From: Hypomesus transpacificus
Taxonomy: Eukaryota; Chordata; Actinopteri; Osmeriformes; Osmeridae
Assembly: GCF_021917145.1 (NCBI RefSeq)
Contig: NC_061063.1
Span: forward strand, 11,134,516-11,198,515
DNA length: 64,000 bases
Direction: 5' to 3'
Shown: positions 1 to 64,000 of the stretch, piece after piece
Layout of the letters: each line of letters begins with the position of its first letter
Position numbering within the stretch: the stretch's first letter is position 1
Notes under the pieces: generated by a model
What the model was told of the DNA's origin: nothing
Seen by the model: the letters and a program-made list of their open reading frames with translations, nothing else
Databases searched by the model: none
Translations under genes and position numbers: made by a program

Positions 1-682
1 ACGGTTGTTTTTGCACAGCCACCGCACAGGGGCAGACAGCAATCAAACATCTAGAGGGTTGTCGTCTGGACGAACCAGCTTGACCAGCTTGAGGGGAAGA
101 AAACGACTGTATTTTCCGGCGGGTCTCGTGGAGAGGCCCGTTCCATCCTACAACCCACCATCCTGAGGGAGAAAAACACTCAACCGTTTCATAACGTAAA
201 CGTCCAACATGAACCCTGAAGTACACACTCTCCATACAGCACGACGACAAAATCACTTCAGGTCGTCAGCAATGCATAACCGTTACTATTATCATCCTCC
301 ACAAAGACAGCAGCTCTCTGAACAATAATCATCGTCTTAGTTCGAAGCCGGCAGAGTAGAACAAGCAGTGTTCAACCACTACAATTAGAGCAGCTCTGAT
401 GACTATGATCCTACAGTACAGGGATAACCTGGTGTTGGTCTTACAGTAGGAGCGCGGCTACATTACTCTAGGCTCCAGCTGTAGGCCAGCACCTGCTGTT
501 AACACGCTGGTGCATCCAGCGTTCAACTCCAACATGTAAGGATGACTGTCGACGTGAGATGTGGGAGAGAGGGAGTGGGGAGGGGGAGAGACAAAGAGGA
601 GGGGAGGGAGTGATGAGCAGAGGGGAGGGGAGAGAGGGGGAGGCAGAACGGGGCAGAGGGAGGGGCTGAGTGGCAGAGAGGG
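1..682. other. Gene-free stretch
   Basis: No conserved exon, splice-flanked reading frame or RNA gene is seen. The sequence is of mixed composition and becomes GA-rich towards its right end, where a minisatellite starts. It could be intron or intergenic DNA of a gene outside the window. Confidence 0.5.
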
Positions 683-912
683 AGAGTGAGGGGTGAGAGA
701 GGGGTGAGAGGGGGAGAGTGAGGGGTGACAGGGGGAGAGTGAGGGGTGACAGGGGGAGAGTGAGGGGTGACAGGGGGAGAGTGAGGGGTGACAGGGGGAG
801 AGTTAGGGGTGACAGGGGGAGAGTGAGGGGTGAGAGGGGGAGAGTGAGGGGTGAGAGGGGGAGAGTGAGGGGTGACAGGGGGAGAGTGAGGGGTGAGAGG
901 GGGAGAGTGTCC
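683..912. repeat. 21-bp GA-rich minisatellite
   Basis: About eleven copies of a 21-bp unit built on GAGAGTGAGGGGTGACAGGG, with a GACAG/GAGAG variant. It creates repetitive reading frames on both strands (RGDRGRV-like and TLPLSPL-like) that are not genes. Confidence 0.9.
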
Positions 913-1836
913 GAGGGGTAGAGACAGAGAAGGAGGTCAACCCAGGATGAGCTGGAAGAAGGGGGGTGGGGGAAGGCTGTGAAAGACTGCAGTGACTCTA
1001 GAGATCCAGTCTGTGACTGGCACCCTGCTCCAGACAAGGAGACACTGTGGTCAACTGGGGCACACAAACTCTCTCACAGAAACACACACACAAAGAGGTG
1101 CAAGCACTCAGAGAGGGTCTCAGATACACACTCAGAGGCGTGAACACACGCGTACACACACACACACTCTGCACTGCCAGCTGTCCTCTTGCCCCCTCCC
1201 CAGGCCCCCCAGCTGTGGCTGATACATCAACTAACCCCCCCTCCCCTCCCCCCCCCCCCCCCCCTTCCCCCCAGGTTTGGGTGTCTTCCAGAGCAGTATG
1301 GGTTTTACCAAAACAAAGCCCCCCTCCCCCCGCCTCCCCAGCCTAGCGACCACAGGGAACTCTGCAGCACAGACCATAATGTTATTCGTCACACTCCACC
1401 CCCCCCCCCCCCCTGCCTCCAGTTCAGGACCTCTGCACAGCTGGCTACCTCACCACCCTTCTCAAGGACACACACACACATTCACATATTTAATATACGT
1501 GTTTGAACTGAAAGTGGGTTTTCTGTGTGTGTGTGTGAGAGCGTGTTTGTGTGTCCGAAGGCCTGAGAGACTACTCCTGGAGATGCCACCCCCTGCAGCC
1601 TGCATCTCCTCCTCACCCCCTCACTGGGTTTGGAGGGTTGGGTAAGGCAGCTCTCCTGGGTGGGGCAGCTCTCCTGGGTGGGGCAGCCCTGCTGGGTGGG
1701 TACAGCCCTGTGGTTCTACAGTCAGAGGGCTATTTCAGGGTGATGGAACAAGCATGCCTACAATTCAGACAGAACCCTGCCTGTTATGGGTTAACTATAA
1801 CCAACACTTACCCAGGGGGGGAGGAGGAAGAAACAG

Positions 1837-1880
<44 letters not shown>

Positions 1881-2046
1881 CAGAGAGAGAGAGAGACAGA
1901 GAGAGAGAGATATCATATGAGAATGAACAAAGGAGAGCGATTTGTGGAAAGTAAAATGTAATTTGGAGAGGTCATACTTCCTGTGTTGTGAATGATGTCA
2001 TCGGCAAATAGCCCCTATTTGTCAGTGTAGGGCAGGCTGGACGAAG
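913..2046. other. Simple-sequence-rich, no gene
   Basis: Contains CA/GT runs, several poly-C tracts (about 1240-1265 and 1397-1413), a short GGGTGGGGCAGCTCTCCT direct repeat near 1650-1700 and a GA run at 1845-1910. No exon with similarity to a known protein is seen. Confidence 0.6.
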
Positions 2047-2146
2047 GCAGGCTAACAGGCTAACAGGCTAACAGGCTAACAGGCTAACAGGCTAACAGGC
2101 TAACAGGCTAACAGGCTAACAGGCTAACAGGCTAACAGGCTAACAG
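2047..2146. repeat. (GGCTAACA)n array
   Basis: About twelve near-perfect copies of the 8-bp unit GGCTAACA. Their uniformity suggests recent slippage expansion. Confidence 0.95.
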
Positions 2147-2795
2147 CGCAGAGCTAGCCTGCTGGGGGCCGCTGAGTCACAGAAAACCACAGCATGATAC
2201 TGAAGCCTTCTTCAGCAGGGCTTCTGTTCTGCACAGGAAATGGATCAGGTAACACAACAGGAAGTGGCTCCACACACACGCACGCGCGCTACACAATCCT
2301 GCATGTTCTGAGTGTGTAGCTGTGCTCTACTTGTCTTTCTGAGTCTGATATGTACCCAGACCAAACCAGCAGCCTGCCACACACACACACACACACGTGC
2401 CCTCAGTGTGGCCCAGGCATGTAAGGCAATGTCACTCTCTGTTAGCAGACAGTTGTTTAGAGAGAGAAGCATACACAGTGACTGTTCTGACTGCAAGTGA
2501 CGCTCACACACACACGCACACACACACACGTCCCTGGAGTCTGGAAGCGTGCTGCAGATGGGAGCAGAGCCCCCCCCTACCCCCCCTGTCCTGGATGAAC
2601 CTGCAGGGTCGTCGTCTCATACGTTCACCTGACACGACGGTAATCTGTCATCTAGTCCCAACTCCATTATGAACAGAGAAAATCCCCTTAATCTGGGATT
2701 GGGAGGGATGTCACAGGGCACCTGGGAGATATTTTACGAGTGTTTTTTTCTCCCTATGTAGGGAAGATTCACGGTGTGGTGGCGAGTTCAAGGCT

Positions 2796-2965
2796 GGTCT
2801 GATAACACTGTCAGCCAGAGAGCCAATCAGAGAGCTGGTCTGATAACACTGTCAGCCAGAGAGCCAATCAGAGAGCTGGTCTTATAACACTGTCAGCCAG
2901 AGAGCCAATCAGAGAGCTAATACTGTCAGCCAGAGAGCCAATCAGAGAGCTAACACTGTCAGCCA
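2796..2965. repeat. Short tandem repeat, 33-41 bp unit
   Basis: Five copies share the core CTGTCAGCCAGAGAGCCAAT. The first three carry the full 41-bp unit with TCTGATAACA; the last two are 33-bp versions. CCAAT recurs in each unit on the plus strand. Confidence 0.85.
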
Positions 2966-3767
2966 GAGAGCCAATTAGAGAGCCTGGGGTAGAAGACTAA
3001 ACTGCTTCCCCCAATCACAGCCACATACACTAAGTTTATATTTAATTGATCTAGCAAACGCTTTCATCCAAAGCGATATTCAAATAGTGAATCTAGTAAG
3101 TACAGAAGGAGGTCAAAGATACTATGTGGGGAGTTCTACAGCACATCAGCCAGACTGCTCCGGGACACTGAAACAAAACAGCTTCTGAAAGTTAAAAACA
3201 ACCCACACCTTCAGTTAGGGGGGGGTGAAGAGCTGCCAGATCACTTCTAACCAGTAGCAGTGATAAGCAGTTGCAGTATTCACACAGTAAACCTGTCTGT
3301 TGTTATCGGGGGTACTAAAACGTCTTCGAAAACATTCAAAAACGTATTCAATTACGTCTCTAATTGTAATCCAATAGCAAGCTCTTTCCTAAGCAAACAT
3401 TATCTGTCCCATACTGACTTCAATTCTGCAGTGCTTTAACTTTTCAGTGTGCTCAGCCAGAGTAAAATAAATAAATATATATAATAATTTAAAACAAAGA
3501 TTAACAGAAGGCATGATCGTGTTTGTGTGTCTGTGTTAAAGATGGAATATCTATTTTCATTTGCACGCACACACACCTGGCGAAACCAAGGACACTCACC
3601 AGCAACTGGAAATGAACCGGATATAACCCAGATAGATATGATATCAGATCAGCTCAGCTGTGGAGCGCACAAAACACACACACAAAACAGTCCTACCCAT
3701 CTGGCTGGGGCTATTCTTAGACGCACACCCAGCACACTAATGTTCATCTGGCTCATGCTCTAACTAA

Positions 3768-4055
3768 ACAGCCTCTCTCCAGCCCACAGCCTCTGCCCAG
3801 CCCACAGCCCCTGCCCAGCCCACAGCCCCTGCCCAGCCCACAGCCTCTCTCCAGCCCACAGCCCCTGCCCAGCCCACAGCCCCTGCCCAGCCCACAGCCC
3901 CTGCCCAGCCCACAGCCCCTGCCCAGCCCACAGCCCCTGCCCAGCCCACAGCCTCTCTCCAGCCCACAGCCTCTCTCCAGCCCACAGCCCCTGCCCAGCC
4001 CACAGCCTCTCTCCAGCCCACAGCCTCTCTCCAGCCCACAGCCCCTGCCCAGACC
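3768..4055. repeat. 18-bp minisatellite
   Basis: About sixteen copies of the 18-bp unit GCCCAGCCCACAGCCCCT, with a CTCTCTCCAG variant. The unit length is a multiple of three, so it leaves open frames on the minus strand that read as WAGQGL or WAGERL repeats. There is no start context, splice signal or family similarity. Confidence 0.92.
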
Positions 4056-4141
4056 GAGCCACACATCTGGGGACCCAGAAGGTCTGAGGGCCGTCAATTC
4101 AGCCCAGCGGAGGGAGGGGGGGAGGAGAGATACTGGAAGTG

Positions 4142-4143
<2 letters not shown>

Positions 4144-4180
<37 letters not shown>
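4144..4180. repeat. (GT)n microsatellite
   Basis: An uninterrupted GT run of about 36 bp. Confidence 0.95.
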
Positions 4181-4182
<2 letters not shown>

Positions 4183-4465
4183 AGCAGGTCACAGCTGCTT
4201 ATAAGAAGAGGGGTACCTGGTTCCCTCTGCAGGGACGAGAGATCAGACTTACACAACCCTGCTGATCACAGCTGTTCTGCTCTTACTGTTTTACTGTTCT
4301 GCAGTTCCACCGTGTGCAAATCCACACACACACACAGAATTTATAACACCTCATCAAGCGTGCAGTCTAGCACTCTGCTTCCCTACGCCTGCTGTTTTCA
4401 TTAAGTAGCTTCCTATGAATGCAAACATCCCCGAGGCTAGGGCAGCACACGAGCATAGCCCCTGG

Positions 4466-4779
4466 CTGGGGGGGGGGGGTGAGGACAGGTGTGGGGGGAC
4501 AGGACAGGTGTGGGGGGGGGGACAGGACAGGTGTGGGGGGGACAGGTGTGGGGGGGGGGACAGGCTGGGGGGGGAGGACAGGTGTGTGGGGGGGGACAGG
4601 CTGGGGGGGGGGGGGGACAGGACAGGTGTGTGGGGGGGGGGACAGGCCAGGTGGGGGGGGGACAGGACAGGTGTGGGGGGACAGGACAGGTGTGGGGGGA
4701 CAGGACAGGTGTGGGGGGGACAGGCTGGGGGGGGGGACAGGACAGGTGTGGGGGGGGGGACAGGTGTGGGGGGGAACAC
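4466..4779 (+). repeat. G-rich minisatellite
   Basis: Irregular tandem array of GACAGGACAGGTGTGGGGGG-like units with G runs of 5-12. The plus strand meets the pattern for G-quadruplex formation many times over. The variable G-run lengths suggest assembly uncertainty. Confidence 0.9.
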
Positions 4780-4979
4780 CTAGAGGCTCAGAATGATCCA
4801 AACGAACGGCGGGAAGATTGGGCCCTCTCAAAGTCAAGGGCCTGGCCGTTTTGAGAAAGGGCATGTAGTGTCTGTGGAGGTGCACCCAGAGACATCGCTT
4901 GGGGAGGGGGGTCCATTAGGGAGGAGCAGGTAGTTGGTGAGGGACGAATATATCACTGGGACTGGGATCATTTACATAC

Positions 4980-5330
4980 ATAAGCCTTCTCACGGGACAG
5001 AGAGCGACAGAGAGAGAGGGAGAGATAATGATAGAGAGATAGAGATAATGACAGATGGAGAGAGAGAAATAGGGAGAGAGAGATATGTTCTCTCCCTAAG
5101 AGAAAGTACAAGAGAGAAATGAATGAAAACAGATGGACAGAAAAAGTGGGAGATAAGGACAGAGATGGAGAAAGAGAGTCAGGCAGAGCTAGGTGGAAAA
5201 AGAAAAAAAGTGAGCAAGAACGAAAAAAAGAGGGGGGGAGAGAGGGAGGGAGGGAGGAGAGAAAGAGAGATAAAAGAAAAGAGTCAAGGACTGCCAGGTG
5301 CGAGAGAGGGAAAGAGAGAATAACAGAGCA
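4980..5330. repeat. GA-rich low-complexity tract
   Basis: Purine-rich plus strand with GAGA, GGGA and GAAA runs. It gives short open frames rich in R, E and K, with no gene signal. Confidence 0.75.
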
Positions 5331-5559
5331 AGGCTGCTCATAAATTGGCGAGGTTGCATTTGGTGAGGTGAGAGGGAGCCAAACGGCAGGCTGTGTAATT
5401 TATACCCCCACCCGTGTGTGATGCATCAGAATTAGCCACCAAGCGCTCCCTCCTGCCTCTGCCTTAAACAACCCAGGTCCACCTGGCAGGCGGGTGCACC
5501 GGATTCGACTCTCGGCGCCACACCAACCAATGATTGCAAAACTTGTGTCCCAACTACAA

Positions 5560-5700
5560 TTCACAAGCTGTAGCATGGAGCAGGTTCATATCAGCCCCCA
5601 GCATTTAGCTCTGCAGCATGGAGGAGGTTCATATCAACCCCCAGCCTTTAGCTCTGCAGCATGGAGCAGGTTCATATCAACCCCCAGCCTTTAGCTCTGA
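5560..5700. repeat. Three-copy 48-bp direct repeat
   Basis: Three tandem copies of a unit containing GCATGGAGCAGGTTCATATC followed by a CCCCCAGC(C/A)TTTAGCTCTG segment. Identity between copies is high. Confidence 0.8.
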
Positions 5701-5929
5701 TGGTAAGGCATTACACGTTTATAGGGTGGAGGGCGGGGGGCATTAGACCACCAGCCGTCCCTTCCAGCTAGCCCTCCCACCCTGAGCTTGGATGAGGAGA
5801 GGGCCTTACAGCCAAGCAATTCTCCAGGGAGGACCAGGGTTCGAATGCCGTTTCATCCAACATGGCAGCAGGATGGCCACAGACCACAACTGATCTCAGG
5901 ACCATAGCAAAGTCAGCAAATACTTCTAC

Positions 5930-6000
5930 AGTACGGACAAGGATTTGAACCCTCTTGATCTGCCGTCAAATGCTCTAACCGCTAAGCTAGCCCTATCCCT
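5930..6000 (-). mobile_element. tRNA-derived SINE fragment
   Basis: Read on the minus strand, this holds a tRNA-like head: an A-box-like stretch (TAGCGGTTAGAGCA) and a B box close to GGTTCAAATCC. The same head recurs in at least six other places in the window. Confidence 0.6.
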
Positions 6001-6193
6001 ATCTGACTGGGTCAAGTGTTACCAGTGCTGCTGGCATGGCACTGATACGAGAGAATGTGCCCCTGGCACCATGACACGGGCAGGGCTGCCGTGCCAACAG
6101 AACGCTCGCGTCTCCTTGGCTACAGAGTGTCTCCTCGGCTACAGAGGGAGGTGACATCATCATGACCAGGGGTCACACTGCTGAGGAAAAGGG

Positions 6194-6231
<38 letters not shown>

Positions 6232-7844
6232 ACTGCTGCTGTTTTGACCAATTGGTCTTACATGATGTAGGTCAAGGCTTAGGCTCCAGTAAACATATTC
6301 TGGAATAGTGTAGTAACGGTGATTTAGAAAAATGTCTACTCCTTGCTTGATGATCATGCCAATTAAACAGAACACACCTTGACTATATAATAACATGTTC
6401 TAGTTGCCTCAACTGTCAAAACACTTTTGCAGTCCCGTCGCTGTTGTTAAGGCACTGAACTTAAGCCACCTGCGTTACAAAGTGAGGGTTTGAAAGGACG
6501 GACACGCGCCCTTTCTGATTCGTTGGCCAAGTTAAACACCAAAATAACATCAAAATGAAATTAACTTTGCAAGCAGCATTTTCACACCAAGCAATCTAAA
6601 TATGACTTACAAACTGGTCTAAACAAAACGTACTTGTGCTACATCTTCTTTACTTGTTATTAAATAACAGAAACAACGGTAAGAGGAAGAAACTGGACTC
6701 TCGACCACGCCAACGTCACGAGTAGCCTACCAGAATGTTTGGGGCAGTTAAGTCAAATCCTGCCTTTCACTGGCCGCTCTCACTAAAGTAGCCGACGGAT
6801 AAAACATCTCTTTTTTTAAGATTCCGTGGAGTGCAGCGCTGGTGTAGGCTATGTCTACAACCAAACTGATAGAATGATGGTTTCAGCAGCCTAGCGATCG
6901 AGACATTTGAAAATCAAACTGTGCCCATTCAGAATTCCTAAAACAGTACCTTTTTTTTACGGTGCAAACATAAACACACAAACACCCCGTTCAACTGTCG
7001 AAGTCTACCTCGTCTCCGTGTGAACGTAAAACGTGATCATGTTTTTTTTCTCACAAACCTGGTAAAGCGAAGGGACTTCTCCTGCAAAGCGCTGATGTTC
7101 GGAGTTTGTGTCACAGGCAGACAGTCGGTAGTGTGTTTTTCGCTCTCTCCCTGCGCACATATAGAGCTGATGTTTTCACTTCCTCCTTCTTTCGGCGTCT
7201 GCTGGTTGGCTTGTTACCGGAGCAGCTATACGAGGGACGACAAATCCCTACAAATGAATGAGACTGCAAGACCCTCCCAATTCAACTGATTATCACTCTC
7301 AGCAAAGTAGCCTATACTTTAGAGGAGCGTGACGGTTAGAGCAGGGAACGGCGGCATCCTTTCCGTTTAATATGCTAAACAATACATCCACAAAATGTTG
7401 TGCGGGTGGAACAATGAACTTAATAATTCATGAAAATCGATTTACCATGCATAAAATATAAGGACAGCAGTTTAGGGGGCTAGGGTCACGATCCTCAAAC
7501 GTTAAACAGACAGCTGAAGTTTCTCACTTCACAAGTGGCCTGCATTAAATCATATTAGCAGACCTAATGACGAGTAAACGTTAAGTAGAGAACTGTTGAC
7601 GTAAAATGATTTAAACAAATCAAGACCAACGTGTATTATTCTACTTATCAGGCTAAATTACACTTGTATCTGAATGCAGTTATTTTGTTTATTGCTCTTG
7701 GCGAGGTGATTAAGGAGAGATTTCATAGCACAGTATTCTTGGACAGTTCAATCTACAAAACTGAGACAAAATACCCACATCCCATCCAGCTAAATACCCA
7801 CACTGGTGCGCTCACAAACCAGCTAGAGGCAGAGAGATAAGACG
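6001..7844. other. No gene recognised
   Basis: Apart from a GT microsatellite (6193-6226), nothing repetitive or coding is seen. The part around 6700-7300 is less repetitive and more CpG-containing than its surroundings. It could hold an untranslated first exon or promoter, but no conserved coding exon or convincing donor was found. Confidence 0.4.
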
Positions 7845-8226
7845 CATGGAGAGACAAGCAAGAAAGAAGGGAGGGAGGATTAAGAGATAAACAGAGAGAG
7901 GGCAATGGAGAGGAGAGAGAGTGAGAATAAGTGAGAGAGAGAGGGGAAAGAACAAGAGAGGGAGGGAGAGACAGCGGTAAACAGAACGAGGGAGAAGAGG
8001 AGGGATAGAGCAAGAGAGAGGGAGAAATAAACAGAAAAATAGAGAGAGAGTAACACACACAGAGAAAGAGAGAGAAACAGAGAGAGACACAGAGAAACAA
8101 ACAGAGAAAGCGAGTGAAACAGAGAGTAACACACTGAGAGAGAGAAACAGAGAGAGAAACAGAGAGTAACACACAAAGAGAAAGAGAGAGAGAGAGTAAC
8201 ACACAAAGAAAAAGAGAGAGAGAGTA

Positions 8227-8265
<39 letters not shown>

Positions 8266-8275
8266 AGGAAGGAGA
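7845..8275. repeat. GA-rich / (GAGAGTAACACACA) tract
   Basis: Long purine-rich stretch ending in a 40-bp GA run, with internal copies of AGAGTAACACACAGAGA. The long minus-strand frames here (S/L-rich) are its complement and not genes. Confidence 0.85.
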
Positions 8276-10100
8276 GACTGAGTGATGCGAGACCCACACC
8301 CAGTCCAGCCTGTGGAGCAGCAGGGACTGTGTCCCTCCATCTCTCCTGAAACACAATAGCACTGCCTGTACACACACTCACACACACACACATGCACACA
8401 CACTCTCATACACACGGACAAACTCTTGCTCACACACACACAAAGATTAACTCTCACATGCACACACTTGCACTGATATAAAATCGGTCTCTCTCTCACA
8501 AACGAACACACACACACACACCCTCTGAATGTGTTCCATAAAGTCATCATTATTGATCATTTGAGGCGAGTTTTGCAAAGCTCTCCGTCGAGTCGTGCGT
8601 GTGTGTTAGATACAGGCCTGAGTTGTGGTCCTCACACTAAATCATCTTGCTGGCTGCCTACTGTCGGCTAACTACAGTCCATCTGCTACGACCTGGAGAC
8701 ATCACTGGCAGGGTAATCTCTTTATAAGACCTTCAAGAATCTCCGGAATGAAGTAAAGTAAAGCCACGTGCTGTAAAACGACCCCTCATGCTGCAAAGAC
8801 GACGCCTTGTGCATAAGCCAGGGCCTAGTCCATCAGAACAGTGATCCCTAATCACAATCATAAAGTGAGTGAGAGAGACAAATGAGCTTATCTGTAAAGT
8901 TTGTCAGTGTATGCACTGTCAAGAGAGTGTGTGAGAGCGAGAGAGAGGATTAGCAGATGTACAGGTTGGTTTTCACAGGAGCAGTGGTGTAGTAGGTAGG
9001 TACTTGGTAGGTGCGTGCGTCCATAAAAGAAAAACCCGCGGTGAGTGAGAGCTCGTGATATTGTAGGCCTACTACTCATGATAGAACGTGGTGAAGTTCA
9101 TTAGGTAGGCCTACTCTCCGCCATCAGAAATACACACATCGTATCACTGGGAAAGATCATCATTAGAACAAGGCTGGCTAGCTCTGACAAGATTTATATC
9201 TCTCACTATTCTAAGTGGGTACACGCCAAATAACCTTCTCAGTGGTGGATATGAGGTAAATCTCTCTCCTCGGAGGTACTCGTACAATGCTGATGCATCT
9301 GGGGCCTTTTGCCTAAGCAGACACAAGGAGGGTTGCCATGGAAAGGACATCGCTATGGGGGAGAGGAGGAACCGAATGACGCTCTTGGTTACTAGGATAC
9401 TCTTAACAGACGCGGTCGTGACTGAGGGCTGTAAGTTGCGCGCGCGCACACAAACACAGTTTGGGCTCAAGCACATACAAAAAGACGAGGACACTAATCA
9501 ACATTCACGCATGTTTCCCGCCCTCAAGGCCAGCCGTTTTAACGGTTCTCTTATCAAGGTCATTAGCGGGGGACAGCAGTTTCTGGTGCGCTCCCTTGGT
9601 CGTGACTGCGGCCTGTTTAAATGAACCACTCATTAAAGATGGACCGCGAGGGGCTTTGATGTGGCCTGCAGGGTGTGTGTGTGAGTGTGTGAGAGATACA
9701 GAGGAGTGTGAAGTTAATTCTCTCTGCTGGTTAAGCGGATCGTGGAACCCGACGTTCAGGATGTTTACCACAGAGAGTGTTGTTCAACGGAGTGACGCAG
9801 GAGCGCCACTTTTCGCTCAAATGCGCTAGGGTAGGTAGGTGGAACTTCAAAAGAAAACGGGCAGGGATGCAAGGTTAGTCTGGGATTACCGTACCGTCGC
9901 AGCAAACCACTGGGGCCTGTTGAAGGGCTTGTATTCGTTAGTGGCCCTCCAACCGCAGAATACATAACTAAATAAAAGCAGTCCGCCTTCATTGGCTGCC
10001 TTGAGTTAAATAATTTTATCCTTGGCAACTGGGATCACGTTCCAGTACATTCTACCTTCCCTCTGGGTTGGGATAACAAAACAACTAAAAATGCAAATTC
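8276..10100. other. No gene recognised
   Basis: CA-rich short runs at 8370-8520, then unique sequence. No exon with recognisable protein similarity was seen on either strand. Confidence 0.45.
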
Positions 10101-10109
10101 CAACCGCAA

Positions 10110-10115
10110 TTTATT
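10110..10115 (-). terminator. Likely rp9 polyadenylation signal
   Basis: AATAAA on the minus strand about 675 bp beyond the rp9 stop codon. No better signal was noticed between the stop and this site. Confidence 0.5.
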
Positions 10116-10790
10116 CAAAATATTTATGTACAGTCGTAAGCAGTCAAACATTCAACCTCCACTGGAAAAAAACAGCCAACACTTAAATGCTCCAAGATTG
10201 ACTGACTCCCTCCCCCCACACAAATTTTAAACAAGCCTACAATCAAGCCATTTGATATTCAGCAAATTGATGGGTGAGGTTGCTGGAATTGGCAGAGCAT
10301 GGCGGAAAAAAACAATCTCTTAATGACTCTGCGCTTCATCGCATGTCATCCTTTCAGTTCGCTTCATCTCTGCTATCAGGCACAGAACGAACTGCTGCTC
10401 TACTCTACCCAGAATGCCTTGCATCAGCCATGCAGGTAACGCCAGGGAGGTCAGAATTATACACTTGCTGTCATGAGCTCTATGGCATCTAGCTAAGGAG
10501 GGTCTGGGTGGTTGTTCTTAATGACCATGTCACCTTAAAGAGTTTATAAGAAATGGGTCTAGTCATGCATTAATGATGACACTCCTATGGTGAGAAGGCA
10601 GAGGGATTCCTCTAGACTTGGCAGTTCACTTAACTACTAGTACGGACATGGTAGTTCACTTAACTACTAGTACGGACATGGTAGTTCACTTAACTACCTG
10701 TAGTTCACATGATACACCCTCCCACTACATTAGCAACTTCACATTCGGACAGTCGACCAATCAGAGGGCGTTTTCCCTCACAGGTGTTGC

Positions 10791-13700
10791 TCAATCAGAG
10801 TTGCTGGTCTTGGAGGACTTGTGTTTCCTCTTTCCCTTCCTCTTCTTCTTCTTTTCCTTCTTCTTCTTCTCCTTTCCCTTCTTCCTCTTTTTGCTGCTGT
10901 TGCGGCGCCGGCCGTCGGAGGAAGAGGAGGAGCTGTCTGAGTCGGAGGAAGAGGTGGAGTCCTGGAGGAGCTGGCGAAGCTGCTGGATCCTGGGGGGGAG
11001 AAAGAAAGAGGTTGAGAAGTTGAGTTGAGGGTCTCTCATAAAGGGAGGGAGGGTATCTTGTAGGAGGGACCTGAGGACAGAGAGACCAGTAGGTCTGACA
11101 GGGACCTGAGGACTGAGGGGGTCACAGAGGAGACACTAACAAGGTCTAGACTGCAGACATAAACACAGTCTTCTGTGTGGACAGGAAGATGTTTTTGCGA
11201 TATTTCCAACTGGGGAACATCTCAGTTGAGGTTATTCTTAGACACATTTTCCACCTGTCTGAAAAATAGAAGATCTCATTCCCATCGCATCGCTTTCCAA
11301 AAGTAAACTAGTAATCAATGTGAGAAAGTATGTGTGTGTGTGCCTGTGAGCGTGTCTCTGTGCATGTCTGTGTTTGTGTGTGTGCGCGTGTCTCTGTGCA
11401 TGTCTGAGAGGGAGTGCGTGTGTTCTTTCTAACACACCCGTAGGAGGACGTGTCGTGTAGAAGGTTTCTACTCATCAGCAGCGTCTCCAGCTTACCTGCT
11501 CTCCTTCTCGTTCCTCTTGTTCTCCCTGATCAGCTCATACATGGGGTCCTCATGAGCCTGCAGGAGAGAGGGGGGTTAGGACAGGAACCACACCACCCAC
11601 ACCTCAGTCAAACCACACCCACACCTCAGTCAAACCACACCCACACCTCAGTCAAACCACCCACACCTCAGTCAAACTACACACACCTCAGTCAAACCAC
11701 ACACCTCAGTCAAACCACACACACCTCAGTCAAACCACCCACACCTCAGTCAAACCACACACACCTCAGTCAAACCACACACACCTCAGTCAAACCACAC
11801 ACACCTCAGTCAAACCACACACACCTCAGTCAAACCACACACACCTCAGTCAAACCACACACACCTCAGTCAAACCACACACAGTTATTGATGGAAATAT
11901 TCCCCTGACCCAAACGTATAACAGCTTTGATTTATGATTTTTTACTGAAACTCAGGCCAGGTTCCAGGTTGTGATCTCCCGCTAGCGAAAGCACCTCAAA
12001 ACACAACATCCAGTACTGCAAATAACAAGGTCTGCTATGTCCTCGGTAATGAATTCTTTCTCACAGACACACACACAGAAACACACACAGAAACACACAC
12101 AGAAACACACACAGAAACACACATCCGACTGTTGAAATGTTTCAAAGCTGTTTTGTTGCCCCGTCAGCGCTTTGCAGATCCGCTCGCATTGACAATGCAA
12201 GGTATGAAAATATGATCCATTTGCACTTATGATAATCACTGCAGCGGTATTGGCGGTTCTGGGAGAGACGCACCACTCTGAACTGCTCCAGTTTCTGGTT
12301 GCCTTTGATGAAGAAGGGACACTCCTTGTCACCCGTCCTGTGGCCGTAACGCTTGCACCGCCAACCTGGACAAGACAACCATTCTCAGGTCAGGTCAAAA
12401 CAAGGACTTCCATTACATGTTATTCATTTGGAGTCAAGTTATGGTCTGTGTTGAAATATCTTCCCTCCCCCCCACCACTCAAACCTTCTAGGACTCATCA
12501 GAAGTTCTTCAAGTGCAATATTCTTCCATCTGGATGTACTAGACTTTAATAGACTTCATCAAGTAGCCCAGCTAAGGAGCTTGGGGTGTGTCATATTACC
12601 TAGGTAAACCCAGCATGTAATATATACAGCATTTCATTTCTGTCTCTTTAACCTATAAAGGCACGCTTTTAGAACCCATCTAGGCAAAATAAAACACATT
12701 CAAAAACTAGCGACAAACCATAACTTGGAGCAAATTCATGGAACAAATAACACTTTCACATTTCTATATGGAACAAATGGGTTATGAAGCGTGTGTGTGC
12801 ATGCTATGGGTTCTAACCCGCATACCATAATTACGAGTGAGACGGGTGAATTAAACAGAGATGATAATGGGGTTCTTTGTTCTATCCGGGGCAGAAGAAC
12901 AGAAGTTCATCTTCCTCTCATTACTCCAGCTTCATGATTCCCTCCAGCCCCCCCCCCCCCCGGTCCTCTCTCCCTCAAAGCAGATTTAACAGCGTGAGAC
13001 AGGAAGAAGGATCCTTTGTAGGCTACTTCCTGTGGTGTGTGTACACACAGACACACAATTTATAACCTTGTCAGATCATGACCACTCAAAAATCCATCTT
13101 GCAAGGCTCCAAGTTATTTGTGCCCGAACCACACTGGTAGTCATTCTAAATCTGGCTTCCTAAATGGTGAGGTAGCATGGACATTGGATGCATCCGCCAT
13201 CTAAACGATTGCACCCTCTCTTCCTTTCCTTCATGTCTCTTGATAGGCTACAGTGCCCCCTGCTGGACTGGTCATGCTGGTGCACCAAAACCTATTCTGA
13301 TAAGCAGACACAGCTGTGTACCCATATTTAAAGTTAGTCATTTTCATTATGATCCAAAGCTACATACAAATACTGCTTAGAGAAAGAACCGCTGAAGATT
13401 CTGTCTGACAGTCTAAACCCAGGCTAATCCTCAATCTCTGACTGACACAGTCAGACATTAGGTTATATCCTCCGGTCTGCCAGAGCAGCTTTCAAGGTCA
13501 TCCGTCATCTTTCTGCTGGACCTTTCTGCAGCGTTACTGATACGGTTAACCATCAGATCCTGCTCGCCAGACTTTCTGAGAAGGGCATCACTGGCACTGC
13601 ACTTCAGTGGATCTCATCCTTCGTGTCGGTAAGATCCTACCAGGTCTCCTGGGGAGGCAAAGTGTCAGGACCCGCCAGCTCTCCTCTGGTGTCCCATCGC

Positions 13701-14908
13701 GGCCCGTATCAGATTCAAGACCCTGGTACTGACCTTCCAAGTGGTGAACAGGACTGCACGGCGACTACAACAAGTCTCTCCTGCAGCCTTACACCCCCAC
13801 CCACGGTCTTCTTCTGACTCTTAAAACTGTCACTTAAAACTGCCACGTTCTGATGATCCCACCGCTCAACAGTGCCCGGTCCCAACACAAGCTCTTCTCC
13901 TGTCCCAATGGTGGAATCAACTCCCCACCTCAATCAGAGAGACTGACTGCCTCCCCACCTTCAAGAAAGCACCCCCCCCCCCCCCCTCCCCAACACTCAC
14001 ATTGCATCACCTTCACTTCCTTCCCCAGAGGCATCCACAGCCCCTTGGTGGGCGCATGTGCCAGGAAATCTCTGGCGTCCTCATTTCCTGGATCGGCAGG
14101 GATGCAGTCTTCCGGTTTGTCCTCCTCCTCCTACAGACAGCGAGTGAGCTGTGAGCTTCGAGGAGACGCACGCTCTCTATTGCCACAGTATAGTGCTAAA
14201 AACACTAATGCTACGAGGTGATCTACTGTAGTAAACAGCAGGAAGAGGGGGACTTTAGAGCGGTATTTTATTTGAAATGCGTATCATTTATCTGGAGCAG
14301 GTTTCAAGCCTGAAGTTAGCTACATAGTATAACCTCTGTATATGCGGAATAATTAATGCTAGGTATATGTATACGTTTATATAGCGGCAAATAATGTATA
14401 CATTTACCTTTATGAGTCCTGGTGGCGGTTTCTCATAACTAGAGGACAGGGAAATATTAGGTTGAGACTCAGTATGTTTAACATTTAAACATCCTTTGGG
14501 TCAAGGGGATTAATTTGCTGCCAATATTTAACATACTTGGACAACTACGGTAGGCTATCTACACCAGAAACAAACATTGCTGGCAGAGCTAACAAGTTAC
14601 AGCTACATGTAGCTACGGGCAAGTAGTAGCTAGCATAGCTTGTGAATATTTTACCAGCGGTAACACGCCGAAGGAAGATGACTAACATGCTCATACACAC
14701 GTTATTAAGGATCATTAGCTGATTTTATCAGACATTACACTACATTGTATATCGCCACTTACAATGTCTCCACGTGCTTGAGTTTTTGTACTTCTTGGTT
14801 TAGTTTTTTGGCTTGTTTCTTTAGTTTTTCTACATCGTGTTTTGAGTCCTTGTGCTTTTTGCGGTCCACTCTCTCATCGTGATTTCTTGATCGCTTTCTG
14901 TCCGACAT
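10791..14908 (-). CDS. rp9: RP9 / PAP-1 pre-mRNA splicing-associated protein
   Basis: Six coding exons (minus strand order): 14763-14908, 14408-14438, 14001-14130, 12274-12365, 11496-11557 and 10791-10989. All junctions are GT-AG and in phase, giving 219 residues, close to the human length. The N-terminus (MSDRKRSRNHDERV) is basic. The middle carries FLAHAPTKGLWMPLGKEVKV and then a zinc-knuckle-like CWRCKRYGHRTGDKEC (CX2CX4HX6C). A segment like human RP9 follows (HEDPMYELIRENK), and the protein ends in a Ser/Asp run and a long Lys-rich tail. Human RP9 is a nuclear PIM1 partner linked to splicing and to dominant retinitis pigmentosa. The start is the first ATG of the first exon, and no upstream in-frame candidate fits. 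Identification is firm; function is by family. Confidence 0.95.
11596..11885. repeat. 20-bp minisatellite in rp9 intron 4
   Basis: About fourteen copies of the unit CACACACCTCAGTCAAACCA, starting some 40 bp upstream (in transcript terms) of the 3' splice site of the 11496-11557 exon. Confidence 0.93.
12065..12122. repeat. (ACACACACAGAA)n short array
   Basis: Four to five copies of ACACACACAGAA inside rp9 intron 4. Confidence 0.85.
13435..13975 (+). mobile_element. LINE remnant (L2/Rex1-like reverse transcriptase)
   Basis: Lies in rp9 intron 3, antisense to the gene. One frame reads LLDLSAA and the next DTVNHQILLARLSEKGITGT, which is the reverse transcriptase region around the LLDLSAAFDTVNH signature of L2/Rex1-type fish LINEs. 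Further right, in other frames, come LVLTFKVVNRTARR and WWNQLPTSIRETDCLPTFKK, typical of the 3' end of the same ORF. The middle of the ORF is missing and there is at least one frameshift between the first two pieces, so this is a dead internal-deleted copy. The clade assignment is provisional. Confidence 0.8.
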
Positions 14909-15260
14909 TTGAACACCGAGGAATATTGATCAACTATACATGAACACACTTTGAGAAAATGTTCAAAGTCTATTTTATCGCTATTCTTTGACAAGAATCC
15001 TACATTCGTTCCCTGCTTAACTATCCCATTTCCTCGTTCTCAGCAACACTTCCTGTGCTTTCATGTTTAGGTTAAACTTCAGCGCCACCTACAGGTCAGA
15101 GTAAATGCAATTGGAGTGTAACGTTTTCCCCGATTTAAAGCGTGCCAGTCTTATTACAATTGCTAAGAGTTTACAATCAAAATCAGATTATTTGAATTGA
15201 ATGTTTTTTCTTTTGTTAAACACAAATAAGCCACACCACATATAGTTCATACATCTGAAA
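14909..15260. promoter_or_regulatory. rp9 upstream region
   Basis: Lies between the rp9 ATG and the 3' end of the next minus-strand gene, so the rp9 promoter must fall here. No TATA box at a sensible distance was noticed. Confidence 0.4.
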
Positions 15261-15263
15261 AGT

Positions 15264-15269
15264 TTTATT
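15264..15269 (-). terminator. Likely rmp24-like polyadenylation signal
   Basis: AATAAA on the minus strand, about 850 bp beyond the stop codon of the C18orf21/RMP24-like gene and 360 bp upstream of the rp9 start. Confidence 0.5.
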
Positions 15270-16114
15270 TCAGAAAAACAAGTCATGTAGGAAAACAAAT
15301 GTGAGGTATTTCAGGATTGCCGTGAAATAATGAATGCACCTATACATGAGATTATAATATGACTCCAAAACACCCAAACAGAACTGTCTGGTACTAAATG
15401 AATCATGAATCATTTGTTGGGGCAATCACAGCTAAAAGAACATTGTGTTGTCAATAAATCTTGTTTTACAGTCGAGCAAAATGATCAATAGTAAACAGTA
15501 AAGGCATCACAAAAAAAATATTTTTAAAGTCAAAACTATTGCATATGCACCCTTTTACAAAATGTCAATTATTTAGTTGTATGTACAAAAGAAATGTAGA
15601 AAACAAGTAGGAAAAGAAAACCTGACCTGGTGATGTTTAGATAGTGGTGAACACATGGTTGAGCCCTAACTATCCACTTACTTCTTATGAGACACTTGAG
15701 AAGGCCACTACAGCAAGAACATTTAGATGGGTCAACCAACGTAAAAAGTCACATTTAAATACTCTTAATTATCTGCCCATCAATATTTATCCTTGTGTAA
15801 ATGTATTCATTTTTTACATTTTCAACAAAACACAGCCCTCTCAAACCACTGTCTTGGCAGTGATTTGGCTTGTGTCATCACACCACAGAAGAAGAGCTCA
15901 GCTTCCTGTAGTTTTCCTGCCATACAAAAGGGGCAGTGAGGCTCCACAGCCCCCCTCCCAGGGCTCTACAGACTGAGCGACCCCTCCGGGCCCCTTCACC
16001 CCGCCCTGCAGACCTGCGTCACTCCAGGGGCAAGGTGGGAGGGGGAAGCAGGCTTTTACCGTCGGCACTAAGCAACAGTTTGTTGGTAAAACGGAAGATC
16101 GCTTGGGTGGCCAA

Positions 16115-22803
<6,689 letters not shown>

Positions 22804-23035
22804 CTGGAGAGAGGGGGGGGTGTAGAGAAGACAAGGGGGAGGCAAGGAGAGGGAGAAGAGAGGAGATGGGAGAGGACAGGAGGAGAGGGATGAGAAGAGG
22901 GAAGTAGGAGGGAGGGAGGGAGGCAGGTAAGGTATGAGGAGGAGAGGAGGGAGGGAATGAGGAGGAGAGGAGGGAGGGTGTGGGGAGGAGAGGAGGGAGG
23001 GAATGGGGAGGAGAGGAGGGGGGAAGGGAGACATG
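22804..23035. repeat. GGGAGGAGAGGA-type purine tract
   Basis: Imperfect tandem GGAGGAGAGGAGGGAGGGAA units immediately upstream of the rmp24-like exon at 22595-22803. In transcript sense this is the pyrimidine-rich run leading into its 3' splice site. Confidence 0.85.
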
Positions 23036-23039
23036 AGAG

Positions 23040-24820
23040 GAGGATTAGAGAGGACTGACTTGACTGCACCAGATGTTTCTGTGTACTTGTGAATGTGTAC
23101 GTGTGAACTTACATGACATATTCTGACTTTTTTGCCTGAAAAGTGGAAAAATAAATAAGAACAGGTTATTGAAGTTCTTCTGGGTGATGACTAAGAATAT
23201 GTCAGGCTTTTCATGTTCCAACCTTTGACATGACTGAAGACAACCTCACACAAGGGGATGTAACTGTCTGACATACAGGGTCTATCTGAGATATGTCCCA
23301 GAATTATTTGATTGGAACTGAAAGCATGTCATACTTTTAGTTCAAGTCATATGAGCAAATCAAATGAGTCTTTAAACAAAGACACAACCTCCTACATCTA
23401 TCTATATCTCACAGGTCCTAAATGATACTAATTAGTTGTCTGCTGCTGTGGATAGGTTACATATTTATTAATTAATTCATTCATTCATAGGCCACATTTG
23501 CAGGGCTGGATTTCTACAGGCCTAGATCATGTGTTGCAGGAGACTCCAAACATGGTCCATTCAGCTGTGGAAAACGGACTTCCACTGGAAAGACAAACAA
23601 AGCGGGCAGCCGCTCTGAAATCTTCCAAGCGCCACCGCTCTCTGAACAACAGTCATTGTATGTGTTTCTTATTTTGGAACCAATAGAGAAGCCTGGACTA
23701 ACAACGCTGAGCCCCTGCTAAGTCCCGTTAAAATTAGCCCGCGTTCGGCTAAAAATGAACGCCGATATTGGCAAACAGGGCTGCACGTGCGGTGGCGGGA
23801 GTAGGAAGTGACAACAGGGGAGGGGGCAGCGGGGACTGGGGAGGACGACAGGATATTAAATGTACCGCTGACGCGCCCCACAGCTGTCGTGGCGAAAGCG
23901 GTTTGTTTACCGCCCGCTGCACCACTTCGACGCACCTGCCGCGCGGGAAGCCCTCGGTAGAGAGGCGGTCGTCGTGTCTGTGTAAAACGCTCCGCCGGTC
24001 TGAATCACTGTCATTTAATCTCCCCTTTAATCTGAAAGACTCTGGGTGGATTAAAAACACTCCGGGTATTGGCACTAGAGCTGAGTCACAATACAGGCAA
24101 GGCATGTGACAGGATAGTATAGACCACACGTCAGGCTACAGATTAGAGGTTATCACCCCCTACAGAGGTTAGGGGGTGATGGAGAGACATGGATACCAAA
24201 AGCATTCTTTAGGGCTTTGACAGCCCCAACGATTCGCCTTCGTCAATCAGTGGACCGGCCTGTCATAGCCGACGCAGCTGCGTCAGTCGGTTTACAGGAA
24301 ACCACGTTCACATGTGTACACTGTGACTAACGCCGCTGTCATAGTCGATCCTTACACCCTCCATCCTCTACTACACCCAGCCTGCTACTTCCTCTACACC
24401 CTCCAACATCAACACAGTCCATCACTGTAGACAAGAGGTCAAGACCGGCCCGCTACATATTTTCCTACACAGAATAGGGGTTAGGACTAATAACGGTTAG
24501 AATTCAGACCTGCGACATGAAGTGTGAACAACAACAGAGTCAAGTAGCCTTTATACGAAGACAGTTGTCCGTAGATATGAAAAGATAGGCAACTTGACTT
24601 TCTAATTTTACACATAGTAAAAGAGGGCATGTAGAACCATCATTCAAACTAAATGATACTCTTTAATTGATTGTTAATTCTTGAGCGGTCTTTTTTAAGA
24701 CCTTTGTAAAGTATTACCCAACCATTGTGTACTTTGTTAATGTCTGGCGATGTTCACATATTTCTCTTGTTGGAAGCCTATTCATTTGTTTGTTTTTTAA
24801 TAAATTGTCCGGTTGAAGAG
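23040..24820. other. No gene recognised (possible rmp24-like 5' region)
   Basis: A CpG-containing, unrepetitive interval at about 23560-24060 on the minus strand could hold the missing first exon and promoter of the rmp24-like gene. No frame there gives the expected CP(G/E)QAR(Y/F)LLW motif, so none is called. Confidence 0.4.
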
Positions 24821-24825
24821 AGGGG

Positions 24826-24912
24826 AGGGGGGGGGGGGGATTTCAACATTTCTTAAATGATCTCATGCACGTTCCAAGCCTAATTCTCAAGCCCTAGACA
24901 GCTGGTGTTTTT
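24826..24912 (+). repeat. Duplicated block, copy 1
   Basis: GGGGGATTTCAACATTTCTTAAATGATCTC-type sequence (24838 onward) matches 27150-27225 with scattered substitutions. The two copies flank the foldback element and precede the intact neu3 gene. Copy 2 has lost a short internal piece. Confidence 0.75.
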
Positions 24913-25554
24913 CAGATTTATCTCCAACACTTTCTGTCGTCATCAGAGAAGCTTGCAACACAAGGAGGGTCTCTTAACTGGGTAACAGTAGCCATGCAGA
25001 ATAGACACATCCATTCCCTGACCGAGGCTGTAATAACAGCTTGATTTTCCATTTCCAAACCGCACATTTCCTGGCCTAGGTGAGAGTAGAAACATGCCTG
25101 AGGATTTGGGAGATTTGTCCCAGAGCCAAACCAAGCAGGGGTCACACCAGTGTGTGAAATACAAACTGATTGTGAAAATAATATATAAACCAAATCACTC
25201 TTTTGGTCAAAGCGCGCCATGGATATGGAGGATGAGAAAAGCAAATACATAAATCATCACTCTGTATACGACAGTGACGCTTGGCAACATTACACCGTGA
25301 CTACCACAACCCACGGTGTTCATGACTAAGAGCAATACACAAATCTAAAGCAAATAGCTTCAAGTCTTAATGTGGTCGGTGTTTAATCCCTGCACAATGA
25401 CATCTGCACTTGTCCGCCAGACAACTAGGTTTCACTAACACTAAATAGGCCTACCTGTCTGCTTAGGAATCAACTGCATTGACCTTTAACCTAAACAACA
25501 CAGGGTTTATAAACGGAAATAAATCATGCATCTTCTTCCACAAACTCATGCAGC

Positions 25555-25960
25555 CCTAAATCCAAATTTTGCAAACACTTTTATCTAAAGCGACGTAGCC
25601 AAATGGTGAATATAGATCAAAGATCAAAAGTGCATATAATAACAGGGGCTGTTTCGGCAAGAAGAGTATAGTCAATATAAGTTTATTGGTTTCGATATTG
25701 TTATTATTATTTTAATAGCTGATTGTGACAGGAAGTGACACCATAGGAGCTGTCAGTTTCACCCACTGGTACTGAGATGGCCACGTTCACACTCTGCCAA
25801 CATCACCTAGGATACTGCCCGCTACTGAAACAGGAGTTCATAACCAGACAGGAGTGTGGTTACCGTGTCACAAGCTGGGTAGAGACTTTATAAACTGGTA
25901 CAGTTCTGCCATCTAGCGGCAAAATAGTATTACTACACAGAACACCACAGCTTTCCATGA
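25555..25960 (+). repeat. Segmental duplication, copy 1
   Basis: About 380 bp matching 29262-29600 at roughly 90% by eye. Landmarks are TATAATAACAGGGGCT, CTGATTGTGACAGGAAGTGA, TTCTGCCATCTAGCGGC and ACAGAACACCACAGCT. The match to copy 2 resumes near 26248 (CTTGACAGAACTAACAC), so copy 1 carries an extra ~290 bp or copy 2 lost it. Confidence 0.85.
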
Positions 25961-26509
25961 CACTGCTATTTAAATAGATACAAAACAAAACAAACTTACA
26001 TAAAAAATCGAGATTGTTCCGGACAAAGATCGCAATAGAACTTTGAAGCCTGCACTAAAAACGAAAATCCCGACTTGCTTTGGCTTTTAGCAGACATTTT
26101 TCTAACGCCTGTGAAACTAGTTTGAGCCCTCCCTTGGTCGAAACGTCGTCATTAACACAAAGAGGACAACGAAGGCCCTCCAGAAGATTGAGAAGTACAC
26201 ATCTGGTCGCATTCAGACTGATATCTATTTGAAATCGTTATGTCTTGACAGAACTAACACCAAACAAGCATGCCTTCCCACTTCGACAGTACCGGAACAG
26301 AGTTGCGAAGTCCCGCCTCTTCCTCTTACTCCATGTTGACTACAAATCCCAACTCCGGCGGGAGCGCGCGTGCACACTAAGTGAAATAAATAGCGACGTG
26401 GAAGACTGGACATGATTTTTCATAGTAACAATGAGGGACATCTACATAAATACGTGTATTTGTCTTACATTAAGGCAACGCGTGAATTGTGTGTATCTCC
26501 TCCCCTAAC

Positions 26510-26743
26510 TGCCATCATGTGTGTTATTTTCTGTGTTCTTTTGGTGTCAATAAATAACCTGAGATAATATGGAGATGTCTACTCTGACCAAAAGAACACA
26601 GAAAATAACACGTGATGGCACAGACCCTTTTCATGTAGCGGTGGGGATACACATTATATCAGGTGAAAAAACAGCCTGATATAATGTGTATCCCCTCTGT
26701 AACTTTTGCTGGAAAAGAGCAGACATTTCCATATTATTTCAGG
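26510..26743. mobile_element. Multi-hairpin foldback element (MITE-like)
   Basis: Three inverted-repeat pairs interlock. Pair A is 26510-26545 with 26587-26620 (two-base gap otherwise nearly perfect). Pair B is 26558-26585 with 26716-26743 (three mismatches in 28). Pair C is 26643-26663 with 26675-26695 (perfect 21 bp). A encloses the left arm of B, and B encloses the right arm of A plus all of C, so A and B cannot both fold fully without forming a pseudoknot. No coding capacity is present. It is probably one or two nested non-autonomous DNA elements. Confidence 0.7.
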
Positions 26744-27694
26744 AAAACAGGCCCCACTGGTATGCCTTCTCCTGATCAAGGCTATTCGGTATATATACTG
26801 ACAAATATTATATATTTATGATATGTTTTTCAACCCCCAAAAATTCAACCTTTCGAAACTTTTTTTCACAAACTTGACACTCTATATAAAAATAAATAAA
26901 CATAAATCACAGTGAAAGGAGTATATATTTTTCCAACTTTCAAAACTTTGTCCACACACAACCCAACACCAACATTGAGATGGTTTCCGCACTGTTCAGC
27001 CAGGCTAGTGGGCTGATGTTTACAGTAACTCCCCCCCCCCCTCCCCCCCCTCCTATCTACAGATGTCACGTACACATACACATCCTGAAACTCTACCAGT
27101 TTGCTTTCCTGCTTGCCGCTATATTGTTTGTTTGGTTTTGGGTTGGGTTGATTTCAACATTTCCTAAATGATCTCATGCACATTCAAAGGATAATTCTCA
27201 ACAGCTGGTGATTTTCAGAATCCTAAATGCTTCCTAAAATCCAAAATCCTAAAATGCTTTATGCGTCTTGTACGTGTACCACCGTTGCCGTGCTGAATAA
27301 ACCATCAAGCCACCTTGACTTTGAAAGATATTCCATCTCTGACTCTTTTTTTGAGTTTTTCCTTCTGAAGAGCACTTCAATTCCAGAACACTAGCTGAAC
27401 CACAGGAGCTAGTTCAAAAGTTACTAAATATCTCAGTTTAGCTTGAACTATCAGTTTTATATATAATTGATGAATTACTCATATTTATAACTGATCTAAC
27501 GTTTAACCTCTTTAATTCACTTGGATGGATGTTTAAACAAGACAAAATAACTACTTCAGGAACAACAAAGCATTTTTTATTTCATGGCGTGTTTTTGAGA
27601 GACTCCTGCAGACAGGCTATACAAATTTAATACACATTGAGTAAGTAAATAGTATCAGTTAAAGGTGAAAATCTCTGCTGAGTTGGAATCAACA

Positions 27695-29002
27695 ATGGGC
27701 TGCACATCATCGAGGACGGTTCTGCAACCTGAGAAAACCACAGTGTTTAAACCAGAGCCAGGAGCAGTCTACAGGATCCCATCTCTCATCTATCTGAAAG
27801 ACAAACAGACATACCTGGCTTTTGCAGAAAAACGCACTTCCAGAAAGGACGAGGATGCCAAATCCCTTGTGATGCGCAGAGGAACATGTCAAAGTGGATC
27901 CATCCAGGTGAGGATCTCTAATTTCCACATCATAGCAGCATGATCTCAAGGGTTGAGTGAAAGTAGTAACATACCTTTATGAGGTGACCGTTCATCTTTT
28001 ACCATGTTGTCATTTATCATACTGTATGCTATTTCCTGTTTAATCCCCACTGTAGTGGTCTGATGTTGTGGAGCTGAAATCAGCATCTTTACAAGGCTAC
28101 CGCACCATGAACCCTTGTCCTGTCTTTGAGAGGAACACCAAGTCTATCTTCCTGTTCTTCATCTGCATCCTCGGCAACAAGTCAGAGCGTGATCAGATCA
28201 ACAAGCGCAAGAACGCGGCCCGCCTGTGCTACGTCACCAGCGGTGACTATGGGCAAACCTGGAGCCAGGATGTGAAGAATGTGACAGAGAGCACAATCGG
28301 TGACATGGTCAGACACTGGGCCACATTTGCCGTAGGTCCAGGCCATGGTCTTCAGCTTGAGAGTGGAAGGTTGATCATTCCGACCCATGCACAGTACATC
28401 TCTACGACGGTGAAGCCACACGCCCTCGCCGTGTACAGCGACGATTCCGGCAACAAGTGGCACATCGGCGAAATGCTGAAGGATCATTCGGGTGAGTGTG
28501 AGATTGCAGAGATCACTGACCACGAAGGCAGGCATCACGTATACTGCAACTCCCGCAGCACAAGAGGCCACAGAGTGGAGGCCCTAAGTGAGACAGAAGG
28601 GACTTCCTTTGACAAGCCCCGCTTGGCACACCAGCTGGTGGAGACGGGCAAGGGTTGCCAGGGAAGCGTTGTAGGGTTCCCTGCCCCGGGCCCAAGGCTG
28701 GCCGCAAAGGTGGCACCACCTCAGGCAGTCTGACCTGGCTGCTCTACAGCCATCCGACCCACAAGTCCACCAGGAAGAACGTGGGAGTGTATCTGAACCG
28801 CACCCCCGTGCAGAAGTCTAAATGGAGCCGGCCCTGGGTCATCCACTCTGGGCCCAGCGGCTACTCTGACATGGCCTACAATGAGGACCTGAAGAGCTTC
28901 GCCTGTTTGCTGGAATGTGGCAAGGATAGTGAACTGGAACAGATGGCCTTTGTGTCGTTTACCTTATGTGATGTAATTGAGAACACTGATATGAAAATAT
29001 AG
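27695..29002 (+). CDS. neu3: NEU3-type sialidase (one frameshift)
   Basis: Two coding exons, 27695-27907 and 28056-29002, joined in phase. Exo-alpha-sialidases of this type remove sialic acid, NEU3 mainly from gangliosides at the plasma membrane. Seen: the N-terminal YRIP motif (catalytic arginine), LAFAEKRTSRKDEDA (catalytic Asp region), RTMNPCPVFE, a clear Asp box SGDYGQTW and a degenerate one SDDSGNKW, HWATFAVGPGHG, ECEIAEI (Glu), GCQGSV and GYSDM (Tyr). At about 28675-28695, in a CCCCGGGCCC run, the frame slips: the first frame ends at 28733, while KAGRKGGTTSGSLTWLLYSH continues one frame over to a stop at 29000. One base is missing. It may be a sequencing or assembly indel in the GC run or a real lesion. 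Whole length would be about 386 residues, normal for the family. The start MGCTSS is the only ATG in the exon's frame. Confidence 0.85.
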
Positions 29003-29198
29003 GACTTATTGTAGTTGTTAAAGGTTGTTTTCCAGTCATAATCAAAACAACTCCCTCATGTGTCCTTGACATAAAAATCACTTGAGGGATATGAATTCTC
29101 AACATGAATATTTCTTTATTCCTACATTAAAAGCTTGATTTTTTAAGATTTGTAGATTTGTGTCTTATTCTAGTCAACTGGACAGGGAAAGAAGTTTA

Positions 29199-29207
<9 letters not shown>

Positions 29208-29263
<56 letters not shown>
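29208..29263. repeat. (GA)n microsatellite
   Basis: About 54 bp of pure GA exactly between the neu3 3' flank and the second copy of the segmental duplication. Confidence 0.95.
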
Positions 29264-29264
<1 letters not shown>

Positions 29265-29630
29265 AGTTTTATCCAAAGCAACATAGCCAAATGATGATAT
29301 GATCAAAAGTGTCATATAATAACAGGGGCTATTTCGGTATTATTATTATTATTTCAATAGCTGATTGTGACAGGAAGTGACACCATATGAGCTGTCAGTT
29401 TCACCCACTGGTACTGAGATGGCCTCGTTCACACTCTGCCAACTTCACTTAGGATGCTGCCCGCTACTGGAACAGGAGTTTATAACCAGACAGACAGGAG
29501 CGTGGTTACCGTGTCACAAGCTGGGTAGAGACTTTACAAACTGGTACAGTTCTGCCATCTAGCGGCACAATATAATTACTACACAGAACACCACAGCTGT
29601 CTTGACAGAACTAACACAAAACACGCGTGA
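29262..29630 (+). repeat. Segmental duplication, copy 2
   Basis: Partner of 25555-25960. It begins with a SINE-like tail (TTTTATCCAAAGCAACATAG) and ends in CTTGACAGAACTAACACAAA. Confidence 0.85.
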
Positions 29631-29639
29631 AATACCCCC

Positions 29640-30650
29640 CCAAAAAAACACAAAATCAACCTTTGGAAACTTTTTTTCTATTTTTCTGTATTGTATTTTC
29701 CTCCAGGTATGTCTAGCCTTAAATACCTTAGTCACTGCCTTTCAATAACTAGATACAGTCGCTTTAGAATGTATTGTATGCAGCAGGTGTCGCTATGGAG
29801 AGGACGTAGGCCTGTCAAATGTTTCTAAAGCTGTAGCCCTCCAGGACACTGTGTCAAGTGTGTTACATAAGCTCCTTATTGACGCATGGGTTGACATTGT
29901 GACATTACTATCCTAATTGACGCCTATAATATAAATAGGCGTCAACTGGCCTACATTTACACTTGATAAAGCTGCAGAGGAAGTAGGCCCACAGTCGTTA
30001 AAAGGTTTATACAATCACGCTTCATAGGCTACAATCGGCGAACGTTTGTGTCTTATATAAACAACCGTATGTCCCCTATCCTCCCTCATGTGTTCCCATC
30101 GTTCACACAATCACCGCCTCTCGTGTCGCCGCTTATCCAGGACTACGCAAGAGTTCCCTCTCAAATAATCTCATGGTCTGTCCCGTAACCCACCAGGGTC
30201 AGGAAATGGAGGAATAAAGTGGTATCGTAGGGTGGAGAAACAGACAGACAGGGCGGTCGTACCACTCCAAACGCTCAGAGCAAGACTGAGGTAGGTAACT
30301 ACGGATATTAGTAGGCTACCATAGTGTAGTAGCCTATCGTATTTAGGATTGTCGCCATCAAAGTCTCCGAAAGCTCTGTGACGAAAGCAGCTGTAGAGTT
30401 GATGATGCAAATCATGACACAAATTTCTGTTTCGCTACGGCTGCTTTGGTTATTCGCCAGTTTAATTTAGCGGAAGGGTCCGGATGTTCAACTAAATTCA
30501 AGGCGTTGACTCAACTCGACTTTAGAAACATTCAAAACAATATCCTATTGCAGAAAATAGACTGATACTTATCTGCATTATAATTAGCCGTCCATCTGTA
30601 AAACCAACTGTTGATTTACAGATTTTTGTGCGACAAGACTTGCTACAAAG
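29640..30650 (+). promoter_or_regulatory. clic1 upstream region
   Basis: Unrepetitive sequence between the duplicated block and the clic1 start. The clic1 promoter and 5' UTR must lie here. No TATA box close to the ATG was noticed. Confidence 0.4.
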
Positions 30651-33723
<3,073 letters not shown>

Positions 33724-34017
33724 AGGGGGAGGGAGGGAGGGAGGCAGGGGGTGAGGGAGGGAGGGAGGGAGGGAGGCAGGGGGTGAGGGAGGGAGGGAGG
33801 GAGGCAGAGGGTGAGGGAGGGAGGGAGGCAGGGGGTGAGGGAGGGAGAGAGGGAGGCAGAGGGTGAGGGAGGGAGGGAGGCAGGGGATGAGGGAGGGAGG
33901 GAGGGAGGCAGAGGGTGAGGGAGGGAGGGAGGGTGAGGGAGGGAGGGAGGCAGGGGGTGAGGGAGGGAGGCAGGGAGGCAGGGGGTGAGGGAGGGAGGGA
34001 GGCAGGGAGGGAGGGAG
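33724..34017. repeat. GGGA/GGCA minisatellite at clic1 stop
   Basis: Starts directly after the clic1 stop codon. Units of GAGGGAGGGAGGCAGGGGGT and shorter. It is part of the 3' UTR if the transcript uses the downstream polyadenylation signal. Confidence 0.92.
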
Positions 34018-35948
34018 CTAGTGAGGCATGAACATTAGCAGAACACACACATAATGTAAATACACACCCACGAACACAATCTAAAAACTACAGCCTTGAC
34101 TGTGCCACAGGTGTCAATAGTTGGAAACATTTCACGGGCTGTTTGAGGCTTTGTTGGCCCCGAGTCTAACTCTGGTTTTAGTTGCATATCCGTGCTTCTG
34201 CTTCCCTCAGTAGCCTACTAGATGAAGCTTTTAGGAGGACCATAGAGCTTATGGCTGTTTGTATTTTATTCTTTAGCTAATCCCTCACTGCTTATAATGC
34301 CAAATTGTGCTTAGTAGCCCCTCGGTCTAAGTTAATCTAGTGGAAAGATATCTGTCAAACAAGGTGACCCAGGGCACACCAGCTTAACTAGTTTGAGGTG
34401 TGTCTGCATAGAAAACATTACACAACAGAGATGCTTCTTAGGAAACAAGACTGTTGACATTGTGACTTTGGAGGGCGGCAATAAAACAAAAGTTTTAGTG
34501 AAAGTGTCAAGACTACAGAGCATGTTTAGGGTTGTTGTTTGTCCTTCGTGACTGAAAGCTTGAGAGACAGGCAAGGGGAAAGTTTGTCTTTAGCGTCGGG
34601 CATGCTGTGGGGAGGAACCACTCTCAACATGCCCAAGACAGGAAATGGTTTCAACAGACCTTAGCTTCCTATTTTCTGTCCTCATAGCGCAAGAGAAGGA
34701 ATAGTTTTTGACCATGTGTTGTGAGATTGCCATGCCAAGTTAAATGACCTGCTATCCCAGTTCAAATTGAAGAATTGTGGTTTTTAGTGAGAGGAACTAT
34801 ATTGCAGTGTTACTCTGGGAGAAATGATGGTTATTGTTGCTTATTTGTGGGATCTGAAGTTTATTAAGAAGCGTTTGACTTAGGTCATATGTTTGATTCG
34901 CCTTTAAGGGAAATAACCGGAATCAAGCAGAAAAACTGTTATTTTTATACAGTCCTGACCAAATTATTTGTAAAGATGTATAATTAAATTATTATTAAAA
35001 TGAATATAAAACAAGAGGCAGCCTAAGGACTGAAGCGGTTGATTCATTAATCAGTCGCATGCTGACAGATTTGTTGCGCTGATACAGAATGAAAGGATGA
35101 AGAATGTAAAATAGCTAGCTCATGAAGGGTTGTTGGTGGGTTTTATTCAGGTGATGAGGTTGTTACAACAACAAACAAACGTCCTTCCCACAAATCATGC
35201 GTTGCACACAGTTGGAAGAAGTCATTGTGGAAATAACCGTAACTGTTAGTTGTCTTTAGATTGGAAGTGTTGGTTGTTCATTAGTTAATTCATTTGAATC
35301 ACAGTAAGGGATTTTGGAGAAAAAAAAGTTTCACTTAAGTGCAATTCACATAATTGAAGATAACAAACTTCACATCAGTTTCAGTTTTGTCTGTTTTTAG
35401 TTTTACAAAACAATATGGGACAGAAGAACCCTCTGTATACCCATAACATGTCGTCCAATCCAGCCACTGGCATGACTGTTACATCTGTTGCTGCAGTTAG
35501 TAATGAATATCTGTACAACAAGACCAACTTTAACTGGGCAATTACCTTTAGCTCTGCTGTTACAGCTATTTGTTGAAAGGGACCAAGTCTGTAGAATTTC
35601 AAAGCTGTTGTTTTATTTTAGTTGTCTTTGTAGCGGTTATATCGACTTTATTATACTGTAAGACTAGATATGACGTCACTTCAGGGACTTTTTTACGGCT
35701 CTTAACTTCTTCTTTGTTAGCGTACACTCCCTGACACTTCATTTTCTTTTTGTTTTGTTTCTTTTGTTTAATTCTCCTTCTCAGTTTGGTTATTTCACCT
35801 CTCTTAACCTGTATTTTGCTGCTTCCCTATGTAATGTATTCCCTCTGGTTTTAAGCCCTTGTGTCAACTTTTTTAGGTGAATAATGAAGACAATCAAATC
35901 TTATTTTGTATCTTGTTTTTAACTCTTAAAGACGTTTCCTAAACTTTT
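34018..35948 (+). other. Probable clic1 3' UTR / downstream unique DNA
   Basis: No coding exon seen. An early AATAAA lies near 34480 and a second at 35949. Either could end clic1. Confidence 0.45.
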
Positions 35949-35954
35949 AATAAA
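35949..35954 (+). terminator. Candidate distal clic1 polyadenylation signal
   Basis: AATAAA in an A/T-rich context, 2.2 kb after the stop codon. The nearer AATAAA around 34480 is an alternative. Confidence 0.35.
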
Positions 35955-36249
35955 AATGTTAAATTACAAAAAACTAAATTGGAAATTTGTCTCCTGCTCA
36001 ATCTTTTTTCACTCACAATAAATCAATCAATAAACGAAAGTACAAATTACTACTAACTACAGCACCATTGAGAAGGAATGTTACACATTGAACAGACATG
36101 GTGTTAACGGTTCTTTGAACTGTGTTTGATATATACATACCTGTTTTCTCAATGTTATTTGTCCTAATCTGTTGCTACGTATTTTCTCTGTTTCATTTTA
36201 GTGTTTGATTGCTTGGTACTTTTTACGTTTAGTGTTTGTCCATGTTTTA

Positions 36250-36322
36250 ATTTTATTGTCCTTGAGCGTTCTTGAGCTCCGGAGAAGCGCTATACAAATC
36301 AGACATTATTATTATTATATAT
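36250..36322 (+). mobile_element. LINE/SINE 3' tail
   Basis: CTTGAGCTCCGGAGAAGCGCTATACAAATC-type sequence followed by (ATT)n. This GCGCTATA(T/C)AAAT + ATT-repeat ending is typical of fish L2/Rex1-type elements and the SINEs that borrow their tails. Only the last ~70 bp is evident. Confidence 0.55.
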
Positions 36323-36399
36323 GGTACATATGATCAACATGTCGGTATATTTTAACGACACACAGTCTTTGAGAAAGAAAGTAAAAACTGTGCATTGCT

Positions 36400-36475
36400 A
36401 GTGAGTGTGTGTGTGTTCTGTGTGTGTGTGTTCTGTGTGTGTGTGTTCTGTGTGTGTGTGTTCTGTGTGTGTGTT
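36400..36475. repeat. (TGTGTGTGTGTTC)n array
   Basis: Four to five copies of a GT-rich unit interrupted by TTC. Confidence 0.9.
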
Positions 36476-36584
36476 CCTGCAGAACTGCACTGGAGCAGGC
36501 AGGGAGACAGATACATTCAGGTTAGTAACTTTCACATCGGGTTCCGAGCACACCCTCATCTGGTGAGGACCTACAAAGCCACAG

Positions 36585-37175
36585 CAGGTTCTAGTGGAAC
36601 CCAGCAGAACCTCAGCAGGGTCTGGTGGAACCCAGTACAACCCCAGCAGGCTCTAGTATGGCCCAGTAGAAACTCAGCAGGTTGTAGTGGAACCCAGTAG
36701 AACCTCAGCAGGTTCTAGTGGAACCCAGTTGAACCCCAGCAGGTTCTAGTGGAATCCAGTAGAACCTCAGCAGGTTGTAGTGTGGCCCAGCAGAACCCCA
36801 GCAGGTTCTAGTGGAACCCAGTAGAACCTCAGCAGGTTGTAGTGTGGCCCAGCAGAACCCCAGCAGGTTCTAGTGGAACCCAGTAGAACCTTAGCAGGTT
36901 GTAGTGTGGCCCAGCAGAACCCCAGCAGGTTCTAGTGGAACCCAGTAGAACCTCAGCAGGTTGTAGTGTGGCCCAGCAGAACCGTAGCAGGTTCTAGTGG
37001 AACCCAGTAGAACCTCAGCAGGTTGTAGTGTGGCCCAGCAGAACCCCAGCAGGTTCTAGTGGAACCCAGTAGAACCTCAGCAGGTTGTAGTGTGGCCCAG
37101 CAGAACCGTAGCAGGTTCTAGTGGAACCCAGTAGAACCTCAGCAGGTTGTAGTGTGGCCCAGCAGAACCCCAGCA
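36585..37175. repeat. 62-bp minisatellite at the Ly6 gene 3' end
   Basis: About nine copies of a compound unit: GTTCTAGTGGAACCCAGTAG + AACCTCAGCAG + GTTGTAGTGTGGCCCAGCAG + AACCCCAGCAG. Each 62-bp unit is itself a diverged duplication of a ~31-bp ancestor. The array begins about 15 bp beyond the Ly6-type stop codon, so it probably forms its 3' UTR. Confidence 0.93.
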
Positions 37176-37190
37176 GTCTCCTGCGCTTGC

Positions 37191-40047
37191 TCACAGTAGC
37201 AGCAGATGCAGGGCAGGGAGCAGGCAGAGGCCGGCTCCTGTCCAGCCCAGGGCAGCTGGCCTCGCTGCTGCGTTGCACAGGTCCACGTCGCAGCACTCGT
37301 TGGTGTAGTTGAAGTGGAGGCCGGCCGTCTCCTTCTCCCCGCTCCGGCCGCACTGGGCAGGAATGGCACAGCTCTTCTCGTACAGCACCACACGCAGCGC
37401 CCCTACGGAGGGAAAGGAGGGACATTTGGGAGCCGTTTGCGGTGATCCTCCCGCACGCTGCTCGGGTTCGGAGTGTTGACGTAACACCGGGAGTGTTTGT
37501 GTAGTGAGGTTTGTGAGAGTGCTAACACCTGACACACCTGACACTACTAGTCATGTAGCTCATCTTGAGCTGGTCTACAGATACACACCACACTGAGTAT
37601 AGAGATAGCGTGAATGCTCTAGCGATGCTGGGTGGGGACTTACTTCATCATGAGACTCCTGTAATCAGTTACAGGCCTAGTAATAAGATGTACAGCATGC
37701 ATCAGGGTGCGTCCATGATTAAATCAGTCTGGAGAGAGAGCCATGGGTGGGCGTGGCTTAGAGCATGTGAATGCAGATCAGGTTGCGGGTTCGATTTCCC
37801 CTTTGACCATCGTTTTGGAAATAACTGTTAAACGAACACATTATAGGAGCCTAAAGGCTGTCTTTTATCCAGGAGAGAGGCTCCATCCATCGGGGACTGA
37901 TGGACACATGGAGGTGCTTTACTGGGCAACAGAGATTAAGAAGACACAGGGCATTTCAGAGGATGACAGTGTTTCTGTTTCTTATGTCAAAGATACAATT
38001 TTGTGGTGTTTTGATGCTTTATCGGATGGTGACAGTTCAAGATAGACGGTAGATGTAGGGAGAGAGAGAGGGGAGGACATGGCCCCAGGCTGGAATCAAA
38101 CCCGGATTCCTGTGGTATGTGGCACGCAATTGTAGCAAGTAAGACACCAGGGTGCCCCAGCATGTTAACACATTCCCTTCATTCTCCGTAATTAAGACAT
38201 GGTTTAGACCCCACCCGCTGTGCCACACAGATATTTTGAGAGATAATTTGATGGCACAATAGGCATTAGTGAGCTAAGACAACTGGCGTGATGAAAACAA
38301 TGGCTTTTTCAGCTAGGCTTTTGTTTTGTGCGTTTAACAGAGCCGGGAGGAGGAGGGCTAGTCCTCATGAAGCCTGTAAAACATCTTACATTATGACATT
38401 TCACTTGTCTGCCCGGGACAGCAGCTTGGTGAGTCATCTACTACTGTGTTGCTCCACACCCACTACACCCACAGTCCAGACTCACAGTCACTGAAACCAC
38501 ATTTTATATCCTATGCTCCTCACTCTCTCGTATATTTATTTTTCTCTTTCTCTCCGTCTTTCTCTCCCACTCTGTCTGTCTATCCTCTCTTTTTTAACAC
38601 ATCCTCACATCTGTCTCTCAGTTTATCTTTTCCACCCTCCCTCCCTTCATACACACACCACCCACCCTCACACACACACACACACACACACACAGTGAGT
38701 CCCACCTCGGGTGCCGACAGCCGTGCTAGCCAGGCAGTGCTGTCCTGCTGGGCACTCCTGGGGGAACTTGAGGCAGTCCAGAGGAGAGATGGCCGGGAAC
38801 ACACAAGTGTAGCAGCGCAGAGCAGCTGGAGACAGAGGAATGTTTGATCAGGGAGGAAACAGACATGCAGACACAGAAAAGGAAACCACTGTTTCTTTGA
38901 GGCAGGTTCCGCTCAGTGGTGAAGCAATGAACTGCAGATCAACACGACCTAGGTTTCCCCCTAGATTTTACAAATTGAAAAAATACATTGGATTATAACA
39001 GTTAAGATTGTGACATGCATTGACTTTATGTAGGAGGGAGAACTTGAGGCCACACTGCAGCTGGAAGTAGTCTGAACCGCCGGATGCTGAATGATTGTAA
39101 TTTAGAGTGAGACGCTTTTTACTTTTATTGTTTGACTGCCAAATCCTGAGAATTGTCAGTGTCATCCAAAATGATGAGGTGGATTCTAACCTTAAAGGTA
39201 GGGTCGGTAAATGAGGCGAATCTAGCAATTTTGGCTCGACTTCGAAAAGATTCAAACCTTAATATCGCCCCGACCCCCCTCCAGAGCCAGTTCTCCAAAA
39301 CACATGCCTGACCACTTCCGGGAGACAGACAGACAGATAGACTGTCCAATTATGAAGTTCAGTCAACACTAAACAATTGGTCGTGTATATCACACTCCTG
39401 CAATATCCACAGATATTTTTGGCACACCTTTAGATTTCTTGGCTACTATCAGGATGTGAAATGTATTTAAGAAAACCCATAAAAAGGTGCACCTCAACAC
39501 CGTCACCGACCCTGCCTTTAACACAGCAGGCTTTTCTAACACACCAGTCACCAACCCTACCTTTAACACAGCAGGCTTTTCTAACACACCAGTCACCAAC
39601 CCTACCTTTAACACAGCAGGCTTTTCTAACACACCAGTCACCAACCCTACCCTTAACACAGCAGGCTTTTCTAACACACCAGTCACCAACCCTACCTTTA
39701 ACACAGCAGGCTTTTCTAACACACCAGTCACCAACCCTACCTTTAACACAGCAGGCTTTTCTAACACACCAGTCACCAAGCCTACCTTTAACACAGCAGG
39801 CTTTTCTAACACACCAGTCACCAACCCTACCTTTAACACAGCAGGCTTTTCTAACACACCAGTCAGCTGAACAGGGTCACTCTCTAGGTCGCTTAATACT
39901 AAGCATAGCTCGACTAACTGCAGATCCAGATATCGCAGGTTCAAATCTCTCCCTTTACATCGGGTTGGATGAAAAGCGTCCTGTTTCCTACGTACCTGCC
40001 AGGGGAAGACAACACAGAAGGAGGAGGAAGATTTGTGGACGAGACAT
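37191..40047 (-). CDS. Ly6/uPAR-family GPI-anchored protein (LY6G6-like position)
   Basis: Three exons on the minus strand, 39996-40047, 38706-38825 and 37191-37402, all phase-1 junctions as usual for Ly6 genes; 127 residues. Seen: signal peptide MSRPQIFLLLLCCLPLA, then a single LU three-finger domain starting LRCYTC and ending ECCDVDLCN, with ten cysteines in all. One N-glycosylation site lies in FNYTNEC. A small-residue region is followed by a hydrophobic tail ending in leucines, a GPI-attachment signal. Such proteins sit on the outer cell surface. The location between clic1 and ddah2 is that expected from the human LY6G6 cluster beside DDAH2 and CLIC1. Sequence similarity alone does not show which LY6G6 member, if any, is the true orthologue. 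Confidence 0.9.
37740..37850 (+). mobile_element. tRNA-derived SINE fragment
   Basis: GGGCGTGGCTTAGAGCATGT (A box) and GGTTGCGGGTTCGATTTCCC (B box), followed by a diverged tail. Lies in intron 2 of the Ly6-type gene. Confidence 0.65.
38085..38165 (-). mobile_element. tRNA-derived SINE fragment
   Basis: Minus strand: GGGGCACCCTGGTGTCTTAC, then B-box-like AATCCGGGTTTGATTCC. Lies in intron 2 of the Ly6-type gene. Confidence 0.6.
39515..39866. repeat. 45-bp minisatellite in the Ly6 gene intron 1
   Basis: About eight copies of a 45-bp unit containing TTTAACACAGCAGGCTTTTC and TAACACACCAGTCACCAACC. Copies differ by only one to two bases. Because 45 is a multiple of three, all frames without a stop stay open, producing spurious 15-residue protein repeats on both strands. 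Confidence 0.95.
39880..39985 (+). mobile_element. tRNA-derived SINE fragment
   Basis: AGCATAGCTCGACTAACTGC and B box GCAGGTTCAAATCTCTCC, with the tail TTGGATGAAAAGCGTCC just 5' of Ly6 exon 1 on the opposite strand. It ends at the donor of that exon. Confidence 0.65.
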
Positions 40048-40199
40048 CTTCCTTATCAAGATCTTCTCAAGTTGATCACTGAGGAACTTTAGTTTCAAGA
40101 TTTCAAAGTGTCCGTCTTTTCCAAGTCTCTCCAGCTCCCTGTTCCACTGATAGGAAGCACCGTATACTTCCAATTTAATTTATCAATGTTTCACCTCAC

Positions 40200-41120
40200 T
40201 CTTTTTCTCACTCTCACCAAGTCGCATGGAATGTTTCCCCAAACTTTTCTCTCACTCTTTCTCTCTCTCTTTCTCCGTCTTTCTCTCTAAAACTCTGTGC
40301 TCCTACTGTAACCGGCAAGTAAGTTACTGTAGTAAGTAACGATCAAGATGTAATTTGTGTCGTCCCCTCAGCCTCCCAACCCGTATTTCATCAGTTGTCT
40401 CTCTAGCAGTCTTAGTCAGACTGCCAATACTTGTAAAAACATGCTTCCCTCCCCGAGGTTCAGTAATTTGATTTGAGGGTTAACCAGGTCATGCTGATGC
40501 CTGTGCTGCCTAAATATATATCTGAGTAGGAAGATTTAGGCAGTAGGGCCTATGCTTTGTACTATATTTTGGGTTAGGGTGTTTGCTATGTGACATTGTG
40601 ATTTTCTACAGGAAGTTAAACGCAATTAATTTTTGACTGAAATTAAGAAAGAGTGGAACAGTTTCACACACAACACATTTGAACGGTAACCCTAACCCTA
40701 ACCTGAGCTGTATGTCAAGTCTGTGCCTTGAGACTGGAACAGAGTTACTGACAGGTGGGGGAGGAAATACACAACAAGGGAAACAGAAATCAGGAGATAG
40801 AGAGAGAGATAGAAAGAGATGGATAGAGATTGAGAGATAGATAGAGAGAGAAAGATAGAGGAACTAACTGTATTATCTCAGCTGCCTAATGTGAGACGTG
40901 AGGTGGGGAGGGAGGGCAGTCAAGTGATGGCTGTCTTGTGACAGGGTGGGGTCAGGATGGATAAACTGTTTACCAGTGATTGTAAACACACTGTTCAGGC
41001 AACCTGAGGTTCCAGGAATGTCGACACGCTCGGGAAACACAGACACGCCGGCCTGGGAAGGGGGATTTGAGAAGAGGGAGAAACTGAAGGTAAAAAACAG
41101 GATGATGATGTGAGCGAAGA
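40200..41120. other. No gene recognised
   Basis: Upstream of the Ly6-type gene. Contains a short interstitial telomere-like piece (TAACCCTAACCCTAACC at about 40686-40702) and a GATAGA/GA-rich tract at 40795-40860. Confidence 0.5.
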
Positions 41121-41425
41121 GGAGAGCTAAGACGAACAGGAGATGGAGAAGATGGAGGAGGAGGAGAGGGAGGTGGAGGAGGGGGAGGAGGAGGGGGAGG
41201 AGATGGAGGAGGAGGAGATGGAGGAGGAGGAGATGGAGGAGGAGGGGAAGGAAGGGGAGGGGGAGGGGAAGGAAGGGGAGGGGGAGGAGGAGGAGGAGAT
41301 GGAGGAGGAGGAAGAGATGGAGGAGATAAAGGTGGAGGAAGAGATGGAGGAGGAGGAGGAGATGGAGGAAGAGGAGAGGGAGGAGGTGGAGGTGATGGAA
41401 GAGGTGGAGGAGGTGCTGATATAGT
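41120..41425 (+). repeat. (GGA)n purine-only tract
   Basis: About 300 bp in which the plus strand is almost only G and A (GGAGGAGGA with GATGGAGGA interruptions). Gives a Glu/Met-rich open frame on one strand and Leu/Pro-rich frames on the other, without gene signals. Confidence 0.93.
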
Positions 41426-43890
41426 CTGATGTTGTGAGCTGGAGCAGATGTGTACGGCCCTCTCATCCGTCACAGTGCTGAGTGAGTCTGGGTCTCACTG
41501 GAAGGGTGGAGGCAGTAGCCAGGCGGACAGATGGTGTTTTTTAATCCTGTCTGTATCCTCCCCCCTCCCCGCTCGCTCTCTCTCTCCCTGTCAAATCCAG
41601 CTCAATCCCTCGCTCCCCCTCCCTCGCTGTCTCTTTCTGTCTCCCATTCTGTTTCTCTCTCTCTCTCTCAGATACAGGTCAACCCCTCTCTCTCTCTATG
41701 TCTCGCTCACTCCTGTCCTCACCTTCTACCTCTCTCTCCTCAGTCTGGTTAAGTGTTTACAACATCTTTGTGGAGTGCAATAGCACACAATTGACGCTAG
41801 AAGAGAATATTGTACCGCCCTGTCAGTCATTTTGTACTGCCCAGAACACACACACACCATCTGTGTCACTTGATGGAGCGTTTAGAGTGTTTACCATTAC
41901 CAAAGCCAAGTGATCTTCTTGTACCATCCCACACTGCAGATGAGTGATCAATTGGAAACGTGAAATACATGGGAAATATCATCTTCATTACAAGGTCCAC
42001 TTTGTAAAGGTATTGATACCGATATATAATTTTATATGCCCTCATTGCAAGTTAAACATTGTTTGACCCACATTTCTGGAAAAGACAGGATTAGTGTTCT
42101 CGTGCAGACGATGGCAGACGCCACCAATGTATACCTAATGCCTTTAATCTGTGGACTGCACGCGTACACGCACACTTACGCGCAGAGAATAGACAAACAA
42201 AGTTAACTGCAATCGTTCTGTCGCTTCTATCGGAAATATCTGTCCGTGTTGGTGTATTAGTACTGTGATCAATTCCAAGGGCGTATAGGCCAATCGCGCG
42301 GCACGCGAGCAAGATGTGGGGGTGTGGCACGCTTGAAAACAATGGTTGAGAGAGAGGGGGAGGGGGGGGTCTAAGTAGACCCTAAATGTTTAGAAGAGCG
42401 CTTGAAGCTTATCAGCCAGTGACCTCGAAGTCTGGAAAGGACATATCGATTGTTTGTCGGCATCTCATCGTACTTTTGAAATGACAAAGTTTCACGTTGG
42501 TCTATGAAATTTCAACTAAATATTCAGGTAAGGAACCAATGTTGTTGGTGATAGAAATTGGTGATAGACTACCCGCGATCGAGTTATTTGTTCGGTCGGT
42601 AAGTGAATTTCCATTTTAGAGAGAAAGAGGGAGCCGGAGGGAGGGAGAAAGAGGATCCGGACAGGGCGGACGTGTGGGGGATGGGGAGGGGAAGTTAGGG
42701 ATGAAAGGGTGAGGAGGGCGCCGGGTGAGAGGAAAACAGAGGAGAAATAACGGGAGATATTGTGTGAGGAGGAATAAGAGGAAAAACTGACTAGAAAGAC
42801 GCCCCAGGAGAAGAGGTAATGACGATCTCCTCTAAACAAGATGTCTAGGGTTTAAGATTACTTTGGATATGGATCTAAACAAGGATTTGGAAATAACTTG
42901 TTTCTCTAGTTTTGTTTAAATAGCAATAGCACTTCTAAAAAGTACAGACAGCTAGACAATTGTTGTACTCGTCACATTTGCTGAATAGGCTACACTTTTG
43001 TTTGGATCTGCCGAACAATTGACTGAAGATTTAAATCATGCGACTGAAGTGATAAAGTGCAATCACAAAACTTTTAGAAGCAATTGGTAAAAGTATTTTT
43101 TAAAATAAACGTATTATTTAGCAAACGTACCTTGCACAGTTGTGGATGTTTGGGGTGAAATCGACGCAGAGTATTTCCAGACTACAGCTGCGGCTCATCA
43201 TAGAAAGCATGATTAGAATAAGATGATTGAAACAGCGGATGTATTCGCATATATGTAGCAACTTAATAAAATTCCCCTCTATAGATACGCCGGTGTAGCC
43301 TACCTCAACAGCGTTATGTGTGTACTGGTTGAAAAACTCTGATACTATTTCATGAATAATTCAATGTAGGCTGACGTGGACCGATAGTTAATGATGACTA
43401 TCCCTTCGATCTCGTTCCAAAGGCTAAAACATAAACATCTTAGGCTTCTGGCACATCAGTGCAGTGGAGCTGAATCGGGAGATCGCTGACCTCAGTCACA
43501 ACGAGTGATTGCACATTCACAGACAAGAACCATTCCTTTCAGCTATAACAACCCTAAACAACTTTGCCCATCGTTCTCTTGCTGTCTTCCAGGGACTACT
43601 CGGTGCAGCTCCGCGTCTCTATAACACGGGGTACGGAGAGCAGAGACTGAAGTTTGAAAAAGCACTGGAGTGGAACTGGAGTAGATATTCTCGTGTCTCG
43701 TTCTGAATAGTTCACATACTACAGATTTGCTGTTTGGTGTGACTGCGTGCCTGTTGGGTCCAGCTGGTTTCCCAGATTTTGAGGACACCCCCACACCCAC
43801 AACCGCTTGCCAACGACACCCACTCCCTCCCACACACACAGACCGACGGACACACAGACACAACCAAAAACACCCCCACACACAGACCTC
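41426..43890 (+). other. ddah2 upstream region
   Basis: C/T-rich tract at 41560-41740, GA-rich tract at 42615-42790, otherwise unique sequence. A non-coding first exon of ddah2 may lie in the CpG-containing part near 43450-43710, but it cannot be fixed from sequence alone. Confidence 0.4.
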
Positions 43891-46800
43891 ATGGCGGGTG
43901 TTTGTCCTTACGGGCGCTTCACCCACGCCGTGGTGCGGGGCATCCCCGAGACCTTCGGGAGGGCGATGGAGGGCGGCGAGAGCGTGGATCTGGCCAAGGC
44001 GCAGCGGCAGTTTGGCGTGCTGACGGGGGCTCTGAGGCAGAAGATGGGGCTGCAGCTGATCGTGATCCCCCCCGACCCAGAGCTGCCGGAGAGCTGGAGG
44101 GTGGAGGACCTGGCCGTGGTGCAGGGAGACACGGCACTCATCACCAGGCCCTTCAGGCAGCAGAGACGCAGCGAGGTACACACACAAACACACACACACA
44201 GTGGGTTAAACACACATCCAAAGTGGGGTACACACATCCAGCGACACACACGCACAGACCAGGAACATGGATTCAGTTTGATCTCCCCCCCCCCCCCCCC
44301 CAACCAGGTGGAGGCGGTGAGGCGGGTGGTGTCGGAGCTGAACCTGAGCGTGGTGGAGATGGGGGCGGAGGAGGGGGGCTCTGCGGGGGCCACGCTGGAG
44401 GGCAGCGACGTGCTCTTCACCGGCAGGGAGTTCTTCGTGGGGATCTCCTCCTACACCAACCACCGCGGGGCCGAGGTGCTGGCTGACACCTTCAAGGTAG
44501 GAACCACCTCCACCCTGCATCAGGGGAGGACCCACCTCCACCCTGCACTGCATCAGGGGAGGACACACCTCCACCCTGCATCAGGGGAGGACCCACCTCC
44601 ACCCTGCATCAGGGGAGGACCCACCTCCACCCTGCACTGCATCAGGGGAGGACACACCTCCACCCTGCATCAGGGGAGGACACACCTCCACCCTGCACTG
44701 CATTAGGGGAGGACACACCTCCACCCTGCATCAGGGGAGGACACACCTCCACCCTGCACTGCATCAGGGGAGGACCCACCTCCACCCTGCATCAGGGGAG
44801 GACACACCTCCACCCTGCTCTGCATTAGGGGAGGACACACCTCCACCCTGCATCAGGGGAGGACCCACCTCCCCCCTGCATTAGGGGAGGACCCACCTCC
44901 ACACTGCATTAGGGGAGGACACACCTCCACCCTGCACTGCATCAGGGGAGGACACACCTCCACCCTGCACTGCATTAGGGGAGGACACACCTCCACCCTG
45001 CATTAGGGGAGGACACACCTCCACCCTGCACTGCATTAGGGGAGGACACACCTCCACCCTGCATCAGGGGAGGACACACCTCCACCCTGCACTGCATTAG
45101 GGGAGGACACACCTCCACCCTGCATCAGGGGAGGACACACCTCCACCCTGCATTAGGGGAGGACACACCTCCACCCTGCACTGCATTAGGGGAGGACACA
45201 CCTCCACCCTGCATCAGGGGAGGACACACCTCCACCCTGCACTGCATTAGGGGAGGACACACCTCCACCCTGCATTAAGGGAGGACACACCTCCACCCTG
45301 CACTGCATTAGGGGAGGACACACCTCCACCCTGCATTAGGGGAGGACACACCTCCACCCTGCACTGCATTAGGGGAGGACACACCTCCACCCTGCATCAG
45401 GGGAGGACACACCTCCACCCTGCATTAGGGGAGGACACACCTCCACCCTGCATTAGGGGAGGACACACCTCCACCCTGCATCAGGGGAGGACACACCTCC
45501 ACCCTGCACTGCATTAGGGGAGGACACACCTCCACCCTGCACTGCATTAGGGGAGGACACACCTCCACCCTGCATTAGGGGAAGACACACCTCCACTGCA
45601 TTAGGGGAGGACACACCTCCACCCTGCATTAGGGGAGGACACACCTCCACCCTGCACTGCATTAGGGGAGGACACACCTCCACCCTGCACTGCATTAGGG
45701 GAGGACACACCTCCACCCTGCATCAGGGGAGGACACACCTCCACCCTGCACTGCATTAGGGGAGGACACACCTCCACCCTGCATTAGGGGAGGACACACC
45801 TCCACCCTGCATTAGGGGAGGACACACCTCCACCCTGCATTAGGGGAGGACACACCTCCACCCTGCATCAGGGGAGGACAGCATGGCAGGAGACGTGTGT
45901 GTGTGAGCTTGTGTGTGTGTGTGTGTGAGCGTGTGTGAGCTTGTGTTTGTGTGTGAGTGTGTGTTGGCATTGGCACAGTTCAGATGTAGGTCGGTCGGTC
46001 GGTATGATATCCAGATGATAAGCGAGTGGAGGAGAAAGGGAAAGAGAGGAGCAGGATTCCTGTGTAAACTAATGTCGTCTGTCCGGTTACCCTTTCCAAC
46101 AACAGCCGGTCTGGGCCTGTACTTCCTGGTTTGAGGGATCATGTGACGCTAGGTGTGGCATGTAAAACACTCCAGAGGCTTGTTGTCTGTGTACTTGTGC
46201 TACAAAGTATTGTTTATGTTTTGCTTGTGGTTTGTGTAGAGAACACACGGTGACATGGTATTTCCGAGTCCACTTTAACGGCCATTGCTGCTGCTTACAT
46301 GATGACCCACTCGGACGCAGACTGTTCCTTGACTCCGTGGAACCGTGTTTAAAGCAGGCACTTCTGCACACCTGATAATCTGCTGCTCTTTTAGAACCTA
46401 GTATTTATACGTCCCTTTGGATGATTGGGTTGGATTTAGCTTATTTCTAGAGCATCTGACGGCAGAGCTAGATGTCGTAGGGTCAAATCCCCCAGTGGAT
46501 GTTGCCGTTGGATAAAAGCAAACCGCTAAATTAAACAGATTTATTATTATTATAAAAGCATGTGCTAAATTAAACAGCTTTTTAAGTGAATGAACTGTGA
46601 GTGTTTCCCACCCGGAGGTGATGGGTGTGTTAGCCGTGTGCAGAGCTGACTGCTGTCTGTGTCGTCGGCCTGCAGGACTTTGCGGTGTCGACTGTACCTG
46701 TGTGTGGAGGATCTCGCCTTAAGAACATCTGTTCGATGGGAGGACCGGACACCATCATCATCAGCAACTCTAACGGGGCCAAGAAGACCTTGCACGTGAG

Positions 46801-47680
46801 TCTGTGTGTGTAAGTGTGTGTGTGTGGGTACGCTTGTGTCTGTGTACATGTGAGTTTGTGTCTACAGATCAATGTTCCAACAGTATTTTAGCAGTTAAGT
46901 CGGAGGTAAGAGTCCAGGAACCATCTATATTTAACCAGAGCGAGAGAAAAAACAACAACAATCTCAACTCCCACTTACCCCACATCCCATCTCTGTCCTG
47001 ACACATACGAGACGGAAGCGGCCGTGGTGAACCAGGGCCAGTAAAGGCTCTGGTTACTGTGTGAAGGCCCTTTAGAGAAGCATTAGCCTGTGAGGTCAGT
47101 GTGCCCCTCGAAGGTGATTGGCTGAGGTCCATCTACACTGTCTCGGGTGCTCCTGGAGTATTATGGGATGTGCACACGGGCCCCTGCTGTCGTATGGCCT
47201 CGTGTTTGCCCTCCCTATCTTCTGTCTGTGTGTGTAATGCATGTCTGTGTGTGGGTGTAAACCTATCCGTGTGTTTGTGTGTAGATGATGGAGCAGCTGA
47301 CCGATCACCACTACGAGGTTCTGACCGTGCCAGAAGACGCCGCTGCTAACTGTGTGTACGTCCGTGGACCGTCCAAACAGGACTTCCTCCTCCACCGGCC
47401 CTCAGACGAGTGTCCCGACAGCGCCCCCGTGAGTCTGGAGGGAGAAACTGTTATATCCAACAGCTTTATCCTTAATAAATATTAAAATAAATGCTTCCAA
47501 CCTCCTTTTGGAAACAAACCTAATCCCTTGATTTGATCTTTGTGGTGGCTCTTCTTCCTCCAGGCCTTCCAGAAGCTGACTGACTACACGCTACTCCCCA
47601 CATCCTGCAGCGAAGCCTCCAAGCTGGGCGCATCGCTGTCCTCTTTCTGCCTGCTCATCAACCGGAAGCCCAACTTCTGA
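43891..47680 (+). CDS. ddah2: Dimethylarginine dimethylaminohydrolase 2
   Basis: Five exons, 43891-44175, 44308-44496, 46676-46795, 47285-47428 and 47564-47680. Each is a multiple of three; total 284 residues (human DDAH2 285). The DDAH fold hydrolyses asymmetric dimethylarginine, an inhibitor of nitric oxide synthase; activity of vertebrate DDAH2 itself is debated. Seen: GRFTHAVVRGIPETF at the N-terminus, QGDTALITRPF, FTGREFFVGISSYTNHRGAE containing the catalytic His, DFAVSTVPV, CSMGGPDT, and the C-terminal SSFCLLINRKPNF with the nucleophilic cysteine. DDAH2 rather than DDAH1 is chosen for LDLAKAQ/VDLAKAQ, GVL-G-LRQ and the clic1 neighbourhood. The ATG follows a CA-rich leader and aligns with human position one. 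Intron 2 is filled by a large minisatellite. Confidence 0.96.
44504..45885. repeat. 28/33-bp minisatellite in ddah2 intron 2
   Basis: About 1.4 kb, some 45 units of GGACACACCTCCACCCTGCA + TTAGGGGA (28 bp), alternating irregularly with a 33-bp form that repeats CTGCA. TCA/TTA and ACA/CCA variants mark sub-blocks. The array starts 8 bp after the exon 2 donor. Confidence 0.96.
46430..46560 (+). mobile_element. tRNA-derived SINE
   Basis: TTTCTAGAGCATCTGACGGC (A box part), GTAGGGTCAAATCCCCC (B box), then GTTGGATAAAAGCA and (ATT)n. In ddah2 intron 2. Confidence 0.7.
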
Positions 47681-48289
47681 CCTGTGAAACCCTGACGAGT
47701 CACTCGCTACAGCTTCCCATTTGACACACTGGGGGACTCGACGTGAACAGAAGGGTGGACATGTCTAATGGAGGGCGATCCACAGGCAGGTTCTTTAGTC
47801 GACACACCGGTGCAGCCTAGTGGTGTGTTTTAGAAGGTGCAGCCCAAAGTCGATTTATAATCATATTCCACAGGTCTTTTAAGTTCTCAACCTTTGTATT
47901 CATGGTACATGCCTTTCCAAACCCCCTTATCACAGGAAAATAACCACTTGTGTTGACTGTAGTCTAATCAACAGGAAACCCAAAGCTCTTGATAATTGTT
48001 GTCTAGGATGTCAGAATGATATCTTGTTTTTTTAACGGTCAATAAATATCCTCTGGATTCTGAGCTATTCAGCTCAATTCTAAATTTATCCTAACCACTG
48101 TTCTGCACAAAATCCTGTTGTATGACACGTCTTAGATCATTCTCCTAAGGGCTTTTATACTGACAGAACCCTCCTAAGGGCTTTAAACTGACGGGTTCAT
48201 GAAGTGTGAAAGGCACAAATCAGATGTATATGCCATTTGTCTGCTTTAGTGAAGCCTTGTATACATGTTAAAACTTTGTGAAGCAGAGG

Positions 48290-48295
48290 AATAAA
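48290..48295 (+). terminator. ddah2 polyadenylation signal candidate
   Basis: AATAAA 610 bp after the stop. An earlier AATAAA lies at about 48041. It faces the rps5 signal 57 bp away. Confidence 0.5.
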
Positions 48296-48351
48296 GTTAC
48301 GGTTGTCCTGGTGATGAAAAATGGATGAGAACCCAAATGAGTTTCTTCAAA

Positions 48352-48357
48352 TTTATT
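48352..48357 (-). terminator. rps5 polyadenylation signal
   Basis: AATAAA on the minus strand 33 bp past the rps5 stop codon, giving the very short 3' UTR typical of ribosomal protein genes. Confidence 0.75.
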
Positions 48358-48389
48358 TCGTTTTTTTTTTTAGAAAGCAACAAACATTT

Positions 48390-50450
<2,061 letters not shown>

Positions 50451-51199
50451 TCTGGGAGGGAACAGAATTGTTAGAAATGCTAGATCCAAACACCGTTAAA
50501 ATGTTATCATTCACTTTCTAAAATCTCAAGTCTTCTTCCTGACGGGTAGCCAAGCATAGCAATTGTTTGTCAAGTAGCATGTCTGTGGACGTGTTTAGTA
50601 TCGGGTAGCTCGCTGGCCATTTTATTTAGCTAGACGGATAATTGACAAGTCCAAATAATTATCTAGTTACCTATTAAGGTTAAACATACTACAGAAAGGG
50701 TTGTTAATCAGAACAAAGCGTCGTTTTGGGCTGAACGAATGCAAATTCAAGTTAACGTATGAATGCCGTGAGCAGGCACTTAGCGCTAGGCCCAAATAAA
50801 AGCCTGAATCTGTCTAACCGGGTACGCGTGTAGAATAGCTAACATTAGCATCCACTAATCAACGGCGTCTACAATTGACAAGAACCCAATTTAAGACTAA
50901 ATCAATCACCAGACATGTAAAATATCACATTAATAGTTTGGTGGAAAGGGAAATTTAAAATACGACGCATATGCAAACGTTACATTATTTAGCTTAACAT
51001 GACATGTGCTAGCCAGGCACAGACTCCCAAATACGTTCTCGTAGACGTTTAGGTTAGTTGCTTTTATAACAGACTTTGGCTGCATAAACAATATCTTTTG
51101 TCGATTCGTAACCATCTATACAACCAAACACAACATTATGCTCAACAACGAGCATTTTCACGAACATTAAATCAACAATACGATCATTTCTTCACTCAC

Positions 51200-51244
51200 T
51201 TGTGTATGCCGTTCTGCACCACACTTCTCAGAGACGGAAAAGGG
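51200..51244 (-). promoter_or_regulatory. rps5 5'TOP transcription start and leader exon
   Basis: Minus strand: a pyrimidine tract CCCTTTTCC (51244-51236) marks the likely start, followed by a ~45-nt leader ending at a donor ACACAA|GTGAGT. A terminal oligopyrimidine tract places translation under mTOR/LARP1 control, as in all vertebrate ribosomal protein mRNAs. Confidence 0.75.
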
Positions 51245-51437
51245 CCTTTTCAGGGAGCCTCATGCCGATATGCAGTGAGCCGGAAGTGTGACAGTTAAAT
51301 CCGGTTGAAAGAGATTTTGGGGAATTGTAGTTCCATCCAATTTTACGGCAATATAAACGAGAAATTTAGATATGTATACATTTGTATGCGATGTATGTAC
51401 ATTTTTATCACAAAAATGCCAAACAAATAATACAATT

Positions 51438-51454
51438 TTTATTTTTGTTTTATT
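51438..51454 (-). terminator. Candidate ppt2 polyadenylation signals
   Basis: Two overlapping AATAAA motifs on the minus strand, 1.15 kb past the ppt2 stop and about 200 bp upstream of the rps5 start, so ppt2 and rps5 are closely spaced in tandem. Confidence 0.5.
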
Positions 51455-52592
51455 GTTGCTAACTTGCCAATTGCAACTTTGTTCTTGCTTAAAACGCTAT
51501 TGAAACTGTAAAGCACATCGGTAAATTGACTGAGTCAATATGATAGGAGCACATATCAGTTAAATAATGAATAGGTATGTTAAACGTTTTCTTTAAGAAA
51601 TGCAGACATCAAACAAGGAAATCCCTTTAGCAATTCCCTAAATATACAACAATATTCCATAAATGCTCACAAAATCCAAGAAGAAGATTAAACCGTATTA
51701 AAACGCACACACATAATACTGCAAAGTTCACCATAGATACAAAGCAGGTATACAAGGTATAACATTTCCCTAAAATCTCTTAAATCCTGATGCTTATCTG
51801 CTGGTTCTAACTTAACTCTATTGTGCAATGTAACCAAGTCTTTGTACTGAGTTTACACAATCCAATTTTCCATCCAAAATGTAAAAAATAAACATGCAAA
51901 TCAGTAATACATAGACAAGAGGTTTGAACCAATGCCTGAGATATATAAAATGCAAGGAGAGGTACATTGCACACAACATACTTTGTGGACACATACATGC
52001 TAATATAGCACTGCCAATCTTTACCCTTCTTTATCTCCATACATCCCTCTTTTAAACATTCCCTTTTTAAAATTACAGTTTTCTTCCTCACTTATTCACA
52101 TCCTGTTTTTAGCACTGTCACTGTTCCTTAGCACTTTGGTTTGGAAAATAGAATGAAACACTGAGACATGTAGGGAACTTTCTAAACATATAAGGCATGA
52201 TTCCACTGAAGCGGTTCTTGGGTTCAGAAGTTCTAGAAAAAACGTTACAAACGTGATCACATCCTGACAAGACATAAAATAAACGTTTTGTTTTTTTTAA
52301 ACAGGAAAAAATTAGCTCCGGTTAAAAACACCAACGCCAGAAAACGTACAGGATGTATCTCAGGCACTGTTGTGTTGTCATGTTTTCTGAGGTAACAAAC
52401 ACACACATGGATACACATGTAAAAGTGTACGACTATGCGGTTCCAGAATGGCATGGTAAACAGAACGTGGAAACCTTTGAAAAATGTGATGAGCAATTTC
52501 ACAATTTAGTGCAAACGAGTTTCACACGCAGTGGTAACGCGATCACACCAAGGGTTAACATGTGTGTTTGTGTTTGTGTAAAGATCTCTGCT

Positions 52593-55436
52593 CTAGATGA
52601 GCCACTTGTCGATGCAGTAGTCGTAGACTGTCTGGTTGGAATGCCACATGACGTGTTCAACACCTGCCATGGAACACAGGTACAGATCTCCACGAGCGTT
52701 CAGGGTCTTCAGTCCAAACACGTCACTCAGATACACCTGCAACCACAGCAGAGTCCAACTGACAGTTCAAGAAAACATTTACATTTTTATTCATTTAGCA
52801 AACACTTCTATCCAAAGTGACGGAGTATTCATTCATTATTCAGGAAGGAGAGAATTAATTTCACTCAAAACTAAAATATCACACTGTACACATTTGGAAT
52901 GCTTCACATAACATAAGGGAGGTGCTGTAGAACTAATCTTAAACTAAAATGATCTACTTTGAACAGGTCACTTAAGGAATAAATATTCTCAATAAAGCTA
53001 ACTGGAATACATGACCTTGCTGCTGTGTAGGGTCACATGACACAGCTCGATCAAAGGTCATAACTCATACTCACATCTTGATTCTTCATTTCCACAACCG
53101 TCTCGTTTTCGTCATAGAAACCAAACTGACTGTAGAAGGCAATAACAGAGGATTATTATAAAATGAGAAAAATCTTGTCTTAATCCTTTTGTGTAGATTA
53201 TCATTCGCACATACCAGCCCAGAACAGCGACTCACAAGGGCAAGGTTGGAATGAGTCAAAAAACACCTGTCTTCCTGTTTGGAACAGGAAGTACAGCTCA
53301 CCTCGACTGCCACGGTGTGATGACACCATCGTCTGGCCCACCAATCAGGACCAGCTTCTTGATCTGCAGGAAGTTCTTCCTCCACGCTGTGGACGAGAAG
53401 AATGGGGAAGGGTGTAGTTTAGTGGTTAGAGCATTTGACAACAGATCAAGGGATCGCAGATTCAAATCCCCCTTTGGATAGAACACACACACAGTGTTAT
53501 ATGGATATGTTTGGCGTGAGATGTACTGCTAACCTGTTGAATTGGAATGTGCTCTATCTCCGTTCAACGGGGCCAGATATTCGCTGGTGTTCACATACAT
53601 GTCCTTGTGGTGAGGATCTGGGGGAGACAACAAGAATTGTGAACATTCAGGAAGTTGATCTCTCCTGTTACATGTGATCTAGGAGGTACCAAACGAGGCT
53701 TTTCTGATCCCTGATTTTCTGCTGCACTTTCTACAGCCACTATTTGTACATATTTTCATAATGCTTTGGATAAAAGTGTTTCCTGAGTATCTAACATATG
53801 ATCCTGTTTATCGAAAGTGGGGGGAACAGATTTGCCGTTTTCATAAAATGGGTGAATTTGCCCTGTGTATAATGAGACCTACGTCCCTGGCTGAATAAAT
53901 ACACTGTAATACAGAACTGAATGACTGACCGTTCCAGTAGTTGCAGATGGAGATTCGCTGCCCCACTGATGTGTAGCAGAGGTGGAACAGGTTGGACTTG
54001 ACAAACTGAGGGAAGAGGTACTTCAGGTAGTCTGTGTCTAAAAAAACACACAGAGAACGTGAAATATGGAACTGTCAGGTGAAACTTCCTGTTTGAATGC
54101 CGCTTAGGATGAAAGCGTCTGCTAAATGTTTAAAATGGAAAACGTAAATGGCGGCCAGAGCTGTCTATAAAATCGTATAAACCACATTCAGTTCCTTATT
54201 GAAGAACATATACGCTCAGATGTACTCTAACATAACTGACCTCCATACTGGCCTGCCTGCGGAGAGGACAGAGAGATGAAGGAGTGGACTTTATGGTTGG
54301 GAAGAGTGGATAGAATCCCTCTGCATATCAGCCCACCTGCGACAGAAAAAGAATGAGTCACGAATTTCAGTTCAACTGTAAGAATCCTCTCCATAGAAAT
54401 GAAACTATGTGCAGCTGCAGCACAACTACGAGTAGGAAACCACTGGGGTTTTTCTGAGAAGAAAATCTTTGGTATCTTTACTGTGAGAACTGTTCTACAA
54501 AAGGTATATGGGGAAATGTCCTTTTCTGTCTCTCACACTCATATTCACACACACACACGTATTAGCCTACCTTGAGAGTAGCATATGAAATGGACACCAT
54601 CTTCTGCGTTCTGTAATATGGGATATATGGCAGCTTTGAAGCCTTCTACCTGTGTCCACAGTGGCTGGAGGCTAGCACTGTGATCGTACAAGTCAATGAC
54701 CGATACATTAGTTCCTGGGTGAGACTGAGGGAGAGAGGGAGAGGTTGTCATCTTTAATAAAACACTGAGGGGAAAGTATAGTGATACAACAACCGTTTGT
54801 GAAATAGTTGGAATTACATAACCAAAAGTGAGTGAATTACCAGTGTAAAAAGTTATGTAGCAGATTAACCAAGTTATTCGTTAGAAAAGTCTCATAAAAT
54901 GTATGTGTGCCTCGCAAAGTAGAGCCTGCCTAGTTTGGTAACAGAAGATAGATAACCAATTGTGGGAAAAGGATTGAAGATCTAACGACCATCACGATAA
55001 GAACGTCTCGCTGCTGTCTTCAGTTTCTTTCGTTTCACAACAACATTAAAACGCTGTATCACCACTACCAGTTATATCCATTTCTATCATGTTGTACAGG
55101 ATAAGTCTTTATTGCAACGCGATAGCCTCTTGCTCTTTTGTAAACCTTAGCGTGTGCCAAGTGAACGGTCCCGTAAAAGGACATTGTGTACAGATCATTG
55201 TTAACATACAAAACCTAGTTATGACACAGAAAGTGCGCCTTCTCAATATTGCCTACACTCACCTGGTTAATAAAACGCATTAAATTGACGAATGCGCCGG
55301 GGCTGTCGAACAACCCATGCACTATCACCACCGGTTTGTATCCGATGACTGCAACCACAAGACACGCACCAAAGACCGGCCACAACAACCTGGCGGCCCC
55401 GCACCTCCGGTTTGAGATAACGGAGGTCGACTTCAT
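52593..55436 (-). CDS. ppt2: Palmitoyl-protein thioesterase 2
   Basis: Eight exons on the minus strand: 55263-55436, 54571-54724, 54241-54336, 53930-54037, 53534-53617, 53302-53386, 53075-53129 and 52593-52736. Phases agree throughout; 299 residues (human PPT2 302). It is a lysosomal alpha/beta-hydrolase that cleaves long-chain acyl thioesters, mainly palmitoyl-CoA type substrates. Seen: a signal/anchor sequence [20 protein letters not shown], the oxyanion strand [15 protein letters not shown], the nucleophile elbow [55 protein letters not shown] with the catalytic Asp, and VEHVMWHSN with the catalytic His. Four N-glycosylation motifs are present. All catalytic residues are intact. PPT2 lies in human MHC class III, fitting clic1 and ddah2 nearby. 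Confidence 0.97.
53408..53482 (+). mobile_element. tRNA-derived SINE fragment
   Basis: GGTGTAGTTTAGTGGTTAGAGCA-like A box and GCAGATTCAAATCCCCC B box, then CTTTGGATAGAAC. In ppt2 intron 5, antisense to the gene. Confidence 0.7.
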
Positions 55437-55900
55437 TTTAGACTGCCAAATTACAAAATATAATTATAGAGAATTTAAAAATAAAATATGCAATATTTTC
55501 AACTTAAAATATAGTAGCTTGAAATGCTACACGTGTTATATCGCATACATAAAAAAACATAGGTTAATTCCTTAAAAATAAATAAAATCCCTTTTTAAAT
55601 CCTGCTGATTCAGGACGCACTGCCAGTTAGAGTTCCTGGATGGACTACCTATCTAACAGCTGGCGCATTTCGCTTCTAAAGATGTCTTGGTTTGTTTGTT
55701 CCGGTTCTGGTGCGGAGACGCGTGAAGTCATTTCCTGTTTCGATGGGTTAGTGGGTTTCTTCGCAGATTTGGAACGTAGTAAACTTTATTTAATTTTCAG
55801 GAATTAAAAAGATGTGATGATGTTGCAGAAAATGTATATAATACATAAACCTCTCATCAAAAAACATTTCAGCCCAGTATTTCTTTAAGAATATTGCAAA
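55437..55900 (-). promoter_or_regulatory. ppt2 promoter interval
   Basis: Between the carnitine-acetyltransferase-like polyadenylation signal and the ppt2 ATG, only about 470 bp. The ppt2 promoter must lie here, probably in the CpG-containing part near 55660-55740. Confidence 0.5.
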
Positions 55901-55903
55901 GTA

Positions 55904-55909
55904 TTTATT
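55904..55909 (-). terminator. crat-like polyadenylation signal candidate
   Basis: AATAAA on the minus strand 830 bp after the stop codon of the carnitine acetyltransferase-like gene. Confidence 0.5.
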
Positions 55910-56739
55910 GGCAATTATGATACAAAGGTAATAACAAGAATATATTCATATGCAGAGCTGAGACAAGCTTGTGTTTTTTTTTGCCAAACTTGAGATTTGG
56001 TCCTTTACAGGGTAACTAAAGGTTTGAAAGAAACACAACACAAAATTAGGACACATTGATATGCATAAATGTAAACGCTTAACACAAGAGGCACATGACA
56101 CGACACGCCTAAGTGATTATTATCCACAACCCCAAAACAACAAATGTCTTCTCAGCAAATCTTTTACTTAACAACCCAGAGGCTGAATTGTGGTGCTGAT
56201 GTGGCTTTGTGGTACAAAGGTACCAGGACTACAAACCTACAAACACAGTTAACACACCTTAACATACCACACCGTGGCAGGCACTGAAAGTAGACTCTTT
56301 CAGGAGTACATTCACAGATGCTGTCCGACATGGGCTGAAGTACAGTCTGTTAGATATTAGCAGTGTGCGTGTATCGACTGCATAGCTAAGTGTCATGTCT
56401 CTGATTTCATCTCAAAATAGTGATCTATGGCAAACAGCAGCTCGTCATAGCAGCAGGTTAGCCAACAAAAGAGCACAGCAACCAGTTCAGATCAATCAGT
56501 TATCCAAACATTAGCACCGCAAATACAAGGCGATAACAGGCATTTCCCTTGTAACCTCTACACCAGGTCTGGCTGAGCCTCCTGTAGGTCCACGCTCCAG
56601 CCCTTATCCAGCACACACACAACGCTCTAAATCAGCTCGATAACAAGCTGAATAATATAAGTTTTTTCCCCAGCTCGTGCTGGAGTGAAGCCCCGCAAGA
56701 GAGCATGCCTCCAGCAGCAGGTTGTGATGAGGTCCTGGG

Positions 56740-59700
56740 CTACACGGCGGGCTGCAGTAACTCCTGGAGGTCACAGAGGGCGCTCTTCAGGGTGAGGGCC
56801 AGCGTTTCAGCATGAGTCTCCTCACAGCAGTTGAAGGCCGTTATGGAGAAGTGGACGTGGTCCTGCTGGGGGTTGTAGCACACGGCGTATCCGTCGGGGA
56901 CCAGGGGACCGAAACACATCACGCTGTCTGTGTTGGACGGCACCTATACAGGGGTTACGTCTGATCAGTCTGGTTCAATCATCAGATGGATGGTCGATCC
57001 ACACACCCAAGCAGAGAGGGTGGGTGGTGCCGTGTCTGTCCCAGGGTGTGTAGTGTACAGGTTCCTCTACCGGGGAGGGTGGTGTCTAGTGTGTCGTGTA
57101 CCTTGTTCCAGGTGTGTAGTGTACCCTGTTCCAGGTGTGTAGTGTACCCTGTTCCAGGTGTGTAGTGTACCCTGTTCCAGGTGTGTCGTGTACCCTGTTC
57201 CAGGTGTGTCGTGTACCCTGTTCCAGGTGTGTCGTGTCGTACCTGTCCTGTCCTGAGTTTCCAGTGTGTGGCCAGGCCGTAGGCTGTGTCCATGAACAGT
57301 CTGGGCACGCTCAGTCCCTCCTCTATGGCCTGCAGCTTCAGGCCCAGCAGGTGGCGGTCAATGGCCTGCCCTCTGAGTGCCTGAACAAAATAAATTAAAC
57401 TAAATGAAGGTGTATCGAGAACAGTGAAACAAAAAGGGTGTGGATCAAATGAAATGTTATTTTGGAACTTAACTGACGGTTACCTGGTCAGTGAGAGCAC
57501 TGTAGGCCTCCACAGCTTCTCTTAAGAGTTCCCGCTTGGCTTCCGTCTGAAACACGGACGACACATGTCACAACACCAACTGGCCCCAGATACATAAGTT
57601 TAACACTTTCTTAACCTCTGTCCCTCTCTGTCCCTCTCTGTCCCTCTCTGTCCCTCTCTGTCCCTCTCTGTCCCTCTCTGTCCCTCTCTGTCCCTCTCTC
57701 TCATCTAGAAGGTTCTCTCACCGACACTACCGGGTCATCGAAGGCCATCACGAAGCGGAGCGTCTGATTGGTTGGGGAGCGGATGTAGTCGGTGCGTCCG
57801 CCCCTGAACATGCGCTGAGAGGCCATGTCACAGGAAGGACACAACTCGTGGTGAACTCTGACCCAAGAAGTACACATGCGAAAAAGGATGAAAAGGAACA
57901 TGAGGAATAACAAACGGGTCATCGGCAACAACAAAAAAGAAGAAGTTTCAGAGTCACGTGTGGTCTAGGAGCTTCCTGAATGTTGTGAGATGTTTCTTAC
58001 ACGTCAAATCTAAATCAAAGTGTTTATAAGGAATATTCAGCACCCAGAACCAAATCTTCTTGTGTGTAGTGTCTATGGAGAGGGGGTCTGGTATGAGGAG
58101 CTGACCTGTAGTAGGCCAACTGAATGGCAGCTTGGATGAAGGAGTTGGGGCTGAGATTGTGTTGTTTAGGCAGCTCCTTCCCAAACCGCTGGAAGTTGAA
58201 GCAGTTTATATCCAGGTCGTTGATCAGGCTGTAGGAGAGGGTTGGGACACACAGGTAGAACAGAGGGTTGGGACACACAGGTAGAACAGAGGGTTTGGAC
58301 ACACAGGTAGAACAGAGGGTTGGGACACACAGGTAGAACAGAGGGTTGGGACACACAGGTAGAACAGAGGGTTGGGACACACAGGTAGAACAGAGGGTTG
58401 GGACACACAGGTAGAACAGAGGGTTGGGACACACAGGTAGAACAGAGGGTTGGGACACACAGGTAGAACAGAGGGTTGGGACACACAGGTAGAACAGAGG
58501 GTTGGGACACACAGGTAGAACAGAGGGTTGGGACACACAGGGAGAACAGAGGGTTGGGACACACAGGTAGAACAGAGGGTTGGGACACACAGGTAGAACA
58601 GAGGGTTGGGACACACAGGGAGAACAGAGGGTTGGGACACACAGGTAGAACAGAGGGTTGGGACACACAGGTAGAACAGAGGGTTGGGACACACAGGTAG
58701 AACAGAGGGTTGGGACACACAGGTAGAACAGAGGGTTGGGACACACAGGTAGGGTTAGAAAGTTACCGGCACTTCGGTAGCTCACAGGATGAGTGGGCGT
58801 ACCATGAAGGTTGAGGCCTCACTGCAGTGGGTTGGAATCCATCCTTCACCCATTGCTGCATCACCCTCACTCTCACTGTCTCTCTGGCTCTCTCGTTCAC
58901 TCTCGCTCTCTCTCTCCAGCCATCCATCCATCCATCCAATTAACCATGAAAAATGCCCCCCAAAAAGATAAATTTGACTGATATTAAGAATCAGGGATTG
59001 CCCACAATCTAATAAACCAAAAAGCACAGCAGTCTCTGGATAGAATGATCCACGCTATCAACAACGAGGAATTCAGATTTGTGTTGTTGCATCTTTTCCT
59101 CACGCCTCAGAGCTACGCCGGTAGCTTAGCATTACAGCACCCTCTTAAAATAGCCAGAGGAGGTCAAGGGGGCAGCAAAGCCAACCAGAGCATTATGCCG
59201 AGTGTGTTTTGTCAAGGTTACAGCCACACGGGCCAGATAATCATGTTTACACTTCCCTTTCATGCTTGGCCAGATGCTATGTAGGACTTCATCATAAGTA
59301 AACACAGTCTGCCTGGATAAAGGATTATACCTTCTCCTTACAACTTAGGGTGTCAAACTTTAAACTTAAGGTGTCAAAGTATCTGTGCACTATGCACTTG
59401 ACTAGAAGTATGTGAGTATGTGTGTGTGTGTGTTTTTAGTGACACTCACATGTCCAGGTTCAGCTTTGCGTGCTCTATGTCTCTCTTGATGTCGCGGTCG
59501 ATGGAGAAGTACAGTTTCCTGGGCATGGGCAGGGGTACCAGCGGAGCTCTCTTTGGGTCGGGCTTCTGACTGTGACAGAGGAGAGAGAGACTGAACACCA
59601 CCCTCTCTGCTAAACACCACCCTCTCCCTGCTGAACACCACCCTCTCTCTGCTAAACACCACCCTCTCTCTGCTAAACACCACCCTCTCTCTACTGAACA

Positions 59701-62441
59701 CCACCCTCTCCCTGCTGAACACCACCCTCTCTCTGCTAAACACCACCCTCTCTCTACTGAACACCACCCTCTCCCTGCTAAACACCACCCTCTCTCTTCT
59801 GAACACCACCCTCCCTGCTGAACACCACCCTCCCTGCTGAACACCACCCTCTCCCTGCTGAACACCACCCTCCCTGCTGAACACCACCCTCTCCCTGCTG
59901 AACACCACCCTCCCTGCTGAACACCACCCTCTCCCTGCTGAACACCACCCTCTCCCTGCTGAACACCACCCTCCCTGCTGAACACCACCCTCTCTCTGCT
60001 GAACACCACCCTCTCTCTGCTGAACACCACCCTCTCTCTGCTGAACACCACCCTCCCTGCTGAACACCACCCTCCCTGCTGAACACCACCCTCCCTGCTG
60101 AACACCACCCTCTCTCTGCTGAACACCACCCTCTCCCTGCTGAACACCACCCTCCCTGCTGAACACCACCCTCTCCCTGCTGAACACCACCCTCTCTCTG
60201 CTAAACACCACCCTCTCTCTGCTGAACACCACCCTCTCCCTGCTGAACACCACCCTCTCCATGCTGAACACCACCCTCTCTCTGCTAAACACCACCCTCT
60301 CCCTGCTGAACACCACCCTCCCTGCTGAACACCACCCTCTCCCTGCTGAACACCACCCTCCCTGCTGAACACCACCCTCTCTCTGCTGAACACCACCCTC
60401 TCCCTGCTGAACACCACCCTCCCTGCTGAACACCACCCTCTCTCTGCTAAACACCACCCTCCCTGCTGAACACCACCCTCTCCCTGCTGAACACCACCCT
60501 CTCCCTGCTGAACACCACCCTCCCTGCTGAACACCACCCTCTCTCTGCTGAACACCACCCTCTCTCTGCTGAACACCACCCTCTCTCTGCTGAACACCAC
60601 CCTCCCTGCTGAACACCACCCTCCCTGCTGAACACCACCCTCTCTCTGCTGAACACCACCCTCTCCCTGCTGAACACCACCCTCCCTGCTGAACACCACC
60701 CTCTCCCTGCTGAACACCACCCTCTCTCTGCTAAACACCACCCTCTCTCTGCTGAACACCACCCTCTCCCTGCTGAACACCACCCTCTCCATGCTGAACA
60801 CCACCCTCTCTCTGCTAAACACCACCCTCTCCCTGCTGAACACCACCCTCCCTGCTGAACACCACCCTCTCCCTGCTGAACACCACCCTCCCTGCTGAAC
60901 ACCACCCTCTCTCTGCTGAACACCACCCTCCCTGCTGAACACCACCCTCCCTGCTGAACACCACCCTCTCCCTGCTGAACACCACCCTCCCTGCTGAACA
61001 CCACCCTCTCTCTGCTGAACACCACCCTCTCCCTGCTGAACACCACCCTCCCTGCTGAACACCACCCTCTCCCTGCTGAACACCACCCTCTCTCTGCTAA
61101 ACACCACCCTCTCTCTGCTGAACACCACCCTCTCCCTGCTGAACACCACCCTCTCCATGCTGAACACCACCCTCTCTCTGCTGAACACCACCCTCCCTGC
61201 TGAACACCACCCTCCCTGCTGAACACCACCCTCTCCCTGCTGAACACCACCCTCTCCCTGCTGAACACCACCCTCCCTGCTGAACACCACCCTCTCCATG
61301 CTGAACACCACCCTCCCTGCTGAACACCACCCTCCCTGCTGAACACCACCCTCTCTCTACTGACACCTCCAGCGCAGTCTCTCGGCGGCGTAGTTTTACG
61401 GTGGTTCTACCACAGGTTGGGCAGGCATAACGTTGCTGTGCCCCGCGTACCGCCCGGCTACTGTGCAGGAGTCGTGAAACATCTGTGTTCTCATTGGTCA
61501 TCGCTACACACTCAGAAGAGGAGCGTTTCTGAACCGGTCTAAATGTACGTCTTTGGCCATTTTGAGGCTGTACATGAGGGAAAGCACTCGTGTGTAGGAG
61601 ATGAGACACAGCTCAGCCAGTGAGTGGTGCTGTTCCGAGTTGTCCTACCAGTACTGCAGGATGTGGTCCAGGAGGGTGGCTATAGGCGGACCTTCAGCTG
61701 TGGCCTGCTCATACAAGAGCCCCCAGGAACCATCCTCACCCACCACAAACTGAGGGGGAGGGGGAGGGAGGGAGAGGGGAAAGAAAAGGAGAGAGGGGAA
61801 GAGAGAGGGAGGGGAGCGGAGAGAGAGGAGAGGGTGAAGGGAGTGGAGAGAGAGGAGAGGGTGAGGGGAGAGAGAGAGAAATACGGAGAGACCGGGAGCA
61901 GAGACAAGGGTTGGAGGGAAGGAAAAGGGATGTAGAGTTACCAATCAGCCTACAGACTCTCAACCAATCAGCCTACAGACTCTCAATCAATCAGCCTACA
62001 GACTCTCAACCAATCAGCCTACAGACTCTCAACCAATCAGTGGACATGCGTGTTCAGCGCTGAGCTAAGCTGCATCTCACAGCTCCACCCACCTGTAGCG
62101 TTTTGTCAAACCAGCGGTTTCCACTGTTGGAGTAAGTCCCGCCCCCATGCAGGATTTGGGCGGCCATGCGACTGGAGTACCTGCATGGAGATAACGACGC
62201 ATCATTCACACAACACGTTTACCTTTTTCCTTTTTACCGTGTCTAGAAGGCACACATATTCCCCCAACGTTAATTTCGAACTCTGAGTGGAACAGCTATA
62301 CAAAAATAGAGGCCTACATAGAGCGGAGGACAGGGAGGGCATACTTCTCATCTGATATCCTCATGACAGGAGAATCCAGACACAGGGTGAAGAGTCCCTT
62401 CTCAATCACTCGCACAGACTCCTTATTCAGCTTTTCTGAGT

Positions 62442-62501
<60 letters not shown>

Positions 62502-63622
62502 GAATGCAAAGATTAAGCCTTAAACAGAGGATAAAAATGTGTACTGAATCCTTTCAGTTTGGATCTGATGCCTAAAGATATTCTTCTGTGAGTGATGTGT
62601 ATATGTGTGTGTGTGTGTGTGTGAGTGTGTGAGTGTGTGTGTGTGTGTGTGTGAGTGTCTGCAGCCCACCTCTGAGCAGCCGTGTGTATGCCTGGCCCCA
62701 GGTGTGTCTGTGCTCGCTGGTCAGGATCCCCAGCGGCTCCTTGTCGGTCTTCCAGGACTGGGCCCTGATCCTGAGCAGCTGGCCGTGGATCTGGCTCTCC
62801 GTCATCCTGGAGCCATCGCTGTTGTACACCTCCAGCTGGAAGAACTGGACACACACACCGCACGCACACACACACACACACACACACAGGCTGTGAGGAA
62901 GCAATGCAACTAACAGCCAACTATACAGATCTCTGTTCAGTTTTATTGGTTCTATGGGTTGTGTTCTATTGATTCTGTTGTGTCGATTGATTGACTGACT
63001 GATGACTGTTTCTATTCTATCCTACTGATTTAGTTCTCTTCTATTGATTCAGTTCAGTCCTACTGATTCAGTTCAGTCCTGGAGATTCTGTTCCGTGTTT
63101 GGTTGCAGGCCGGCCAGGTCACCTGGTAGTTGCGCACCACGGTGATGTGCGTAGGGGAGCGGCGGGCGTGGCCGTGGTGCACCACCTGGTCATGTTTAGG
63201 ACCTGGGATCCTGCAGGACGAAAACAGCAGGGGGAACAGCTCCATACACAGAGGCTGACCTCGCATGAACTCCCCTGGCAGCAGACCACTGGGAGGGAGG
63301 GAGGGGGGGGGGGGGGGGGGGGAGGGGGGGGGAGGGGGCAGGGGGGGAGAGAGAGAGGGGGAGAGAGAGCATAGCAGAGATATGGTTACCGTACAGTACA
63401 CTTTATTAAATTTAGACCACCTTTATAAACAAACAACCATCGGTCAACTCTTTTGGGCTAAAGGTCAACGAGTCAAAATAGCAGTGAGAGACTTGGCATC
63501 TAGGTCACAACACAGATCCACCTTTCCTTTTTTACATTATTAATATTAATTATATTAGTGCGACTCACTTGTTCACTTTGGCTTTGAAATCTAGCACGGC
63601 TGCGATCAACTTAGACGCAAAC
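56740..63622 (-). CDS. Carnitine O-acetyltransferase-like protein, active site lost (3' 12 exons)
   Basis: Twelve phase-consistent exons: 63569-63622, 63123-63288, 62670-62844, 62345-62435, 62093-62180, 61649-61749, 59450-59569, 58106-58228, 57722-57857, 57484-57546, 57243-57380 and 56740-56943. They give 485 residues, matching CRAT from about residue 139 to the end; the 5' exons lie beyond the window. Recognised: FASKLIAAVLDFK, GQPLCMELF, PTHITVVRNYQFF, GILTSEHRHTWGQAY, SGNRWFDKTLQ, AEGPPIATLLDHIL, PLVPLPMP and FGKELPK (both CoA-side lysines). CRAT swaps acetyl groups between CoA and carnitine. Here the catalytic His343 is Gln (YEQATAEG), Tyr452 is Cys (CPSCDMAS), Ser552-Thr-Ser554 is Arg-Thr-Gly (LRTGQV), Phe565 is Cys, and the C-terminal AKL peroxisome signal is replaced by PAV. 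Thr465 and Arg518 remain. Numbers follow mammalian CRAT. Family certain; activity very doubtful. Confidence 0.93.
57060..57240. repeat. 22-23 bp minisatellite in last crat-like intron
   Basis: Six to seven copies of GTACCCTGTTCCAGGTGTGTAG (or GTGTCG). It begins at the donor of the 57243-57380 exon. Confidence 0.9.
57615..57710. repeat. (TCTGTCCCTCTC)n array
   Basis: Eight copies of a 12-bp unit right next to the donor of the 57722-57857 exon. Confidence 0.93.
58232..58755. repeat. 26-bp minisatellite abutting a 3' splice site
   Basis: About twenty nearly identical copies of AGGGTTGGGACACACAGGTA + GAACAG (26 bp), with a GGGAGAACAG variant twice. In transcript sense (CTGTTCTACC + TGTGTGTCCCAACCCT) it runs to within a few bases of the acceptor of the 58106-58228 exon. 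The 164-253 residue open frames across it are repeat shadows. Confidence 0.96.
58765..58975 (+). mobile_element. tRNA-derived SINE (same family as 16588)
   Basis: CGGTAGCTCACAGGATGAGT (A box), CAGTGGGTTGGAATCCATCC (B box), CATTGCTGCATCACCCTCAC, CT-rich body, AACCATGAAAAATGCCCCCC tail. Lies in the crat-like intron, antisense. Confidence 0.8.
59593..61365. repeat. 19/21-bp minisatellite with higher-order structure
   Basis: About 1.77 kb, near ninety units of AACACCACCCTCCCTGCTG (19 bp) and AACACCACCCTCTCCCTGCTG (21 bp), with CTCTCTGCTA and CTCCATGCTG variants. The order of variants repeats as blocks (see findings). Whole array lies in one crat-like intron. It generates very long minus-strand frames (up to 621 codons) that are not genes. 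Confidence 0.97.
61750..61930. repeat. GA-rich tract
   Basis: GGGGAGGGAGGGAGAGGGGA-type purine sequence starting at the 3' splice site of the 61649-61749 exon (its polypyrimidine tract in transcript sense). Confidence 0.85.
61938..62042. repeat. Short tandem repeat, 24-25 bp
   Basis: Four copies of CAATCAGCCTACAGACTCTC + AAC in a crat-like intron. Confidence 0.9.
62452..62500. repeat. (GA)n microsatellite
   Basis: About 45 bp of GA, a few bases upstream of the 62345-62435 exon in transcript sense. Confidence 0.95.
62604..62655. repeat. (GT)n microsatellite
   Basis: GT run with GA interruptions between the 62345-62435 and 62670-62844 exons. Confidence 0.93.
63296..63370. repeat. G-rich tract
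   Basis: G runs of 7-18 broken by single A, followed by GA. In transcript sense a C-rich polypyrimidine tract beside the 63123-63288 exon acceptor. Confidence 0.88.
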
Positions 63623-64000
63623 CTGGATGAAAGCAAACAGGAAAACTTTTACTTTTTTAGAGCTCCAGGTTTTGTCCATGACAGTTAAAGAAGGAATGTG
63701 GAGCGAGAGCGATAAAGAGAGGGGGGAGGAGACCAAGAGGGAGAGGTAGACAGACAAAGAGAGAGGACACAATAAATAAACTACAGACTTCTGAGAAACA
63801 GCCCATGCAAGGCTCAAGTCCTCTCAGTCCCGAAGACTGTTGACACCCCACGGAACAACACGCCTCTCAGAGGCAAACCTGAATGGGTGCAGCAGTTTGT
63901 TCATGAATACACCTCTGTGTGTGTGTGTGTGTGTCCAGGGGTAAAAAAAAAAAAATCTACAAACCAGGCCATGTAAACAATGACTGCCGTGTGTGTGTGT
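63623..64000 (-). other. crat-like intron running off the window
   Basis: No further exon was found. GT microsatellites occur at 63914-63934 and at the very end, with an A12 run at 63945. The preceding CRAT exon (equivalent to VDLQGQLR) must lie to the right. Confidence 0.6.

Follow-up and report, generated by a model that had tools for sequence, protein, structure and literature searches.

Cratb of Hypomesus transpacificus, a conserved carnitine acetyltransferase paralogue with glutamine in place of the catalytic histidine

Structure of the cratb locus

The window, the whole stretch of 64,000 nucleotides of Hypomesus transpacificus DNA that was analyzed, contains twelve intact exons of the gene cratb on its minus strand at positions 56740-63622. 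As the initial annotation had described, these exons are correctly spliced and open: all borders are AG/GT, the last exon ends at the stop codon, and the 485 codons in the window include no frameshifts and no internal stops. The gene extends beyond the window, with three further exons at assembly C4:11198623-11199545 that join in frame to give a whole gene of 617 uninterrupted codons (617 amino acids). The full-length smelt protein is 97.4% identical to the Osmerus mordax protein "carnitine O-acetyltransferase b".

The first coding exon in the window, which is the fourth of the gene, lies at 63569..63622 and is followed by exons at 63123..63288 and 62670..62844, the latter encoding a paralogue-specific stretch, R237..W241-K242..D244 (codons 62766-62743). 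Exons at 62345..62435 and 62093..62180 precede the exon at 61649..61749, which contains Glu347 and, at 61705..61707, a CAG (Gln) codon at position 343, where the catalytic histidine is expected. After the exon at 59450..59569 come the exon with the CoA lysines K419 (58177-58179) and K423 (58165-58167) at 58106..58228 and the exon with Cys452 (57830-57832) and Thr465 (57791-57793) at 57722..57857. The exon at 57484..57546 is followed by that with Arg518 (57354-57356) and an Arg-Thr-Gly motif (57246-57254) at 57243..57380, and the last coding exon (56740..56943) encodes Met564-Cys565-Phe566 and the stop, with no PTS1. An MHC class III-like setting for smelt cratb is plausible.

Active-site and CoA-site residues

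Carnitine and choline acyltransferases are built round one histidine. Smelt Cratb is a member of this family, with a PF00755 score of 481.2 bits (cut-off, 22.3) over profile positions 104-573 of 574 and a 624-bit match to mouse CRAT (1ndb). Comparison with mouse CRAT confirmed most of the replacements named in the initial annotation: the general-base His343 is Gln, Tyr452 is Cys, Ser552-Thr553-Ser554 is Arg-Thr-Gly, and the AKL signal is absent, the C terminus being PAV. A Cys in place of Phe565 (56916-56914), which had been counted among the losses, is also present but was ruled out as a lesion because the smelt's canonical crata shares Cys565. Tyr452, Thr465, and Arg518 are the residues that bind the carnitine carboxylate, with T465 and R518 forming the carboxylate clamp. 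As had also been claimed, T465 and R518 are retained in smelt Cratb, along with K419 and K423, the CoA 3'-phosphate lysines. The Asp430/Glu453 pair on the CoA side is altered to Asn430/Asp453. The predicted structure model had a mean pLDDT of 68.4, with residues 536-566 below 50, and because of this low confidence no pocket geometry is claimed.

The smelt genome also has a canonical crata with His, Tyr, STS, and AKL in place, and the 10 family loci found besides cratb all keep the His. Canonical CRAT and fish crata share with Cratb the PF00755 fold family, K419, K423, Thr465, Arg518, Thr553, Met564, and Phe566, whereas Cratb differs in having Gln343, Cys452, Arg552, and Gly554, in lacking PTS1, and in falling in a separate clade. 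ChAT belongs to the same family. The smelt's own chata keeps His and STS and has the choline-type pocket Val465/Asn518, in contrast to Thr465 and Arg518 in Cratb.

Age of the paralogue and residue states across orthologues

The paralogue side of the tree comprised 56 rows (55 database rows and the window sequence), hand-picked for spread from 206 fetched proteins and including some partial or poor gene models; ChAT served as the outgroup. The canonical side had only 8 rows, of which P0202 and P0204 are odd at the C terminus. Smelt Cratb fell in a paralogue clade apart from canonical CRAT (support, 99/99; canonical clade, 95/88), and support for the paralogue clade was still 99 when six active-site columns were removed. 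The gene has been retained across many lineages: the clade contains rays, coelacanth, lungfish, amphibians, lizards, turtles, and ray-finned fishes, and among the matches listed full-length cratb frames range from rays to lizards and teleosts. Within the clade 210 of 626 columns are at least 95% identical. Homologue listings covered the best 120 of 1255, the best 120 of 1323, and the best 120 of 298 matches, and no paralogue row with a mammal or bird name was among the last of these. The Pbx loci of the genome are on neither C4 nor C22 and give no support for an origin by early vertebrate genome duplication, so it is the tree that dates the duplication. Tree and residue states together indicate that cratb is a gnathostome-old CRAT paralogue, separate from the active enzyme, from which His343, Ser554, and Tyr452 were gone early.

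Gly554 was found in all 56 paralogue rows. Position 343 was Gln in 40 rows, Ala in 4, Pro in 2, and His in 10. Gln is the state in the ray, coelacanth, lungfish, caecilian, reptile, and non-teleost ray-fin rows, whereas axolotl has Ala. One of the His rows, Mola, is a mis-spliced gene model, and its His343 was rejected as a real state and left out of the change counts. The other nine are all from Cypriniformes, Paramormyrops, or Aldrovandia, groups nested in clades whose remaining rows have Gln, apart from single rows with Pro or Ala. His343 has been regained in these groups, always alongside Gly554 and never with STS, and all 14 His rows checked keep Cys452, Arg552, and Gly554. Paramormyrops and Aldrovandia each contribute a single row, and other parts of the Aldrovandia gene model are poor. 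Because His343 reappears in three lineages, Gln343 is not fixed. In a wider comparison, 179 proteins with Gly554 had Gln (151), His (15), Ala (5), Pro (3), Thr (1), or a gap (4) at position 343, whereas all 20 proteins with Ser554, at least eleven of them mouse or mouse-like rows, had His343. A further 8 proteins, in which position 554 is gapped or holds another residue, were left out of this comparison, and because the sets were sorted on residue 554 itself, only the other columns are informative.

These distributions modify the initial annotation. Gln343 and the RTG motif, which it had suggested checking in orthologues, are shared insofar as Gln343 is widespread and Gly554 universal in the tree rows, but some lineages have His343 and Arg552 is a later ray-fin change. 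No orthologue with both His343 and STS intact was found among these rows. The proposal of four independent losses in the smelt gene was rejected from the tree and the residue distribution, because Gln343 and Gly554 can be traced to the root of that clade, whereas Arg552 is a later state of ray-fins.

Among the other sites, T465 is kept in 53, R518 in 51, K419 in 54, and K423 in all 56 of the paralogue rows, K419 being replaced by Q or R in both turtle rows. In 30 of the 56 rows N and D stand in place of D430 and E453, and the DE pair is present in 19. No row has a PTS1-like C-terminal end, and the N-terminal 25 residues carry a net charge of at least +2 in 51 of 55 rows. Site rates were estimated from 51 rows, P0143, P0127, P0101, P0150, and P0151 having been dropped beforehand. 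Slow sites were Q555 (2nd percentile), K423 (8th), G554 (19th), and T553 (24th), as well as M564 and Glu347; K419 was moderate (38th), and positions 343 (60th), 518 (63rd), 552 (67th), and 452 (74th) evolved at ordinary rates. The paralogue was faster than crata over the smelt-Megalops span (0.426 versus 0.252) and over fish-tetrapod spans (1.252 versus 0.465 changes per site), and the two were equal over the smelt-Hemibagrus span (0.505 versus 0.507).

Possible function of Cratb

We favor, with some confidence, the explanation that the cratb product is a conserved, probably mitochondrial, CoA-binding pseudoenzyme. The acyltransferase fold has been kept while the general base His343, the oxyanion Ser554, and the carnitine-site Tyr452 were lost early, which would leave little or no carnitine acetyltransferase activity. 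The losses have been kept across orthologues (Ser554 in 56 of 56 rows, His343 in 46 of 56), with re-gain of His343 in three lineages. Entry into mitochondria would be expected because the N terminus is basic and PTS1 is absent, and the kept K419/K423 side suggests that CoA or a short acyl-CoA could be held. Its action might then be to retain or sense CoA esters, or else to bind a partner, for which stretch 237-244 is a possible interface. Its noncatalytic status is firmer than its sensor role, which is a proposal. More tentatively still, and at rather long odds, Cratb may be a mitochondrial sensor of CoA esters that is as old as the gnathostomes, that was already distinct from the active enzyme when rays and bony fishes diverged, and whose dead site regained His on at least three separate occasions while the rest stayed unrestored.

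The initial annotation had also proposed a conserved pseudoenzyme. That proposal gains from a change common to orthologues, the presence of a canonical crata in smelt, and full-length frames in groups as different as rays, lizards, and teleosts. Three of its details needed correction: Cys565 is no lesion, the losses were not independent, and Gln343 is not fixed. Some observations count against the pseudoenzyme explanation. His343 is back in at least three lineages, and cratb is faster than crata over the smelt-Megalops span. An inert carnitine site would not need T465 and R518, which are mostly kept. Nor is the CoA side untouched, because D430/E453 are changed in 30 of 56 rows and K419 is changed in the two turtle rows of the tree.

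It is possible, although we think it unlikely, that Cratb is instead still active but catalyzes a different reaction, using another acceptor or water in a carnitine pocket altered because its His, Tyr, and Ser side chains are gone, with His343 dispensable in most lineages owing to substrate assistance or another base, such as Glu347. This main alternative would account for the invariance of Gly554, which shows no drift, for the slow T553, Q555, M564, and Glu347, for the retention of T465 and R518 in most rows, and for the three reappearances of His343. However, His is described as the general base in related enzymes in the available text of one study (PMC11852590), and a position 343 that can be Q, H, A, or P and whose rate of evolution is ordinary would be odd for a working center. 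Positions 452, 518, and 552 are variable too. A mixed family, in which the regained base allows some acetylcarnitine to be made in Cypriniformes, Paramormyrops, and Aldrovandia while the protein is dead elsewhere, agrees with the confinement of the nine His rows to these groups. Such a family is nevertheless improbable, because the rest of the carnitine/oxyanion site is unrestored in all 14 His rows checked and two of the groups are single rows, one with a poor model.

The faster evolution of cratb over fish-tetrapod spans and the lack of mammal- or bird-named paralogue rows among the best 120 of 298 matches might be taken to indicate a relaxed or dying gene. The range of full-length frames, which reaches from rays to both lizards and teleosts, the 210 highly conserved columns, and the complete splice sites in the window make this very improbable. 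The idea that faulty sequencing or assembly produced the Gln codon has practically no chance of being correct; nothing was found in its favor, and it was rejected because Gln is present in 102 of the best 120 of 1255 homologues; O. mordax (P0001) is among these and provides independent support for Gln343 in smelt.

On the residues it carries, Cratb is thus probably a conserved relative that does not acetylate, and databases present it as an ordinary enzyme. Many of the best 120 of 1255 matches bear the ordinary acetyltransferase name, and cratb named as a pseudoenzyme was not found among the literature matches listed, one of these listings covering 10 of 312 matches. In combination with the lack of His since about the gnathostome ancestor, this points to an unrecognized acyl-CoA role. 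Because Gln, His, Ala, and Pro all occur naturally at position 343, this question is open to direct test, and if the sensor proposal is true, these forms would document in nature how a residue was lost and regained within one enzyme center.

E3BP of the pyruvate dehydrogenase complex has lost the catalytic His. The available text of one study describes it as a noncatalytic homologue of the acyltransferase E2 (PMC9681731). It may work like Cratb, but it is of a different family and serves the core of a complex. Another possible functional parallel, CPT1C, is a carnitine acyltransferase homologue with approximately 100-fold-lower transferase activity that binds palmitoyl-CoA, and, in the portion of that report available, it retains and requires His470 (PMC6092487). 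In contrast, most Cratb proteins lack the base, and Cratb is a CRAT rather than a CPT1 protein.

An inventory of zebrafish peroxisomal proteins includes Cratb without PTS1 and Crata with AKL; its available excerpt calls zebrafish Cratb carnitine O-acetyltransferase and is silent on the active site (PMC8919083). This is the same gene by name. The cypriniform Cratb rows here have His343, zebrafish not being among the named rows. A cypriniform, from the order that regained His, may therefore mislead as a model for Cratb of smelt, gar, or ray; zebrafish belongs to that order. In excerpts of published transcript tables, cratb is listed as regulated: its transcript is increased in the liver of grass carp, and in tilapia both crata and cratb are "bidirectionally" regulated.

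Gene structure and active-site residues

cratb lies on the minus strand at 56740-63622 of the window, with 12 exons whose borders are all AG/GT and a single open frame of 485 codons closed by a TAG stop, which bears out the intact gene structure described in the initial annotation. The window corresponds to C4:11134516-11198515; its edge falls within the gene, and three further exons in the adjoining 10 kb (C4:11198623-11198741, C4:11199083-11199307, and C4:11199495-11199545, on the same contig) join in frame. From ATG to stop the whole gene encodes 617 residues, which align gap-free, at 97.4% identity, with Osmerus mordax "carnitine O-acetyltransferase b" (P0001). An intron minisatellite of about 87 21-bp units occupies 59591-61367, and a second, of about 20 26-bp units, occupies 58236-58752.

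The window-encoded part of Cratb aligned without gaps to mouse CRAT, whose numbering is used here, from the first residue through residue 482. Tyr452, Thr465, Arg518, Ser552, and Ser554 have carnitine-side roles. His343 acts as general base, the CoA 3'-phosphate is bound by K419 and K423, and D430 and E453 form a pair on the CoA side (PMC11852590). Computed codon positions gave Gln (CAG) at position 343 of Cratb, together with Glu347, Lys419, Lys423, Asn430, Cys452, Asp453, Thr465, Arg518, Arg552-Thr553-Gly554, and Met564-Cys565-Phe566.

A genome search found 10 PF00755 loci in smelt besides cratb, and a canonical crat gene does exist elsewhere: crata, on contig C22, has YEHAPAEG (with His), ATYESAS, STSQV, and MCFGP motifs and an AKL C-terminus. 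His is also present in two ChAT, four CPT1-like, CPT2, and CROT-like loci and in one divergent member; these names are interpretive, being taken from the matches, and translated frames were inspected by eye to choose the CROT-like motif. The initial annotation had listed Phe565Cys among the losses. Cys565 is present in smelt crata and in seven of the eight canonical rows, and therefore this residue falls outside any dismantling. A divergent carnitine-acyltransferase-like gene that keeps His lies outside the window, on contig C17 (G000:C17:699000-702500; stretch L016:571-3500). Its last open frame continues into Asparaginase_2, a single frame matching both PF00755 (62 bits) and PF01112 (147 bits), possibly as a fusion protein.

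Distribution and age of the paralogue

The Gln343 and RTG signature is shared with orthologues of other species. Among the best 120 of 1255 homologues, position 343 was Gln in 102, His in 13, Pro in 3, and Ala in 2; Cys452 was present in 118 and RTG at 552-554 in all 120. Fetched rows include partial or poor gene models (e.g., P0144, P0152, and P0182). One Pro343 protein, Epinephelus coioides Cratb (P0010), is deposited as "Catalase," perhaps from the abbreviation CAT. A second search, for which part of the paddlefish protein was the query, added among the best 120 of 298 matches sturgeon, bichir, bowfin, gar, lungfish, coelacanth, rays, skates, caecilian, axolotl, lizards, turtles, and alligator. 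Position 343 is Gln in rows from coelacanth, lungfish, bichir, paddlefish, gar, bowfin, ray, skate, caecilian, lizard, turtle, and alligator, and Ala in that of axolotl and in one adjoining row without a species name. Gly554 was present in 17 of 17 of these rows.

In a tree of 66 rows (56 paralogue, 8 canonical, and, as outgroup, 2 smelt ChAT), every paralogue row fell in a single clade (support 99/99) and the fish and mammalian canonical rows in a separate one (95/88). With the six active-site columns removed, support was 99 and 84, respectively. Branching within the paralogue clade approximately follows fish and tetrapod relationships. These clades indicate that the duplication is older than the cartilaginous/bony fish split. 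It may have been part of an early whole-genome duplication; a Pbx check for such an origin gave no support.

Gly554 requires no change within the paralogue clade. The cheapest root states are Gln at 343 (8 steps versus 10 for His, Mola row excluded), Cys at 452 (7 versus 9 for Tyr, which is present in one turtle row), and Ser at 552, where Arg arose later. His versus not-His requires three changes. Because the His rows lie among Gln rows, we interpret these as separate acquisitions of His by Cypriniformes, Paramormyrops, and Aldrovandia, the last two from a single row each. Each of the 14 His rows examined retains Cys452, Arg552, and Gly554; three lack a species name (P0071, P0109, and P0119), of which P0071 groups within Cypriniformes.

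Constraint on the pocket

As a protein-level proxy for selection, rates were estimated from 51 paralogue rows after removal of five whose models were broken. Slow sites, by rate percentile, were Q555 (2), K423 (8), G554 (19), and M564 (19), followed by T553 (24), E347 (30), F566 (34), K419 (38), and T465 (42); faster sites were 343 (60), R518 (63), 552 (67), and 452 (74). A 14-site ligand set of our choosing evolved more slowly than random sets, of which 156 in 20000 had rates as low; the four replaced sites did not (9101 of 20000). These results indicate that the 3'-phosphate lysines and the wall next to Gly554 are under constraint and that the carnitine-activating side is relaxed, although T465 and R518 are nonetheless mostly retained. 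D430/E453 is N/D in 30 of 56 paralogue rows and DE in 19, a linked change inside the clade.

The smelt-Megalops distance is 0.426 for cratb and 0.252 for crata; smelt-Hemibagrus distances are 0.505 and 0.507, respectively, the Hemibagrus crata row appearing odd. Megalops-Anolis cratb distance is 1.252, and Megalops-mouse crata distance is 0.465. Identity within the paralogue clade is at least 95% in 210 of 626 columns. cratb is thus under weaker constraint than crata, yet far from decay. Sixteen columns are near-fixed within each clade but different between them, including Ser554Gly and a cluster (W237R, L241W, Q242K, and N244D) that makes the 237-244 stretch a candidate partner surface.

Proposed role and genomic setting

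Cratb probably works as a CoA holder without catalysis. Judged by its kept residues, its CRAT fold would hold CoA or short acyl-CoA; judged by the lost ones, it would be unable to deprotonate carnitine or CoA, and it would thereby report or buffer CoA esters or act for a partner. The strongest rival reading is that the altered pocket carries out a changed reaction. Among the open-access papers listed by literature searches (for one search, 10 of 312), none was on a His-less CRAT paralogue; a table lists a salmon "carnitine O-acetyltransferase-like" protein, which may be either paralogue (PMC8774099).

None of the 56 paralogue rows ends in a PTS1-like tripeptide, in agreement with a zebrafish report on Cratb (PMC8919083). 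Net charge over the first 25 residues is at least +2 in 51 of 55 rows, and this basic N-terminus would fit mitochondrial import. Some full-length frames, for example of 613 residues (P0018, contig of at most 3292 bases) and 631 residues (P0165, at most 2207 bases), lie on short contigs that look like spliced transcripts. A table in a grass carp hypoxia study has cratb up in liver (PMC12729821), and a tilapia study describes crata/cratb, there called cact, as "bidirectionally" regulated (PMC13303720).

The initial annotation placed cratb beside ppt2-rps5-ddah2. Pfam supported a palmitoyl thioesterase and a ribosomal S7/S5e neighbor, as well as a sialidase-like BNR protein and CLIC, and gave weak support for a Ly6 neighbor; ddah2, a name that was interpretive, had no Pfam match on the stretch examined. 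An MHC class III-like setting is plausible. Two similar sialidase-like stretches lie on the plus strand at 20966-21346 and 28056-28733; the latter matches BNR_2, and by eye the former looks like its start.
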